A stretch of 64,000 bases of DNA from Acidobacteriota bacterium (GTDB lineage Bacteria > Acidobacteriota > Terriglobia > Terriglobales > Acidobacteriaceae). The position numbers were made by a program, and so were the translations under genes. Shown one piece after another: positions 1 through 64,000 of the stretch; position 1 is the first letter of the stretch; every line of letters starts with the position of its first letter. The DNA is taken from contig JABDBE010000012.1 in the NCBI GenBank assembly GCA_013288805.1, positions 1 to 64,000 of the forward strand, written 5' to 3'. The notes beneath the pieces were generated by a model that saw nothing but the letters and a program-made list of their open reading frames with translations, did no database searches and was not told where the DNA came from.

Positions 1-354
1 CACCACTCTCATGGTTCCTTGGGACGTCCGTCAAGATGAAACATATTGCAGCTGAGAAGCGTTGTTCGGTTTCCGTTTCTGTGCGAGGGAATCCCAACTG
101 AACGGCGAGACCTTTCCTAACTTGTCCTGGGAAATGGCTTCAGCAATGGCCACGTGAACCAGAATAGAAACGGCAGCGAGGAAGACCGCAAGCGGCGTCC
201 AAGTGTGCTTGCCAAATGAGCGAGACGAAAAAGTCTCGCGGCCCCGTCCGTCGTCGCTGTATCGCTCGCGACTGTTGCAACCGCCGAGGAGGGATAATCC
301 GGTTGAACACTCGCTGTGATTGACGAACTGTCCACGCTCTTCGTCATGTGTTCA
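1..354. other. Window edge without a confident gene
   Basis: Downstream of the DUF190 operon I see no confident gene. On the minus strand an ATG at 347 lies just after the DUF190 stop and opens a 76-codon frame to 117. Another minus frame at about 60-235 encodes a hydrophobic stretch (VFLAAVSILVHVAIAEA) and ends at about 45. The two could be one frameshifted small membrane protein, but neither frame has a recognisable family and I do not call a gene. Confidence 0.3.
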
Positions 355-705
355 CTATGCCGGGGAGCGGACGCCATCTTGATGCACGTATTTGATGACT
401 TCCACATCGGACATTGCGATTAAGCCATCATTCACCATCTGTTCCAACGCCGGCAGGAGTTTGCTGACGTTCTCGTGCGTATCTACGACTGACACCATAA
501 TCGGGCGGTCGGAAGATCTAAGAAGATGGGCTTTGTGAATCAGCGTGCTGGCACCGTAGCCTTCAATGCCGCGATAAACCGTTGCTCCGGCAATATCGAG
601 TTCCCGGCACTTCTCGACAATTGCCTGGTAGAGCGGCTTACCATGCCACTTGTCGTCTTCGCCGAAGTGAATCCGGAGCATCTTGGCCTTACCTTCGAGT
701 TTCAT
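355..705 (-). CDS. DUF190 (PII-fold) protein, single domain
   Basis: A 116-residue DUF190 protein. The family has a ferredoxin-like, PII/GlnB-type fold, and members are often neighbours of crcB. The sequence shows the usual pattern: an opening strand LRIHFGEDDKWHGKPLYQAI, then GATVYRGIEGYGA and a final strand DVEVIKY. The ATG overlaps the stop of the upstream two-domain DUF190 gene by 4 bp, so the two are translationally coupled. It is the last gene of the fluoride-riboswitch operon. Its molecular role is not established. A PII-like sensor or regulator of the fluoride channel is an inference from fold and context. Confidence 0.9.
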   Translation of the reverse strand: MKLEGKAKMLRIHFGEDDKWHGKPLYQAIVEKCRELDIAGATVYRGIEGYGASTLIHKAHLLRSSDRPIMVSVVDTHENVSKLLPALEQMVNDGLIAMSDVEVIKYVHQDGVRSPA

Positions 706-1442
706 ACGCGTGTCTCCTGACGCCGCTCGGTTTTCTCATAGTCGGGCGTGTACTTGATGACATCCACATCGGAGAGCACAACCAAACCCTGCTGCACCAT
801 TTCATCCAGGATGGGCATGAATGTCTTGAGCTTCTCTTCCGTGTCCACGATAGAGAGCAAAATGGGCCGGTCATGCGAAAGGCTGAGCGCTGCATCTTTG
901 TGGATCCTTCGATTTGCGCCATAGCCCAGGATGCCACGGTAAACCGTGACACCCGCAATATCGTGAGCCCGCAAGCCTCCTACGATGGCTTCATACAAAG
1001 GCTTGCCATTCCACTTGTCGTTTTCGCCGACGTAGATCCGCATCAATTTGGCTTTAGTTTCACTCTTGAGCGCGGGTTTCCCGGTTACAGCCGTTTGCTC
1101 TTTTTTTGTTTTTGTCTCGGAGGGCTTCACGATCGTCGTATCGTGCATTTCAATCAGGCCTGTCCCGGCCATCGCCTGCAGCTTGGGCAGCAACTCCTCG
1201 ACTTTCTCCGCAGTTTCGATGAACTCGATCTTGATAGGCAGACGGGTTGCGAGGTCCACGAGTCGAGTCGTGTGCATTTGGTGCTCGGAGCCAAAGCCGG
1301 CAATCCCTCGTGTCACGGTCGCGCCCGATACGCCCCGAAAGAACAGAAAATCGAGGATGGCGGCATAAGCCGCACTGCCGTGATAATGCTGATCCTCTGC
1401 AACGTAAATGGCGACCTTCTTAGCAGGTCCAGATGTGAGCAC
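702..1442 (-). CDS. Tandem DUF190 protein, two domains
   Basis: A 246-residue protein made of two DUF190 domains, roughly residues 8-105 and 130-235, joined by a Lys/Thr-rich linker. Each half carries a variant of the G(V/A)TV-RGI-G(F/Y)G core: GATVTRGIAGFG in the first and GVTVYRGILGYGA in the second. The second half is closer to the single-domain gene downstream, which points to local duplication. The start is a GTG with a strong GGAGG ribosome-binding site 4 nt upstream. It lies 184 bp after crcB on the same strand and overlaps the next DUF190 gene by 4 bp. Confidence 0.9.
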   Translation of the reverse strand: MLTSGPAKKVAIYVAEDQHYHGSAAYAAILDFLFFRGVSGATVTRGIAGFGSEHQMHTTRLVDLATRLPIKIEFIETAEKVEELLPKLQAMAGTGLIEMHDTTIVKPSETKTKKEQTAVTGKPALKSETKAKLMRIYVGENDKWNGKPLYEAIVGGLRAHDIAGVTVYRGILGYGANRRIHKDAALSLSHDRPILLSIVDTEEKLKTFMPILDEMVQQGLVVLSDVDVIKYTPDYEKTERRQETRV

Positions 1443-1626
1443 TTTCCCTCCTGAGCTCTACAGCCCTCGCTGGCTGACAAGAAATTCAGCCGCACGTCCT
1501 AGTATCCCACCAACCGTGTGAATCACTGCCAGGGCTGATGAAATTCCTTGAGCAAGCGACAGATCGGACACGCCCCTTTCATCCATGCCTGACCGGCGTT
1601 GATCTCGTTCGCCGATGCTTCAGCCT

Positions 1627-2004
1627 TCACGCGATCGCCCTCCCTGCAACCACCCCAATCCAGACAGCTACAAATCCAACGACCACGCTCAAGGTGATAT
1701 TGAGCATCGCCGTAACCAGCTGACCGTCCTGAAAGAGTTGGAACGTCTCATACTCAAAAGCCGAGAACGTCGTGTATCCGCCAATGAAACCGATGGGGAT
1801 GAGATATCGCCAATTCGGGCTCCAGTGTGCTTTCGTGGCCAGCAAAGGGAGAACCATGCCGATCAAAAATGAGCCCGTGACATTGATCACAAAAGTGCCA
1901 TAGGGAAATCGAGCGCCCAATCTGCCCCCGATAAAACTTCCGAGCCAGAAGCGCAAGACTGAACCTAGAAACCCTCCGATTCCAACCATTAAATATTTGA
2001 TCAA
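1627..2004 (-). CDS. crcB: CrcB/Fluc fluoride channel
   Basis: A 125-residue four-helix membrane protein that exports fluoride by passive permeation as a dual-topology dimer. Diagnostic residues are visible: GGFLGSVLRFW at 10-20, Asn41 in NVTGSFLIG, and GGYTTFSAFEYE at 75-86, which holds the polar track and the Na+-binding/phenylalanine region. Length is typical of the family. I take the TTG at 2004 as start because AAAGGAA lies about 9 nt upstream and the protein then begins exactly at the first helix. A fluoride aptamer lies about 200 nt upstream, and two DUF190 genes follow. Confidence 0.96.
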   Translation of the reverse strand: MIKYLMVGIGGFLGSVLRFWLGSFIGGRLGARFPYGTFVINVTGSFLIGMVLPLLATKAHWSPNWRYLIPIGFIGGYTTFSAFEYETFQLFQDGQLVTAMLNITLSVVVGFVAVWIGVVAGRAIA

Positions 2005-2203
2005 GTCGTCGTGTTCCTTTCGTTCTTGCTAAATTCCCCTTCCGGAGAATGCATGCGTGTGTGAGCGGACGCGGAAAAGCGCGCATCCCGCTTAACGTGC
2101 GACCGCCTGCTCGCGCTCACAGATTTGAGGAATCTCTTGGGAATTAGAAGATGGAGGGGAAAACTCTGAAATTAACCCCTACCAAGAGAATTCCTTCTTC
2201 TTC

Positions 2204-2254
2204 GTAGGAGTCATCTGCCCGAGTCGGGCGGTTAAAGGTGAACTCCAACACCCA
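2204..2254 (-). promoter_or_regulatory. Fluoride riboswitch (crcB motif) aptamer
   Basis: Read on the minus strand, the RNA has a first hairpin closed by GGTG/CACC with loop TTGGAGTT, then AACC, a second hairpin GCCCGACTCGGGC, and the 3' tail AGATGACTCCTAC. The loop GGAGTT pairs with GACTCC of the tail (five Watson-Crick pairs and one wobble), which is the pseudoknot that defines fluoride aptamers. It lies upstream of crcB in the correct orientation. Between aptamer and gene, 2129-2194 can form a long interrupted hairpin (arms GGAATTCTCTTGG and CCAAGAGATTCC) that may belong to the expression platform. No T-tract follows it. Confidence 0.92.
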
Positions 2255-2518
2255 GTCGAATTATGCCAACCCGGGGAGGCGAAGTCAATTGCGGATAACG
2301 CCGCCACGGACGTTGGACGCGTTATGAGGCGGGAGAAGGCCTTTCTCAAGTGCCGCGGTCATTCTGTATCTGGTTCGATTCCTATTGTCCAGTCTTGGTC
2401 ATGGCTAGTATTCTCCCGAAAAGGAAGGAGCGGTGGTCTTCGCGCATGGCGGCTCGACCGACCCTGCCTGACAAGCTTCTCGTGCCTGCTCAATCGAAAC
2501 GACCAAGGAGTGGCTACT

Positions 2519-2740
2519 GTGAAGAAAAATGGCTTGAGAGCGGTGATCGAGATAGGATTCATCATCTTCCTGTTTTATTCCAATCTTTTGATGGGAGAAT
2601 TTGAACGCTCAGGCATGGGACAGAAGAGAGGGATGGTTTGGGCAATCCGAGATGTTTTCACCACGGCCAATTTTGAAATTGCTACCATAGCCGCGCTCAC
2701 CGGTTACGTCTTGTTTGAATCTCTTCGAAAGAAATTCTAG
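2519..2740 (+). CDS. Small two-helix membrane protein
   Basis: A 73-residue protein with two hydrophobic segments, around residues 7-24 (AVIEIGFIIFLFYSNLLMG) and 50-66 (FEIATIAALTGYVLFES), and a basic end (LRKKF). The frame is open further upstream, but I choose the GTG at 2519 because AAGGAG lies 8 nt before it and the upstream residues look non-coding. It resembles small proteins I associate with Acidobacteriota. Function is unknown. Its end overlaps the ATPase relic on the other strand by 4 bp. Confidence 0.6.
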   Translation: MKKNGLRAVIEIGFIIFLFYSNLLMGEFERSGMGQKRGMVWAIRDVFTTANFEIATIAALTGYVLFESLRKKF

Positions 2741-3080
2741 GTAAATGTGGCTCTGATTCTGGGCTGCAAAAGAAACCACAGGAGCGCACCAGCGATAATG
2801 AAACCGGTCCAACCGCGTAGCCAGTCGCCTCTGTCCGCATCCGCTGACCGCTGATCACGTAGCTCCAGCAAAGCCTGTGCCACGCTGCGAAACACAACTT
2901 GCGTCGTTGTCGAGTTCTCGGAATAGAGAGCGGCTCGCATCTGCAGCAGCAGACTGCGGATCAGCAGGGTCTTGCCAACACCGGTTGGCCCATGAAGAAG
3001 GAACGGCTTCCTTTTCAGCAGACGCTGTTCAGCGCCCGCATTTCTTCCACACGTCCAAAAATAAAGTCCGACGTTTGCAT
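2737..3080 (-). pseudogene. Frameshifted, truncated P-loop ATPase relic
   Basis: The ATG at 3080 opens MQTSDFIFGRVEEMRAL, then runs into a stop. One frame over the protein continues as EQRLLKRKPFLLHG with the Walker A motif GPTGVGKT and the sequence YSENSTTTQVVFRSVAQALLE. The span of 344 bases is not a multiple of three, so a single-base indel near 3025-3035 explains it. After only about 75 residues of ATPase the frame ends in a lone transmembrane helix, with no Walker B or sensor region. This looks like the first part of an AAA-type ATPase that has lost its frame and C-terminus. Confidence 0.6.
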
Positions 3081-3162
3081 GGCGTGTGCTTATTGCAAGC
3101 ATTGAGAGCCGAATGAAGCTGATATTCCGGCGACCTCCCGGAGGAACTCTCAGTTGGCGACG

Positions 3163-3252
3163 TGGCGGAGAGTGAGGGATTCGAACCCCCGATACCCGTT
3201 AAGGTATGCCGGTTTTCAAGACCGGTGCCATCAACCACTCGGCCAACTCTCC
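3163..3252 (-). tRNA. tRNA-Ser(UGA)
   Basis: On the minus strand the acceptor arms GGAGAGT and ACTCTCC pair perfectly. The anticodon loop reads CTTGAAA, giving anticodon UGA (serine). A long variable arm follows, as expected for a class II tRNA, and the T arm contains GGTTCGAATCC. The 3' CCA is encoded. Length is 90 nt including CCA. Confidence 0.97.
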
Positions 3253-3394
3253 GCACCCTTACGTCAATAGATTATCAGAGAGCGAGTTTGATCCCTTACA
3301 CTCTGAAATGCAGGAGAACAGATCGGATGCTCCGGATCAACAATTTCACAAGATCGAACTGACCACGAGCACAGACGGGTACTTCGCTAAATGA

Positions 3395-3430
3395 TGCAAA
3401 AGAAAATCATGGCCGCGGAAAGCGGCCATG
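3395..3430 (-). terminator. Rho-independent terminator
   Basis: A perfect 9-bp stem (CATGGCCGC/GCGGCCATG, 3408-3430) with a 5-nt loop is followed, in the minus direction, by the T-rich stretch ATTTTCTTTTG. It lies about 40 bp after the secreted protein gene ending at 3468. Confidence 0.8.
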
Positions 3431-3467
3431 GGCTGTGTCTACTTGGCTCGGGAAAAGACGTGGGCAA

Positions 3468-4181
3468 TTATTGTCCCAGCACTGCGAGTGCTAGCCCTGG
3501 TGTTTGTTGAACTGCTACCCACTTTCCGTTGTTTTGACGGCACTGTCCGCCCGTGGAGTAGCAGCGGGCTGCGCTGGGCGCCGGATCGATTTGATCGGTA
3601 TCGTTGACATTCCAGAAGAGGAAGGCGTCTTTGTCGTCGGCATTGGTAGTCACAGTGATCCAATATTGCACTCCACTTGTAACCGCAATTCCTGATTGAT
3701 CGGTGATTACCGCGACCGTGCAGCAAGTTCCTCCAGCTACCAGATTCTTCACCTTCCAAGTTTTGATTGCGGTTCCCGGGATACCATTGGCATCGTTGTT
3801 GACACTCACAATAACTTCATTCGTCCCGCCGAGGTATCCAAGCGCTAATTTGATCTTTGTAACAACATGGTTGGCGCTGGGCGTGAATGCCACGCCGTCC
3901 CACCATTCAACGTTGCCGGGCGAGTTCGGACCGGAAATCGTGGCTCCCTCGCAGCACCAGTAAATTCCCTTGGGATACGCGGCGCCAAGGTTGTCGTAAA
4001 TCTTGACCAGGTTGGCGTCAGACTGATCCGTTGCCGTGGCTTGCTGGGCGCGGGCTTTTACCATCACGGTTCTTCCGTTGTCGCTCACGATCACCCCGTT
4101 TTTACTGGCGGTGAAAGCCGCCACACTGACGAGCAGCAGCAAGGCCACTCCCACGATGACACGTTCGATAGTTCTATTCAT
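3468..4181 (-). CDS. Secreted Cys- and Trp-containing beta-rich protein
   Basis: A 237-residue protein with an N-terminal signal or anchor segment (VIVGVALLLLVSVAAFTA, about 9-26). The mature part has beta-rich stretches with CC pairs (YWCCEGA, GGTCCTV) and the motifs WWDGVAFTPS, DKDAFLFWNVNDTDQ and CYSTGGQC. I recognise the general look of an exported beta-sandwich protein seen in soil Acidobacteriota but cannot name a family or function. It is monocistronic, with its own terminator downstream. Confidence 0.75.
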   Translation of the reverse strand: MNRTIERVIVGVALLLLVSVAAFTASKNGVIVSDNGRTVMVKARAQQATATDQSDANLVKIYDNLGAAYPKGIYWCCEGATISGPNSPGNVEWWDGVAFTPSANHVVTKIKLALGYLGGTNEVIVSVNNDANGIPGTAIKTWKVKNLVAGGTCCTVAVITDQSGIAVTSGVQYWITVTTNADDKDAFLFWNVNDTDQIDPAPSAARCYSTGGQCRQNNGKWVAVQQTPGLALAVLGQ

Positions 4182-4363
4182 GGTTATCTCCCCTTTTAGA
4201 AAAACTGGTCTGCGAGGTCGTCCTGTAGGATCACATCGCCGTAAAACTATACCGCGTTTTCCCCCTGTGAATTAGTCTGAAGGCCGGAAAAAGAGAACGT
4301 GCTATGCCTTCGCCAGAAAACCTGGAATGGCGGTAAACTGGTTTTTGGAGCGAGATTAGGAGC

Positions 4364-4696
4364 GTGTTGATCGAGGTCGCCAAGCCGGTTGCGTTCATTC
4401 TGTGCGTCGTCTCTTTGTACGCCCTATTCATTCACGCCTTTCTGCTTCCATCCAACGATATGCACGAGAAGATTTGCGATTGTCTCAGTCTATTGATGTT
4501 GGCGGCTGGAATGTCGCTGATCAGCGGATTGATTTTCCAGCGCGCAACGCCCGGACAAAGTATGCTCGACACACAGCTCCTGGCCACACTTCCTGTTCAA
4601 CTCTTTTGTTGGGCTTCGAGCACCATGCTCATTCTCTTCCTCGTTTCCTGGTACTTGGAAAGCCACTGCATTTTCTATCGAGATGTAAACTTCTGA
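4364..4696 (+). CDS. Small membrane protein, three or four helices
   Basis: About 110 residues, mostly hydrophobic, with likely helices around 7-27, 40-57, 70-85 and 88-100. AGGAG sits just before the start region. The GTG at 4364 and the TTG at 4367 are both possible starts, and the TTG has better spacing from AGGAG. No recognised family or catalytic motif. It stands alone, upstream of another small membrane protein on the same strand. Confidence 0.55.
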   Translation: MLIEVAKPVAFILCVVSLYALFIHAFLLPSNDMHEKICDCLSLLMLAAGMSLISGLIFQRATPGQSMLDTQLLATLPVQLFCWASSTMLILFLVSWYLESHCIFYRDVNF

Positions 4697-4765
4697 AGCC
4701 CGCGGCGAGTGAGGCGCCGTTATGAAGAAATTTTCGGTCGAGGCTAATTCCTGTATGCGCGCGGA

Positions 4766-5062
4766 GTGCTTGACGTGATCGGGGTCTGGGCGCGGCGGCT
4801 GGGCAGAGTTGCAATCGCAATCGTTGTCCTGTTGGAATTGCTCTTTGTGGGGGACTGGGCGGTGCTGCAGTTTCGTATTTCGCGTGGGACAGCGTACGGT
4901 GTGGTCGAAGTCAATCAGTTTCTGGCAACGCCCCTGAAGGGCAGCAAGGTTGAATATGATCTGATGGGTACGGTGCAGAAGACGTGCACCCGTTCAATTT
5001 TCCCGCAGAAGGGGAATCCTTCGTGCTGGTGGCTGGAACGGCATAAATCGCAATGGGAGTGA
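4766..5062 (+). CDS. Small single-pass membrane protein, CxxSxFPxxGxxxCWW motif
   Basis: A 98-residue protein with one transmembrane helix (about 14-32) and an outer domain of about 65 residues that ends CTRSIFPQKGNPSCWWLERH. The paired cysteines and the Phe-Pro/Trp-Trp pattern match small Acidobacteriota proteins I have seen, but no function is assigned. The start is a GTG. It precedes the MscS-type gene by 79 bp on the same strand and could share its transcript. Confidence 0.55.
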   Translation: MLDVIGVWARRLGRVAIAIVVLLELLFVGDWAVLQFRISRGTAYGVVEVNQFLATPLKGSKVEYDLMGTVQKTCTRSIFPQKGNPSCWWLERHKSQWE

Positions 5063-5141
5063 AAGCCAGCGGCGGAAAACGCATCCAAGTTCGGAAGGCT
5101 CGAAGGAAATCATAAACCCGGTCGCGAACGAGACAAGAATT

Positions 5142-7115
5142 ATGATGGCGTCCCTTTTGAAGTCAAAAAGAAAGTCCCGGTCCGGAGGGCTGGGGAAACT
5201 TTCCGCCTTCGCTGCTGCGGTCTTCTTAGGGCTATCCGGAGTCTTATTCACCTGCCCAACACTCGGACAGAGCGCGTCTGCGGCCCTTGGCTCGTCGGAT
5301 GTCGTCGAGTTCTTATCCAAGACCATCGATTGGTATCGGCAGACCAGTTCCGCCGAGCAGCAAATCGCCACGGACCCAGTTGACCTGGCCTTCGGAGATA
5401 ACAATCGTCGCACCGCCGACGACGTTGTGCGCATGGCGTTCGACTTTGCGCGCCAGCAAGAACAACTACTCTCGCCCCAGGCGACGGCCAACCAGCCACA
5501 AACTCCGAACAACAAGTTGTCTCAGTATCAGGGTCTGGTTCAGGCGGCAGCCAATGAGGATCAACAGGTCCAGCAGACCCGGACGGAACTGTCGCAGCTA
5601 GAGCAGAAAAAAGAGGCCGCAACGGGGAAAAAACGCAAGGATTTGGATTCACAGATTGCGGAGTTGAACAGTGAACTGGGCTTGATGCAAGCGCGCCGCG
5701 ATGTGCTCCACAACATGATCGATTTTGTGGGACAAGCCAACACCAGTGGTTTGGGAACAGTCGGGCTGCGGGGGCAAATCGAACAGCTGGCACGCTCAGT
5801 GCCGGCGTACTTAAGCGAGCCTGTGAACAAGGGTGGCAATCTCCAGTCTTCGCCTCCCCAGCAGTCAAGTTCCAAAACCGAGACACTGAAACCCGCTCCC
5901 ACAGGAATTTGGGGCTACATAGCTGATCTTTTCCACCTTTCTCGCAAAGAAAGCACTCTTAAGCGGGAGATCGCTTCGACAGATGCACTCGAGCAAGTGG
6001 CCAGCCAACTCCGCAATCCGTTGCTCGCGACTCTCAAAACCATGATCCAGAATGGGGATCAGCTCGAACATCAGGCGGATACGAGTGATCCCGCCGCGCT
6101 GGTGCAAGAGAAACAAAAGCTCGATCAACTCACAGCCGAGTACAGGCAGATCTCCGCAGCCCTCGTGCCTCTGAGCAAGCAGGCCATTCTCCTTGATATT
6201 TACAAACGCAGTCTGAGCGCCTGGTACGACACCGTCAAGAATGATTATCTGGAAGACCTCAAGAATCTCCTGGTGCGGCTCGGAGGTCTGGTCGTTGTCA
6301 TCGGAGTCGTCCTCGGCATAGGTGAACTGTGGCGGAGAACCATTTTCCGGTACGTCCAGGACACCCGCCGACGTTATCAATTCCTCCTGTTGCGGCGCAT
6401 TGTCCTTTGGACTGCGATCGGGATCATTTTGGTTTTCACTTTCGCTACCGAACTGAGTTCGATAGTGACCTTCGCCGGCCTGATTACGGCAGGAGTTGCG
6501 GTAGCACTGCAAAACGTAATCGTTTCGATCGTGGGCTATTTCTTCCTGATCGGGAAGTATGGAATTCGGGTTGGCGATCGCGTTCAAGTGGCGGGGGTGA
6601 AGGGCGAGGTCGTTGACATTGGCATGGTGCGGTTCCATCTTATGGAACTCGCCGGGGGAACGATGGATTCCGAGCCGAGCGGGCGGGTCGTAGCGTTTTC
6701 GAATTCGATTGTTTTTCAATCCACTGCTGGCCTCTTCAAACAGATTCCTGGAACCAGCTTTGTCTGGCACGAAATCAAGCTTACATTCGCCCCCGAAAGC
6801 GACTACCACACAGTGCGTGATCGCGCAAACCACGCGGTGGAGGCCGCGTTTTCCGCGTACCAGGACAATCTGGAACGGCAGCGCCAGGAAATGCAACGCA
6901 GTTTGACCTACGTCTCGGCTTCCGCATTGAAGCCGAAAGTTACCCTTCATTTTGCCACGTCGGGAATCGAAGTTCTGATCCGCTACCCCGTAGTGCTGCA
7001 GAAGGCGGCTGAGATCGACGAACATCTAATGCATGAATTGTTCGCCGAAGTGGACCGGGAACCCAAGCTTAAGCTGATTGGAACGGAAGTTCCCGAGACC
7101 AAGGCAGTCGCCTAG
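5142..7115 (+). CDS. MscS-family mechanosensitive channel with large periplasmic region
   Basis: A 657-residue protein. A signal segment (about 18-45) is followed by a long, mostly helical and coiled-coil periplasmic region (about 50-370, including ELSQLEQKKEAATGKKRKDL). Transmembrane helices follow (about 375-475), then the MscS core. The pore-lining helix is rich in Gly and Ala (TFAGLITAGVAVALQNVIVS), and the beta domain starts at KYGIRVGDRVQVAGVKGEVV. The C-terminal alpha/beta domain follows. Such large MscS relatives gate on membrane tension or may be modulated by their periplasmic part. What this one senses is not visible from sequence. Confidence 0.9.
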   Translation: MMASLLKSKRKSRSGGLGKLSAFAAAVFLGLSGVLFTCPTLGQSASAALGSSDVVEFLSKTIDWYRQTSSAEQQIATDPVDLAFGDNNRRTADDVVRMAFDFARQQEQLLSPQATANQPQTPNNKLSQYQGLVQAAANEDQQVQQTRTELSQLEQKKEAATGKKRKDLDSQIAELNSELGLMQARRDVLHNMIDFVGQANTSGLGTVGLRGQIEQLARSVPAYLSEPVNKGGNLQSSPPQQSSSKTETLKPAPTGIWGYIADLFHLSRKESTLKREIASTDALEQVASQLRNPLLATLKTMIQNGDQLEHQADTSDPAALVQEKQKLDQLTAEYRQISAALVPLSKQAILLDIYKRSLSAWYDTVKNDYLEDLKNLLVRLGGLVVVIGVVLGIGELWRRTIFRYVQDTRRRYQFLLLRRIVLWTAIGIILVFTFATELSSIVTFAGLITAGVAVALQNVIVSIVGYFFLIGKYGIRVGDRVQVAGVKGEVVDIGMVRFHLMELAGGTMDSEPSGRVVAFSNSIVFQSTAGLFKQIPGTSFVWHEIKLTFAPESDYHTVRDRANHAVEAAFSAYQDNLERQRQEMQRSLTYVSASALKPKVTLHFATSGIEVLIRYPVVLQKAAEIDEHLMHELFAEVDREPKLKLIGTEVPETKAVA

Positions 7116-7323
7116 CTTCAGCACGCGAATCGTTCCGCACAGCAGCCGTCACGATCCGGCCGGCCGAGTGCGATTGTCGTTCGACGGATCGCGTTTTCGA
7201 CAACGTTGGCAGAATCGGCAAATACGGATGCCTGGCTGGAACCAGTTTTCACAAATAGGATTATCCTTGGACATGACGCAATGGTGCGAATGCGATCCGG
7301 TTGGAGATCGACCGCGAGGCATC

Positions 7324-8487
7324 ATGAAATCTAATTATTTTCTGCTTATCGTCTTCTTGGTCTCTCTCTCATTCTCCGCGCTGACCCAACCATGTGCACA
7401 CGCGCAGGCCCAAGGCAGCCCTGATGCTTCAAGCCAATCGTGGACCGCCACGACCCAGCAGCAATTGCCCAGCAACGACAATCCCACCAGAACATCAGAA
7501 ACTCACACTGAGTCCGGCGGGCGCACTATCGATAATCAGCATACAGAGAACATGGGGATGGACGGCCATTATGAGCCCTATTTGGATGTTCAGAAAGAAT
7601 CCGTCAAAGTTGATGCCAACACGACCCGAACCATTGAGCGCACGTTTGGCCGAGATTCCGATGGGCGGAAAACCCTGGTTCAGGTAACAGAAGTGGAAAG
7701 CCGCACCTTGCCGGGAGGCGAAGTGAAAGTCGTGCGCACGACGTCGGATCCCGACGCTAACGGCGCTCTACAGACGGTTCAGCGAGAAGTTCTGGATACG
7801 CGGCAGATAAGCCCGAACGTGCAGGAGACCAAGACCACGCTTCTTACGGCCTCAGCGAACGGCGGTCTAACCCCGTCCGTACAGACCACGGACCGCGAAA
7901 CCAAGACTGGCGATCACAATGTTGAATTTCACAAGTCCACTTCGCTGCCCGACTCCAACGGCAACTGGCAGCTCAGCGAAGTTCGAGAGGGCACAGTTAA
8001 GGACGACGGCAAGGATCGCACCAGAACCAAAGAAGAGCGCGTCCTGCGCCCGGGAACTGACGGGAACTTGTCTGTGGTCGAGCGGACAATAAGCAAGGAG
8101 TCTGAAAATGCCGCGGGCGAGAAACGCGAGACGGTGGCAACCTACTCAACCAACCTTCCCGGGACTCCGATTGACGATAGCCTGCACTTGAACCAGGAGG
8201 TCACGACGGTTCATCGCAAGGCCGATGGCGTGCAAACCACGCAAACGCTGGTAGAACAGAGAAACCCGGCAGAGCCAAGTGGCAGCCTTCGAGTCACGCA
8301 AGAGGCAATCGACATTGTTCGGTCGGGAACCTCCGGAACAACTCGGGAGACGCAGACCCTTCAGTCGTTGGATTCCAACGGGGAGCTCGGAGTAGTCTCC
8401 GTGGATACCCGAAAACAAGACAATTCACCAGCAGTCCACATTGATATCGCGCCGGCTAAAACTCCGCAGCCCGCGCCCGCTCACTAG
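7324..8487 (+). CDS. Secreted tandem-repeat beta protein
   Basis: A 387-residue exported protein. The signal peptide is MKSNYFLLIVFLVSLSFSA and beyond, with a likely cleavage after AHA near residue 28. From about residue 90 to 365 it is built of degenerate units of about 45 residues with a recurring (P/R)D.(N/D)G.L..V..(V/R)E pattern, as in RDSDGRKTLVQVTEVE, DPDANGALQTVQRE and LPDSNGNWQLSEVRE. The repeats are polar and rich in Thr, Glu and Arg, suggesting stacked beta hairpins. Function is unknown. I choose the ATG at 7324 because it places the signal peptide at the N-terminus. It ends 7 bp from convergent sodC. Confidence 0.7.
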   Translation: MKSNYFLLIVFLVSLSFSALTQPCAHAQAQGSPDASSQSWTATTQQQLPSNDNPTRTSETHTESGGRTIDNQHTENMGMDGHYEPYLDVQKESVKVDANTTRTIERTFGRDSDGRKTLVQVTEVESRTLPGGEVKVVRTTSDPDANGALQTVQREVLDTRQISPNVQETKTTLLTASANGGLTPSVQTTDRETKTGDHNVEFHKSTSLPDSNGNWQLSEVREGTVKDDGKDRTRTKEERVLRPGTDGNLSVVERTISKESENAAGEKRETVATYSTNLPGTPIDDSLHLNQEVTTVHRKADGVQTTQTLVEQRNPAEPSGSLRVTQEAIDIVRSGTSGTTRETQTLQSLDSNGELGVVSVDTRKQDNSPAVHIDIAPAKTPQPAPAH

Positions 8488-8494
8488 CCGCAAT

Positions 8495-9031
8495 CTATTT
8501 GGTCACGACGCCACAGGCAATGCGGGCGCCTGAGTTTCCCGACGGATCAGTCTTCATGTCATCCGCGTCGGCATGAATGACTAGCGCAGTTCCGCCGTTA
8601 CTGAACAGCGAGTGGCTGTTGCTTCCATCTCCCAGAACCACGTCACTGTCAGTTAGCTTGAGCTTCGCCGTGCCTTGGCCGGTGACAGTGAGGTTCATCA
8701 TGTCACCCGCGTGATGTCCATCGGGACTCTGAAGGCCGTGCTTTTTTCCGTCTGGATTGAAGTGCGGTCCTGCAGACTTGAAATCGGGGCCATCGCACTT
8801 CGCGGTCTGATGAAAATGGATCCCGTGCGTCCCCGGCGGCAGGCCGTGCAGGTCGAGTTTGAGCCCCACACCCGTGCCCTTCGAACCGGTTCCGCTTTCC
8901 GATATCGTAATTGTGCCCACGCTATTGCCCTGGGCATCTTTCATCTGGACCACAGTTTTGGCCGCGCTGGCAAGCGACCAGAAAATTATCGCGAACGTTA
9001 CGGCGGCAGTGAACAATAGGTTGTTTTTCAT
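8495..9031 (-). CDS. sodC: Periplasmic Cu/Zn superoxide dismutase
   Basis: A 178-residue enzyme that dismutates superoxide in the periplasm. A signal peptide covers about residues 1-23. Copper ligands His72 and His74 (GIHFH), bridging His90 (GPHFNP) and His153 (VIHADADD) are present, as are zinc ligands His98, His107 and Asp110 (GHHAGD). The structural disulfide pair is Cys79 and Cys173. All catalytic ligands are intact. The ATG at 9031 is chosen because it begins the signal peptide; the frame is open further upstream. Confidence 0.96.
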   Translation of the reverse strand: MKNNLLFTAAVTFAIIFWSLASAAKTVVQMKDAQGNSVGTITISESGTGSKGTGVGLKLDLHGLPPGTHGIHFHQTAKCDGPDFKSAGPHFNPDGKKHGLQSPDGHHAGDMMNLTVTGQGTAKLKLTDSDVVLGDGSNSHSLFSNGGTALVIHADADDMKTDPSGNSGARIACGVVTK

Positions 9032-9137
9032 GGCCGAATTATAACCAAGCTGCAGGCCGCGCGCCATTTCCTCGCGACATGCGCCAAGCGCGTTTTGGTT
9101 TACCTTGGCGTGGCGTTCGCATGAGACAACGGGAACT

Positions 9138-11657
9138 TCACAAGTTTTGCATTTTCCTTTGCAGTTCTCGCGCAATCCACTCGGGGTCGCTTCCCGACTC
9201 GAATTGAACTGGTGCGCCGATCGTTACTTTGATCTGACCGGGACGCGTGAATTTCCTCCCTGCCTGCTTCACCTCGAATAATCCATCAATACGCATAGGC
9301 ACGATCGGAATTTGCAGGTTGTTAGCTAATAGTCCAATGCCCGCGCGAAACGGAAGCAACTTGCCATCGGTTGTATGTCGGCCCTCGGGAAAGACGAGTA
9401 CGCTGTAGCCGCGATCGACGGACTCTCCGGCGTAGGCGAAGCTCTCGCGGAATCCCGCTTCGCGCGGCAACGGAAAAAGATTGAGCAACGATACACCGAG
9501 AGCCCACTTTACGCGGTCGTAGGCACGCCCAACAAAACCTCGCATATTAGGCGGAGTGCGCAGGATCTCGAGCGCCTCACCGCCGGTCGCGATTGCCAGC
9601 TTGTGCCGCAGCCGAGCGGGAAGAGCGGTCAGGACGAATCCTGGATCGACATCGCCAATATGATTGCAGATGACGAGCACCGGCCCGCGCACTCCGTGCA
9701 AATTCTGTCGGCCCTCAACGCGAGGCCATCCCAAGAAGAATACGGCCGGCCGCAACAACAGGTAATGCACCGCGAGACGGATCCACGTAATCGGCCAGCG
9801 CTGCACCCAGCGCGGATAGTGGTAAGGCGTTCGCGGCGGAAGCTTGCCCTGCAACATCCGCTCCAGCTCACCGACCGTATTCACGGACGCAAACCGAGTC
9901 TCGCTGAGATCAATCTGATATCGATCTTCGAGCGCGCTCAGTAACTCGACGCGGTCGAGCGAACCAAGGTTCAGCTCAGACTCGAGCTTCGCACCCGGCG
10001 CAAGCTGCGATGGCGAACGTTTTGTGATTCGCGCAATCAATTCAGCCAGAGGACTCGAAGGCATCTGGTCAAGAGATTTCTGCGCCAGCTGAGCTTGCAC
10101 GGCCTGCTGAATTGCGTTTCGGAGCGGCTTCTGTGTCGAAGTGCGCGGAAAATCTTCCTCTGGCCATACGACCCAGTGGTTCAGACGCTGATACTCGGCC
10201 AGAGACTCGTTTGCGCGCTTCACCACAGGTTCAGGATCGGCGTCACTATTACGAAGAATGATCGCTGCGCAAGGTTCCGCGTTTCCATTGCGCGGCAGCG
10301 CAACCACAACTGCGTCTTTCACCTCTGGCTGGCAGCGCAGCGCCGCTTCCAGATCGTCGGGATAAACGTTCATTCCCGCCGGCGTCACGATAACGTCTTT
10401 TTTTCGTCCCTTGAAATAAAGGTTGCCCTCGGCATCGAGTTCGCCTACATCGCCAGTGCGATACCAGCCGTCATCGGTCGCAACAGAACGCAGCTCGTTT
10501 CCATTCCAGTAACCCGCGGCGACTCCGCCGCCGCGCACCAGAATTTCTCCATCTTCCGCGAGTTTTATTTCGCGTCCCGCCAACACTTTCCCGATCGAGC
10601 CTTTGCCCAGCCGAAAAGGATGGTTCAGGCTGATGAGCGAAGTGGTTTCAGTGAGGCCATATCCTTGTATGGCGGCGTAGCCGAGGCGTCCCCAGAATTC
10701 TTCGGTGTCGCGGTCGAGCGCCGCCCCGCCTGAGATGAAGGCCCAGAATTTCCATCCAAACTGACGATGGATGCGGCGGAAGATCCACCAGCGATGGAGA
10801 AAATGTTTACCCTCTGCAGCGTGAAACGCCTGCCGGAACTGTTCCGCACGACCTTCGCCTTCGAGATCGCGTTCGATCTTCTCCTTCAGAGATTGCAACA
10901 CGCGCGGCACCGCGACCAATACTGAAACGCGCTCGCGATGAATCGTTCCGATTACTTCCGCTGGTTTAAATGTGTTCTGAAAAATCACCGTTCCGCCCAT
11001 GAGCTGAGGCAGAAAGATTCCAAGAAATTGCCCGAACACGTGGCTGAGCGGCAACAAGTTTAAGAAGCGAACCGGGTGCACCCATCGCTCGTATTTAAGA
11101 TATTTCCGAATCTCTAATTCCAATGGTGCAATGTTCGCGAGAACATTGCCATGTGTAATCACAACTCCTTTGGGCTCGGCGGTAGTGCCAGAAGTGAATA
11201 CGATCTCCAGCGTGTCTGCCGTTTCGATATCGACGGCGGGATACGCCGCGGTCGAGTGTGCAGCCAATGCTGCCGGCAACTCCTCCAAAGTGAGGGCTGT
11301 GATCGACTGTTGCACGTGGTCACGCGAGCACACCTGCAACTTGGCGTCGACCTGTTGATGCACTCGTAAAGCGAAGTCAGGGCTTGCCACGTCGTCCATG
11401 GGCACGACCACGACGCCACGCAAAGCGCATCCCAAGAACACTGCAACCCATTCGGCCGAATTCGGGCCCCATAGCAAAATCCTTTCGCCCTTCGTAATCG
11501 AACGAGCATCCAGTTCGCGGGCAAATTGGAACGCGAGATCCGCAACCTGCCGGTATGACCAGCGCGCGGTGCGATATCCGTGAGGCTGCACGTAGGCAGT
11601 CTCGTTCCCTCTTTGCAGAAAATGGTCGAGATATTCGAAAAGCGAGCGGCGCTCCAC
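9138..11657 (-). CDS. Acyl-ACP/CoA synthetase - ACP - acyltransferase fusion
   Basis: An 839-residue protein with three modules. Residues 1-510 are an AMP-forming fatty-acyl ligase, with the P-loop-like TSGTTAEPKG near 155-164 and later GYGLTETTS and YRTGDVGELD. About 530-605 is an acyl-carrier domain with the phosphopantetheine serine in NLGSLDRVEL. About 625-839 is a PlsC-type acyltransferase with CNHIGDVD (the HX4D motif) and FPEGRHTTDG. The layout resembles E. coli Aas (acyltransferase plus acyl-ACP synthetase) but the order is reversed and an internal ACP is added. A role in activating free fatty acids and transferring them to lysophospholipid is an inference. The start is a GTG behind a TAACAT box. 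Confidence 0.88.
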   Translation of the reverse strand: MERRSLFEYLDHFLQRGNETAYVQPHGYRTARWSYRQVADLAFQFARELDARSITKGERILLWGPNSAEWVAVFLGCALRGVVVVPMDDVASPDFALRVHQQVDAKLQVCSRDHVQQSITALTLEELPAALAAHSTAAYPAVDIETADTLEIVFTSGTTAEPKGVVITHGNVLANIAPLELEIRKYLKYERWVHPVRFLNLLPLSHVFGQFLGIFLPQLMGGTVIFQNTFKPAEVIGTIHRERVSVLVAVPRVLQSLKEKIERDLEGEGRAEQFRQAFHAAEGKHFLHRWWIFRRIHRQFGWKFWAFISGGAALDRDTEEFWGRLGYAAIQGYGLTETTSLISLNHPFRLGKGSIGKVLAGREIKLAEDGEILVRGGGVAAGYWNGNELRSVATDDGWYRTGDVGELDAEGNLYFKGRKKDVIVTPAGMNVYPDDLEAALRCQPEVKDAVVVALPRNGNAEPCAAIILRNSDADPEPVVKRANESLAEYQRLNHWVVWPEEDFPRTSTQKPLRNAIQQAVQAQLAQKSLDQMPSSPLAELIARITKRSPSQLAPGAKLESELNLGSLDRVELLSALEDRYQIDLSETRFASVNTVGELERMLQGKLPPRTPYHYPRWVQRWPITWIRLAVHYLLLRPAVFFLGWPRVEGRQNLHGVRGPVLVICNHIGDVDPGFVLTALPARLRHKLAIATGGEALEILRTPPNMRGFVGRAYDRVKWALGVSLLNLFPLPREAGFRESFAYAGESVDRGYSVLVFPEGRHTTDGKLLPFRAGIGLLANNLQIPIVPMRIDGLFEVKQAGRKFTRPGQIKVTIGAPVQFESGSDPEWIARELQRKMQNL

Positions 11658-11663
11658 GTATCG

Positions 11664-11669
11664 ATGTTA
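11664..11669 (-). promoter_or_regulatory. -10-like box TAACAT, leaderless start
   Basis: TAACAT is followed by 6 nt (CGATAC) and then the GTG start of the ligase-acyltransferase gene, with no Shine-Dalgarno sequence. The spacing fits transcription starting at or next to the start codon. Confidence 0.4.
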
Positions 11670-11764
11670 GCGCCTTACGGGCCGGTCGAGTTGGTAAAGC
11701 GATGAAGGGTGGGTCTCCTGGCAGGGTGAGCTTCCCGGATTGCATCCGTCATGCAGGCAGCAGA

Positions 11765-12331
11765 CTATTCACGCCCGACGCCCAGAGAATCTGCCACGCG
11801 ATTGATGTAGTTGAACCACGATGCGATGAGTGTGATCTGCAAAATTGCTTTGTCGTCGAATCCCGCGCCCCGCAGGCGGTCATGATCATCTTTCCAGACT
11901 TTGGTAGCGTCTTTGGTAAGTTTGACCACGTAGTCCAGCATCGCGCGCTCTTGCTCGGTGATGGGAGCGGTCGTGTAGTCCCTCTTCAACGCTTCGATGA
12001 GTCCTTCATCCAACGTTATTCTACGCAGAAACTCTGCGTGTGATTCGATTCAATACACACACCGGTTGGTGACAGAAACCATCGTGGTGATCAATTCGTG
12101 CTGCCGGCGACTGAGAGGCAAATCGGGCGACATGAGCGTGCCAAAAGTCGCGAAGGCGTGATAGAGCGCTTCCGGAATCAGGCTGTGGGAGGCAACGATC
12201 GAAGAACCACCGCCTTCGACAGGATGCACCGGGGTGGCGTACTCCTTGGGATAGAGCAATTTCTGGTCTTCCATGGCTTTGCGCAGCTTCTCATCCGCCT
12301 CAGAAAGAGGAACGGTGCGGATCCACGTCAT
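11765..12331 (-). CDS. CMD/AhpD-like peroxidase-related selenoprotein (UGA = Sec)
   Basis: A 188-residue carboxymuconolactone-decarboxylase-family enzyme, the group that contains AhpD, a disulfide-dependent alkylhydroperoxidase. The frame is interrupted by an in-phase TGA at codon 94 (12052-12050). Reading through it gives [27 protein letters not shown], which completes the AhpD motif exactly: Glu79-x11-Cys91-x2-U94-x3-His98, with Sec in place of the second cysteine. The downstream half ([34 protein letters not shown]) is typical of the family. A perfect hairpin starts 10 nt after the TGA. The ATG at 12331 has GGAGG about 10 nt upstream. Without readthrough both halves would be non-functional fragments. 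selA, selB and selC are not in this window. Confidence 0.87.
12023..12039 (-). promoter_or_regulatory. Candidate bacterial SECIS hairpin
   Basis: On the minus strand, 10 nt after the UGA codon, ACGCAGA and TCTGCGT form a perfect 7-bp stem around the loop GTT. Counting the U of UGA as 1, the loop G and U are positions 21 and 22, close to G23/U24 of the E. coli fdhF SECIS. The bulged U of fdhF is not seen. Confidence 0.65.
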
Positions 12332-12485
12332 AAAAAACTTGCCTCCAATCGCGGGTCTTGCCTTACAATTCGTGGCCAGCAAACCTACATTGAAGCGGTG
12401 TGGTGTGCCAATACCCAAATTGTATTAGTCGGGCTTGGCGGACAGATTCATTTGGCGGAAATCCCCCGCGCGGAGGATCGAGTCG

Positions 12486-12581
12486 ATGAGCATCGTAGTG
12501 TGGAAAGTGCTGCGCCTGCTACCCAAGCCGTTGTTGCTGGCCCTGCTGTTCTTTGTGTTGGCCGCGGTGTGCCGGGCTTAG
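12486..12581 (+). CDS. Possible 31-residue hydrophobic peptide
   Basis: An ATG at 12486 follows GGAGGAT by about 9 nt and encodes a 31-residue peptide with a basic start (VWKVLRLLPKP) and one hydrophobic helix ending FFVLAAVCRA. It lies in the divergent or convergent gap between the selenoprotein and the tail-bearing secreted protein. No homologue is recalled. It may be chance coding. Confidence 0.25.
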   Translation: MSIVVWKVLRLLPKPLLLALLFFVLAAVCRA

Positions 12582-12599
12582 GGTGGATTTTCTTATCTG

Positions 12600-13355
12600 T
12601 CAACCGGCAAGCATTTCCTCGCGCCGCCAAATGGAGAGCCCGCGTGCCCCAAGGGCCAGCACACCAAGAGTTAGGGGTTCACGAGAAGGCGCCGCGAAAG
12701 TCGGCTCTTCTATGGCCGTATTGTCGGGACCCTTTGTCTGTCCAGCTGTGATTGGCTTGTTCGCGATCGTTTCGTAGGCGTAACCGGTAAGCGTCGCGGT
12801 TATGATTTGCGGTACCTGGACCTTCACGTTCAGCCTAGCCCAACCGAAGTGCGTCTGACCTTTGATCACGAACTTCACTCCCACATAGCGATTGTTGACG
12901 TTGACCCAGCTTCCACCGACACCGGATGTCCCAAAGCTACCCAGCATGACCGCCATGTTTTGCAGGCCCCCGCGCCAAACATTCTTGGCCCCGATCTGCA
13001 TGCCGGGTTTCATAGCTACCGCTCCGTAGACGTTGTACACAACCTGATTGGCTCCAGCCATTTTGAGGTTGAGAAATTGCGAGCTGCTGCAAAAGTCGCT
13101 CGTGCAGTGGTGGTGATGCTTGTTTTCGATAGTCAGGTCGACGGTTCCGTCGCCGGTGAGATCCAGGTTAAAGCTGGCGCCGTCGCCAATCACACGGTGG
13201 GCTTGCTTGTAGACGATCTCCGCCTCAGAGCGTGCGGTCAGCGCCAGGATACTGACTCCAGCTGCAGCCGCGGCGAGCGCGTATGCAGTCAACTGCTGTT
13301 GATAGGGTGGAGCGAGGTTCCTGACTTTCTCGGTAGATCGGACGCGTTGCCTCAT
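12600..13355 (-). CDS. Exported protein with PEP-CTERM-like sorting tail
   Basis: About 251 residues from the ATG at 13355, which has AAGGA 7 nt upstream. An N-terminal export segment (TAYALAAAAAGVSILALTA) is followed by a beta-rich domain with FNLDLTGDGTVDLTIENKHHHH and a GGSWVNVNNRYVGVKF-type region resembling calcium-like or repeat surface proteins. The C-terminus is a short tripartite tail: Pro-rich spacer, hydrophobic TLGVLALGARGLSIW, then RRE. This is the layout of PEP-CTERM/exosortase signals but with a variant motif. I infer sorting to the cell surface. The substrate or partner is unknown, and no exosortase is in the window. Confidence 0.65.
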   Translation of the reverse strand: MRQRVRSTEKVRNLAPPYQQQLTAYALAAAAAGVSILALTARSEAEIVYKQAHRVIGDGASFNLDLTGDGTVDLTIENKHHHHCTSDFCSSSQFLNLKMAGANQVVYNVYGAVAMKPGMQIGAKNVWRGGLQNMAVMLGSFGTSGVGGSWVNVNNRYVGVKFVIKGQTHFGWARLNVKVQVPQIITATLTGYAYETIANKPITAGQTKGPDNTAIEEPTFAAPSREPLTLGVLALGARGLSIWRREEMLAG

Positions 13356-13368
13356 ATAATTTCCTTCA

Positions 13369-14661
13369 TCATCGCCGTCTATGCGCCTGGCGGGTGATCT
13401 TAAACACCGTCCCACACCCGGCTTCATTGAAATTGTTGCAGCTCAAATCGCCGCCCACGCCTGTCGTGCCGTAGATGTTCCCGGCTGAATCAAGGGTCAC
13501 TCCAGCTCCAGGAGTTGCTCCTTCCGTCCCTCCACTGAATTCGTGCAGGATGGTGTCCTTGCCTGTGGGATCCAGCATGAATACAGCGCCACAGCCAGAA
13601 CCGCAATTCTGATTCCCGCCTTCCGGAGTAGTCCCGTAGATATTTCCTTTTTCGTCGAGCGCAAGAGCTGCGTAGATCGGCGGGAAATCAGCTCCGCTCC
13701 CGGTGAAGCTGTGCAGGATTGTCTCCTTGCCAGATTTATCAACTTTGTAAATGGTGCCGCAGCCGTTCTCCGCGGATGTACAGTTTGGACCTGTTCCTCC
13801 CTCAACGGTAGCGCCATAAAGATTGCCGTTGTTGTCGCGGACCACGCCTGACCAGGGGTGTTCTCCGTCGCCCCCGGTCCCAGTGAAAATGTGTAACACG
13901 GTTTTCTTTCCGGCCGGATCTAACTTGAAAACCGTCCCGCAGCCGTGAGGCGAATAGCAGTTGGGGTCGCCTCCATACGCAGTCTCGCCATACAAGTTTC
14001 CTGCCGCGTCACGCACAATGGGCCCAGAGGGATAACCGCCGTCCGTCCCTCCTTTGAAGGTATAAAGCACGGTCTCCTTGCGGGCCGGATCCAGCCGAAA
14101 CACGATTCCACAGCCTCCTCCGAAGCACCCGCCGGCCTGGCCGCCAGTCACGGTTGTGCCGTATAAGTTGCCCTGCTCGTCAAGAATCACTCCGTTGGGA
14201 TTGAACCCGTAGGACTTGGCCGCTCCACGAAAGCTATACAGAACCGTTTCATTTCCTTTTTGATCTGCCTTGAACACCGCCCCTTGGCCGTAGGAACCGC
14301 CGTATGTGGTCGTGCCATAAAGCGTACCCTTGGCGTCTTGTATCACCGAATCCGGACGGTTTCCGTATCCCGAAAGAAAGCTGTAAAGCACAGTCTCTTT
14401 ACCGGAGGAACTGAGCTTGAATGCGGTCCCTTCGTAGGAAGCGCCGCCGCCGTAGCTGACGCCATAGATGTTGCCTGCGCCATCCAATAGAAGGGTACTG
14501 TCGGGAGCCTTGCCATCCGGCGGGCCTGCGAAAGAGTAAAGGACGGTGAAAGTTTGCGTCTGCGCGGAAAGCATCATGGAGAGCGCTATACATGCCACAA
14601 GCAGAATCTGTCGGCTGACGCGGGTGCAGCGTCGGCCCGTGAAAAATGGAAACGAGTCCAT
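13369..14661 (-). CDS. GloVer tandem-repeat secreted protein (first copy)
   Basis: About 430 residues. A signal sequence (ILLVACIALSMMLSAQTQT) is followed by about nine repeats of 35-45 residues with the hallmark GNLYGTT..GG and GTVFKL(D/S)..GKETVLYSF. This is the choice-of-anchor tandem repeat (Gly/Val-rich, GloVer; TIGR03803) family, probably a beta-propeller-like surface protein of unknown function. The ATG at 14661 is preceded by GGAGG, 6 nt away. A paralogue lies directly upstream on the same strand. The stop is 13 bp from the start of the tail-bearing protein gene. Confidence 0.85.
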   Translation of the reverse strand: MDSFPFFTGRRCTRVSRQILLVACIALSMMLSAQTQTFTVLYSFAGPPDGKAPDSTLLLDGAGNIYGVSYGGGASYEGTAFKLSSSGKETVLYSFLSGYGNRPDSVIQDAKGTLYGTTTYGGSYGQGAVFKADQKGNETVLYSFRGAAKSYGFNPNGVILDEQGNLYGTTVTGGQAGGCFGGGCGIVFRLDPARKETVLYTFKGGTDGGYPSGPIVRDAAGNLYGETAYGGDPNCYSPHGCGTVFKLDPAGKKTVLHIFTGTGGDGEHPWSGVVRDNNGNLYGATVEGGTGPNCTSAENGCGTIYKVDKSGKETILHSFTGSGADFPPIYAALALDEKGNIYGTTPEGGNQNCGSGCGAVFMLDPTGKDTILHEFSGGTEGATPGAGVTLDSAGNIYGTTGVGGDLSCNNFNEAGCGTVFKITRQAHRRR

Positions 14662-14899
14662 GACTGGCCTCCACAAGCGGGTAATCCAACCTCAACGCTC
14701 CGCCGTGCGCGCGCGATTATAGCCCATTCTGCAAGTGGCGCTCGATACGAAAGCGCACACGTCGTAGGCCAAAGCTGGCGCTGGCGGCATTTCGATCCGT
14801 GGCTGGCACGCGTGTCGAAATCTGAAGAACAATGCCTTTGGGCCTCCAGAAACAACCAATTTTACGCCGCGCTACCTGACTGAACTCTTGCCATCGAGA

Positions 14900-16111
14900 T
14901 CACGGCGCCAGCTTCCACACTGTCCCAACGTTGTCGCTGCCACCGTTGAAGGTGGTGCCGTAAAGATTGCCATTCGCATCCCGGATCACGCCTCCGTAGG
15001 GATTCACTCCATCCGTCCCCGCGAAGTTGTGCAGTATCGTGATCCCACCGCCTGTACTCAATTCATACACGGTTCCGTAACCCGGATTACCGCCCACTAT
15101 GGTGACGCCGTACAGGTTGCCTGCGCCCAGAATCACGCCTGCGTAGGGAAATGCGCCGTCGTTCAAATCTGAATCGTGAAAGTTGTGCAGCACAGTCTCG
15201 ATGCCTTTGCTGCTCACCTTCCATACCACTCCTTCGCTGAAGGCTCCGCAGGCTTCGGCGGCGCCATAGAGGTTCCCGCTCTTGTCCATTGCCGGCGTTC
15301 CGAAAATCTCGCACCCATCCGACGTGCCCCCGGCAAAACTGTGCAGCACGGTAAACTTGCCGCTCTTACTCAACTTGTAAACCACTCCGAAGTTCGAAGC
15401 GCCACCCTGCTGCGTGACTCCATAGAGGTTGCCCTTCGCGTCCATCACAAGGCTCGTCAGATAGGGCAGTGCTCCGTCTGCGCCGGCAAAGCTGTGCAGC
15501 ACGGTTTCTTTGCCAGTCGGACTCACTTTGAACACTGTTCCCAGTCCTGAAGTGCCGCCCAACTCTGTGGTACCGTAGAGATTCCCCGCTGCGTCCCGAA
15601 TCAAACCTCCCGCAGGTCCTCCACCGTCGTTGCCTCCCGTGAAGCTGTATAGCAATGTAATTTTGCCAGTCGGACTCAGTTTGAACACCGTTCCTGTTTC
15701 GAAAGTACCACCCGTCTCGGTGGTGCCGTACAGATTCCCCGCGTTGTCTCGAATCAAGCTTGTATAGGGAAGCCCGCCGTCGTTGGTTTCGTCGGTGAAA
15801 CGATGGAGTATGCTCTCATGGCCGCTCGCATTCACCTTGAACACGGTTCCGCAGCCGACTCCGCAGCCGTTAGTTCCGCCAGCCGTAGTGGAGCCGTAGA
15901 GATTGCCTGCAGAGTCGCGGAACAAAGGCGCATAAGGTCCTCTCCCGTCGCGCCCTCCGGTGAAATCGTGAAGCTTGGTGAATGTTTGCGCCTGTGCTGA
16001 TGTGGTCGTTGCGACCGCTAGCGTGACTGCGAATATCAATGTCAGCACGGCATTTCGCCCTCTTACGGCGATTCTCGAAAGTCGGATGCAATGTTGTCCT
16101 GGCGTCGGCAT
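14900..16111 (-). CDS. GloVer tandem-repeat secreted protein (second copy)
   Basis: About 403 residues, paralogous to the gene at 13369-14661, with signal sequence (VLTLIFAVTLAVATTTSAQAQ) and eight to nine units of the GNLYGTTE.GGT...GTVFK(L/V)SPTGK type. The ATG at 16111 has the same GGAGGCC-to-ATG leader as the first copy, so the duplication included the ribosome-binding region. The about 240-bp gap between the copies holds no gene I can support. No anchor domain is evident at the C-terminus, which ends in the repeat-like VGTVWKLAP. Confidence 0.85.
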   Translation of the reverse strand: MPTPGQHCIRLSRIAVRGRNAVLTLIFAVTLAVATTTSAQAQTFTKLHDFTGGRDGRGPYAPLFRDSAGNLYGSTTAGGTNGCGVGCGTVFKVNASGHESILHRFTDETNDGGLPYTSLIRDNAGNLYGTTETGGTFETGTVFKLSPTGKITLLYSFTGGNDGGGPAGGLIRDAAGNLYGTTELGGTSGLGTVFKVSPTGKETVLHSFAGADGALPYLTSLVMDAKGNLYGVTQQGGASNFGVVYKLSKSGKFTVLHSFAGGTSDGCEIFGTPAMDKSGNLYGAAEACGAFSEGVVWKVSSKGIETVLHNFHDSDLNDGAFPYAGVILGAGNLYGVTIVGGNPGYGTVYELSTGGGITILHNFAGTDGVNPYGGVIRDANGNLYGTTFNGGSDNVGTVWKLAP

Positions 16112-16224
16112 GAGCGGCCTCCCCGCAAACGGCAATATCCTACCCCTTCGAAGTCCGATGTCAACGGAGACTTTCGGCCTATTCTCTGGGGACTATGTTG
16201 GACTTGCGTTTCAGGTTTCAATCG

Positions 16225-16257
16225 TATAATATGAACACGTATTCATGTTCATATTAT
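16225..16257. promoter_or_regulatory. Promoter-overlapping palindrome, probable TetR operator
   Basis: ATAATATGAAC (16226-16236) and GTTCATATTAT (16247-16257) form a perfect 11-bp inverted repeat around a 10-nt centre. Counting matches across the centre, the arms are 14 of 16. A TATAAT -10-like box (16225-16230) lies inside it, and the ATG of the first gene at 16256 touches its end. Position and symmetry suggest autorepression by the TetR protein encoded second. Confidence 0.6.
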
Positions 16258-16633
16258 GAACCTTCGACTCTTTCTCTTCGGCCTCGGCATCTGGCTCCCG
16301 GCCACCATCACACTGCGAATCGCAGGACAGCACATCCTCCGTCCCGGCGATTCGAAGGGAACGCTCATCCTGTTCGCGATCAGCTTTCCGTTGATGGCCT
16401 GGCTCGTACGTCGTCTGTGCCGCCGCTTCGAGCCCCGGCCCGAGCAATGGCCCGCTGGTGCGATCTCGATTGCTCTGCCAACCCTCTTGCTCGATCCGTT
16501 CTCCAGCGCATTCTTTCCAGTAGTGTTTCCGAATATGTCCCCGGAAGTCGCGGGCGTCTTCGGCGGCTGGATGCTGTGGTGCTGCGCCGGCGCTCTCGTC
16601 GGTGTAACCATTCGTCCGGGCGTCCGGGCGTGA
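16256..16633 (+). CDS. DUF5367-like membrane protein
   Basis: A 125-residue protein with about four transmembrane helices. It starts MNLRLFLFGLGIWLPATITLR and has RRLCRRFEPRPEQWPAG in a loop, a pattern I associate with DUF5367. The function of this family is unknown; in this context it may be a target of the co-encoded TetR repressor. Its TGA overlaps the GTG of the tetR gene (GTGA), so the genes are translationally coupled. The start codon abuts the palindrome, so the mRNA leader is very short. Confidence 0.65.
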   Translation: MNLRLFLFGLGIWLPATITLRIAGQHILRPGDSKGTLILFAISFPLMAWLVRRLCRRFEPRPEQWPAGAISIALPTLLLDPFSSAFFPVVFPNMSPEVAGVFGGWMLWCCAGALVGVTIRPGVRA

Positions 16634-17283
16634 GTGCGCGGCCGAACCTGCTGGCGGGCGAAGACCTTCCGCCGGAGCCGCGCCAGAAGCGCAGCCTGGA
16701 AAAGCGAGCCCGACTAAAAGCGGCGGGACTTGCCTGGTTCGGCGAAAAAGGTTATGAGAGCACTTCCATCGACGACATCGCGCGCCGGGCGAAGCTCGCA
16801 GTCGGAACCTTTTACCAGCACTTTCGCTCCAAGCGGCAACTGCTACTTGCGCTCATGAATGAGTTGCTGGAGAAGCTAAGCCAGCTTGATTTTCGTCCAA
16901 CCGGCGCTACCGATGTTCGCGCCGTTGTCCATCAATTATTGTCGCGCGCTTTTTCGCACGATCTCCACTACCTGGGCGCATACCGGGCGTGGCAGGAGGC
17001 GGTGCTCTCTGATTCGGAGCTAGGGCGAAAGCAAGCGCAGATTCACGCCTGGACGACAACTCGGGTCACGACCGCGTTTCAGCTATTGCAAAACTTGCCC
17101 GGCGCACGGCCGGGAGTAGACGTTCCCGGGTTGGCCCGGGTGATGGACAGCTTCTTCTGGAGCCTGCTCGCGCAAGCCGTGCGAATGCCTGCGGTCGAAC
17201 TGAATCAGTGGATCGATTCAGCGACGCACCTCATTTACCACGCGATGTTTTTCGACCCTCCAAAGAACCGCGGAACCAAATGA
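16630..17283 (+). CDS. TetR/AcrR-family transcriptional regulator
   Basis: A 217-residue regulator. The N-terminal helix-turn-helix is clear: KRARLKAAGLAWFGEKGYES, then TSIDDIARRAKLAVGTFYQHF with the usual FY.HF recognition end. The C-terminal ligand-binding domain is family-variable. The GTG start overlaps the stop of the membrane protein gene by 4 bp. A palindrome over the shared promoter is its likely operator. The inducer cannot be told. Confidence 0.9.
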   Translation: MSARPNLLAGEDLPPEPRQKRSLEKRARLKAAGLAWFGEKGYESTSIDDIARRAKLAVGTFYQHFRSKRQLLLALMNELLEKLSQLDFRPTGATDVRAVVHQLLSRAFSHDLHYLGAYRAWQEAVLSDSELGRKQAQIHAWTTTRVTTAFQLLQNLPGARPGVDVPGLARVMDSFFWSLLAQAVRMPAVELNQWIDSATHLIYHAMFFDPPKNRGTK

Positions 17284-17537
17284 GTTCTTGCACCGCCTCG
17301 CGGGCGAGCATGACGGCGCCTACATTGGCAAGAGTTACCCACTCGTACACTCCCTTTCGGTAACCCTTAGTAACCATACGATTCTGAGTACCCAGCCGTA
17401 CAATTACCCTTGTCCTAAAGACCATCCCTGATACCAGGCGCAATTGCCGATGGAATGGTCAACTTGGGCACGTACTCTCGTGTGGTAGAGAAAGTTTTCG
17501 GACGAGAGACGAACCCGGAGCTGGAGTCCGCATTCTT

Positions 17538-20500
17538 ATGGCGTTTGGTTTTGGCTTCAACAAGCAGAAGGTTCTCAGTGCTGCGGAGAAGTTTGTCCAG
17601 CAGGGCAAGCTGCCAAACGCAATTACTGAGTACGAAAAAGTTCTCAAAGCCGACCCCAAGGATCTCACGGTAATGAATACCGTGGGCGACCTCTACTCGC
17701 GTCTCGGCAATTCCGAAAAGGCCGTGGAATGCTTCAAGAGCGTTGGCGACGCTTACGCTTCGCAGGGCTTCACCGTCAAGGCGATTGCCATGTACAAGAA
17801 GCTGAGCAAGCTGCAGTCGTCGCTGGAGAGCGTGCTCAGGCTGGCCGAACTTTACACCCAGCAAGGTCTCTTCAATGATGCCCGCGCTCAATATTTGCAA
17901 GTGGCGGAAGAATTTCTGCGTGAAGGTCAGCTAGAACAGGCAGTAAGGATCTTCCAGAAGACTCTGGAAATGGATCCCGAGAACGTTGCCATGCGGACAC
18001 GGCTGGCTGAGGTTTATGTCCGCTTGGGCAAGAAGACAGAAGCCTGGCAGATTTTCTCTGCGGCAGCCGAAACTCTGCGGGCCAAAGGACAACTCGGTCC
18101 GGCGGAAGAAATTCTGCAGCGCATGATCACGCTGGATCCGGGCAACGGCTACGCTTTGCTCATGCGTGGACGCAACGCATTCGATGCGGGCGACATGGCG
18201 GCTGCAGTCGAGTGTCTCGAGAAAGTTGCGGACCTCGACAGCCATCCCGACGGATTACGAACTTTGCTGCAAGCCTACCTGCAAACCGGGCGTTTGACTG
18301 AGGCTGGCACGCTGGCAGCGAAGCTACTTTCCGTTCACAACGACATTAGCGCAATTCTGTCCTATGCCGACGCCCTTATTGCAGCGGGTCAGGCTGAGGA
18401 TGCTCTGCGTATTTATCAGCAGCACTCTGATCGGCTGTTGGCGGCGGACTCAGCGAAAATTCTGGAGAATCTGCATTCCCTCATCGGCCCGGTGCGGGAC
18501 AATCCACCAGCCCTCGAAATGCTGCTCGACCTGCTGAATAAGGCTGGAGAGAACACCCATCTCACTGAAGTCTACGAACTCCTTGCCCACGCCTACGTGC
18601 AGGCGGGAGAACTGGAGAAAGCGCGCGATTACTATCTCAAGCTGACGCAACTTGAGCCCGAAAATCAGCTGCACGCCCGCAATTATCAGCAAGTCGTGGG
18701 CAAGCTCGGCACGCCATCCAGTTCGCACCTGATTACTCCGGAAGAAGGCGCCGTCATGGTGGACGAACTGGAAGCCACTGCGCCCTTCATAGATCAGCGC
18801 TACGCTGACGATGTCGCGCTTTTCGTTCGTGCCGCTCTGACCGATGCAGAGCTTTTCATTTCCTACAACATGCCGGCGAAAGCTTTGGGCCCGCTGCTTT
18901 CTGCGTTGCCCCAGGCGCCTCGCGATCTGCGCGTAAACCAGAGGTTAGCCGCTCTGCACACCCGCGCCAGCCGTTTCACCGAGGCTGCGGTTTGTTGTCG
19001 CACCCTTGAGAGTATTTACCACGACGCCGGACACCCAGACGAAGCCACTCGTTACGGTGAACTCGCGGCGAAGTACGAAGAACGCGCCTCCACGATTCCA
19101 GATCTCAGCCTGCCAGCGGCAATGCATGTGGCGCCGCCGCCGGCAATTCCTGAGACTTTGATTGCCGATGCCGCTCCAGAAACAACGATTGCGGAAGCTG
19201 CACCGGCCGAAGCAGCGATGAGTGCGGTCGCGGGTACGGAAGTCTTTTTCCATCCTCCCGCAGCGCCTGCGTCTGGGGCGAAACCGCAAAACGCGGAGTT
19301 TGAAATCCAATCCGCCACCCCAGAATCCGCTGGCCCGGAATCCGTTGCGGCAGAAAAGGAAATCGATCTTTCGGCAGAGTGGGAAGGTTCGCTCTCGGAC
19401 GAATCTGAAGGCTCAGCTGCTTTGCCAGAAGAGCCCGTGGAAGTCGCCGCGACTGTTGCGAAAGCAAGCCCCGCCAGTCCGGAAGCGATCAACGAAGCCG
19501 TCGAAGAAGTTCGCTTCTACCATTCGAATGGGATGCACGAAGAAGCTCGCGCGGCGTTGACCAAGCTGGAACACTTGAATCCCGAGCCTTCTTTGTTGTC
19601 GGCTCTGCGCGACGAGCTTGAAGCTGGTTCAGCGCAACCTGCAACTCAAGAGGCCGAAACGATCGAAGAGATTTCGGTCGCCGACATCCCCGCTGTTCCC
19701 GAGGAAGAGGCTACTCCGGCTCCCGAGCCAAAGCCGGGGGTCCTCGATGCGCTGGTCAGCGATCTGGAATCCTCACTCGGCGATGGGTTTCTGCCGCAAA
19801 CCACCGTCCATGAGCCGACTCCGGAACCAGCACCCGAACCGCACCCGGCAGAAGTTGCCGCAGCGGCCACCGAACATCAGCCGGCCGGAAAGCTGGACAG
19901 TTTCGTTTCCGACCTCGAAGCTTCCCTCGGAGACAGTTTCCTGGCCGAAGCACCCGTCGCGAAAGCCGAGCCCCGAAGCAAGCTGCGCGCCGTCCCCGAG
20001 CCTGAGGCGAAACCCGAGCCTGTCGCAGCAAAATCCGCAGCTGCCATTCCAGTCAGCGCACCACCAGCGCAGGTTCCAGCGGCGATGGCGGCTGCCGCAA
20101 CTCAAACCGGCTCAGCCCACGAACCGGCGACCGCCCCACCAACTTTCACCTATCAGCCTTCAGCTGTGCGGCCCTTGAGCAAGCCCGCATCGGGTACGGC
20201 CCTGCCGAAGTTTGATTCCGGCGCCGGAGTCGACCTTGCGGATATGTTCGGCGAGTTGAAACACGAACTCGAGGAAGACTCCGCCGCGACCGACGAAGAT
20301 CCGGAGACTCATTACAATCTTGGCGTAGCTTTCCGCGAGATGGGACTCTTGGACGAAGCCATCGGCGAACTGCAAAAAGTCTGCCAGGCTGTGGATCGCG
20401 GTCATCCCTTCCCGCAAATCATGCAGACGTACACGTGGTTGTCCCAGTGTTTCCTGGATAAAGGGATGCCGGAAGCTGCCATCCGCTGGTATGAACGGGC

Positions 20501-20675
20501 TCTCAAGTTGTCCACCATCGACGCGGAAACTCGCACTGCACTACACTACGAGTTAGCATCTTCTTACGAGAGTGCCGGGGATAAAGCATCCGCCCTCAAC
20601 CATTTCATGGAAGTGTATGGCAGTAACATCGATTACCGGGATGTAGCCGAGCGCATTAAGACCCTGAAGTCGTAG
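17538..20675 (+). CDS. Large TPR protein with Pro/Ala/Glu linker
   Basis: A 1045-residue cytoplasmic-looking protein with no signal peptide. About residues 15-440 are a long run of TPR units (ITEYEKVLKADPKDL, AVRIFQKTLEMDPEN and so on). About 540-905 is a low-complexity Pro/Ala/Glu linker with internal repeats, such as LVSDLESSLGDGFL and FVSDLEASLGDSFL. About 925-1045 is another TPR block (THYNLGVAFREMGLLDEAIGELQ). The N-terminus MAFGFGFNKQKVL is distinctive. A scaffold role is likely; a partner cannot be named. Confidence 0.85.
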   Translation: MAFGFGFNKQKVLSAAEKFVQQGKLPNAITEYEKVLKADPKDLTVMNTVGDLYSRLGNSEKAVECFKSVGDAYASQGFTVKAIAMYKKLSKLQSSLESVLRLAELYTQQGLFNDARAQYLQVAEEFLREGQLEQAVRIFQKTLEMDPENVAMRTRLAEVYVRLGKKTEAWQIFSAAAETLRAKGQLGPAEEILQRMITLDPGNGYALLMRGRNAFDAGDMAAAVECLEKVADLDSHPDGLRTLLQAYLQTGRLTEAGTLAAKLLSVHNDISAILSYADALIAAGQAEDALRIYQQHSDRLLAADSAKILENLHSLIGPVRDNPPALEMLLDLLNKAGENTHLTEVYELLAHAYVQAGELEKARDYYLKLTQLEPENQLHARNYQQVVGKLGTPSSSHLITPEEGAVMVDELEATAPFIDQRYADDVALFVRAALTDAELFISYNMPAKALGPLLSALPQAPRDLRVNQRLAALHTRASRFTEAAVCCRTLESIYHDAGHPDEATRYGELAAKYEERASTIPDLSLPAAMHVAPPPAIPETLIADAAPETTIAEAAPAEAAMSAVAGTEVFFHPPAAPASGAKPQNAEFEIQSATPESAGPESVAAEKEIDLSAEWEGSLSDESEGSAALPEEPVEVAATVAKASPASPEAINEAVEEVRFYHSNGMHEEARAALTKLEHLNPEPSLLSALRDELEAGSAQPATQEAETIEEISVADIPAVPEEEATPAPEPKPGVLDALVSDLESSLGDGFLPQTTVHEPTPEPAPEPHPAEVAAAATEHQPAGKLDSFVSDLEASLGDSFLAEAPVAKAEPRSKLRAVPEPEAKPEPVAAKSAAAIPVSAPPAQVPAAMAAAATQTGSAHEPATAPPTFTYQPSAVRPLSKPASGTALPKFDSGAGVDLADMFGELKHELEEDSAATDEDPETHYNLGVAFREMGLLDEAIGELQKVCQAVDRGHPFPQIMQTYTWLSQCFLDKGMPEAAIRWYERALKLSTIDAETRTALHYELASSYESAGDKASALNHFMEVYGSNIDYRDVAERIKTLKS

Positions 20676-20713
20676 AATGTCTGAATGGGTTTCTATCCTC
20701 TTACGCTGGGAAT

Positions 20714-21154
20714 GTGCGTTCGCAGAACCCGGCCCGCAACGCTGGCTCTCTTCCGGAGCTCACGGTGACGGCGGATCCGAATACACCCCAAACCATTCCT
20801 CCGGCTTCCCTAGGGCCGAAGTTACCTTCCTCGGAGCGCGGGGATGCTTCGGCAACGGCGGTGGAAACAGCGCCGTCGCGTTCCGAACGAAGGCGCTATG
20901 TGGGCTTGGAACTATGGCTGCATCGGATTACTGTGCTGACCTTCGGGTTGGTGTGCGCCGTCGTCGGCGTGCTTCTGGTGATTCTTCCCTGGAGACCGGA
21001 GTGGACAGATAACCATCTTCTCATGGTGTACCCAGGACTGCGGGCATTCGTCGCTGACGGCTTTGTTCGCGGAGTCTGCAGCGGACTGGGAATCCTCGAC
21101 ATTTGGATCGGATTCTCGGAAGCAATTCACTACCACGAGGAAAAACGTCCCTGA
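20714..21154 (+). CDS. Two-helix membrane protein
   Basis: About 146 residues. A disordered Pro/Ser/Thr-rich first part (to about 60) is followed by helices around 68-92 (ITVLTFGLVCAVVGVLLVILP) and 105-135 (LRAFVADGFVRGVCSGLGILDIWIG). It lies 38 bp after the TPR gene on the same strand. The start is uncertain (GTG 20714 or ATG 20712 in another frame). No family recognised. Confidence 0.55.
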   Translation: MRSQNPARNAGSLPELTVTADPNTPQTIPPASLGPKLPSSERGDASATAVETAPSRSERRRYVGLELWLHRITVLTFGLVCAVVGVLLVILPWRPEWTDNHLLMVYPGLRAFVADGFVRGVCSGLGILDIWIGFSEAIHYHEEKRP

Positions 21155-21245
21155 AGACGAGTAAGTCCGAGCCTGCGGATTTGCATTATTTCCACACGGG
21201 CCGCCGGATAACTAAGTCTCACGGAATTCACGGAATGACGCGACT

Positions 21246-22136
21246 ATGAGTGAAAGTGACAACAAACGTATGCCCCTGGCCTACGAAAACGAAGCCTTTG
21301 TCAACAGCCCCGATGGGCGCATCCTGCGCATCCTGTCCGAGTACATGGAACCGATCGCCCGCTTTCGCCGCGAGCAGATTCAGGACACGGTCGTGTTCTT
21401 CGGCTCGGCCCGCTTCCACAGCCGCACCGTCTCCGAGGACAAACTCGCGGCACTCGAATCAAACGAGGCACAACTTTCCGGCGGCCAGTTCGAATCCCTT
21501 AGGAAACGGGCGCTTGCGGCCGTGGACATGGCGCGTTATTACGAGGAGGCGCGCCAGTTGGCTTTTCTCTTAAGCAAATGGTCAGTTCAAATTCCCGCGC
21601 GCCGTCGGCGCTTCGTAGTCACCACCGGCGGCGGCCCTGGCATCATGGAAGCGGCCAACCTCGGGGCCCAGCAGGCGGGCGCGAAGACCATCGGCCTGAA
21701 CATCGCTTTGCCCTTCGAGCAGAGCCCCAATCCTTACATCACTCCATCGCTCAATTTCGAGTTTCATTACTTCTTCATGCGCAAATTCTGGTTCGCCTAT
21801 CTGTCCAAGGCCCTCGTGATTTTTCCGGGCGGCTTCGGCACCATGGACGAACTCTTTGAAATTCTTACGCTCGCTCAGACCCAGAAACTGGCCAAGAAGA
21901 TCCTCGTCGTCATTTACGGGTCCGAGTATTGGAACCGCTTGATCAACTTTCAAACCATGGTGGACGCGGGAACCATTTCTCCCGAGGATCTGGAACTTTT
22001 CAAGATCGTGGACTCGCCGGAAGAAGGTTTTGAGTTTCTGCGCGACGGCCTGACTAAGTACCACCTCGTGCAGGAAACCAAGCACAAGGGCGAATCAACC
22101 GAACGAGTTCCCGAAATCGCGAAAACAAACCCGTAA
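21246..22136 (+). CDS. LOG-family protein (lysine decarboxylase-like fold)
   Basis: A 296-residue member of the TIGR00730/LOG family, whose studied members are cytokinin nucleoside 5'-monophosphate phosphoribohydrolases or pyrimidine/purine nucleotide 5'-monophosphate nucleosidases. The signature pair is present: GGGPGIMEAANLGA and PGGFGTMDELFE. An N-terminal extension of about 100 residues (MPLAYENEAFVNSPDGR) is typical of the longer subgroup. thiE follows after 4 bp on the same strand. The substrate cannot be read from sequence. Confidence 0.9.
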   Translation: MSESDNKRMPLAYENEAFVNSPDGRILRILSEYMEPIARFRREQIQDTVVFFGSARFHSRTVSEDKLAALESNEAQLSGGQFESLRKRALAAVDMARYYEEARQLAFLLSKWSVQIPARRRRFVVTTGGGPGIMEAANLGAQQAGAKTIGLNIALPFEQSPNPYITPSLNFEFHYFFMRKFWFAYLSKALVIFPGGFGTMDELFEILTLAQTQKLAKKILVVIYGSEYWNRLINFQTMVDAGTISPEDLELFKIVDSPEEGFEFLRDGLTKYHLVQETKHKGESTERVPEIAKTNP

Positions 22137-22140
22137 GAGT

Positions 22141-22770
22141 TTGCTCCTCCTCTACATCACCGATCGCAAGCAGTTTCCGGGAGACGAGACCGCCCGCCAG
22201 CACGCTCTGCTTGCCAAGATCACAGAGGCCACTCGCGGCGGCGTAGACTTCATTCAATTACGCGAGAAAGATCTTCCCACTCGCGAACTCGAAACTCTCA
22301 CCCGTGCTGCCCTACTAGGAACTGAGAACCGGGAATCGACAACTCGTTTACTCATCAATTCGCGCAACGACGTTGCCCTCGCTTGCGGCGCAGCCGGAGT
22401 CCATTTGCCGACGAATGACCTGTCGCCATTGGCAGTACGAGAGATTTGGGCAAAGGCTGGACACGCGACTCGACCGCTGATCACCGTCTCTTGTCACTCA
22501 GCGGACGAGGTAGCTCGAGCCGCTTCCGAGCAAGCCGATTTCGCCATATTCGCCCCAGTCTTCGAAAAAAAGGATGCCCCACGCGCGAGCCCCGCCGGCC
22601 TCAACGGGTTGCGCGAAGCTTGCCGCCAGAAGATCCCCGTCCTCGCTCTCGGTGGCGTCACACTCGAGAACGCTCGTGCCTGCGTGGATGCGGGCGCGGC
22701 CGGCATTGCCGCCATCCGCCTATTTCAGGAGAACGACATCGCCGAGTCAGTACGCAGGCTGAAAGCCTAG
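22141..22770 (+). CDS. thiE: Thiamine phosphate synthase
   Basis: A 209-residue TIM barrel that couples HMP-PP and HET-P (thiazole phosphate) to thiamine phosphate. Visible are LYITDRK, GGVDFIQLREKDL (the pyrophosphate and Mg region), LLINSRNDVALACGAAGVHL, VSCHSADEVARA and the phosphate-binding ALGGVTLENARACVDAGAAGIAAIR. The usual GP.F.T.TK segment is altered to FAPVFEKKDAP, so a TenI-like activity cannot be ruled out. The start is a TTG 4 bp after the LOG gene. It ends overlapping the convergent YdeI gene. Confidence 0.82.
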   Translation: MLLLYITDRKQFPGDETARQHALLAKITEATRGGVDFIQLREKDLPTRELETLTRAALLGTENRESTTRLLINSRNDVALACGAAGVHLPTNDLSPLAVREIWAKAGHATRPLITVSCHSADEVARAASEQADFAIFAPVFEKKDAPRASPAGLNGLREACRQKIPVLALGGVTLENARACVDAGAAGIAAIRLFQENDIAESVRRLKA

Positions 22771-23231
22771 CCGGTCCATTTCTTGCCCGTCTTCAAAATA
22801 TCCATCACCTTCGCCAGCCGTCGCACACGAGTTTCTTCCTGCTTGGCTCCATTGATCGAAAGCACGATCTCCTTCTGACTGGTAAACGAAAGCTTTTCCC
22901 AATTCGCCTGCGCCGTCTTGCTCTTGCCAAATTCTTTCTTCAGAATCGGCGGCACTTCCACGGTTCGCTCAGCGTCGTCACGCTCCATGACCACGCTAAC
23001 CGTGTCGCCGCCTTCCACTTTCGCTCCTTTGCGCAGAGCCTGGTTGATAGGCATCCCGTGGCAACCGCCCATCGGCATCAGCGACGAGCGAAATGGAAAC
23101 CCGTTGATAGTCCCGCGAACCGGCACTCGCGCCCGCGTACCAAACACTTTTACGACGTCAAAGGGCGGGTTCAACCACGACACAGAAGTGCCTCGGCCTT
23201 CCAACTTCACCGTGAATTCCAGCTTCTTCAT
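22767..23231 (-). CDS. DUF1905/YdeI-like protein
   Basis: About 154 residues. An N-terminal DUF1905 domain (KKLEFTVKLEGRGTSVSWLNPP, RVPVRGTINGFPFRSSLMPMGG) is followed by a short YdeI-like helical tail (NWEKLSFTSQKEIVLSINGAKQEETRVRRLAKVM). These domains occur together in the bacteriocin-protection/YdeI group, whose biochemistry is unclear. The ATG at 23231 is used. The gene converges with thiE with a 4-bp overlap. Confidence 0.8.
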   Translation of the reverse strand: MKKLEFTVKLEGRGTSVSWLNPPFDVVKVFGTRARVPVRGTINGFPFRSSLMPMGGCHGMPINQALRKGAKVEGGDTVSVVMERDDAERTVEVPPILKKEFGKSKTAQANWEKLSFTSQKEIVLSINGAKQEETRVRRLAKVMDILKTGKKWTG

Positions 23232-23271
23232 GCGACGACGCCTCATCTTCAAATTGGGCCGGAGCGCGAAT

Positions 23272-23751
23272 CTAAGCCGCTCCTTTGGCGGCGCTCTTCA
23301 GGTAAGTCAGCACTTCTTCAGCATGGCCTTCAGGTTTCACTTTGTGGAAGATGTGCTTGACCTTGCCATCTGGACCAATAATGAATGTAGTCCGAACCAC
23401 GCCCATGACTTTCTTACCATACATATTCTTTTCCTGGATCACGCCATAGGCATTGCCAACTTTCTTGTCGGCATCGCCCAAAAGCGTGAACGGCAGCCCA
23501 AACTTATCTTCAAATTTCTTCAACGCCTTCGGTTCATCGGGAGAAACACCCAGAACCACGGCACCGAGCTTTTCCGATCTTTTGAAGGAATCGCGGAACT
23601 CGCAAGCCTCGATGGTGCATCCCGGCGTGTCGGCACGAGGATAGAAATAAAGCACCACATACTTCCCCCGAAAGTCTTTCAGCGAGACCTCGTCGCCATT
23701 CTGGTCAGGCAAAGTAAACTCCGGGGCTTTATCATTGATATTGATATCCAT
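23272..23751 (-). CDS. bcp: Thioredoxin-dependent peroxiredoxin, Bcp/PrxQ
   Basis: A 159-residue peroxiredoxin reducing hydroperoxides with thioredoxin. The core PRADTPGCTIEACEFRDSF holds the peroxidatic cysteine and, five residues on, the resolving cysteine of the PrxQ alpha type. FTLPDQNGDEVSLKDFRGK and GVSPDEPKALKKF are also typical. AAGGAGAG lies 7 nt before the ATG. The start codon overlaps the ATG of the divergent gene in the same CATG. Confidence 0.95.
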   Translation of the reverse strand: MDININDKAPEFTLPDQNGDEVSLKDFRGKYVVLYFYPRADTPGCTIEACEFRDSFKRSEKLGAVVLGVSPDEPKALKKFEDKFGLPFTLLGDADKKVGNAYGVIQEKNMYGKKVMGVVRTTFIIGPDGKVKHIFHKVKPEGHAEEVLTYLKSAAKGAA

Positions 23752-25213
23752 GCGTATCTCTCCTTTTCGGTCAACTTCTCGATCAACGTTATACCGCACC
23801 ACCCGGTGGCGCGTCATCTTGGGCGTCTTCGCGCTGTGCAGTTTTCTGCAAACAACGTTGCCCCCAGCCCTGCCCGCACAGGTGAGCCGCGCGGCCAAGA
23901 CAAGCAAGGGACCGCGCGCTCTGGGTCTGCTTGAACTCGGGCCCAACGGAAACGCACGCCTGATTCCAATCGCCATTCTGATCGACGGCAAATATTACGA
24001 TGCCAGCGCCTACAAGGCCGCTCCAGTGCCCATGGCGCTCTGGTCCGACACGGTTTATGAAGGAATACGCACCGGAGTTTCTCTGGGACTGTTTACCGTA
24101 ACCGCCCCGCAGCAAAGGAAAGATGAAAGCGGAGAGACTGTATGGTGGGCCGACGGCAGATGGCAGACGGCGGATTCCATCAAGGCCATGGCAGCAAGGA
24201 AGAGACCAGCGCCGTCGACCCCTCGCGGGATCAACGACGACGAGGGTCCTCCCGTATTGCGGCGCGCAGGAGCCGAAAAGCCCAAGCCGCCGGAAGCGCC
24301 GCCTGCTCCAACAACACAGCCAGCGCCGGCTAGCGCACCTGCGCCGACACCCACCGCGACTCCTTCAGCAACGCCTGCCGCGTCAGCGTCGTCTTCACCA
24401 GCTACTCCGCCACAGTCGCAAGACGACCAGGCCCCAGCAGACAAAGATCGGCCGACCCTGAAACGTGGCCAGGCCGGCGCCATCTCCGCGGAGGAAGCCC
24501 AAAAGAAAGTCTCGACTTCCGCCTCGGTCAAAGCAGGTACTCCGGCTGCCTCTCCGACAAGCCCGCCAACGACGTCCGCGTCATCCGGGGCTCAGCCTGC
24601 AAACCAGGACCAGCTGATCCCCGCAATCTCGGATCCCCACCCATCCGACTCGCTGCCTTACAACTACAAAATGACTCCGCAAGAAGAAGAACAGTTCCGC
24701 AAAAAGATGCTGGCCATGGCCGCTGACGAAATCCGAACCCGCGCTGCACAGCTGGCGCCTGGCAGCGCTGCGGCAAAACCTGTTCAAGCTTCTTCGCCCC
24801 GAAGCAAAGCAACGGCAGCTAAGCCAGTGCAGCCCACTTTCGAAGACGTGCAACTTCAGGTGTTTGATCTCGCGGATATCAACGAACCAGAACTGGTGCT
24901 CACCGCGAAAGCCCGCATGACACAAAGCTCGCACGGAAAAGACAGTGCAAATCCCGGCCTGCAATACATGATCACCTTAGTAGCTCGCGACGATGTGAAC
25001 GGCGAGCTTCACAAATCGCTGGCCAACGTAACCGACACGCAGCATCTCGACGTCATTCCCCGCCTCGACCTCATCGACGCGGTCGATGTCGATGGAGACG
25101 GCCGAGCCGAGCTTCTTTTCCGCGAAGTCTCCGATACCAGCAGTGCCTTCGTAGTCTATCGCGTGATCGGGAACCAGCTCTATCCCCTGTTTCAAGGCTC
25201 GCTGGGAGAATAA
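23750..25213 (+). CDS. Exported Pro/Ala-rich protein with calcium-like C-terminal domain
   Basis: About 487 residues. A long basic n-region and a signal sequence (VILGVFALCSFLQTTLPPALPAQ) precede a small domain (about 55-125) with LIPIAILIDGKYYDASAYKA and ETVWWADGRW. A low-complexity Pro/Ala/Ser/Thr stretch covers about 155-310. A beta domain (about 365-487) has VDVDGDGRAELLFREVSD, an FG-GAP/EF-like acidic motif. Function is unknown. The true start is uncertain since ATG 23750 overlaps the bcp start codon. Confidence 0.65.
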   Translation: MRISPFRSTSRSTLYRTTRWRVILGVFALCSFLQTTLPPALPAQVSRAAKTSKGPRALGLLELGPNGNARLIPIAILIDGKYYDASAYKAAPVPMALWSDTVYEGIRTGVSLGLFTVTAPQQRKDESGETVWWADGRWQTADSIKAMAARKRPAPSTPRGINDDEGPPVLRRAGAEKPKPPEAPPAPTTQPAPASAPAPTPTATPSATPAASASSSPATPPQSQDDQAPADKDRPTLKRGQAGAISAEEAQKKVSTSASVKAGTPAASPTSPPTTSASSGAQPANQDQLIPAISDPHPSDSLPYNYKMTPQEEEQFRKKMLAMAADEIRTRAAQLAPGSAAAKPVQASSPRSKATAAKPVQPTFEDVQLQVFDLADINEPELVLTAKARMTQSSHGKDSANPGLQYMITLVARDDVNGELHKSLANVTDTQHLDVIPRLDLIDAVDVDGDGRAELLFREVSDTSSAFVVYRVIGNQLYPLFQGSLGE

Positions 25214-25625
25214 GAGCTCAGCGAAGTCCACGAATTCCAGCGCTCCATTCAGTTCGCCGCTTTCTCCTTGATTTACCCCGCCCATCTGCGATAACATGGA
25301 CACGTGTCGGTTATCTCAGAGATAATCATTAAATCTTTGACAACTTGATCGAGTGCGGAGCTCTGGGATGTTGCGAACTCGAATGTCGTGCCGGATCAGT
25401 GCCGCGCGCGGTTCCGAGGCGGGACTCGAGCCGAGGAAAATGCACCGTAACCCCAATGTTTCCAATATTTTGCCTCTAACTACCTTTAGAACCATAGATC
25501 TAGCGGGAAGAAAAAATCCTGATCGTTTGTTTTCTAGATTTTGGGCGGAATTAAGAGTTTTTTTTGAGGTAAATGCTGCACCAGTATATGTGCAGACGCG
25601 AGTCACGACACGACCCTTCGCCAGA
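25214..25625. other. 412-bp gap, AT-rich in its second half
   Basis: A 15-bp palindrome (TTATCTC-A-GAGATAA) lies near 25308-25323. From about 25450 the composition drops in GC (runs such as AAAAAA and TTTTTTTT) compared with its neighbours. A plus-strand frame here shows some protein-like sequence (FRTIDLAGRKNPDRLFSRFWAELRVFFEV), but it runs into the next gene antisense and I do not call it. Confidence 0.4.
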
Positions 25626-26288
25626 CTATTTCTGCGTAGCGACCAGTTGGCCGTTCTCGACTTTGATGTTGCCCACATCATCTGGCAGCTTCAAACGGTC
25701 GCGCTGTTCGCTTAGCTTCTGCTGCAAAGCGCTACTGACCATGGACACCGGAATACTCAGGTCTCCAACTTTGAATTCGGTGGGATCGAAGGTTGCATAG
25801 CCATCCTTGGAGCCGAGATGTCCGGCGAGCGTGACATAAACATCCTTGCCGCCGATTTGCGTCACGAACTGGCCGCGCGCGACGTCGCCATCGAAATCGA
25901 CTTTGTAATCCTTGACCTGAGGCTCACCTTCTCCGATTACCGCATCGGGCGAAGCGGGAACCGAGGTTGGCGCGCCAGTCTGCGCCGCTGCCCCCGGAGC
26001 GGCCATCGCCGCCGATGCGGTCATGCTCTTGGGAAGCGCCGCTGCTGCCTGCGCCAGTGCGGCCGTGATTTCGTCGGAGTTAAAGCGAACCTGCGCCGGG
26101 GCTTGGCCAGGTTCTTTGGGCTGATCCAACTGTTCCAGTTTCTTCTCCACCGACTCGACATTCGCAGCTGCAGCCGCAGGCGATTGCGCGGGCGCCACGG
26201 GCGCCGGCTTCTTGAGTACGAGGACTAGAGCCGCTACGGATGTGACCAAAGTGGCCACGCTGATAATGCGGTCGAGCTTCCATTTCAT
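25626..26288 (-). CDS. Membrane-anchored hypothetical protein
   Basis: A 220-residue protein. One N-terminal helix (ISVATLVTSVAALVLVL) anchors an Ala/Pro-rich linker (to about 125) and a C-terminal beta domain (GEGEPQVKDYKVDFDGD, KDVYVTLAGHLGSKDGYATF, ISVP-type strands) that may be a YpmS-like/lipid-binding fold; this is a guess from pattern only. GGGGAGAC lies 7 nt before the ATG. It stands alone between the Bcp-linked gene and a small zinc-ribbon gene on the same strand. Confidence 0.6.
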   Translation of the reverse strand: MKWKLDRIISVATLVTSVAALVLVLKKPAPVAPAQSPAAAAANVESVEKKLEQLDQPKEPGQAPAQVRFNSDEITAALAQAAAALPKSMTASAAMAAPGAAAQTGAPTSVPASPDAVIGEGEPQVKDYKVDFDGDVARGQFVTQIGGKDVYVTLAGHLGSKDGYATFDPTEFKVGDLSIPVSMVSSALQQKLSEQRDRLKLPDDVGNIKVENGQLVATQK

Positions 26289-26431
26289 GGTATTTGTCTC
26301 CCCATCCGCGCTGGTACTTATGTTAGCGGGAAGACCAGTCAGGGATCACGTGACGGAAGGCACTGGTCCGGGAGTGACCTTTGACAGGATGTTTGGCCCC
26401 GAAGTTGGCGGTCGGAGTTTTTGAAAGGACT

Positions 26432-26653
26432 TTAGTTTGAACTTTCGGTGGACTTGACGATCGCGACTGAGCCGGGAGTCCAGTGATAATGCTGTTTGCA
26501 TTGGATGCACTCCGCGTCCAGTTGATCGTCCTTGGTATTGAATTGTAGCTTTACGTCGCTCTCTTTTTCGTTGGTCACCATGAGATTCAGATTCTCGCAA
26601 AGAGTGCAGCGAACGAAAGCCGACTCGCCCGGATTGAGAGTCAAAATGTACAT
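26432..26653 (-). CDS. Small zinc-ribbon-like protein
   Basis: A 73-residue protein with two CxxC knuckles, CTLCENLN near residue 16 and CIQCKQHYHW near 49, separated by about 30 residues. This is the spacing of a small zinc ribbon. No signal peptide. Possible nucleic-acid or protein-binding adaptor. No family name recalled. Confidence 0.6.
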   Translation of the reverse strand: MYILTLNPGESAFVRCTLCENLNLMVTNEKESDVKLQFNTKDDQLDAECIQCKQHYHWTPGSVAIVKSTESSN

Positions 26654-26900
26654 GCGAGTGCAGCTTAGTTGATGAGAAATTGGACGGCTTAGTTGCCTGT
26701 TCGTTAGGCCCTGGCACGACCTACAGACGATGCGGACGTCTTACGAAGCGGCGATGTAAATACTCAAGACCCAAGGGCAGAATAAACGGACCGAGATCAG
26801 GAAATCAAATCGGTCAGACGCTTCGCTGACGGAAGTGACGATTCAAAAACGAAAGCTACCTCGGTTGCACTTAGATGGATTGTTCCTAATTATGCTGATC

Positions 26901-27728
26901 TTACTTAGGCTGATCCATGGTGATGCCCTGGGCTCCGGGCTGTTTCTCGGCTTTGGCCTTTTTCGTCGCCATGGTTTTATCGACCCATTCATCGGCCGTT
27001 TTCAAATCCGCTGCCCGGGCCGCGAGATCGTCGCATTCCACGTCCGCCTTCTCGCGATACATCAGATTCATGTAGGCCATGGCATCGTCATAATCCGGCC
27101 GCAACTGCAAAGCCTTGTTGAGAGCGTCGATGCCGTCTTGAATGTTAGCCCAGTTTTTCTGTTTGAGCTCGTCACAAGTTTTCTTTTGATTCTTGTCCTT
27201 CGGATTCAGCTGCTCGTCGGGCTTCATACCCAGCTTGGCGCGTTCTTCCATGCGCGGCTGATACGTCTGCGTCCAGTCGATCACGCCCACTGAATAGTAA
27301 GGTTCGGGATCGTTGGGATCGATCTCAAGAGCTTTGCGATAGTAGCTCTTGGCGTCCTCAAACTTTTTCATCTGCAGATAGATGTACGCGATTCCTTTAA
27401 CGCTATTGATGCTCTTGGGATCGCGCTCCAGCACCGCCTTATATTGGTCGATGGCCTGCTGTCCCAAACGGTTGTTATCTTCGGCGTCGACTCCCGGAAT
27501 GTATTGTTGGGCGTAGGCAGTAGCCAGGTAAAGACGGGCATTCAGCAGACTGGGATCGAGGGTGACGGCCTGCTGGAAATGATCGATGGCTTCCTCATAA
27601 CGGGCATTCTTGTAGGACGCGACGCCCTTGTTGAGTTGGTCACGAGCTCTCAGCTTGTCGCAACCCGCCGCAGACAATAAGAGTAATCCGACCGCCATGA
27701 GTGCCAGCAACCGCACACTTTTTTTCAT
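26901..27728 (-). CDS. TPR lipoprotein of the TonB/ExbBD operon
   Basis: About 275 residues. The start MKKSVRLLALMAVGLLLLSAAGC has a lipobox (LSAAGC), so it is an exported lipoprotein. At least four TPR units follow (YEEAIDHFQQAVTLDPSLLNARLYLATAY, IDQYKAVLERDPKSINSVKGIAYIYLQM). It closes the tonB-exbB-exbD-exbD operon. TPR lipoproteins commonly occur in such clusters; a role in organising the TonB complex or a periplasmic process is an inference. A methionine 15 codons upstream is an alternative start. Confidence 0.85.
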   Translation of the reverse strand: MKKSVRLLALMAVGLLLLSAAGCDKLRARDQLNKGVASYKNARYEEAIDHFQQAVTLDPSLLNARLYLATAYAQQYIPGVDAEDNNRLGQQAIDQYKAVLERDPKSINSVKGIAYIYLQMKKFEDAKSYYRKALEIDPNDPEPYYSVGVIDWTQTYQPRMEERAKLGMKPDEQLNPKDKNQKKTCDELKQKNWANIQDGIDALNKALQLRPDYDDAMAYMNLMYREKADVECDDLAARAADLKTADEWVDKTMATKKAKAEKQPGAQGITMDQPK

Positions 27729-27876
27729 TGCTTTATAAGTCTCCCTCGCCAGGATTCCCCGGGGATCTGACAAAACCCTTCACGCACGAGCCAGCGCAGA
27801 ACCGCATGGGCCGAAGCCGGTTTGAAGTCACACCGGCAGCGCATCTGAACTCTGTAAATGAAAACTCTGCCCGCGT

Positions 27877-28320
27877 CTAACCGCCGGCTTCAATCTTGGC
27901 GGTGATCAGACCAACCTTGTCTACGCCTGCCGCGTGCGCAATGTCAATGACATTAGCAACATCGGCAAACGGAACATTGTCGTCGCCCTTGACGAACATC
28001 ACCTTCTCGGCGCGGGTCTTGAAAATATCGGTCAGGCGTCCCTGCAGACCATCCCAGGTTGTATCTTCGTTATTGATTTTTACCCCTGGCTCCTGGCCCG
28101 ATCCGCGATCGATCAACTGCACCACGATGGTGCGATCCGGCGTATTGTTCTTGGGAGCGTTGGGCGGTGGCGGCTGGGGCACCAGAGCGTCCAGCCCCTT
28201 CGGGGTCAAAGGTGTGATCACCATGAAGATGATCAGTAAAACCAGCAGCACGTCAATCAGCGGCGTAACATTGATAACGGCGCTTTGGCCGCCGCCGCTT
28301 CCTCCAGCTGTCATTCCCAT
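27877..28320 (-). CDS. exbD: ExbD/TolR biopolymer transport protein (second copy)
   Basis: A 147-residue ExbD/TolR protein. It has one N-terminal helix (VINVTPLIDVLLVLLIIFMVITPL) with the proton-relay aspartate in LIDV and a periplasmic domain ending VIDIAHAAGVDKVGLITAKIE. Together with ExbB it uses the proton-motive force to energise TonB. It lies 12 bp downstream of another exbD. The two copies differ in their periplasmic domains and may hetero-assemble. Confidence 0.93.
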   Translation of the reverse strand: MGMTAGGSGGGQSAVINVTPLIDVLLVLLIIFMVITPLTPKGLDALVPQPPPPNAPKNNTPDRTIVVQLIDRGSGQEPGVKINNEDTTWDGLQGRLTDIFKTRAEKVMFVKGDDNVPFADVANVIDIAHAAGVDKVGLITAKIEAGG

Positions 28321-28332
28321 ATCAATCTCCTC

Positions 28333-28800
28333 TTATTGCCCGCCGGTTCCCGGCGTTCCTGGCGGTGGCGGAGTCGTGCCTTGTTTCTTCTGATCGGTCA
28401 GTAGACCTAACTGATCGACGCCCGCGGCGCGGACGTTATCCACGACTGCCACGACCGAACCAAACTTAGCCCGGGCATCGGCCCGGACGAAAACCCGCTT
28501 ATCAATCCGATTAGCCAGACGATCTTTGACTTTCTGGGTCAGCTGATCGGGCGGAGTTTTGTCGTTGCCGAAAAATACCTGGCCATCGCGCATGACGGCT
28601 ACGATCAGTGCGTCTTCCTTGTCGGCATCCGGCATCTGAGTCGGGTTGTTGACTTTGGCCAAGTCCACGCTCACGCCTTTCTGCAACATAGGCGTGATCA
28701 CCATAAAGATGATCAGCAACACCAGCATCACGTCGACCATGGGGGTAACGTTGATGTCGGAGTTGACCTTGGCTCCTTCATTCCGTTTGTTCAGTGACAT
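28333..28800 (-). CDS. exbD: ExbD/TolR biopolymer transport protein (first copy)
   Basis: A 155-residue ExbD/TolR protein. The single helix is INVTPMVDVMLVLLIIFMVITPML, with the relay aspartate in MVDV. The periplasmic domain includes KRVFVRADARAKFGSVVAVVDNVRAAGVDQLGLLTD, and a short Pro/Gly-rich tail follows. It sits between exbB (142 bp upstream) and the second exbD on the same strand. Confidence 0.93.
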   Translation of the reverse strand: MSLNKRNEGAKVNSDINVTPMVDVMLVLLIIFMVITPMLQKGVSVDLAKVNNPTQMPDADKEDALIVAVMRDGQVFFGNDKTPPDQLTQKVKDRLANRIDKRVFVRADARAKFGSVVAVVDNVRAAGVDQLGLLTDQKKQGTTPPPPGTPGTGGQ

Positions 28801-28942
28801 AATCTGCTCTCCTGCGCGCTCGTGTCCGCATCGCCCTCACATTTGACTGGCTCTCGGCCCCAGGGAGATCAAGACTCAGCGCCGAAGCAACGCTCCGGCG
28901 CCGGTCAGCAACTCAAGGTCGAGAACCAATCCTGCTCAGGAG

Positions 28943-29698
28943 CTAGGACCGGCGAACTCCCCGCTTCTTGAGGAAGTAATCGATCAATTCGCTCGAGGAG
29001 TTATCCATCTCCACGTCGAACGCTTCCACGCGGCCCGTCAGGTAGTTAAACATCATGACGGCCGGGATGGCGACGAACAATCCGACGGCGGTGGTCACAA
29101 GAGCTTCCGCGATACCGCCTGCGACTGCTCCCAGACCGGTCGCCTTCTGTTCCGAAATGCCTTTGAAGGCATTCAGAATGCCCATCACCGTGCCGAACAG
29201 GCCGACGAAGGGCGCGGTCGAGCCAATCGTAGCCAAGCCGCCCAAGCCACGCTTAAGCTCGGCATGGACGATGGCTTCGGTGCGCTCCAAGGCGCGCTTC
29301 GAGGCTTCGATGGTCTCGCCCGGAATCTCACCGCTTTCCTGGTGAGCCCGGAATTCCATCAAGCCGGCGGTCACGACTTTCGCCAGATGGCTCTTCTTGT
29401 TGCGCTCGGCAACCTTGATGGCCTCATCGATTTTGCCGTCACGCAGAGCACCTGCTACCGCGGGAGCGAATGCCCGCGATTGCTTGCGTGCCGCGCTGAA
29501 GGCCATGGCGCGGTCAATCATTACGCCGATGGACCAACCAGACATGATGAAAAGAATGACGACCACGGTCCTCGCGATGAATCCCATCTGTTTCCATAGC
29601 GAGATCGGGTCCCAGGCCACGGGTTGGTCCTGGAACATCCAGACCGCCATGGTGGACATATGACTTAGGGTATGGGTTGCTACATTGGCTACGAACAT
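28943..29698 (-). CDS. exbB: ExbB/TolQ/MotA proton channel
   Basis: A 251-residue three-helix membrane protein. Helix 1 is about 38-60 (VVVILFIMSGWSIGVMIDRAM), then a cytoplasmic loop with EAIVHAELKRGLGGLATIGSTAPFVGLFGTVMGI leading into helix 2 and GLGAVAGGIAEALVTTAVGLFVAIPAVMMFN forming helix 3, all family hallmarks. It forms the proton-conducting pentamer around ExbD. tonB lies 209 bp upstream on the same strand. Confidence 0.95.
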   Translation of the reverse strand: MFVANVATHTLSHMSTMAVWMFQDQPVAWDPISLWKQMGFIARTVVVILFIMSGWSIGVMIDRAMAFSAARKQSRAFAPAVAGALRDGKIDEAIKVAERNKKSHLAKVVTAGLMEFRAHQESGEIPGETIEASKRALERTEAIVHAELKRGLGGLATIGSTAPFVGLFGTVMGILNAFKGISEQKATGLGAVAGGIAEALVTTAVGLFVAIPAVMMFNYLTGRVEAFDVEMDNSSSELIDYFLKKRGVRRS

Positions 29699-29907
29699 GA
29701 GTTGCTTTTTCCTCCTCAGAAATCTGGTAATCGCTTTGCCGCTTGCCGATCTGTAGTGCGAAAACTGCCGGATCCGTAGGCCGAGGCTACAGGCTTGAAT
29801 TCCGCGGACCGCCCCCGAGCCAGCGTCAAGAAAGGATTGGGGGAGACAACCTTCTCAAACTTCTCTTTTACATCTACATCCAATCAAAAAACTCCTCTGC
29901 CTCAGGT

Positions 29908-30645
29908 CTACCCTCCGGACAGAGTGAAGTTCACCGTAATCTGGGTTTCCACTTCCACCGGTTCGCCGTTCAAAATGTATGGCTTGTACTTCCACTGCTT
30001 GACCGCTTCGATGGCTGCCGGTGCCAGCATGGGGTGACCACTGATCAAATGCAGGTTCTCGATGGATCCGTCCTTGCTGATCTCGGCCTGTAGCAGCACA
30101 CTTCCTTGGATGCGTGCTTGCCGTGCCAGAGGTGGATAGTTGGGCTGTATTTTGCGGATCAGCAGTCCCTGGGTCACGCCCTGGGATACGCGCACACGCT
30201 GTGGCGTGGCAACCTTGGGCACCGCAACCGGCGTGGAACTGATAATGCCGCCGATGACACCACCCATCTGTCCGCCGGGAATGCCCCCGGGAACGCCGCC
30301 CACTACACCGGCCGACATCACCGGCGGTGGCGCTTCATCCTCCTTGATCATTTGGACTTTCTCAGGAATCTTTGTGGGTGTGCGCAGCTGGTTGTTAATG
30401 ATATTGGTCTGCACCTGCTTCACGATCTTGACCGGAGCCGCGGCGGGCGGAGGCGGCGGAGGCGGAGGTGGCGGCGCTACCAGAAATGTCATCAACTGCG
30501 TCTTGGGCAGCGCTTCCGTGAACAGCAAGGGGATTAGCACCAATACTCCGACCAGAACGGCTTCCAGGACAAACGAGAAGACCGTCCAAATGCCTCTCTT
30601 CGTCTTAAGCCTTCCACCGGACTCTATCAGGCTGTCTTCAAACAT
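29908..30645 (-). CDS. tonB: TonB energy-transducing protein
   Basis: A 245-residue protein with an N-terminal cytoplasmic tail, one helix (VFSFVLEAVLVGVLVLIPLLF), a Pro-rich tract with eleven prolines in a row (residues about 58-68), a Gly-rich hinge (GGVPGGIPGGQMGGVIGG), and the TonB C-terminal domain with QPNYPPLARQARIQGSVLLQAEI and AAIEAVKQWKYKPYILNGEPV. It links the ExbB/ExbD motor to outer-membrane receptors. No TonB-dependent receptor gene is in the window. Confidence 0.93.
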   Translation of the reverse strand: MFEDSLIESGGRLKTKRGIWTVFSFVLEAVLVGVLVLIPLLFTEALPKTQLMTFLVAPPPPPPPPPPAAAPVKIVKQVQTNIINNQLRTPTKIPEKVQMIKEDEAPPPVMSAGVVGGVPGGIPGGQMGGVIGGIISSTPVAVPKVATPQRVRVSQGVTQGLLIRKIQPNYPPLARQARIQGSVLLQAEISKDGSIENLHLISGHPMLAPAAIEAVKQWKYKPYILNGEPVEVETQITVNFTLSGG

Positions 30646-30811
30646 AAAGGTTTCTCCTACATCGGGCCCTAACTACCCTTTAGACACCGACTGCGCCCAC
30701 TTTGCTCCCGGCCCGTTCAACGATTGCGCCTGCCGAATTGAAAACCGGACGATACTACCTCAAATCCCGGCCGATCACAAACTTATACCTGTTATGCCGT
30801 CTGGGTCGAAA

Positions 30812-32020
30812 TTAAGCCTTAGCCTTCATCTTCTCCCGGCGGTTTGCTTCCTTACCGACTGGAACCATGACAGGTGGCTTTCCGCGGCCCGACCGCCAAT
30901 CCTGATAGGCCACCAGAATCGGCGCCGCAATCGCAATCGACGAATAAGTCCCGATCAAGATACCGATTACCAGGGCAAAAGAGAAGCCCTTCAGTACCTC
31001 GCCGCCGAAAAGATATAGAGCTAAGACTGTCAGGAATGTTAAACCCGCTGTCAAGATGGTTCGGCTCAGGGTTTGGTTGATGCTGCGGTTGACGATGTCC
31101 GAGAGTTTCTCGCGCCGCATGAGTTTCAGGTTTTCGCGGATGCGGTCGAAAACCACGATGGTGTCATTATTGGAATAACCAATCAGGGTCAGAATGGCGG
31201 CGATTACGGTTAACGAGATCTCTTTGTTCATCAGAGAAAACGCGCCGACCGTTATCAGCGTGTCGTGGAACACGGTAATGACTGCAGCCACGCCATAAAT
31301 CCATTCGAAGCGGAAAGCCAGATACACCAACATACCAGCCAGCGAGTAGACCACCGCGAGTTTGGCCTGATTTTGCAGTTGATGGCCAACCTGAGGGCCC
31401 ACAATGCTTACATTTCGCACTCCGAAGTCGGACAGATAAAAACCATCCCCAAGCGATGCCACGACCGCGGGATCGGCCGCTGCCTTCAATTCATCGAGTG
31501 AATTTAGAACACCGCTTTTGACCTTGTCGCGATAGTTGACGATCGCCTGAGCTTGAGCAGTGTAGCGCTGCTCAGCATCCGTTCCTGCCCGCAGCGGATC
31601 TTTTTCGGCGAGGTAGTTCTTTAGGGTCAGAAAACTGGTATTGTTGAGGTCCTGCTTGCCGGCCGGGGCATTCGATTCCAGCGCATTGATGATCGCAAGC
31701 TTACCCTGATCAAGCGCCTGCTCGCTGGTTTCCTGCAACGACAGATCAATCAGCACCTCGTTGGATTCGGGCTGCCCGAAGCGCTGAATACGGGCATGGT
31801 GCAATCCGGCGCGATCCATCGCCGCACGTATGGCGTTGTCGTCAGGGCTGTGAGCAAACTTGACTTCGACCAGCGTGCCGCCGCGAAAGTCAATGCCCAA
31901 CGGGATGCCATGCCAGAACAGCATGGAAAATACGCCGGCCACGCTGAAGACCAGCGAGAAAGCGAGGAAGTACCACTTCTTGCCGAGAAAATCTATGTTG
32001 GGATTACGAAAAAATTCCAC
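30812..32020 (-). CDS. secF: Protein translocase subunit SecF
   Basis: A 402-residue six-helix membrane protein pulling exported proteins with SecD. GIDFRGGTLVEVKF, the LIGYSNNDTIVVFDRIREN motif, and the C-terminal GGEVLKGFSFALVIGILIGTYSSI are all canonical. It is longer than the usual about 310 residues because a periplasmic insert of about 100 residues follows the first periplasmic domain (about 105-205). The start is a GTG, about 60 bp after secD. Together with yajC and secD it forms the Sec accessory cluster. Confidence 0.96.
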   Translation of the reverse strand: MEFFRNPNIDFLGKKWYFLAFSLVFSVAGVFSMLFWHGIPLGIDFRGGTLVEVKFAHSPDDNAIRAAMDRAGLHHARIQRFGQPESNEVLIDLSLQETSEQALDQGKLAIINALESNAPAGKQDLNNTSFLTLKNYLAEKDPLRAGTDAEQRYTAQAQAIVNYRDKVKSGVLNSLDELKAAADPAVVASLGDGFYLSDFGVRNVSIVGPQVGHQLQNQAKLAVVYSLAGMLVYLAFRFEWIYGVAAVITVFHDTLITVGAFSLMNKEISLTVIAAILTLIGYSNNDTIVVFDRIRENLKLMRREKLSDIVNRSINQTLSRTILTAGLTFLTVLALYLFGGEVLKGFSFALVIGILIGTYSSIAIAAPILVAYQDWRSGRGKPPVMVPVGKEANRREKMKAKA

Positions 32021-32080
32021 GCCGCTTAGAACTCCGTTTCTTTGACTCGGACATCAATGTCCGGGCTTATGTGTATTGCA

Positions 32081-33700
32081 CTATCCGATACTCAACGCTT
32101 CGCCGCGCTGTTTGCGGCTCAGCAACCAGTCGAAGATCACGCGCGACACAAACACAGCCGTGAAAAGATTCGCAAACAGACCAAAACTCAGCGTGACTGC
32201 GAAGCCGCGCACTGGACCGGTACCAAAGATGAACAGAATGACCGCCGAAACGATGGTAGTTACGTGCGTATCCACGATGGTAATCCAAGCATGGCCAAAT
32301 CCCTGTTCCACCGCTGAAGGCGGTGTCTTGCCGTTGCGTAACTCTTCGCGGATACGTTCAAAGATCAGTACGTTCGAGTCTACGCCCATGCCGACGGTCA
32401 ATATGACGCCCGCAATTCCCGGCAGAGTGAGGGTCGCGCCGCTGAAACCAAGGAAGCCGAGGAGGATGATCAAATTCAGGATCAGGGCGATGTCCGCGTT
32501 GATCCCCGCCGCATGATAGTAAACCAGCATGAACACCAGCACGGCCAACATGCCAATGACCGCGGCGGTCACTCCGGCGCGAATGGAATCGCTGCCCAGC
32601 GACGGGCCCACGGTGCGCTCTTCGAGATACTTGATGCCCGCAGGCAAGGCACCCGAGCGCAGAATCATAGCCAAGTCCTTGGCTTGCTGCTCGGTGAAGC
32701 GCCCATTGATTACACCTTGATCGTGGATCTGATCTTTGATGACGGCGACTTCCTGAACTTTGTTATCGAGTACGACGGCGAGATTATCTCCAACGTGAGC
32801 GCCGGTGAAGCTGGCGAAGCGACGGCCGCCTTCCCCGGTGAGAGTGAAACTCACCGAAGGCTGTCCGTTCTCGTCGCGAGACTGGTCGGCGGCGCGCAGA
32901 TCGCGGCCCGTAACTGCCGAGGCGCGCGAAATCAGATACCAAGCCTGTCCGCCCTCGCTGTCGCTCGGGCCCACGCTACGGCCCGGAAGTAACATCTGGT
33001 CCGGCGGCAAGACTCCGCCTTTGTCCTGCAGAGCTTGTTGCTCACTGGGATATGGCCCGCCAAAGGACTGCCGGATTTCGAGCATGGCGGTGGACTGCAT
33101 GATTTCCTTCACCCGCGCGGGATCGTCGACGCCAGGCAGTTGTACCAGAATCTGATACTGCCCCAGTCCATGCTCTTCGATGATGGGTTCGCTGACACCG
33201 AGCTGGTCAATGCGGTTTCGGATCGTTTCAATTGCCTGAGTCACGGCGCGGTTTTTCAGGTCGGCCAGGGCCTGCGGCTTCATGGAAACGGTCCAGGTGT
33301 TGTCCGCGCCTGAGGTCAGATCGTATTCGGGGAGGCGATCTTGCACGATGGAGAGCAAGTCGGATCTGGATTCCGGCGGCACACCTTTCAGCACAACCTT
33401 GTCGGGATTGTTGACTGGATCGGGCTTGCTGATCTCGGTGTAGTTGATCTTGCGCGCCCGCAAATCGGCCTTGAGGCGCTCGACCGCGTTATCCGAATCA
33501 ACATTGACCGCGTCATTCACTTGCACCTGAAGAATCAGGTGAGTCCCGCCCTTAAGGTCGAGTCCCAAATGAATACGGTTCTGCAACGCTGCCAGCAACC
33601 CGCTGCCCGACCATCTTTCCGGTATGCCGAAGATGCCGAATAGAAAAAACAGCAACGTGGCCACAATAACGATAAGTTTCCAGCCCAGATTCTTATTCAT
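32081..33700 (-). CDS. secD: Protein translocase subunit SecD
   Basis: A 539-residue membrane protein, the SecDF motor subunit. GLDLKGGTHLILQV near residue 45 is the D1 motif. Family blocks IEEHGLGQYQILVQLPGVDDPARVKEI, AGVILTVGMGVDSNVLIFERIREE and TGPVRGFAVTLSFGLFANLFTAVF are intact. The first helix is near residues 7-24 and the rest lie in the C-terminal third. yajC lies 40 bp upstream and secF about 60 bp downstream. Confidence 0.97.
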   Translation of the reverse strand: MNKNLGWKLIVIVATLLFFLFGIFGIPERWSGSGLLAALQNRIHLGLDLKGGTHLILQVQVNDAVNVDSDNAVERLKADLRARKINYTEISKPDPVNNPDKVVLKGVPPESRSDLLSIVQDRLPEYDLTSGADNTWTVSMKPQALADLKNRAVTQAIETIRNRIDQLGVSEPIIEEHGLGQYQILVQLPGVDDPARVKEIMQSTAMLEIRQSFGGPYPSEQQALQDKGGVLPPDQMLLPGRSVGPSDSEGGQAWYLISRASAVTGRDLRAADQSRDENGQPSVSFTLTGEGGRRFASFTGAHVGDNLAVVLDNKVQEVAVIKDQIHDQGVINGRFTEQQAKDLAMILRSGALPAGIKYLEERTVGPSLGSDSIRAGVTAAVIGMLAVLVFMLVYYHAAGINADIALILNLIILLGFLGFSGATLTLPGIAGVILTVGMGVDSNVLIFERIREELRNGKTPPSAVEQGFGHAWITIVDTHVTTIVSAVILFIFGTGPVRGFAVTLSFGLFANLFTAVFVSRVIFDWLLSRKQRGEALSIG

Positions 33701-33740
33701 GAAAAATGACGTCCGATTGCCAAATTGAAAATCCCAGAGT

Positions 33741-34058
33741 TCATTTCGCCGCCTCGTCAGCGGTTGTCACCGAGGCTACCGAACCCCGGCTCACTTCGAT
33801 CCGCAAATTGTCGGGAGGAACCCGCAGATGGATGTAGTCATCCTTCAGCGCAACGATGGTACCGTGCAGGCCCCCGGTGGTTACAACCTTGTCTCCCGTT
33901 TTCAGCTCGTTCAGCATGGCCTGCCACTTCTTTTGTTTCCGCTGTTGCGGCATGATCAGCAGGAAATAGAAAATGGCGAAGATGAAGATGAGCGGGGCAA
34001 ACCCCAGCCATCCTGCCGAACCGCCGCCAAGCTGTATTGCCAATAAGTGCTGAACCAT
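33741..34058 (-). CDS. yajC: Preprotein translocase subunit YajC
   Basis: A 105-residue single-pass protein. The helix is FAPLIFIFAIFYFLLIMPQQ, followed by the strongly conserved QQRKQKKWQAMLNELKTGDKVVTTGGLHGTIVAL. YajC associates with SecDF. It heads the yajC-secD-secF group and is downstream of tgt with a 145-bp gap, an arrangement common in many bacteria. Confidence 0.97.
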   Translation of the reverse strand: MVQHLLAIQLGGGSAGWLGFAPLIFIFAIFYFLLIMPQQRKQKKWQAMLNELKTGDKVVTTGGLHGTIVALKDDYIHLRVPPDNLRIEVSRGSVASVTTADEAAK

Positions 34059-34203
34059 ATTATGAGGACTAGAAACCCACTTCTTCCAAGTAATTCGAGC
34101 TACGCCTGCTGGCGCACTCGCCCTTTACAATTTTACCGCTGGAGTTCTCGCGCTATGAGGCCGGAGATTCCTTCAGCTTCGGACACGAACCGGGGATGCC
34201 GAG

Positions 34204-35364
34204 CTATGGTTTCGGTTGAGACTGGACACACGGGGAACCAGTCTCTTTCCCAAGTGAAATAGAATGACGCACCGCCCGCATAGTGTCAAGGTAGAAGCTC
34301 AGATTGTGGACGGTATTTAAGACCTGGGCCAGAACCTCGTTCGATGCATAAAGATGCCGCAAGTAGGCTCGCGAGTAGCGACTGCACACCCGGCACCCGC
34401 AATTCGGGTCGAGCGGCGCCTCGTCACCCGCATACCGAGCCTGTTTGATAGAGATTTTCCCCTCTGAGGTAAACAGCAGTCCATGCCGCGCGGCGCGCGT
34501 GGGCAGGACGCAGTCCATCATGTCGATCCCTAGGTTAGCGTATTCAATGATTTCCTCGGGCGTGCCCACTCCCATGAGGTAGCGAGGTTTATCGGTGGGA
34601 AGATGTTCGAGGGTGGATTCGACGACTTCCCGGGTCAGAGGCCGCGGTTCCCCTACGCTGAGGCCGCCGATGGCGTATCCGGGGAAGTCAATTGCAATCG
34701 TCCGCTCCGCTGATTCCTTCCTCAGAGCTAGGTCCATACCGCCTTGAACGATGCCAAATAATGCTTGCGTGGCTTCTGTTTGTGGGGAGGCGGCTGTCCC
34801 CACGTAATTTCTCCACGGGACTTCGTTCTTATGTTCTTCGAAATGCTTCTTACTGCGCTCGGCCCAACGCAGCGTCAGTTCCATCGAGGCCTGCATCCGC
34901 TCCCGATCCGCCGGATATTCGGTACATTCGTCGAACGCCATGATGATGTCCGCGCCTAAGCCGATCTGCGCGTCCATCGCGCTTTCCGGACTGAAGAAAT
35001 GTGATGAGCCATCCAGATGCGAACGAAAAGTCACACCTTCCTCGGTGACTTTGCGCAGATCGGTAAGACTGAATACCTGGAAGCCGCCCGAGTCGGTGAG
35101 AATCGCCCGCGGCCACGCCATAAAGCGATGCAGTCCACCCAGCTTGCGCACTTGCTCGACTCCCGGCCGCAAGTAGAGGTGATAAGTGTTTCCCAGAAGA
35201 ATCTGAACCCCAAGTTCCTCGAGAATGTCCTGCGAAACGCCCTTAACCGAGGCCAGCGTTCCAACGGGCATGAAGACCGGGGTTTCGACTTCGCCGTGGG
35301 GCGTAATCAGACGTCCGGCGCGGGCCGCACCATTTCGAGCGTCAATCTTGAATTGGATAGACAC
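34204..35364 (-). CDS. tgt: Queuine/preQ1 tRNA-ribosyltransferase
   Basis: A 386-residue TIM-barrel enzyme that swaps G34 for preQ1 in tRNAs with GUN anticodons. Catalytic and binding features are visible: AILTDSGGFQVFSL with the nucleophile region, FALGGLSVGE-type GYAIGGLSVGEP, MGVGTPEEIIEYANLGIDMMDCVLPTRAARHG, and the C-terminal zinc site CGCRVCSRYSRAYLRHL. The start is a GTG. A TACAAT box ends 7 nt upstream, so the mRNA may be leaderless. Confidence 0.97.
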   Translation of the reverse strand: MSIQFKIDARNGAARAGRLITPHGEVETPVFMPVGTLASVKGVSQDILEELGVQILLGNTYHLYLRPGVEQVRKLGGLHRFMAWPRAILTDSGGFQVFSLTDLRKVTEEGVTFRSHLDGSSHFFSPESAMDAQIGLGADIIMAFDECTEYPADRERMQASMELTLRWAERSKKHFEEHKNEVPWRNYVGTAASPQTEATQALFGIVQGGMDLALRKESAERTIAIDFPGYAIGGLSVGEPRPLTREVVESTLEHLPTDKPRYLMGVGTPEEIIEYANLGIDMMDCVLPTRAARHGLLFTSEGKISIKQARYAGDEAPLDPNCGCRVCSRYSRAYLRHLYASNEVLAQVLNTVHNLSFYLDTMRAVRHSISLGKETGSPCVQSQPKP

Positions 35365-35371
35365 TGTGAGG

Positions 35372-35377
35372 ATTGTA
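35372..35377 (-). promoter_or_regulatory. -10-like TACAAT before tgt
   Basis: TACAAT is followed by CCTCACA (7 nt) and the GTG of tgt. A TTGAAC lies 19 nt further upstream as a weak -35. No Shine-Dalgarno fits in the 7-nt gap. Confidence 0.5.
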
Positions 35378-35439
35378 GCAACGCGTGGGAAGCCAGGTTC
35401 AACTGAGAACTGAGAACCGCCAACTGAGAGCCGAAACCT

Positions 35440-35898
35440 TCACTTCAGCAACTCGACAATTTCCGATTGCACTTTCCCATCAATCAAAAACAACCTCCCA
35501 ACAGTCACGGGCAGCTTGAAACGCCTTGGTCCCGCGCTGCCAGGATTGAAGTAGAGCACACCGTTTTTCCATTCCTGCTTCGGAATGTGGCTGTGCCCAT
35601 AGACGACTGCTGTAAATTTCCCGGCTTCCGGCTTCAAGTCGAGTTCCTGCAGGCTGTGCAGCACGTAAATAGATATTTCGCCGACCTGAAGAACGTTCGT
35701 AGCTGGAATCTTCTGCGCCCACGCGCCGTGATCGACGTTCCCGCGCACGGCGGTCAGTGGCCCTATTGCGGCTAGTTGGTCGAGGATTTTCTGGTCGCCG
35801 ACGTCACCCGCATGAATGATGTAATCGGATCCTTGCAAAGCGGCGAGAGCTTCGCGGCGGAGCAGGCCATGAGTATCCGAGATAACGCCGATGACCAC
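35440..35898 (-). CDS. YfcE/MJ0936-type phosphodiesterase
   Basis: A 152-residue metallophosphoesterase. The metal motifs are complete: GVISDTHG, IIHAGDVGD, VRGNVDH, and YGHSHIPK with GVLYFNPGSAG. The family hydrolyses small phosphodiesters; physiological substrates vary. It starts with GTG, 6 nt after a TAGAAT box, with no ribosome-binding site. It stands between proC (35 bp upstream) and tgt. Confidence 0.93.
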   Translation of the reverse strand: MVIGVISDTHGLLRREALAALQGSDYIIHAGDVGDQKILDQLAAIGPLTAVRGNVDHGAWAQKIPATNVLQVGEISIYVLHSLQELDLKPEAGKFTAVVYGHSHIPKQEWKNGVLYFNPGSAGPRRFKLPVTVGRLFLIDGKVQSEIVELLK

Positions 35899-35904
35899 GA
35901 ATAG

Positions 35905-35910
35905 ATTCTA
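35905..35910 (-). promoter_or_regulatory. -10-like TAGAAT before the YfcE-type gene
   Basis: TAGAAT is followed by 6 nt (CTATTC) and then GTG. It has the same geometry as the boxes before tgt and three other genes here. Confidence 0.45.
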
Positions 35911-35933
35911 GAGGACGACGGGGCCGGCCTCCA

Positions 35934-36758
35934 TTAACCGTTCGCCAGTTCTTTGGCTCTCTGTGCGGCTTTCACCACCGCTTTGATCAGTGTGACCCGC
36001 AGTTTTCCTTCTTCGAGTTCCAGAATGCCGTCGATGGTACAGCCGGCGGGAGTGGTCACCGTGTCCTTGAGTTGCGCCGGATGTTCGCCGGTTTCGAGCA
36101 CCATTGTTGCCGCGCCCAAGACTGTCTGTGCGGCTAGCAGCGTCGCAACGTCGCGGGGTAGTCCGACTTTCACGCCGGCCTCCGCTAACGATTCCAAGAT
36201 GATGTAAATGTAGGCCGGTCCGCTTGCCGACAGTCCCGTGACCGCATCCATCAGTTTTTCATCGACCACGACTGTTCTGCCCACGACGTCAAAGAGCGCG
36301 CTCGCGATCTCCAGGTGTTGGGCTGTGGCGAACTTTCCTTTGCACAGCGCCGTCATTCCGCAACCGACCACAGAAGGAGTGTTGGGCATGGCGCGGACCA
36401 CGGGCACGGCGCGCTTCAAAGTCCGTTCAATGCGGCTGGTCGAAACCGAAGCAGCCACTGAGATGATGATCTGATTCTCCGTCACGCTCGGGCGAATTTG
36501 TTCGATCACTTGATCAACAATCTGCGGCTTCACGCAGACCAGAATGATGTCTGCTTTGCGCGCGGCGGCGCGGTTGTCGGTGGTCACGGGAATGCCCAGC
36601 TTCTTACTGAGGGTGCGCGCTTTCTCTTCGTGCTGGACGGTTGCCACCGTCGTCCTGCTGGAAAACAATTGTTTTTCCAGAAGCGCGTTGAGCAGGATTC
36701 CGCCCATCTTTCCCGCACCCAGGACGGCTACGCGCTTCTTGGAAAAGTCAGATGACAT
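35934..36758 (-). CDS. proC: Pyrroline-5-carboxylate reductase
   Basis: A 274-residue enzyme making proline from pyrroline-5-carboxylate with NAD(P)H. The Rossmann motif is VAVLGAGKMGGILLNALL. The C-terminal helical signature is intact: DAVTGLSASGPAYIYIILESLAEAGVKVGLPRDVA and LKDTVTTPAGCTIDGILELE. Length is typical. It is followed by the phosphodiesterase gene on the same strand. Upstream lies an inverted-repeat element, then thrS, also on the minus strand. Confidence 0.97.
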   Translation of the reverse strand: MSSDFSKKRVAVLGAGKMGGILLNALLEKQLFSSRTTVATVQHEEKARTLSKKLGIPVTTDNRAAARKADIILVCVKPQIVDQVIEQIRPSVTENQIIISVAASVSTSRIERTLKRAVPVVRAMPNTPSVVGCGMTALCKGKFATAQHLEIASALFDVVGRTVVVDEKLMDAVTGLSASGPAYIYIILESLAEAGVKVGLPRDVATLLAAQTVLGAATMVLETGEHPAQLKDTVTTPAGCTIDGILELEEGKLRVTLIKAVVKAAQRAKELANG

Positions 36759-36787
36759 TCTGCAACCTCACCCGTCAAACCCCACCC

Positions 36788-36878
36788 TCTGTCATTCCAA
36801 GAAGCGAAGCGACGAGGAATCTGGTTTCTGTTACCCCCGGCAAGAACCCATATCCCTCGCTTTGCTCGGGATGACAAC
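36788..36878. repeat. Intergenic inverted-repeat element (GTCATTCC type)
   Basis: TGTCATTCC (36790-36798) and GGGATGACA (36868-36876) are inverted with 8 of 9 matching. Inside them GAAGCGAAGCGACGAGG faces CCTCGCTTTGCTC. This is the common bacterial intergenic palindrome type found between genes. It lies between thrS and proC. Confidence 0.55.
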
Positions 36879-36879
36879 A

Positions 36880-38826
36880 CTAGATTGTCGGAGATTTCTC
36901 CGCGATCAGCTTCTTTATCTTTTCGACGAACTCTACGGCCGGCATGTCTTCGGTCTTCTCTTTGCCGCGAGTGCGGACGTTTACTTTGCCGGCTTCGGAT
37001 TCTTTGTCACCGACAACCAGCAAGAAGGGAACTTTCTGCATCGCGTGCTCGCGGATTTTGGCATTCATCTTTTCATTGCGAGCATCGACTTCGACGCGCA
37101 CTCCGATAGCCTTGAGCTGATCGCGGACTTTATTTGCGTAGTCAACGTGGCGCTCGGCAATCGGAATCATCACGGCTTGAACAGGCGACAGCCACACTGG
37201 GAAAGCACCCGCGTAATGCTCGATCAGCACACCGAAAAAGCGCTCGATCGATCCAAACAGCGCGCGATGCACCATCACCGGCTGTTTGCGCGTGCCATCT
37301 TCGGCCACATATTCGAGATTAAAACGCTGCGGCAGATTGAAGTCGACCTGGACGGTCGAAAGCTGCCAAAGGCGTCCGATCGCATCCACCAGCTTGATGT
37401 CGATCTTCGGCCCATAAAACGCCCCTTCGCCGGGGATCACCTTATATTCGATCTTCCGCTGCTTGAGCGCATTTTCGAGCGAGCGGTTGGCCATGTTCCA
37501 CTGATCTTCCGATCCCAGAAAATTCTTGCGGTCGTTCGGATCCCAGGTGGAGAGCTCGGTCTGGTACTGGTCAAAGCCGAAGACTCTCAGCACTTCGAGC
37601 GCAAAATCCAGGCAGCCCCCAATTTCCTGCTCGATCTGTTCCGGAGTGCAGAAGATGTGGGAGTCATCCTGAGTGAAGCCGCGAACCCGCAACAAGCCGT
37701 GCATCACGCCGGAACGCTCGTAGCGATAGACGGTCCCCAACTCACCCAGGCGCACAGGAAGATCGCGATACGACTTCAGCGAGTCTGCGTAAATCAAAAT
37801 GTGGCCGGGACAGTTCATGGGCTTCAGACGATATTCCGCATCGTCGAGCTCCATGGAGTCGAACATGTTCTGCGAATAGTAGCCTTCGTGGCCGGAGACG
37901 TGAAACAGTTGGCGGCGCACCACGTGCGGGGTATAGACGAGTGAATATCCTCGTTTGATGTACTCGGCGCGCATCCAGTCTTCCATCTCTTTGCGGATGA
38001 TTCCGCCCTTGGGATGCCAGAAGATCAGACCCGGTCCGGCCAACTCCTGGATGGAAAACAAATCAAGCTGTTGTCCCAGCACGCGGTGGTCGCGTTTTTT
38101 CGCTTCTTCCTGTTTGTTCAGGAAGTCGTCGAGATCTTTCTTCGAGAAAAACGAAGTTCCGTAAATGCGCTGCAGTTGCGGATTCTTTTCATCGCCGAGC
38201 CAGTAAGCGCCGGCGATGCTCAGCAGCTTGAAAGCTTTAATCTTGCCGGTCGAAGGGAGGTGCGGCCCACGGCAAAAGTCAGTGAACTTGCCGGTGCGAT
38301 AAATGGAAATCTTTTCATCGGGCTTGGTGAATTGCTCGATGAAATGGCATTTCATGAAGTCGCCTTCTTTTTTGAACTCCTGCAGTCCCTGGTCGCGCGG
38401 CAGAAATTCGCGCGCATAGGGAATGTTTTGTTGCACAAGCTCCTGCATCTTCTTCTCGATCTTTTCCAAGTCTTCTGGAGTGAACGCAGTCGGACGATAG
38501 AAGTCGTAAAAAAACCCAGTCTCGGTAGCAGGACCGTGCCCGAGCTTGGTCTCCGGGAAAAGCTCCAGAACCGCCGCCGCCAGCAGATGCGCGGAAGAAT
38601 GTCGATAGACTTCGAGCGCCTCCGGGTCACGGTCGGTCAAGATGCGCAGATCGGTATCTTTCTCCAGCGGCCGGGCAAGGTCGATGAGATCGCCGTTGGT
38701 CTTGGCAACAAGGGCCGCGTCGGCCAGCCGTTGGCCGAGGGACTTGGCAACATCAAGAGCGGTGCTGCCCTTAGGCAGATCTTTCACGCTCCCGTCAGGA
38801 AGCTTTATATGAATGCTGTCGGCCAT
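36880..38826 (-). CDS. thrS: Threonyl-tRNA synthetase
   Basis: A 648-residue class II synthetase that charges tRNA-Thr. In order: an N-terminal TGS domain (HIKLPDGSVKDLPKGSTALDVA), the editing domain with HSSAHLLAAAVLELFP, the class II core (motif 2 at GTVYRYERSGVMHGLLRVRGFTQDDSHIF, preceded by MNCPGHILIY) and the anticodon-binding domain (VRVEVDARNEKMNAKIREHAMQKVPFLLVVGDKE). Complete. No T-box or other leader structure was recognised upstream. Confidence 0.98.
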   Translation of the reverse strand: MADSIHIKLPDGSVKDLPKGSTALDVAKSLGQRLADAALVAKTNGDLIDLARPLEKDTDLRILTDRDPEALEVYRHSSAHLLAAAVLELFPETKLGHGPATETGFFYDFYRPTAFTPEDLEKIEKKMQELVQQNIPYAREFLPRDQGLQEFKKEGDFMKCHFIEQFTKPDEKISIYRTGKFTDFCRGPHLPSTGKIKAFKLLSIAGAYWLGDEKNPQLQRIYGTSFFSKKDLDDFLNKQEEAKKRDHRVLGQQLDLFSIQELAGPGLIFWHPKGGIIRKEMEDWMRAEYIKRGYSLVYTPHVVRRQLFHVSGHEGYYSQNMFDSMELDDAEYRLKPMNCPGHILIYADSLKSYRDLPVRLGELGTVYRYERSGVMHGLLRVRGFTQDDSHIFCTPEQIEQEIGGCLDFALEVLRVFGFDQYQTELSTWDPNDRKNFLGSEDQWNMANRSLENALKQRKIEYKVIPGEGAFYGPKIDIKLVDAIGRLWQLSTVQVDFNLPQRFNLEYVAEDGTRKQPVMVHRALFGSIERFFGVLIEHYAGAFPVWLSPVQAVMIPIAERHVDYANKVRDQLKAIGVRVEVDARNEKMNAKIREHAMQKVPFLLVVGDKESEAGKVNVRTRGKEKTEDMPAVEFVEKIKKLIAEKSPTI

Positions 38827-38844
38827 AGGTTTAAGTATAAAACA

Positions 38845-38941
38845 CGTAGGGGCGGACGGCCGCGTCCTCCCAACTGCGCCGCCGTCCCTATCCTGTGGCT
38901 CGCTTCGCTCGCTGCCCGGACGAGGCGTCCGGGCCTACGCG
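38845..38941. repeat. Intergenic element with GTAGG ends, copy 1
   Basis: It begins GTAGGGGCGGACGGCCGCG and ends GCCCGGACGAGGCGTCCGGGCCTAC. The ends are inverted (GTAGG/CCTAC), and an inner GCCCGGACG/CGTCCGGGC hairpin is perfect. A related element lies at 42341-42446. It is about 100 bp and carries no gene. Confidence 0.55.
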
Positions 38942-39060
38942 ATCTTGATCGTTCCTCCTCCTAAATCTGACCAGCCACCTCACCTATTGCTGATTTTTTC
39001 GTCTATTAGCTTTGGTCCTCAGGATTTGTGCGAACATCAGTTGGAAGGATAAAGATAACG

Positions 39061-41067
39061 ATGAATTATAAGAGAAGCGCACGGACAGCAATCGCGGTTG
39101 TGTTTCTTGCATCCTCAGCGGCGCTTGCCGCGCAGACGCCCGCCCCGGGTGCTTCCAGCATGTTGGCTGGAACGCCGGAATCTTTCATGTCGTCCTGCCA
39201 CAGTGACCTGGACTTGACGAAGAAGCAAGTCGCCGAGATAAAGGCCACAAAGGCACCGCGTGATGCCGAGGCGACGCTGCAGGCATTCGACACCGCCGTC
39301 CTGATCGCGAGCGACGCCGCAGCCCGCTCAGGTCTCGCCGAGCAGGTCCATCCGTCAAAGCCGTTTCGCGATGCCGCCCAGGTGTGTGAGCAGGAAGCGA
39401 GTCAACTGCTGACGGACATTTCGCTCGATAAGGATCTGTACAACGTCCTCGCTTCGCTCGATGGTTCCAAGTTGGACGGCTCCGGCAGTTATTTTCTGCG
39501 AACGTCGCTGCGCGATTACCATCGTTCCGGTGTCGATCGCGATGATGCCACGCGAGCGAAGATCCGGCAACTTCAAGACGAACTCGTAAAAATTGGCCAG
39601 GAGTTTGAACAGAATATTCCCGCAGATGTGCGGACGTTGCAATTGGACGCTTCCCAGTTGGACGGGCTGCCGGAAGATTACAAATTGGCGCACAAGCCAG
39701 ACGCGTCGGGCAAAGTAACGCTCAAGACCGACAACACCGATTACCTGCCGTTCCGCGAGTATGCCACGAATGATGCGGCTCAGAAGGAGTTCTACGAGCT
39801 CTACACTCACCGCGCTTATCCGAAGAATCTTGAGGTCCTGTCTCGTTTGTTGCAGAAGCGTTACGAATTGGCCACAACACTGGGCTATTCCGACTGGGCG
39901 GCCTATGTCACCGAGGACAAGATGGTTGCGACCAAGCAGAACGCAGCCGATTTTATAGAGAAAATTACCGCAGCATCGCAGGCTGGCGCCCAGCGCGATT
40001 ACGACCAGTTGCTGGCTTACAGAAAGCGCCAGGATCCCACGGCGACTACCGTCGACATCTGGAATTACCACCACTTCCTGCATGAAGCCACCATTGAGAA
40101 GTATGGATACGACTCGCAGGCCATGCGTCCGTACTTCGAATATTCGCGGGTTCTACAGGGGATTCTCGACCTCACCAGCCACATGTATGGCATCACGTAT
40201 AAACGCGTGACGACAGCCGAGGTTTGGCATCCGGATGTGACGGTTTACGACGTCTTCGACGGCAACAAGCTGTTGGGCCGGATTTATTTCGACATGTTTC
40301 CGCGCGAAAACAAATACAAGCACTATGCAACGTTCAGCCTGGCCACGGGGAAGGAAGGCTTTCGGTCGCCGGAGTACGTGCTGGTCTGTAACTTTCCCCA
40401 AGCCACCAATGGCCCGGGCCTGATGGAACGCGACGACGTGATTACTTTCTTTCACGAGTACGGCCATCTGCTGCATGGGATCTTTCGAGGAAGCTCGAAG
40501 TGGCCTACCGGCGATTTGGAAAACGATTTCATCGAAGCTCCCTCGCAGATGTTTGAGGAATGGCCGAAAGATCCCGCCGTCCTGCAAACCTTCGCCCGCC
40601 ATTACAAGACCAACGAGCCCATTCCGGCCGACCTAGCCCAAAAGGCCAAAGCAGCGGACGACTTCGGCCGCGCCCTGGGCGTACACATGCAAATGTTCTA
40701 CGCCGCGGTGAGTCTCAATTTCTATAACCGCAACCCGCAAGGACTGGACACGACTCAGCTCGTGGCCCAACTGCAGGAGCGATACACGCCGTTCAAATAC
40801 GTTGCAGACACGCACATGCAGACCGCATTCGACCATCTCAACGGCTACTCCGCGGTTTATTACACCTATATGTGGTCACTGGTGATCGCAAAAGACATGT
40901 TCACGGAGTTTAGGGCGGATGGCCTGACCAATCCCGCCGTCGCGCGAAAGTATCGCGATACAGTTTTGGAAGAGAGCGGGACTAAGCCAGCTGCGGGCCT
41001 GGTGAGCGATTTTCTCGGCCGGCCTTACTCATTTAAAGCTTACGAGGAGTGGCTGAATGGAAATTAG
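39061..41067 (+). CDS. Exported M3-family zinc oligopeptidase
   Basis: A 668-residue metallopeptidase of the M3 (thimet oligopeptidase/Dcp) family. A signal peptide (TAIAVVFLASSAALAAQ) places it in the periplasm. The zinc site is FHEYGHLLHG, with HExxH at about His465-His469 and the further glutamate in EAPSQMFEEWP. The C-terminus (TYMWSLVIAKDMFTEF) is typical. I start at ATG 39061 because it puts the signal peptide first; AAGGA lies about 12 nt upstream. It stands alone, divergent from thrS. Confidence 0.92.
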   Translation: MNYKRSARTAIAVVFLASSAALAAQTPAPGASSMLAGTPESFMSSCHSDLDLTKKQVAEIKATKAPRDAEATLQAFDTAVLIASDAAARSGLAEQVHPSKPFRDAAQVCEQEASQLLTDISLDKDLYNVLASLDGSKLDGSGSYFLRTSLRDYHRSGVDRDDATRAKIRQLQDELVKIGQEFEQNIPADVRTLQLDASQLDGLPEDYKLAHKPDASGKVTLKTDNTDYLPFREYATNDAAQKEFYELYTHRAYPKNLEVLSRLLQKRYELATTLGYSDWAAYVTEDKMVATKQNAADFIEKITAASQAGAQRDYDQLLAYRKRQDPTATTVDIWNYHHFLHEATIEKYGYDSQAMRPYFEYSRVLQGILDLTSHMYGITYKRVTTAEVWHPDVTVYDVFDGNKLLGRIYFDMFPRENKYKHYATFSLATGKEGFRSPEYVLVCNFPQATNGPGLMERDDVITFFHEYGHLLHGIFRGSSKWPTGDLENDFIEAPSQMFEEWPKDPAVLQTFARHYKTNEPIPADLAQKAKAADDFGRALGVHMQMFYAAVSLNFYNRNPQGLDTTQLVAQLQERYTPFKYVADTHMQTAFDHLNGYSAVYYTYMWSLVIAKDMFTEFRADGLTNPAVARKYRDTVLEESGTKPAAGLVSDFLGRPYSFKAYEEWLNGN

Positions 41068-41120
41068 TCGCACTTGCTTTTCAGGGCCACTCGATCCGAC
41101 AAGGGGATTGGTTCGTTCGC

Positions 41121-41126
41121 TACACT
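41121..41126 (+). promoter_or_regulatory. -10-like TACACT, leaderless start
   Basis: TACACT, then 7 nt (AGGTGCG), then the ATG of the DUF1624 gene. No -35 match is obvious. Confidence 0.4.
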
Positions 41127-41133
41127 AGGTGCG

Positions 41134-42315
41134 ATGTCTGCGATAGCTGAAGTCGTCACCGCCAAGCGCATCCGCCTGGAGTCGGTCGACGTTGTTCGTG
41201 GCGTCATCATGATCATTATGGCGCTCGACCATGTGCGGGACTTCTTCGGCGTTCCTGGAGTGAGCCCGACAGACCTAGATCAGACGACGATCGCACTCTT
41301 TTTCACCCGCTGGATCACCCATATCTGCGCTCCCGTTTTCTTTCTGCTGACCGGCACGGGCGCGTATCTCTCGCTGCGCAGAAAATCCAAACCCGAATTG
41401 TCGCGATTTCTGTTCACTCGCGGGCTCTGGCTGATCTTTTTGGAACTGGTGGTGACCCGGTGCTTGGGCTGGCAGTTTAACTTCGACTACCACGTTACGA
41501 TGCTCATCGTCTTATGGGCGCTGGGCTGGGCGATGATCGTACTTTCGGCGCTGGTCTATTTGCCCGCATCCATGGTGGCGGCGTTCGGCGCGGCGATGGT
41601 CGCGAGTCACAACCTGCTTGATTCAGTGCAGTCTTCTGGGCCGCTATGGTCTATTCTTCACCAACCTAACTTTATCCTGAACCGTCCGGAGCACTTCGTA
41701 TTTGTAGGGTATCCGCTGATTCCCTGGATTGGAGTTACAGCCGCAGGTTATGGCCTCGGACAGATTTATCGTTGGCCGCCACTGCAGCGACAGGCTTTTC
41801 TGTTGCGCTTGGGAGTCGGCTTGACTGCAGCTTTTGTTGTGCTTCGCGGCATCAATGTTTACGGCGATCCAGTTCGCTGGACCACGCAGAGATCTGCGGC
41901 TTTCACTGTTCTCTCATTTCTGAATACTACGAAATATCCACCATCGCTGCTGTTCCTTCTGATGACGCTTGGCCCCGCAATGCTTTTCCTGTGGGCTGTC
42001 GACGGCACGGCGCCGCGATGGATTCGACCCGCGCTCGTCTTCGGCAAGGTGCCGATGTTCTATTATCTGTTGCACATCCCGCTCATCCATCTGCTCGCGA
42101 TCATCGTATGCTATTCGCGTTATGGACAAGTCCACTGGATGTTCGAGTCACTGACCGTCGCGCAGTTTCCCGTTACTCCACCGCCGGGATGGGGATTCTC
42201 TCTGCCGATTGTCTATCTGGTCTGGGCTTTTGTGGTTGTCGCACTCTATCCGGTCTGCCGATGGTTCGCAGCCTTGAAGCAGCGCCGCAGCGACGCATGG
42301 CTCAGCTATTTCTGA
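41134..42315 (+). CDS. DUF1624/HGSNAT-like membrane acyltransferase
   Basis: A 393-residue membrane protein with about ten helices. It opens with RLESVDVVRGVIMIIMALDHVRDFF, the signature of the DUF1624/heparan-alpha-glucosaminide N-acetyltransferase-like group; the histidine in ALDHVRD is the conserved catalytic candidate. Other members use acetyl-CoA to acetylate sugars across a membrane. Here the acceptor is unknown. The last helix ends near a basic C-terminus (ALKQRRSDAWLSYF). Confidence 0.85.
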   Translation: MSAIAEVVTAKRIRLESVDVVRGVIMIIMALDHVRDFFGVPGVSPTDLDQTTIALFFTRWITHICAPVFFLLTGTGAYLSLRRKSKPELSRFLFTRGLWLIFLELVVTRCLGWQFNFDYHVTMLIVLWALGWAMIVLSALVYLPASMVAAFGAAMVASHNLLDSVQSSGPLWSILHQPNFILNRPEHFVFVGYPLIPWIGVTAAGYGLGQIYRWPPLQRQAFLLRLGVGLTAAFVVLRGINVYGDPVRWTTQRSAAFTVLSFLNTTKYPPSLLFLLMTLGPAMLFLWAVDGTAPRWIRPALVFGKVPMFYYLLHIPLIHLLAIIVCYSRYGQVHWMFESLTVAQFPVTPPPGWGFSLPIVYLVWAFVVVALYPVCRWFAALKQRRSDAWLSYF

Positions 42316-42340
42316 ACAAGATCGTCCGAGGATTCAAACA

Positions 42341-42446
42341 GTAGGGGCAAACGCCCTGGTCCGCTGGTGGTGGGCAGCGGCGCGGCGTCGCGACGACGGC
42401 ACTGGCGAGCTTTGCTGCATGCCCGGACGAAGGTCGGGCCTACGCG
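42341..42446. repeat. Intergenic element with GTAGG ends, copy 2
   Basis: It starts GTAGGGGCAAACGCCC and ends GCCCGGACGAAGGTCGGGCCTAC. It shares its ends and the GCCCGGACGA core with the element at 38845-38941. Its right end supplies the TAG stop of the acyltransferase gene that ends at 42440. Confidence 0.5.
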
Positions 42447-43318
42447 GGCTTGGTCAATCCCGGAGCATCGCCTCCGTAATAGAGATCTTCCATCGCCCGG
42501 TGGACCTTCTCCGATAGCACTTCCATTTCGCGCAGCGAGTATCCCGCGGTCGAAATAGGCTCGCCTACGCGCATTTCCAGCGGTCGCGACTTGATGTGAT
42601 AGGTGTTCATGGGCAGCAGTTCGTAGGTTCCGACCAGCGCGATAGGAACGATATCCGCCTGCGCCTTGATCGCCAGGTAGAACGCTCCCGGCATAAACGG
42701 CTTGATCTCGCCATCCGGCGTGCGGCCGCCTTCGGGGAAAATTACCAGCGGCATGCCCGCCTGCAGGCTCTTCACCGCCGACCGAATGTGGGCAATCGAT
42801 CGCGTCGGTTTCTGCTGGTCGATGCAAACCTGTCCCGAGCGCCTCAAGTGCCATCCGACGATAGGATACGAAAGCAATTCCTTCTTGAACAGAATCCGGA
42901 ATTCGAACGGCAAATTGACATAGAGCACCGGGATGTCCAGCGCTGAGGCGTGAGTAACGGCGTAAACATGCGCCTTGGATGTGTCAATCTTATCGAGGCC
43001 GGTGACTTTCACTGGGGAAAGAATCGTCTTCATAATCAGCCACGACCAGAAGCGCGCAAAGCCGTGCAGGATGCGACTCTTCTCGCCAAAGAGGGAAACC
43101 GGGATGGAGACGATGCCGAGGACAACTGTGTACAGCCAAATCAAGAGATCAAAGATGACGTAAGAGCGGAGAGCACTTAGCAAGCCATATTTTCTGAGCG
43201 GGGCCGTGGAGGTCGCGTCTTTCCGGGCGAGTTTAGCCGTCCGCTCCGGAGAAATCCGCGCAGACAGAGGCGATTCGCTCTCCGCCTGCTCCCCGACTGA
43301 TGTATGAATGTCCTGCAT
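42440..43318 (-). CDS. plsC: 1-acyl-glycerol-3-phosphate acyltransferase
   Basis: A 292-residue PlsC-type enzyme that adds the second acyl chain to lysophosphatidate. The HX4D motif is THASALDIP. The glycerol-phosphate block is VIFPEGGRTPDGEIKPFMPGAF. A hydrophobic segment at about 50-75 anchors it to the membrane. The N-terminal 35 residues are an extra, probably disordered extension. It follows folC by 8 bp on the same strand. The stop codon lies in a repeat element, so the last residues (PGLTKPA) may be altered from the ancestral end. Confidence 0.9.
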   Translation of the reverse strand: MQDIHTSVGEQAESESPLSARISPERTAKLARKDATSTAPLRKYGLLSALRSYVIFDLLIWLYTVVLGIVSIPVSLFGEKSRILHGFARFWSWLIMKTILSPVKVTGLDKIDTSKAHVYAVTHASALDIPVLYVNLPFEFRILFKKELLSYPIVGWHLRRSGQVCIDQQKPTRSIAHIRSAVKSLQAGMPLVIFPEGGRTPDGEIKPFMPGAFYLAIKAQADIVPIALVGTYELLPMNTYHIKSRPLEMRVGEPISTAGYSLREMEVLSEKVHRAMEDLYYGGDAPGLTKPA

Positions 43319-43326
43319 CGGAACCG

Positions 43327-44748
43327 CTAAACTTTTACCCCCAAGACTCGCATTGCTTCTCCTACAATGTATATCGAACCCGTTATTACTACTACGCCCC
43401 GCGGACCAGCGAGAGAACTGGCTCGATCGAGCGCGGAGGCGACATCGATAGCATCTTCGATGTCGGTCGCAGTGCGTGAGGCTGCCTCTCGAATCTCGTC
43501 CGGGGTGGCCGATCGCGGATTATCGGCCTTGGTCGCGATGACCTGCGCTACCAGCGGGAACAGGATCTCAGCGATCTCACTGATCGCTTTGTCCCGCATT
43601 GCGCCAAAAACGAATGTAAGCGGGCGATCTTCGTAGAAGGCGGAAAGAGCGGAACGCAGAGCCCACGCCCCCGCGGGATTGTGCGCTACATCAAAGACAT
43701 ACTCCGGCGCTGTGCCTTCGGGAGGGACGACCTGAAAACGTCCTGGCCAACGAGTTTCGCGAATGCCTCGCTCGATCGCTTCCGGCGTAATCGCGAATCC
43801 TAGATGGCTGAGTACTTCTGCCGTCGCGACTGCGAGCGCGATGTTTCGCAGTTGATGCCGGCCTACCAGCGGCGTTTCCACCAGAATCTGTTTGCCTAGC
43901 ACTTGGAGCGGATAGCGCGATACAAAGCTCCCGAACTTTGCGAGACTTTTCTCAGCGTCCTCCGCACGTTCCTCCGCGGGCTCTGCGATTAAAGGCTTCT
44001 CGCTTCTGCGCGCGCAATACTCATCACTGCCCGGCGACACTGGCGGCACATACGGCACTGCGCTCACGTCCTGCGCTCCCAATTCCAGAATCGTATTTCC
44101 AATCACGTCATTGGCCTGCTGCTGCTGTGGCAGGGTCACGACGACTCCGCCGGGACGGATGATCCCAGCTTTCTCGCGCGCGATCTCCGCTACGGTATTG
44201 CCCAAAAACTTCTGGTGGTCGAGCGAAATGTCAGTAATCACGCTCACCCGCGGCGCGATCACGTTGGTCGCGTCGAGCCTTCCGCCCATGCCTACTTCTA
44301 ACACGGCAATTTCCACTTTGTTTTGCGCGAAGTATTCAAATGCGATCGCGGTCAGCATCTCGAAGAAACTGGGATGCCACGGCAGTTCGCCGTCTTCGAC
44401 CAATCGCTCGGCTGTCCGATCGACTACGTCGTGCAGCAAAGCGAAATCGTGGTCGCTGATCTCAGCGCCATTAATGCGGATTCGCTCATTGATCCGCACC
44501 AGATGTGGCGATGTGTACAGCCCTGTACGCAAACCGGAGGCTCGGAGGATCGAAGCCAGAGTAGCCGCCGTCGAACCTTTGCCGTTTGTTCCCGCAACCA
44601 GGACTCCGGGAAATCGACGTTCCGGATGGTTGAGAGCCGCCAGCAGCACGCGCATATGCGCCAAGTCGAACTTGTGCGACAAGGTCTGGCTCAGTTCGTG
44701 ACCGAGCGCGTACATGCGCGCAATCGCGGTTTCGTAGGACAGGGGCAA
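43327..44748 (-). CDS. folC: Folylpolyglutamate/dihydrofolate synthase
   Basis: A 473-residue Mur-ligase-fold enzyme that adds glutamate to folates. The ATP loop is VAGTNGKGSTAATLASIL; DHQKFLGNTVAEIAREKAGIIRPG and VFGAMRDKAI follow. It is longer than the usual 420-430 because of a Lys/Glu/Ala-rich insert near residues 250-270 (AEPAEERAEDAEKS) encoded by repeat-like DNA. The start is a TTG. It has GAAAGG about 8 nt upstream. An inverted pair GCGATCAGCC/GGCTGATCGC flanks the 140-bp gap to accD. Confidence 0.93.
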   Translation of the reverse strand: MPLSYETAIARMYALGHELSQTLSHKFDLAHMRVLLAALNHPERRFPGVLVAGTNGKGSTAATLASILRASGLRTGLYTSPHLVRINERIRINGAEISDHDFALLHDVVDRTAERLVEDGELPWHPSFFEMLTAIAFEYFAQNKVEIAVLEVGMGGRLDATNVIAPRVSVITDISLDHQKFLGNTVAEIAREKAGIIRPGGVVVTLPQQQQANDVIGNTILELGAQDVSAVPYVPPVSPGSDEYCARRSEKPLIAEPAEERAEDAEKSLAKFGSFVSRYPLQVLGKQILVETPLVGRHQLRNIALAVATAEVLSHLGFAITPEAIERGIRETRWPGRFQVVPPEGTAPEYVFDVAHNPAGAWALRSALSAFYEDRPLTFVFGAMRDKAISEIAEILFPLVAQVIATKADNPRSATPDEIREAASRTATDIEDAIDVASALDRASSLAGPRGVVVITGSIYIVGEAMRVLGVKV

Positions 44749-44892
44749 GCGATCAGCCTTTCGCTATCAGCTCTCAGATTATCAGTTTGCAGGTTGCGAA
44801 TCGGAGTCCGCCACTATCCAGCACTCAACATAGAAAGATGTGGGCCGAACGGGGAAGAAAGGGGGCTGGCTGACAGTTGACGGCTGATCGCT

Positions 44893-45738
44893 CTACGCGG
44901 CGGCCATGAATTCCAGCGCCCGCCCGATATACGGCTTCAACTGCTTGCGAGGGACAACCGCGTCGAGCATGCCATGTTCAAGCAGAAATTCACTGCGTTG
45001 AAAGCCTTGCGGGAGCTTCTGTCGAATGGTCTGCTCGATCACCCGTGGTCCGGCGAATCCAATCAAGGCTCCTGGTTCAGCGATGTTCAAATCGCCCAGC
45101 ATGGCGAACGATGCGGTTACGCCTCCCGTCGTCGGATCGGTCAGCACTGATACGTATGGAACCCGGGCTTCGTCGAGCCGGGCCAGCGCCGCGGAAATTT
45201 TCGCCAGCTGCATCAGGCTGATGACGCCTTCCATCATGCGCGCCCCGCCCGAAGCTGACACAATGATGATGGGAGCCTTGCTTTCGGTGGCGTGCTCAAT
45301 CGCCCTGGTAATCATTTCGCCGACTACCGCGCCCATGCTTCCGCCGATGAATGCATATTCCATCGCGCTCACAATCACTGGACGCCCGTTTAACTTCCCC
45401 CGCGCGTTGATGACGGCATCTTTCAATCCGGTTTCAGCTTGCGCCTGTTCCAGTCGCGAGGAATAGGTTTTCAGGTCAGCGAACTTCAGCGGGTCGGTGG
45501 AGACCAGGTTGCCGTCGAAAACCTCGTACTGATTGTCGTCCAAAAGCTGGGCCAGGCGGGTTCGGGCGTCGATGCGGAAGTGCTTATCGCATTTCGGGCA
45601 AACGTTCAGATTGTCTTCCAAATCCTTCTTCCAGATGATCTGCCGGCAATGCTCACACTTTACCCACAAACCTTCTGTGCGGACTTTCTTTTCGCCCGTA
45701 GCATCTAGTTCACCGGACTGTCGTTTAAACCAAGTCAT
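44893..45738 (-). CDS. accD: Acetyl-CoA carboxylase carboxyltransferase, beta subunit
   Basis: A 281-residue subunit that moves CO2 from carboxybiotin to acetyl-CoA with AccA. The N-terminal zinc ribbon is complete: Cys28, Cys31, Cys47 and Cys50 (WVKCEHCRQ, NVCPKCDKHF). The crotonase-like core includes SASGGARMMEGVISLMQ and DPTTGGVTASFAMLGD. Length is typical. accA is not in the window. Confidence 0.97.
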   Translation of the reverse strand: MTWFKRQSGELDATGEKKVRTEGLWVKCEHCRQIIWKKDLEDNLNVCPKCDKHFRIDARTRLAQLLDDNQYEVFDGNLVSTDPLKFADLKTYSSRLEQAQAETGLKDAVINARGKLNGRPVIVSAMEYAFIGGSMGAVVGEMITRAIEHATESKAPIIIVSASGGARMMEGVISLMQLAKISAALARLDEARVPYVSVLTDPTTGGVTASFAMLGDLNIAEPGALIGFAGPRVIEQTIRQKLPQGFQRSEFLLEHGMLDAVVPRKQLKPYIGRALEFMAAA

Positions 45739-45743
45739 AGGAA

Positions 45744-45786
45744 GATTGCTGCTAGCCTCTAGCTGTTAGCTTCTAGCTAGAAGCTG
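45744..45786. repeat. Palindromic intergenic repeat (CTAGC/AGCTTCTAG)
   Basis: AGCTTCTAGCTAGAAGCT is a perfect 18-bp palindrome (about 45768-45785). Short CTAG-containing repeats precede it. It lies between accD and cobO and could be a transcript hairpin or a repeat remnant. Similar low-complexity linkers occur near 35395-35435 and 44755-44890. Confidence 0.4.
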
Positions 45787-45797
45787 CAATTTTCGAA

Positions 45798-46334
45798 TTA
45801 ATATTCGATCCCTCGCTGCGCCATCACGCCCTTCTCGTATGCGTGTTTCACCTGGCGCATTTCGGTGACGGTATCGGCTAGTTCGACAATCGCCGGGTGC
45901 GCATTCCTGCCGGTCAAGATAACATGAACCATCTCCGGCTTGTTTTTCAGGCTCTCTGCGACCTTCGCCGGATCGAGCATACCGTAGCTGATGGCATAAT
46001 TGATTTCGTCGAGGATAACCAAATCCCACGCGCCGGACTGGATCGCCTGCTGGCCCTCCGCCCACGCTTCTTCGACCATCCTTACATCTTCCGGATCGGG
46101 TTTCTCGGTTCCGACTTTCACGAAACCGCGTCCCATTTGCTTCATGACGAACTTATCGCCGAATGCCTGCACCGCGTCGAGTTCGCCGTAATGCCACGAG
46201 CCTTTGAGGAATTGCAGCATCAGCACTTTCATGCCCTGCCCCACTGCCCTCAGAGCCGTCCCCATGGCGGCCGTGGTCTTACCCTTGCCCGGACCGGTGT
46301 TCACGATGATCAGACCACGACGGATGTCCTGCAT
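45798..46334 (-). CDS. cobO: Cob(I)alamin adenosyltransferase, CobA/CobO type
   Basis: A 178-residue enzyme that transfers adenosine from ATP to corrinoid cobalt. The P-loop NTGPGKGKTTAAMG spans about 12-25. VMLQFLKGSWHYGELDAV, DLVILDEINYAISYGML and VILTGRNAHPAIVELADTVTEMR are family landmarks. No B12 riboswitch was recognised upstream. TACAAT lies about 14 nt before the ATG. Confidence 0.95.
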   Translation of the reverse strand: MQDIRRGLIIVNTGPGKGKTTAAMGTALRAVGQGMKVLMLQFLKGSWHYGELDAVQAFGDKFVMKQMGRGFVKVGTEKPDPEDVRMVEEAWAEGQQAIQSGAWDLVILDEINYAISYGMLDPAKVAESLKNKPEMVHVILTGRNAHPAIVELADTVTEMRQVKHAYEKGVMAQRGIEY

Positions 46335-46883
46335 ACTTGGGATAATTGATTGTACCTTCTTCGGGCGGGCAGTAGTTGTGCTTGCCCGGGCGAGGAGGCT
46401 GCGCCTGTGGCAGATTTATTTTGCGTGTCTGAATCTGGCGGTGCGCTGTTTACTTTTCCGTCAGCTGGTACCCCCTCCCCCCTGATCTTTTGGAATCATG
46501 GGATTGGGGCCTGACTACCACCAAGATCTTTGAGTTAGAAGGACTTATATGCAAAATCTTCCAGACAAATGAGTTAGCGGTTTCAATCATTATCTTCAGG
46601 CTGATCGTACGGTTACAGGATTAACTGGAATCGTGCTTGAAAGTCAAGGGAAGAATGGCCGAAATTGAAGGGCATTTCCATTTTGGGACACGGCATGACA
46701 GAAAACCTGCGCGTAGTCGCAGAGTCCGGGGAAATTCCTAGACCCCTTGGCTCGAAGCAAGCATCCGGAACGAAGGGCCGCGTCCCAAGGACACACTTGC
46801 TCCCCGGCCAATGAGCGATATCGCGATTTTTCGCTAACCAACGCAGTGGGAACAAACGGACCGTTTCCGTTGTCAACAACATC
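46335..46883. other. 549-bp gap without a supported gene
   Basis: It contains the cobO promoter side (TACAAT near 46350), a GC-rich hairpin near 46360-46390 (GGGCA/TGCCC) and then sequence of mixed composition. Minus-strand frames of up to 98 codons exist, but they show no family pattern and no good ribosome-binding site. I see no RNA gene. Confidence 0.4.
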
Positions 46884-47786
46884 ATGATCAAAACTCTGAT
46901 TCTCCTCAATGCGATGTTCCTATTCAGTCCGTTTGCCGAGGGGCAAGGAGCTGGCGCAGCAGCGAAGCAGGCTATCCCGATCTCAACTCAGGCACTGCTC
47001 TCCGGAGTGAAGAATCCAGAGCGCAAGGGCGTGATCAAGTCCGTCCTGATGATCCAATGTCCGAAAGACCATGCCAAAGGGACTGGATTTGTCATCTCGG
47101 GCGGACACGTGATCACGACCAACTCACATGTCGTCGGTTCTTGCAGGGTTGAAGACTTGGTTGGAGTATCGGCCGTCAGTGATGAACCCGTGAAATTTTC
47201 TAGCATGGTGCGGGACACTGACCGTGATCTGGCCCTCCTCTGCACTAACAAACCTCTTCCGTTCGTCCTGAAACTCAGCGGCAGTGAGAGGCCACAGATA
47301 GAGACAGAAGTGGAGACGTGGGGATATCCGCTTTGTTATGAGAGTCCGGCTCCCGTGCTGAGCAGGGGATACGTGGCCGGATATTGGACAGAAGTACGTC
47401 CACAGCCCAATGGAGAAGCCGGAACGCCAGTGGAGCACCTCATCGTTAACGGAGCCTTGAATCCCGGCAACTCAGGCGGACCGCTCGTAGAGCGCACGAC
47501 CGGAAGGGTCATTGGGATCGTGGTCGAGAAATGGGGACTGTTCTCCCCACTCGTAGAAACAGTTATTACTGCCTTGCAGCACTCAAGGACAATGACACTT
47601 GGAGGCGTGCAGGTGACAGACGCAGACGGAGTGACGAAGGGAGTCACTAACGAGATTGCTGTAGCAGCCGCGCTGAAGGAGATTTATGACAAGAGCCAGG
47701 TCATGGTGGGAGAGGCCATCTCAGTTTCCGAACTCAACGCATTCATCAAAGATAAGCGGCAAGAGCTAGCGTGCGGCACGCACTAG
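46884..47786 (+). CDS. Exported trypsin-like serine protease
   Basis: A 300-residue S1-fold protease with a short signal peptide (ILLNAMFLFSPFAEG). The triad is visible as His82 (TTNSHVVG), Asp115 (DRDLALL) and Ser197 (NPGNSGGP). The cysteines at 59 and 87 could pair. There is no PDZ domain, so it is a DegP-like core only, followed by about 80 residues of helical C-terminus. Target unknown. Its start is preceded by no clear ribosome-binding site. Confidence 0.85.
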   Translation: MIKTLILLNAMFLFSPFAEGQGAGAAAKQAIPISTQALLSGVKNPERKGVIKSVLMIQCPKDHAKGTGFVISGGHVITTNSHVVGSCRVEDLVGVSAVSDEPVKFSSMVRDTDRDLALLCTNKPLPFVLKLSGSERPQIETEVETWGYPLCYESPAPVLSRGYVAGYWTEVRPQPNGEAGTPVEHLIVNGALNPGNSGGPLVERTTGRVIGIVVEKWGLFSPLVETVITALQHSRTMTLGGVQVTDADGVTKGVTNEIAVAAALKEIYDKSQVMVGEAISVSELNAFIKDKRQELACGTH

Positions 47787-47963
47787 GGAAGCGGAGTAGG
47801 TAGCGCAGAGCGCACCGTCCGCCTAACCGCTGCAACCAGGCGATAGCGCTCATCGAGGGGTTTTGAGTGCTATTGGCATGTTACGCCACTCATCTGCTTC
47901 ATAGTACATCTTGTACGCGCTCGGGGTAGAATGCTGCGTGATTGGACCTCGGAGGTAATCTTC

Positions 47964-48482
47964 ATGAAATATCTTTTGCGCGTCGCGGCCTGTTTGATTT
48001 GCAGCGCTTTTGTGTTCGCACAAAGCAGCGCCACTTCAACTGAAAGGAAGCAGGAACCTCCCGCATCTGACTCCAACGCACAAGAACCCAAGCAGCCTCA
48101 CGCGACCACGGCGGGCCTTAGAGGTATCGAGATACTTACGGATACGATGGGCACAGATTTTGGCCCCTATCTGCAACGCGTGCTGGAAACCGTCAAGCAA
48201 AACTGGTACAAGCTAAGTCCGCCTTCGGCACGTGCTCCGAGAATGATGCGAGGTGTAGTGTCCGTTGAGTTTGCCATCCTCAAGACTGGCAAGATTGCGG
48301 GCATGAAGCTGGTGGGAAGCACCGGAGATGTCCCACTGGACCATGCCGCATGGCTCGGCATCACCGATACGAGATTTCCGCCACTGCCAGCCGAGTTCTC
48401 CGGCCAGTATCTTGGCCTTCGCCTCCAGTTTGTCTACAACCCCGCTAAACCGAGCGACGTCGTACTCCAGTATCGTGAGTGA
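47964..48482 (+). CDS. Exported protein with TonB-like C-terminal domain
   Basis: A 172-residue protein. A signal peptide (LLRVAACLICSAFVFAQ) is followed by a polar linker and a TonB-C-like domain (VLETVKQNWYKL, MMRGVVSVEFAILKTGKIAGMKLVGSTGDVPLDHAAW). It has no anchoring helix beyond the signal. GGAGG sits 8 nt before ATG 47964. It may work with the TonB/ExbB system elsewhere in the window, but that is inference. Confidence 0.75.
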   Translation: MKYLLRVAACLICSAFVFAQSSATSTERKQEPPASDSNAQEPKQPHATTAGLRGIEILTDTMGTDFGPYLQRVLETVKQNWYKLSPPSARAPRMMRGVVSVEFAILKTGKIAGMKLVGSTGDVPLDHAAWLGITDTRFPPLPAEFSGQYLGLRLQFVYNPAKPSDVVLQYRE

Positions 48483-48686
48483 ACCCGGCAGCGAAAAGGC
48501 TTTGCAGTCCGGTCGAGCAGTTTCTGCCTCAATAGATTCTTCTTGATTTACGAAACCAGGCCATAGCGCTCATTGACCGAGAAGTGGCCAGATCGCCCTC
48601 CCGCCGCGGCCCTCTGCTTGGATTCCATCGCGGAAATACACTCAGGCGAGTGCGTGTCTATATCGACAGCCAGTGTCGGGGGTTTG

Positions 48687-48842
48687 TTAGGGCATACTAA
48701 CGACTTGCCGATACTCGACTTTGCCGTCGCTGGGAGGTTCTTCTCCAAGCAGCTTGGCTGTGATCCGTAGGGCTTCTATTTCCTGTTTGATTCTCGAAAT
48801 TTCCTGTTCCTTCATCCGCAATACGTCGAAGGGGTTCTTCAT
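48687..48842 (-). CDS. Small coiled-coil protein (51 residues)
   Basis: A 51-residue protein: MKNPFDVLRMKEQEI, then a heptad-like coiled coil (EISRIKQEIEALRITAKLL) and the polar end EYRQVVSMP. AAGGAG lies 8 nt before the ATG. I recall similar 50-60-residue proteins in Acidobacteriota that begin MKNPF.VLR.KE. Function unknown; dimerisation is likely. It sits upstream of rlmH, on the same strand. Confidence 0.65.
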   Translation of the reverse strand: MKNPFDVLRMKEQEISRIKQEIEALRITAKLLGEEPPSDGKVEYRQVVSMP

Positions 48843-48939
48843 GGGGGAGGCTCCTTAAATCAACAATCTACTCCTAGGCTAAACTGCACCGAGGCGTTGA
48901 GAAACATCACGAAGGTACCTGCCTCATTTCGTGAGCGAC

Positions 48940-49383
48940 TCAGTGCCCCAGGTGGTACGGGTGTCCTTTCAAAATAGTGAACGCGCGGTAAAGTTGTTCT
49001 AGCAATACCACTCGCGCTAACTCGTGGGCAACTGTCATTTTCCCGAGAGAGAGTAACAAATTCGCTTCCTGCCGTGTTTCGGGAGTGAATCCATTGGCTG
49101 GGCCCACGGCGAACAGCAGCGGCAACGGATTGCGATCCTGATAATTCCCGAGATACTCGGCGAACTCTTCCGACGAAAGCTGCTTCCCGCGGCTGTCGAG
49201 TAGGACCAGGGTGTTCTTTGTGGAACGTGCATCCCGAGCACACAGCTTCAGCAAAGCGGACTCATCTTTCAGCGCCATTCCCTGGGATTCGGCATAGCGA
49301 GAGAGTCTTTTCAGGTATTCGTCAGTTAGCGACTGGATGGCGGGTTCTTTCGTTTTGCCAATCCAGGCAATTCTCAGCTTCAC
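48940..49383 (-). CDS. rlmH: 23S rRNA pseudouridine1915 N3-methyltransferase
   Basis: A 147-residue SPOUT methyltransferase (YbeA). MKLRIAWIGKTKEPAIQSLTDEYLKRLSRY opens the family pattern. The trefoil knot has LVLLDSRGKQLSSEEFAEYL and FAVGPANGF. The C-terminus HELARVVLLEQLYRAFTILKGHPYHLGH is canonical. It lies downstream of rsfS and nadD, the standard rlmH-rsfS-nadD neighbourhood. Confidence 0.97.
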   Translation of the reverse strand: MKLRIAWIGKTKEPAIQSLTDEYLKRLSRYAESQGMALKDESALLKLCARDARSTKNTLVLLDSRGKQLSSEEFAEYLGNYQDRNPLPLLFAVGPANGFTPETRQEANLLLSLGKMTVAHELARVVLLEQLYRAFTILKGHPYHLGH

Positions 49384-49405
49384 ATTTGCACCAGGATTTA
49401 CAGAG

Positions 49406-49487
49406 AAAAATCAGCCACGGATTTCACGGATCGGCACGGATGAAGATGTTTCTCTTTAGTAATCCGTGAAATCCGTGGCTGGTTTTT
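49406..49487. repeat. Long inverted repeat between rsfS and rlmH
   Basis: AGCCACGGATTTCACGGAT (49413-49431) and ATCCGTGAAATCCGTGGCT (49462-49480) form a perfect 19-bp inverted repeat. With one mismatch the arms extend to 26 nt, ending in A and T runs, so the structure could act as a terminator in both directions. The left arm is part of the CGGAT triple-repeat family also seen at 59320, 59875 and 60302. Confidence 0.7.
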
Positions 49488-49895
49488 CTAGGCGCGCTTC
49501 TTGGCGACGCTCCGGGTTGCAGCTCGTTTGGTTTTGCCCAGCTCCGACGGAGTCAGTCGTTTGGCGGACTTCCACAGGCGCTCCAGATCGTAGAACTTGC
49601 GCGCCTTCTCGGAGAACACGTGCACTACGAAATCGACATAGTCGAGCAGCACCCATTCGGCTTGCTTGTAGCCTTCGATGTGAGTCGGGCGCTGTCCAGC
49701 TTTCTCCAGTCGCTCCTCGACCTCGTCTGAGATTGCCTGGACCTGTCGAGGGTTGTTCCCGCTGCATACCACGAAGTAATCGGTAAAGGCCCCCGATCCT
49801 TGTTCCAGTTCTAAAATCGTAATTTCTTCCGCCTGCTTTTCCTGGCAGGCACTAATGGCTTCGGATACTTGTCGCTTCACATCAGTCTTTTTCAT
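49488..49895 (-). CDS. rsfS: Ribosomal silencing factor RsfS
   Basis: A 135-residue protein that binds ribosomal protein L14 and blocks subunit joining in starvation. Family motifs: DYFVVCSGNNPRQVQAISDEVEERL, EGYKQAEWVLLDYVDFVVHVFSEKARKFYDLERLW. A basic tail (KTKRAATRSVAKKRA) is added after the domain. The stop lies beside the inverted repeat. Confidence 0.96.
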   Translation of the reverse strand: MKKTDVKRQVSEAISACQEKQAEEITILELEQGSGAFTDYFVVCSGNNPRQVQAISDEVEERLEKAGQRPTHIEGYKQAEWVLLDYVDFVVHVFSEKARKFYDLERLWKSAKRLTPSELGKTKRAATRSVAKKRA

Positions 49896-49899
49896 GCGG

Positions 49900-50085
49900 T
49901 CGTTGGTCGGTCGTCGTTGGTCGTTGGTCTGTTCATTCTAACTGACGAGCCGTAATTCGGTCGGGATGACAGAGTTGTTTCGCTGCAGCCGGGATGACAG
50001 AATTCGTTTGCTTCGGCTGGGATCACAGAGTTCTTTCTGTGGGACGGCGCACTGGGGCCGACGACGAACGACGAACGACCAACGC
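49900..50085. repeat. Repeat-rich spacer between nadD and rsfS
   Basis: Three imperfect direct repeats begin at 49963, 49991 and 50019 with an exact 28-bp period (GGGATGACAG, GGGATGACAG, GGGATCACAG). They are flanked by CGTTGGTCG copies on the left (49901 and 49922) and the inverted CGACCAACG on the right (50076-50084). No spacers separate the repeats, so it is not a CRISPR. Confidence 0.6.
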
Positions 50086-50796
50086 CTACTTGCTCCGATA
50101 CAATCCCATTTTCTTGATGTAGTCAGCTACCGCCGAATCGACGAACTTGGTCAGCGGCTTCTTGGCTGCAACGGCATCCCGGATCGCAGTAGCCGAGACA
50201 TTTTGATGCACGTTCTCCAGAAGATGCACGGTTGCTCCGGGCAGCACAAGATCGCCCTTTGCCGGTTGCTTGGCAAATGGCTTGGTCACGGCTGATCTCG
50301 GGCGCAGCGTTTCCGGCAAAGCGTGGGCCACGTCAGCGAGGGAATATCCCGGACGGCTGGCGACGATAAATTCACATTCGCGGAACAGCGCAACCCCATC
50401 GTGCCAGCTCGCGATATCCTTGAATGCGTCAATCCCAATCAGAAAGAAAAGTCGATCGCTCTTCCGAAGCGTTTGTTTCAGCCGTCGGACAGTGTCGATG
50501 GTGTAATTCGCGCCAGCTTGCGCATGGCCTTTCTTGCCCGTGGACGCGGTTACGGGCGCCTCGCCCGGAGCCTCCAGCAGCGATGGCACGAATGCCTTCT
50601 CATTCATCGTGGCCAACGCAACCATCGCGTAACGATGAAAGTAGGAGGAAATCGGGTGCTGTTGCTTGTGCGGCGGAACGTTGGCTGGAGTGAAATAGAC
50701 GCAGCCCAACTGAAAGCGCTCCTGAGCCTCTCGCGCTAAAGCGAGGTGCCCTTGGTGAATGGGATCAAAAGTTCCGCCGAACAACGCGATGTTCAT
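50086..50796 (-). CDS. nadD: Nicotinate-nucleotide adenylyltransferase
   Basis: A 236-residue enzyme making deamido-NAD from nicotinate mononucleotide and ATP. The GGTFDPIHQGHLALAREA block holds the HxGH motif. The SATAIRDAVA block near residue 207 stands for the usual ISSTxIR. A 25-residue insert lies after about residue 75 (GEAPVTASTGKKGHAQAGANYTIDTV). It begins the rsfS-rlmH direction on the minus strand. Confidence 0.94.
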   Translation of the reverse strand: MNIALFGGTFDPIHQGHLALAREAQERFQLGCVYFTPANVPPHKQQHPISSYFHRYAMVALATMNEKAFVPSLLEAPGEAPVTASTGKKGHAQAGANYTIDTVRRLKQTLRKSDRLFFLIGIDAFKDIASWHDGVALFRECEFIVASRPGYSLADVAHALPETLRPRSAVTKPFAKQPAKGDLVLPGATVHLLENVHQNVSATAIRDAVAAKKPLTKFVDSAVADYIKKMGLYRSK

Positions 50797-51025
50797 GGAT
50801 ATCCGATAGTCATACTGTCCCGACTCTTGTTTTCGTGCCCGTGTATCTCTTGATTCACAAAATCCGAAAATTTCGGCGATCGGTGCGATTCACAGGCCTA
50901 CTCGTTGTACATTCAGCCTAACGATTGTGGCAGTGGTTGTACGTAAGGTCAGCGCCCACCCATCAGCAACCACATGAACTCCCGTAACTCGCGGAGTTCC
51001 CGTTTTGGAACTAAAGTTGGTTCGT

Positions 51026-53302
51026 ATGCGATTGAAGCTCCCCCTTCTTCGCGCACGCTACATTCCCCCGGCTCGGGCGCCCATCCTCCGATACGGCGTC
51101 GCCGTCCTTAGTATTACCCTCGCCCTGATCCCGGCATTAATGCTGGCGGACGTGGTCGAGAGCCGCCTGGTCGTATTTGCCGTCGCCATTATGGTTAGCG
51201 CCTGGTATGGCGGATGGAAGCCGGGGCTGGTCGCGACTTCTTTCGCTCTGACCGTCAGCGCCTACTTCTCTTTAGCCGGAGAACACTCTCCCGCTGAATA
51301 TCGCAAAGCTATCATACATCTGACCCTGTTTGTGTTTGTGGCGCTGCTGATTTGCTCTTTCAATGCCGCGCTGCGCTCGGCCCAGGAGGGTTTGCGGCGC
51401 TCGGAAATCAACTTCCGCTCGCTGGTGACTAACGCTCCCTATGGGATTTGCCGCTGCGATTCAGACGGCATTCTGCTTAGTGCTAACCCGGCGTTGGTCA
51501 GCATGTTGGGCTATGCTTCGCCCTCCGAGCTCGTAGACGGCAACCTGGCCAACCTGTACGCAGACACTCAACAGTGGTTTGTGGTGGCCGATCAATTCCG
51601 TTCCTCGCACCGCTTCAATGGGCTGATTGCGGACTGGCTCCGCAAGGATGGCATTCCCATCACTGTGCGCCTTTCCGGGCGCACCATTCGCGACGAGCAC
51701 AACTCGACGTTCTTCGAATTATTCGCAGAGGACGTGACCGAGCATCGCGCGCTGGAACAGCAACTCCGGCAAGCCCAGAAGATGGAAGCAGTCGGCCGCC
51801 TGGCGGGCGGCATCGCTCACGACTTCAACAATCTCTTGATGGTGATCTCAGGATATTGCGAGTTCTTGCTGGAGCGCATTGGCCCGGATCCGGCTGTCAG
51901 GGGCCCGGCTCAAGAAATCGCCAACGCCGCGAACCGCGCCACCGCACTGACTCGCCAGCTGCTCGCCTTCAGCCGCAAGCAGATGCTGACCCCCAAGGTC
52001 CTCGATCTGAATGCGGTCGTGACCGAAAACTTCAAGATGTTGACTCGTCTCATTGGGGAAGACGTCGAGTTAGTCATGGTGCCGGGAGCCGACTTGGGCG
52101 CGACCAAGGCCGATCCTGGGCAGATCGAGCAGGTCATTATGAACCTGGCGGTCAATGCCCGCGATGCCATGCCTCGCGGCGGCAAGCTCACCATTGAAAC
52201 TGCGAACGTTTCTTTGGACGAAAGTTACGCGCGTCTTCACCCTCCAGCGGAACCGGGTGAATACGTCATGCTTGCCATGAGCGACACCGGCATAGGGATG
52301 GATGCCGAAACCCAAAGCCGCATCTTTGAACCGTTCTTCAGCACAAAGGGTGCCAAGGGAACTGGCCTTGGCCTTTCCATGGTCTACGGCATCGTCAAGC
52401 AAAGTGGAGGCTACATCTGGGCGTACAGCGAACCGGGCAAGGGAACATCGTTCAAGGTCTATCTACCGCGAGTAAGTGCGACCGGCGAAGTGGCCGCCGT
52501 GCAACCTGCAGCCGCAGCCAAAGACGTTCAGCAAGGCCGTGAAACCGTTCTGCTGGTCGAAGACGAGCTTACCGTTCTCCGCTTGGCGCGCGAGTACCTG
52601 GAGCGGCAGGGATACACCGTGATCGACGCCGGCGATCCCGCGACTGCAATTCTGATTTCGAACGCTCACTCCGGCCCCATTCATCTGCTGCTGACCGATG
52701 TGGTCATGCCGGGAATGACCGGGCGCGAATTGGCCAATCACCTCGGTCCTCGACGTCCCGAAATGCGCGTGCTTTATATGTCGGGCTATACCGAAAACGC
52801 GATTGGCCAAAACGGCACGCTGGACCCGGGAATCAACCTGCTCCAGAAGCCCTTCACCCTCCTCACGCTCAAGGCAAAAGTGCGCGAGGTGCTCGACGCC
52901 CCAGTCCCCAAGGAGGTCTCCATGTCCGCTCGATTAGCCATGCAAGCAGAAGCTGGTGTTGTGAACGGGAAGTTGTCGCCTTTCCGCGCGCAACGTTTCA
53001 AGCTGCAATTGCCACTGAAGTACCGTCCGATTGGCGAGGATGCGTGGCGTGCCGGCACGACAGAAAATATCAGCCGCTCGGGTCTGCTGTTTCGTGCGGA
53101 GGAATTAGTTCCCGCCAATGTCCAGTTGGAGATTAATCTGGTGCTGCCCGCGGAAATCGCAGGCCTGTCAGCGGCGGAGGTAGTTTGCCGCGGTGAAGTG
53201 GTCCGCACGATGCAAGCCGAAACTCCTTCGATGAACCCAGCCCTCGCCGCGAAAATTCTGCAATACCACTTCCAGCACGGCTCGCATATGCCGGAGGCGT
53301 AG
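51026..53302 (+). CDS. Hybrid histidine kinase: membrane-PAS-HK-receiver-PilZ
   Basis: About 758 residues. Membrane helices (about 22-115, DUF4118/KdpD-like) precede a PAS domain (about 130-250), the HisKA box with LAGGIAHDFNNLLM, the HATPase (NLAVNARDAMP, DTGIGM, GTGLGLSMVYGI), a receiver (LLLTDVVMPGMTGRELA with the phospho-acceptor Asp) and a C-terminal PilZ-like domain (RAQRFKLQLPLKYRP, ENISRSGLLF). PilZ domains bind c-di-GMP. The RxxxR half here is imperfect, so c-di-GMP binding needs testing. The ATG at 51026 is used; a TTG 21 nt upstream is an alternative. Confidence 0.88.
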   Translation: MRLKLPLLRARYIPPARAPILRYGVAVLSITLALIPALMLADVVESRLVVFAVAIMVSAWYGGWKPGLVATSFALTVSAYFSLAGEHSPAEYRKAIIHLTLFVFVALLICSFNAALRSAQEGLRRSEINFRSLVTNAPYGICRCDSDGILLSANPALVSMLGYASPSELVDGNLANLYADTQQWFVVADQFRSSHRFNGLIADWLRKDGIPITVRLSGRTIRDEHNSTFFELFAEDVTEHRALEQQLRQAQKMEAVGRLAGGIAHDFNNLLMVISGYCEFLLERIGPDPAVRGPAQEIANAANRATALTRQLLAFSRKQMLTPKVLDLNAVVTENFKMLTRLIGEDVELVMVPGADLGATKADPGQIEQVIMNLAVNARDAMPRGGKLTIETANVSLDESYARLHPPAEPGEYVMLAMSDTGIGMDAETQSRIFEPFFSTKGAKGTGLGLSMVYGIVKQSGGYIWAYSEPGKGTSFKVYLPRVSATGEVAAVQPAAAAKDVQQGRETVLLVEDELTVLRLAREYLERQGYTVIDAGDPATAILISNAHSGPIHLLLTDVVMPGMTGRELANHLGPRRPEMRVLYMSGYTENAIGQNGTLDPGINLLQKPFTLLTLKAKVREVLDAPVPKEVSMSARLAMQAEAGVVNGKLSPFRAQRFKLQLPLKYRPIGEDAWRAGTTENISRSGLLFRAEELVPANVQLEINLVLPAEIAGLSAAEVVCRGEVVRTMQAETPSMNPALAAKILQYHFQHGSHMPEA

Positions 53303-53385
53303 GACACAAGACACGCTTGCTCTCTGCAGAACTCGCGTGTAATAGTTCCAGAGCTGGGCGCAGTGCGTCGTGCTGCCCTCGAACT

Positions 53386-55392
<2,007 letters not shown>

Positions 55393-55656
55393 CTACTCCA
55401 CAGCGACGGGTTCGATCATCACGTATTTACCCAGCTGACCCCGGTCCTTGAACACAATCTTACCGGTGATCTTGGCAAATAGGGTATCGTCCTTGCCGCG
55501 GCCGACGTTCAGTCCAGGCTTCACTCGCGTCCCCCGCTGGCGCACAATAATTGTGCCGCCGGGAACTAGTTGTCCGCCAAAAGCTTTGAAGCCTAACCGT
55601 TGCGCATTTGAGTCGCGCCCGTTTCGTGATGTGCCCTGCCCTTTTTTATGTGCCAT
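55393..55656 (-). CDS. rpmA: Ribosomal protein bL27
   Basis: An 87-residue protein of the large subunit. [29 protein letters not shown] is the canonical N-terminus; it reaches the peptidyl transferase centre. It lies 29 bp after rplU. Confidence 0.98.
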
Positions 55657-55685
55657 GACTTAGTTTCCTGGTTTTAAGCTCTCAG

Positions 55686-56183
55686 CTACTTCTTTTTCTT
55701 CGGTGCAGCTTTCTTCGGCGCCGATTTCTTGGCAACAGCCTTTTTCTTTGCTGGAGCCTTATGAGCCTTCGCCTCGGCTTTGACCTCTTCCGCTTCTACC
55801 GGAGCCACCTTCTTCGGCTTCGCTACTTTCTTCGGAAGCTCGGGAGCGGTGAACTTCTGCCCATCGAATGCAATCTCAGTAATCCGTACTGCCGTGTATC
55901 CCTGACGATGTCCGCGCAGCTTCTTGTACTGCTTCTTGCGTTTGTAATGGAAAACCAGAATCTTCTTCTCGCGGCCTTGCTCGACCACATCGCCACTCAC
56001 CAGCGCACCGGGTTGCGGTTTTCCGATCTGGCCGTCGCCAGCCGAAACCGCCAGAACATCGCTGAACTCAACTCGACCGTCGGTGCCCGTACCACGCTTT
56101 TCCGAATCCACGCTTTCGACGCGGATGACATCGCCGGGCGCAACCCGGTACTGCTTCCCACCAGTGCGGATGACCGCGTACAT
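55686..56183 (-). CDS. rplU: Ribosomal protein bL21 with basic extension
   Basis: A 165-residue protein. MYAVIRTGGKQYRVAPGDVIRVE and YKRKKQYKKLRGHRQGYTAVRITEI are the standard L21 domain (about 103 residues). The last 55-60 residues are an Ala/Lys/Pro tail (APAKKKAVAKKSAPKKAAPKKKK) absent from most L21 proteins and resembling histone H1-like tails. ATG 56183 fixes the conserved start. TACAAT about 30 nt upstream of it may be the -10 of the rplU-rpmA operon. Confidence 0.96.
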   Translation of the reverse strand: MYAVIRTGGKQYRVAPGDVIRVESVDSEKRGTGTDGRVEFSDVLAVSAGDGQIGKPQPGALVSGDVVEQGREKKILVFHYKRKKQYKKLRGHRQGYTAVRITEIAFDGQKFTAPELPKKVAKPKKVAPVEAEEVKAEAKAHKAPAKKKAVAKKSAPKKAAPKKKK

Positions 56184-56557
56184 GCTTATGTCTCCTAAGT
56201 CCTGGCGCGTCCGATTGTAGAATGAACTAAAATTCATCCCGTCGCACATCGGCGCGATCTACAGAACCTGATGATTTCTATGCTTGCTGCTTTCCGCGTC
56301 GGCGCTCACGGCAACGATGGCGGACGGCCCCAGAACGGAACCGCAAGTACAGGCAAACTCAACTATTCTAACGTGCGACTGGAGAAGCGTCAAACCAAGT
56401 GGCAGTACGATCCTGATTCACAGGGTGGTCAAGCGGGCGAGTATGTGGGAAACTGTGGGCATGGGAAATAAAGACGCACCGAAACGCGAGAAAAGAAAAC
56501 CGCCGAAAAAGAAGTGACCCGAAGGCCAATGTCTCGGGTGCCGATTCGCCGGCGCAC

Positions 56558-56586
56558 AAAAAAGCGGGCACCTTTGCGATGCCCGC
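56558..56586 (-). terminator. Rho-independent terminator
   Basis: In the minus direction GCGGGCA and TGCCCGC form a 7-bp stem around a 9-nt loop, followed by TTTTTT. It lies 32 bp after the stop of the phosphatase gene. Confidence 0.85.
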
Positions 56587-56617
56587 CAAACCTCCTGTTT
56601 AGCCACGATTTCCCCGG

Positions 56618-58357
56618 TTATCTCTTCCCCGAGATGACTCCGGGCAAAACTTCCGTTCCTTGCGTCTGAACTGCCTGCAAGCTCTGAGGATTGAGCCCGA
56701 GGACCTTCAGGATGGTTGGCGCAATTTGCGACGTGGTTACCGGAGTGGTCAAGGTCTTGGCTGCGAAGCTCGGGTTCGAGACCAAAATCATCACGTTGGT
56801 GTCATCATGTGCGAAGCCTCCGTGTTCCGCCTGCTTCGCGGTGCTACCGGAATAAGTCACGCCCACATTCGGAGCAACCGCGATGTCGGGGCTTCGCGGA
56901 TCGCCGTTTGGTGGAATGCCTGGTGGGTTAAACAGCTGATTGATCGACTGACCGAAGAAGATTTGGCCGATGCCTGCAATGTTATTCGAGGTTGGAGATT
57001 GGGCCTCGAGTATCCCGACCTCAGTCGCCGCATTGCAGGACTTTTTCAGCCACAAGAGGGAGATGTCATCTTCGGTGGGACCGATTTGGCCGCCTGCGTT
57101 TGACTCCGACGGCGGCAGGCAGTCGTCGATCAGCCTGCTCGGCGAGGTCGTCACCGGCCCGGACGTGGTGATCCCAACGTAGCGTTGAGAATCGATCGGG
57201 CTCTGGCCGTGCTTGGCCGTGATGATGACGAGCGTCGAGTCGGACAAGCCCTGTTTTTGCAGCTCCGCTGTCCATTCTCCGATCGCCGCGTCAGCGAACT
57301 GAATCTCCTGAACTAGTAAGGCGCTTGGAGTGCCCATTGCGTCCAGGTAACCACCGCTGCCTACATTCGTCTCGATCAGCTTTTGGCCTACGCTCACCGC
57401 CTGAAAATTCATGCCGAAGATTGTGGGCACTTGCGTCTTCTTCTTGCGGTCGTGGCTGTAGCCATCGATTTCGTTGAGAACGCCGTTTACCTTAAGCGTG
57501 TCGTAGCACTGAATGTTTAGAAAGCTGTTGGTCCAGGCGGTGAGATCGGCGTTCGGGTCTGGAATGGGATCGCAGGCTAGCCCTAGCGGCGTCGTTACAC
57601 CCTTCAGGGCAACCACGTCAGAATTGATTTCGGGCGCATAGAAATCGTCCAGGTTCGTCCCGTCTCCAGGGCCTGAAACCGCGGAGTAAGCTGGGTGCTT
57701 GTCAGACCAGGCAGTGTAACCGCCAGCGGCGTGAATCACGCCGAAAATAGTGTTCACCCGGACGAAGTTCCATGGGTACACCGGAAGGCAATTGTTAAAC
57801 GGATCCCGAATCAACCTCGCCGGATCAATTGAGTTGATTCCGCCGTCTCCATTCTTGGTGCTTATGCCGTCGATACCGTTCAAGAATTTCTGGTTGATGT
57901 CGATGCCCTCCTCATACTCACTCGAGGTACCGTTAGCCCGACCGACGGTGCAAGGTCCGCCTTTAAGCCCATTGCCCGTGGTTTTCAGGGGAGGGGCGTA
58001 CACCCGGTCGTAAGCCACATCGTAGAACACGCCCATGGTACGTGGTGTGCCCCCGGTTACGATCGACATCAAGCCGGGAAATGAGTCGGAGGGCCGCGAC
58101 GTGCTGGTATCCAGATAGTTCACGGCAGTTGCGCCCAGTTTCGCCAGATTCGTGCAATACGGCTGTCCGCCGTTTATTCCTTTGACTCCCTGCGAACAGT
58201 TCATGTAGTCCACGGCGTGCATGCCATCAATGCTTACCAGCAAGACGTGGCTGATTTGGCTCTGTTTTCCGGAAGTTTGCGCAACCGCGGCCTGTACCAT
58301 AGCCGCGGCCAGAACAACAATACTGACAAAAGCCTTTGAAGGCCTTTGAGTTCTCAT
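56618..58357 (-). CDS. Exported alkaline phosphatase/phosphodiesterase-family protein
   Basis: About 579 residues. A signal peptide (AFVSIVVLAAAMVQAAVAQ) precedes a type I phosphodiesterase/nucleotide pyrophosphatase-like domain. LLVSIDGMHAVDYM gives the first metal ligand, TSTSRPSDSFPGL the nucleophile region, VIITAKHGQSPID and GGFAHDDTNVMILV later metal sites. Phosphate ester or sulfate ester hydrolysis is expected; substrate unknown. GGAGGAT lies 8 nt before ATG 58357, which I prefer over upstream codons. It has its own terminator. Confidence 0.85.
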   Translation of the reverse strand: MRTQRPSKAFVSIVVLAAAMVQAAVAQTSGKQSQISHVLLVSIDGMHAVDYMNCSQGVKGINGGQPYCTNLAKLGATAVNYLDTSTSRPSDSFPGLMSIVTGGTPRTMGVFYDVAYDRVYAPPLKTTGNGLKGGPCTVGRANGTSSEYEEGIDINQKFLNGIDGISTKNGDGGINSIDPARLIRDPFNNCLPVYPWNFVRVNTIFGVIHAAGGYTAWSDKHPAYSAVSGPGDGTNLDDFYAPEINSDVVALKGVTTPLGLACDPIPDPNADLTAWTNSFLNIQCYDTLKVNGVLNEIDGYSHDRKKKTQVPTIFGMNFQAVSVGQKLIETNVGSGGYLDAMGTPSALLVQEIQFADAAIGEWTAELQKQGLSDSTLVIITAKHGQSPIDSQRYVGITTSGPVTTSPSRLIDDCLPPSESNAGGQIGPTEDDISLLWLKKSCNAATEVGILEAQSPTSNNIAGIGQIFFGQSINQLFNPPGIPPNGDPRSPDIAVAPNVGVTYSGSTAKQAEHGGFAHDDTNVMILVSNPSFAAKTLTTPVTTSQIAPTILKVLGLNPQSLQAVQTQGTEVLPGVISGKR

Positions 58358-58537
58358 GTGAATAAATCCTCCTGAGCTGAAAACTCTAGCGGTCGAATGT
58401 TGCACCCATGTGACGCGCAAATGAATTTTCTGTTCATGTGTGGAAATCTCGGGACACCAAAACGAGCACTGATTCCCGAGACGGGTGCCCTTGCTCGCGG
58501 ATTTGTGAAGGGCGAGAAAAGTGGCGTGATTGCGCGC

Positions 58538-58543
58538 TACAAT
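58538..58543 (+). promoter_or_regulatory. -10-like TACAAT, leaderless start
   Basis: TACAAT followed by 6 nt (CAATTT) and the GTG used here as start of the amidotransferase-like gene. No ribosome-binding site fits. Confidence 0.45.
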
Positions 58544-58549
58544 CAATTT

Positions 58550-59314
58550 GTGCCACCACGTATTGCTATCCCCGTTCCGCATTCCACCGACCCTGAATAT
58601 GCCGAGCGCTCCATCCCACAATATGAACGGGCCGTAGAAATGGCTGGAGGGGAACCCGTTCGGATTCCTTTGGATCAGCCGCCCGCGGAAGTGATGAAGC
58701 TGATCGAGCGTTGCGACGCAGTTTTACTACCAGGAAGCAAAGCCGATGTCGATCCCGCCAAGTACGATGCGCCCCGAGACCCGAAAACCGCTGCCGCCGA
58801 TGCCGGCCGTGACACCGTCGACGAGTTGCTGCTTCAGGATGCTTACAATATGCGCAAGCCAGTCCTCGGCATCTGCTACGGCCTCCAGATCCTGAACGTA
58901 TATCGCAGCGGAACGCTGATCCAGCATCTTGAGTCTCCGGTGAATCATGCTGCGGGACGGCAAGTCGCGGTAGCCCACAATGTAGAAGTGTCGCCGGGAT
59001 CAAGGCTCGCAGGGATCGTCGCCTCTTCGGTCGAAACCTCCGACGGACGGAAGTTTGTCGTCCCGGTGAATTCCAGCCATCACCAGGCTGCAGATGCTAT
59101 TGGGGATGGGCTGCGCGCGGTTGCCCGCTCTCCGCAAGACGGAGTCATCGAAGCGCTCGAAGGTACCTCGCCAGATCACTTTGTGCTCGCCGTACAGTGG
59201 CATCCGGAACGCTCGGTGGACGAGGACGAACCTTCACGAGCGATCTTCCGGGCGCTGGTCCACGCCGCAAAGCTCAGACACGAGAAACTGAAGGGAGAAT
59301 TTGAGTCGGTCTAA
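58550..59314 (+). CDS. Class I glutamine amidotransferase, PuuD-like
   Basis: About 254 residues of the gamma-glutamyl-GABA hydrolase (peptidase C26) type. The nucleophile is Cys109 in GICYGLQILN; the His/Glu pair is QWHPE near residue 217. PVNSSHHQA and LLPGSKADVDPAKYD match PuuD-like enzymes that split gamma-glutamyl amides; the true substrate is not known. The frame is open upstream to 58397, but the TACAAT box and the family start PPRIAIPVP support GTG 58550. Confidence 0.85.
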   Translation: MPPRIAIPVPHSTDPEYAERSIPQYERAVEMAGGEPVRIPLDQPPAEVMKLIERCDAVLLPGSKADVDPAKYDAPRDPKTAAADAGRDTVDELLLQDAYNMRKPVLGICYGLQILNVYRSGTLIQHLESPVNHAAGRQVAVAHNVEVSPGSRLAGIVASSVETSDGRKFVVPVNSSHHQAADAIGDGLRAVARSPQDGVIEALEGTSPDHFVLAVQWHPERSVDEDEPSRAIFRALVHAAKLRHEKLKGEFESV

Positions 59315-59319
59315 AACCC

Positions 59320-59346
59320 GGCGGATCTGCACGGATTCACACGGAT
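59320..59346. repeat. CGGAT triple-repeat element, copy B
   Basis: GGCGGATCTGCACGGATTCACACGGAT: three CGGAT units spaced about 10 nt, between the amidotransferase and ispF. Same family as 49414-49441, 59875-59903 and 60302-60330. Confidence 0.55.
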
Positions 59347-59389
59347 CAAACCCAGAGAATGAATTCGGTTTATTGGTGAGAATCGGTGG

Positions 59390-59857
59390 CTAGCGTTTCT
59401 TTTCCAACAGCACCACGGCGTTGGCAATCGCTGCGTTGTCAGTGTTCAAGCCTTCCGGCGTCTTGGCCTTGAGACCAACGCAATCGATCGGGACACCCAA
59501 CAATTCCGCAACGTACTCGCGAATAGCGGTGGCATGAGGGCCTATCTTGGGTGCAGCCAGAATAAGCGTGCAGTCAACATTGACCACGGCATAACCGGCG
59601 GTGCGAACGCGATTTAAAGCCTCGCGCAAAAAAACGGCTGAGTCCGCTCCCTTCCACTTAGGATCGGATGGTGGAAACAGCGATCCGATATCAGGGGCAG
59701 CCACAGCCCCGAGCAGAGCGTCGGTAAGCGCGTGCAAAAGGACGTCGCCATCGGAGTGGCCACCGAGCCCTTTCGGATGAGCCAAACCGACTCCCCCGAT
59801 TTTGAGCGGAATGCCAGCTTTGAACTCGTGAGAATCCCAGCCGTAGCCAATTCTCAA
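59390..59857 (-). CDS. ispF: 2-C-methyl-D-erythritol 2,4-cyclodiphosphate synthase
   Basis: A 155-residue enzyme of the MEP isoprenoid pathway. RIGYGWDSHEFK and GLGGHSDGDVLLHALTDALLGA hold the metal ligands (DxH, and His in GHSDGD). NVDCTLILAAPKIGPH and KAKTPEGLNT are also present. I place the start at TTG 59857, which overlaps the stop of the GxxExxY gene as TTGA; GGGGG lies about 8 nt upstream. In many genomes ispF directly follows or is fused to ispD; here the GxxExxY cassette lies between them. Confidence 0.93.
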   Translation of the reverse strand: MRIGYGWDSHEFKAGIPLKIGGVGLAHPKGLGGHSDGDVLLHALTDALLGAVAAPDIGSLFPPSDPKWKGADSAVFLREALNRVRTAGYAVVNVDCTLILAAPKIGPHATAIREYVAELLGVPIDCVGLKAKTPEGLNTDNAAIANAVVLLEKKR

Positions 59858-60297
59858 GAGCAACCCCCGCTCGCCGCGGATTTACGCGGATCAACGCGGA
59901 TTTTCTTTCTTTCGTTTTCGAACACGAGCCGTCTGAATTCGGGTTTGTTGCCGAAATTAAGCAGCAAGCCCACCTCAATGTCGGTTGCTCGCAGATAGTT
60001 CAGCAACTGCTTCTCGTGCGCCAGATCGATGGTGCGCGTAGCCTTGAGTTCGAGCAGCACCTTGTCATCAGCCACCATATCGACCTTGAAATCTCCGACG
60101 CGGCGATTGCGGAACCAAACTGCAATCGGTAATTGCTGTTGTATCTTAATTCCCGCATCGGTCAAAGCGATTGCCAATGCCTGCCCGTAGACGCTCTCTA
60201 AGAATCCATGGCCCAGTTCATTGTATACGTCGAAAAACACACCAATAATCTTTTCTGTAAGTTCCTGGTGCTTTAGGCCTATTGAACCTGGTTGCAT
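59854..60297 (-). CDS. GxxExxY protein (PD-(D/E)XK-like) in ispD-ispF
   Basis: A 147-residue GxxExxY protein (TIGR04256/PF13366 type). The name motif is Gly31-x-x-Glu34-x-x-Tyr37 in HGFLESVYGQAL. The PD-(D/E)XK nuclease-like core is DFKVDMVADDKVLLELKA with Asp73, Glu83 and Lys85. YLRATDIEVGLLLNFG follows. Nuclease activity of the family is predicted, not shown here. The last residues KIRVDPRKSAASGG are encoded by the inner copy of a 29-bp inverted repeat, and its mate lies 5 bp before the ATG. The gene sits between ispD and ispF on their strand and overlaps ispF. Confidence 0.92.
   Translation of the reverse strand: MQPGSIGLKHQELTEKIIGVFFDVYNELGHGFLESVYGQALAIALTDAGIKIQQQLPIAVWFRNRRVGDFKVDMVADDKVLLELKATRTIDLAHEKQLLNYLRATDIEVGLLLNFGNKPEFRRLVFENERKKIRVDPRKSAASGGCS
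59875..59903. repeat. CGGAT triple-repeat element, copy C (inner end of GxxExxY unit)
   Basis: GCCGCGGATTTACGCGGAT followed by CAACGCGGAT. Its inverted mate (60302-60330) matches at 26 of 29 positions. It encodes the C-terminus of the GxxExxY protein. Confidence 0.75.
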
Positions 60298-60301
60298 TCT
60301 G

Positions 60302-60330
60302 ATCTGCGTTCATCCGCGTAGATCCGCGGC
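60302..60330. repeat. CGGAT triple-repeat element, copy D (outer end of GxxExxY unit)
   Basis: On the minus strand it reads GCCGCGGATCTACGCGGAT, then GAACGCAGAT. It is the inverted mate of 59875-59903, 5 bp upstream of the GxxExxY ATG and 7 bp from the ispD stop. Confidence 0.75.
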
Positions 60331-60336
60331 GGGAAA

Positions 60337-61065
60337 TTACGTTTTCAAATAAAACTCTGCCAGCTCCATGTCCGCTGGTGCAGTTATTTTTATATTTCTC
60401 GCGGATCCCATCACGACCGCGACTGCGTGTCCCGAGCGTTCGACCAGGGAGGCTTCGTCTGTTCCCACAAATCCATCGGCTGCCGCCTCGTCGAAGGCCT
60501 TCTTGATCACATCGTAGCGGAAGCCCTGCGGGGTTTGCGCCATGACCACGCGCTCCCGAGGAATTGTGGCGGTGATCAAGGCGCCATCGGATGTGCGCTC
60601 CACTTGTTTCACGGTGTCGACCGCGGGCACGCCAGCGATTGCCGCGCCGTATTTTTGCGCAGCCCGGATCACGTCGTGAATGATCTCCTCAGTTACAAAC
60701 GGACGCACGGCATCATGAACCAGCACCACGTCGTCGTCGCTGGCGGAGACGGATCTTATGGCATTAGCCACTGAATGCTGCCGGTGCTCTCCGCCTTCGA
60801 CCAGATGAATCTTCTTCTGCAGAATGTCTTTGGCGTCTTTTTCCAGTCGGGCGCGGAATCCTTCGATCTCGTTCGCTCGCAACGCAATATAAATCTCGGA
60901 CACCTCTGGGCTAGACACAAACTTCCGCAGAGTATGGATAAGAATCGGTACACCCCCAAGCTCAGTGAACTGCTTGGTCGACGCAGGCTTCTTGCCCTTG
61001 GTGCGCGGTGCCGAAGCCATACGCGTGCCCAAACCTGCGGCCGGTACGATCACAATTACCTTCAT
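60337..61065 (-). CDS. ispD: 2-C-methyl-D-erythritol 4-phosphate cytidylyltransferase
   Basis: A 242-residue enzyme coupling CTP and MEP. The CTP loop is PAAGLGTRMASAPRTKGKKPASTKQF, longer than usual by about 8 residues between the Gly-rich motif and the conserved Lys-Gln. LVHDAVRPFV and FVGTDEASLVERSGHAVAVV complete the pattern. ATG 61065 follows TATACT by about 11 nt, so the leader is very short. The stop at 60337 is 7 bp from the GxxExxY repeat. Confidence 0.95.
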   Translation of the reverse strand: MKVIVIVPAAGLGTRMASAPRTKGKKPASTKQFTELGGVPILIHTLRKFVSSPEVSEIYIALRANEIEGFRARLEKDAKDILQKKIHLVEGGEHRQHSVANAIRSVSASDDDVVLVHDAVRPFVTEEIIHDVIRAAQKYGAAIAGVPAVDTVKQVERTSDGALITATIPRERVVMAQTPQGFRYDVIKKAFDEAAADGFVGTDEASLVERSGHAVAVVMGSARNIKITAPADMELAEFYLKT

Positions 61066-61335
61066 AGCGGGCTGCAAGTATACGAGGGAGAGGGCTGCAG
61101 TTCAAATCGGATCACCGCGTCGCACTGCGCTTCCCGTACTGGATTTACCCTACCCACATTTTGCTCTGACCTGGGAAATCTCTTTCCTGCCGACGCAACG
61201 TCCCGTGAACTGTGCCACCCCAAGTCAAATCTGTTGAATAACTTACATGCAACCAAGATGTCGAACACCGTGGCAATCCAGTTGCACTACTGAGCGATGG
61301 CAACGGACAAGAAGCTGCCATTTAAGGAGCAAGAT

Positions 61336-61755
61336 TTGAACACGAGGCCCTCCTGGTTCACGCTCGTCACACTCTGTACTACGCCGGCGCTAGCGGTTGC
61401 TTTGAGCTTAGCTGTTCTTTTCACAAGCGCAGCCGTCGCGTTTGCAGCCGCCGATGGCGGAAAGCCAGCGGCAAATCAGGAATCAAACAAACCAAAAGCA
61501 AGAGTTTTTGCCGGCTTGGTTACCGATGATCGTTGCGGCGGGCGGCACGACATGGATTCTGGGAAGAGCCCGATGGAATGTACGAAGATGTGTGTACGAA
61601 ACGGCTCCAAGTACGTGCTCGTCGAGGGGGACAAGAAGTACGCTTTGGCAGGAAACGAGAGTGAGCTTGACGGGCTGGCAGGTCAACGCGTGAAAATCGT
61701 GGGCAGCCTCGACCGAAACACCATCAAGGTGACTTCGATAAATTCGGGACAGTAA
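61336..61755 (+). CDS. Exported DUF5818-like protein
   Basis: About 139 residues. I choose TTG 61336 because AAGGAG lies 6 nt upstream and the protein then begins with a normal signal peptide (ALAVALSLAVLFTSAAVAFAA); an ATG at 61297 in frame lacks a site. The mature domain has VFAGLVTDDRCGGRHDMD, CTKMCVRNGSKYVLVEGDKKYAL and VKIVGSLDRNTIKVTSI, the small beta-barrel pattern I associate with DUF5818. Function unknown. Confidence 0.7.
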   Translation: MNTRPSWFTLVTLCTTPALAVALSLAVLFTSAAVAFAAADGGKPAANQESNKPKARVFAGLVTDDRCGGRHDMDSGKSPMECTKMCVRNGSKYVLVEGDKKYALAGNESELDGLAGQRVKIVGSLDRNTIKVTSINSGQ

Positions 61756-61823
61756 CCGCCAGTAAGCGGCGACTGCGGGGCGGTCAAGTCCATCCAGCCG
61801 AAACCTGAGCCTTCCGGCACAGC

Positions 61824-62927
61824 CTACTCTGCCGGCCGTTCCACGACGAGCGGCGCCGTCTTCTTCGGCTCCCCATTCGGAATCACGGTGGCAGCCCCGG
61901 TTGTAACTACGACGGCCGGTCGTGGCTCTGTGCGAGCCATGGCGCGCTCATCCCATTTGCCGAAGATCATCTTTCCCGCTGTCGTTTGCAATACCGACGT
62001 CACCGAGATGTCAATCGTCTTGCCAATCATTTTTCGCGCGTTGTCGACGACTACCATGGTGCCATCGTCCAGGTATGCGACGCCCTGATTGTATTCTTTG
62101 CCCTCTTTGAGGATGAACACCTTCATGGTTTCGCCGGGCAGCACAATCGGCTTCAGCGAGTTTGCCAACTCATTGATATTCAGCACTGCGACCCCTTGCA
62201 GTTGCGCCACTTTATTCAGATTGAAGTCGTTGGTGATAATTTTGCCTTCGTAGAGCTTGGCCAGTTCAATCAGTTTCAGATCCACTTCGCGAACTGCGGG
62301 AAAATCGTCTTCCACAATCTGGATTTGCACCGAAGCCATCTTCTGCAGACGTTGCAGGATGTCGAGGCCGCGGCGTCCGCGATTACGTTTGAGCGAATCA
62401 GCGGAGTCGGCGACCAATTGCAACTCGCGCAACACAAATTGCGGAGCCACAATCACACCATCGAGGAAACCGGTTTCGGCGATATCGGCAATACGTCCAT
62501 CGATGATGACGCTGGTATCCAGAATCTTGTAGCTTTTCCTGGATTGCTTCTCGCCCCCGAAAATGCCACCCAGCGCAGCCAGATTCAGCAGATCGCCTTT
62601 GTTGGCGCCGACAATCAGACCGACATAGGCCATCAAAAACATGACCATGATCTGCAGAAAGCTTTGCGTGTGTCCGGGAGCAATGCTGTTGCGAATCACC
62701 AGGGCGAACAGGTAGGCACCGAAAATGCCCAGCACGCTACCGATCGCAGCTCCGATCAAACGCTTCAGGCTTACCAGACGAAGCCGCCACTCGAAGGTGA
62801 CGATCGCAACGCCGAGTAGGGCTCCGAGTCCCGCATCGAGGTTCGAAGGAAGGTCGAACGGCTGAATCTTGTAACAAGTGAGCGCAACAAAAAGAATAAA
62901 TAATAGACGGACAACTATTAAGTCCAT
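61824..62927 (-). CDS. PIN/TRAM-domain membrane protein (YacL-like)
   Basis: A 367-residue protein. Four membrane helices (about 5-110) precede a PIN domain (YKILDTSVIIDGRIADIAE, then IITNDFNLNKVAQLQGVAVLNINELA, with the acidic nuclease residues) and a TRAM domain (GETMKVFILKEGKEYNQGVAYLDDGTMVVVDNA). This is the YacL family, likely RNA-directed. A Pro/Ala-rich tail follows. GGAGG is 7 nt before the ATG. Confidence 0.92.
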   Translation of the reverse strand: MDLIVVRLLFILFVALTCYKIQPFDLPSNLDAGLGALLGVAIVTFEWRLRLVSLKRLIGAAIGSVLGIFGAYLFALVIRNSIAPGHTQSFLQIMVMFLMAYVGLIVGANKGDLLNLAALGGIFGGEKQSRKSYKILDTSVIIDGRIADIAETGFLDGVIVAPQFVLRELQLVADSADSLKRNRGRRGLDILQRLQKMASVQIQIVEDDFPAVREVDLKLIELAKLYEGKIITNDFNLNKVAQLQGVAVLNINELANSLKPIVLPGETMKVFILKEGKEYNQGVAYLDDGTMVVVDNARKMIGKTIDISVTSVLQTTAGKMIFGKWDERAMARTEPRPAVVVTTGAATVIPNGEPKKTAPLVVERPAE

Positions 62928-63222
62928 TTGTGGACCTCCTCGGAACCCACGGGCCTAAGAGTTAACGTGGAGTCCCGCACCGGCCGCCCAACCTCGCAAT
63001 CTATTCCGGCCAGTGATCTATATCGCAGAGCCTATGAATGAAACGGCTAAGAAACAACGCTCCGCTGTCTGTCCAGAAATCAGACAGAGTCATCGTACAA
63101 ATATTCCAGTGGAAGTATATACCTGCGGAGCAGTCTCCGCGATTACGGAGGTCACAGCCCGAAGTAAGATGCGAGATGGCTGGAAGCAGTCCGCGGTAAG
63201 CTTGCTGCTAGACTCATAAGTT

Positions 63223-64000
63223 ATGAAAGCTATTGTCATCAGTCGGTTAGGCGGACCGGACGCGCTCGTGCTGCAAGATGTACCAGATCCCGCGCCTGTT
63301 GCCGGACAAGAGTTGGTCCGCGTCCACGCCGGTGGGCTGAACTTTGCTGACATTATGACGACGCAAGGCGGCTATCCGGGAGCGCCAAAGCCTCCGTTGG
63401 TGGCTGGCCGCGAGTTTTGTGGGGTGCAGGAAAGCGATGGCCAACGGGTGATGGGTTATGCACAGTGGGCAGCATTCGCTGAGCGCATCGCTGCCCGCGC
63501 CGAGTTGTTGTGGCCGGTGCCTGAAGAATGGACGGAGGAGGAGGGAGCAGCTTTCCCGGTGAATTACTTTACAGCATATCTCGCATATTGGAAGGCCGGT
63601 TTGATCGGTATGGAGAAATCAGAGCCGAGTACGGTTCCACGAGTGCTGATTCACGCAGTGGCTGGAGGAGTGGGAACAGCCGCGGTGCAGATTGGAAAAC
63701 TGCTCGGCATCGAAATGTACGGGACTTCGTCCTCCGACGATAAGCTTGCGCGCGTGAAAGCACTGGGGCTGGAACACGGCATCAACTACAAGCAGTGCGA
63801 TTATGAAGAGGCGATCAAAGATCTGACTCACGGCGAAGGCGTGGACGCGGTATTTGAAATGCTGGGCGGCGAACACCCAAACAAGAGCGTACGTTGCCTG
63901 CGCGATTTCGGACGCGTGATCGTCTATGGAAGCGCCACCGGACAAAAATCGGAATTGGATACGCGGCTGCTGTACGCCAAGGGTGCAAGCGTCCACGGAT
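63223..64000 (+). CDS. Quinone-oxidoreductase-like zinc-less MDR protein (cut by window end)
   Basis: Starts MKAIVISRLGGPDALVLQDVPDPAPVAGQ and continues off the window after about 259 codons. LVRVHAGGLNFADIMTTQGGYPG, AAFPVNYFTAYLAYW and the NADPH-binding AVAGGVGTAAVQIGKLLG identify the MDR/quinone oxidoreductase branch without catalytic zinc. The C-terminal part is missing, so substrate is open. Confidence 0.9.
   Translation, partial: MKAIVISRLGGPDALVLQDVPDPAPVAGQELVRVHAGGLNFADIMTTQGGYPGAPKPPLVAGREFCGVQESDGQRVMGYAQWAAFAERIAARAELLWPVPEEWTEEEGAAFPVNYFTAYLAYWKAGLIGMEKSEPSTVPRVLIHAVAGGVGTAAVQIGKLLGIEMYGTSSSDDKLARVKALGLEHGINYKQCDYEEAIKDLTHGEGVDAVFEMLGGEHPNKSVRCLRDFGRVIVYGSATGQKSELDTRLLYAKGASVHG

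Follow-up and report, generated by a model that had tools for sequence, protein, structure and literature searches.

Known AhpD-like selenoproteins

AhpD-like selenoproteins with CxxU were reported in 2005, as 27 sequences in Sargasso Sea data (PMC1088965), which bears out the bacterial precedent given in an earlier note on this DNA. AhpD-like 1 and 2 selenoproteins are described from ocean sampling (PMC2398784), and a 2026 review (PMC13188914) has an entry for TIGR01926 with CxxU. The relay of the family is known from M. tuberculosis AhpD (Glu118, Cys130, His132, Cys133, and His137) and from PA0269 of P. aeruginosa, where tyrosine occupies the third place (PMC3141380).

The gene described here lies on the minus strand of the window (the whole 64,000-nucleotide stretch analyzed), a strand that the earlier note had not given. 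As in the known AhpD-like selenoproteins (PMC1088965, PMC13188914), its product belongs to the CMD/AhpD family and has CxxU with the predicted selenocysteine (Sec) second; a SECIS-like hairpin lies right after the UGA, and Cys homologues exist. Because CxxU AhpD-like selenoproteins have already been reported, the gene adds a member to a known selenoprotein family and leaves existing knowledge of selenoproteins unchanged. The subgroup to which it belongs differs in having its own conserved N-terminal stretch of ~45 residues, and occurs here in Acidobacteriota as well as in MAGs whose labels are Gemmatimonadota and a few other phyla; we found no description of this subgroup in the open-access literature searched.

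The relay of Glu, Cys, aromatic/His, Cys(Sec), and His is common to M. tuberculosis AhpD, PA0269, and our protein, where it consists of Glu79, Cys91, Tyr93, Sec94, and His98, with Tyr93 as in PA0269. Unlike in those two enzymes, the second cysteine is replaced by putative Sec, Sec94 corresponding to Cys133 in the M. tuberculosis enzyme, and the N-terminus is longer than that of PA0269. The NF041238 model (AhpD_rel_CFYUT, alkylhydroperoxidase-related (seleno)protein) also has a related AhpD domain with CxxU, but it is 357 positions long and our protein matches just its C-terminal part; membership was rejected at 56.3 bits against a cut-off of 175.

One reading frame through an in-frame TGA

The gene and its signals are as follows:

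11765..12331, minus strand: predicted AhpD-like/peroxidase-related selenoprotein gene, 188 aa, Sec94 (TIGR01926; CMD domain PF02627)
12050..12052, minus strand: in-frame TGA, codon 94, read as putative selenocysteine (from translation, TGA in relatives, and TGC in one close Cys orthologue)
12342..12346, minus strand: ribosome-binding site GGAGG, 10 nt 5′ of the ATG

Read from 12331 to 11765 on the minus strand with TGA as U, the gene gives 188 residues with a single TGA (U94), followed by a TAG stop. Translation thus upholds the earlier note on the two same-frame halves divided by one TGA, on the fused length, and on the TGA as codon 94, and the Sec reading restores the AhpD motif exactly as it had claimed (E79-x11-C91-x2-U94-x3-H98). 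The standard code yields two ORFs instead (12418..12050 and 12013..11765, both on the minus strand), so that gene callers would return two fragments, as had been foreseen. The ribosome-binding site said to precede the upstream half only is indeed confined to it; no GGAGG-like site was found 5′ of the possible starts of the downstream half. A plus-strand reading of the interval was rejected, the open frame there being a chance one without meaning. No promoter-like sites were found at the locus, and its sole terminator-like site is no more than chance would give.

In the alignment, the domain begun in the upstream half carries on into the downstream half, and the TIGR01926 match, which covers residues 46–185, spans the TGA. 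This continuity, together with the TGA at the same codon in all loci fetched (see below), means that the split-frame pattern is not a chance one. We put the probability that the feature is one intact gene encoding an AhpD-like selenoprotein at about 0.97. It is a well-supported selenoprotein from uncultured soil Acidobacteriota, and we infer that UGA is recoded to Sec at position 94.

Conservation of the TGA and a Cys-coded orthologue

A same-family survey of 300 genomes found an orthologue in 54 besides the window's own; the full-length ones are 68–86% identical and have one TGA each, while a few genomes have a fragmented, less clear match. Public genome contigs were also scanned and yielded 80 further loci (a set overlapping the same-family one), mostly from Acidobacteriota, with a few bearing the MAG labels Gemmatimonadota, Latescibacterota, and KSB1. 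Codon 94 is TGA in 110/110 fetched loci, which comprise 85 distinct sequences (both counts include the window's own). More TGA orthologues, with identity down to 63%, were found in a phylum-wide sample of 199 genomes, and distant homologues (28–42% identity) have either TGA or, as in L131, L136, and L138, TGC at the aligned position. The E-x11-C-x2-C/U-x3-H motif is invariant among 27 aligned relatives. Frames of homologues run on past the TGA, a point that the earlier note had wanted checked.

A dead gene, in which a Cys codon has mutated to TGA or a base has been miscalled, would agree with the origin of the window in a fragmented MAG of 203 contigs and with the split under the standard code. 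The same TGA in many independent assemblies, however, makes sequencing error very unlikely, and a pseudogene is refuted by conservation before and after the TGA alike, the downstream half being under strong protein conservation; the genome also holds the Sec machinery. We consider the chance of either negligible. The whole subgroup keeps Sec, as read here, nearly without exception.

The one full-length orthologue without an in-frame stop in the phylum-wide sample is L163 (61% identity), and here the suggestion to look at codon 94 in Cys homologues is answered directly: the codon is TGC. In addition, Cys91 is replaced by threonine (TRYC), so that L163 is a one-Cys form, the first cysteine of the motif being missing. 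That L163 has lost Cys91 but not residue 94 points to the latter as the essential attacking residue. The hairpin is absent from L163, and in its genome, at 99% completeness, SelA has no match and SelB none that passes the cut-off. Since L163 has Cys where the window's protein is read as having Sec, and its genome lacks Sec machinery, the two proteins form a useful pair for testing the contribution of Sec to AhpD-type chemistry.

The predicted SECIS hairpin

The hairpin, on which the earlier note is silent, was predicted from its placement and conservation:

12023..12039, minus strand: predicted bacterial SECIS hairpin ACGCAGA-GUU-UCUGCGU, 7 bp

It starts 11 nt 3′ of the TGA and has the apical loop GUU, with the loop G at +18. 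Codons 99–102 (GCA GAG TTT CTG) are the same in 85/85 distinct sequences, while alanine and leucine elsewhere in this stretch use several synonymous codons, and the neighboring codons vary synonymously. Frozen synonymous sites in the hairpin core are what would be expected of an in-frame SECIS. Random synonymous recoding gave a 7-bp stem with a G within the first two loop bases in 11 of 20,000 cases, a figure that is indicative, the criterion having been set after the hairpin was seen. In free energy the 55-nt stretch does not fall below dinucleotide shuffles (z −0.5), and folding energy was rejected as support; with this energy unremarkable, the case for the hairpin rests on conservation and placement, not on stability. 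The stem is nearly invariant and therefore shows no real compensatory covariation.

Within this bacterial family, a further and more distant clade of TIGR01926 (L129–L148, for example L132, L140, and L143) likewise carries TGA at its active site. The conserved stretch after its TGA is a different one (TACTTCCTGCGNGTTCAGGGAGC in several members), and this clade apparently uses a different SECIS.

Selenium machinery in the host genome

The host genome, a MAG with 203 contigs and a size of 3.53 Mb, is 54% complete. All four components that the earlier note had proposed to search for are found in it: profile searches gave matches for SelA (540 bits, contig C15), SelB (329 bits, C99), and SelD (361 bits, C113), and the tRNA-Sec scores 71.7 bits with the anticodon TCA (C24). 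The SelB gene (L002 and L006) is split by a short N run and a frame change, most simply and probably a scaffold-gap artefact or assembly flaw. At the N-terminal catalytic site of SelD (L017, 1366–2451, minus strand), KAAGUASK, the frame contains a TGA, so that SelD appears to be a selenoprotein itself, of a known Sec-containing type; a second TGA near its C-terminus is probably the true stop.

The locus combines several features of a bacterial selenoprotein: an in-frame UGA where homologues have Cys, a hairpin just 3′ of it with a small apical loop containing G, and selA, selB, selC, and selD in the genome. In the same family, SelA is above the cut-off in 52 of the 54 carriers of the gene versus 98 of the 245 non-carriers (Fisher p 1e-15, uncorrected for relatedness), and the two carriers without a qualifying SelA, G266 and G293, both have SelB above the cut-off.

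Insertion of another residue (Trp or Cys, through near-cognate suppression) or the making of two separate proteins would be compatible with the sequence alone. The TGA, however, coincides exactly with the codon of the catalytic Cys, the hairpin codons are frozen, presence of the gene tracks SelA, and the Cys orthologue occurs where Sec machinery is missing, while a separate downstream protein would have neither a ribosome-binding site nor the first half of the motif; both possibilities are very improbable. In the preferred Sec reading, SelB carrying Sec-tRNA(Sec) would recognize the hairpin after the UGA, and Sec would be inserted at position 94.

Fold and proposed chemistry

The fused protein matches PF02627 (CMD domain) and belongs to TIGR01926 "peroxidase-related enzyme" at 116.7 bits against a cut-off of 81.8. 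An AlphaFold2 model built from 27 relatives (mean pLDDT 79) has the all-helical AhpD-like fold, and its top matches in the PDB are the AhpD-like 6k40, 3c1l, 2oyo, and 2pfx. The nearest solved structures are of the AhpD/peroxidase-related group, with 24–30% identity and E down to 4e-8. The match to M. tuberculosis AhpD is weak (E above 0.05), as is that to the debrominase Bmp8 (6ohi, 6ohj; E about 1e-3).

Within the AhpD helix-hairpin active site, Sec94 would take the place of whichever CxxC cysteine lies closer to the relay histidine, the second one. By analogy with the family, Sec94 most likely attacks the hydroperoxide, whereupon the selenenic acid would be resolved by Cys91 to a selenenylsulfide and a thiol donor would regenerate the enzyme, with Glu79 and His98 serving as the presumed proton relay. 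The label "peroxidase" given in the earlier note derives from family and motif, which suggest it, and a hydroperoxide is the probable substrate.

The weak Bmp8 match makes reductive dehalogenation a live rival for the substrate: a Sec protein of AhpD fold might do another job than hydroperoxide reduction, as a Bmp8-like reductive dehalogenase or as a thiol-disulfide adaptor, and the AMP-binding/acyltransferase neighbor gives no pointer to an AhpC partner. Set against this are the closeness of the AhpD/peroxidase-related structures and the complete Glu-Cys-Sec-His relay, and we regard such a job as rather unlikely.

Neighborhood

Next to the gene lies

9138..11657, minus strand: AMP-binding/phosphopantetheine/acyltransferase fusion, 839 aa, next gene downstream (domain matches)

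Of 76 testable loci, 38 have a relative of this fusion on the same strand no more than 3 kb downstream; in 37, for the most part more distant loci, none was detected, and the linkage is therefore lineage-limited. Genes on the opposite strand intervene between the selenoprotein gene and the fusion in L051 and L054, which means that co-transcription is not general. A shared operon was accordingly rejected as the usual arrangement.

The acyltransferase neighbor hints at a lipid link. It is conceivable, though we think it improbable, that this nearly Sec-only subgroup is dedicated to reducing lipid or acyl hydroperoxides, or to another acyl-linked redox reaction, in partnership with the acyl-activating/carrier/acyltransferase fusion; our literature search found no description of such a role for AhpD-like selenoproteins.

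The second gene downstream, again on the minus strand (window 8495–9175), encodes a Cu/Zn superoxide dismutase, relatives of which were found in just 5 of the 110 fetched loci.
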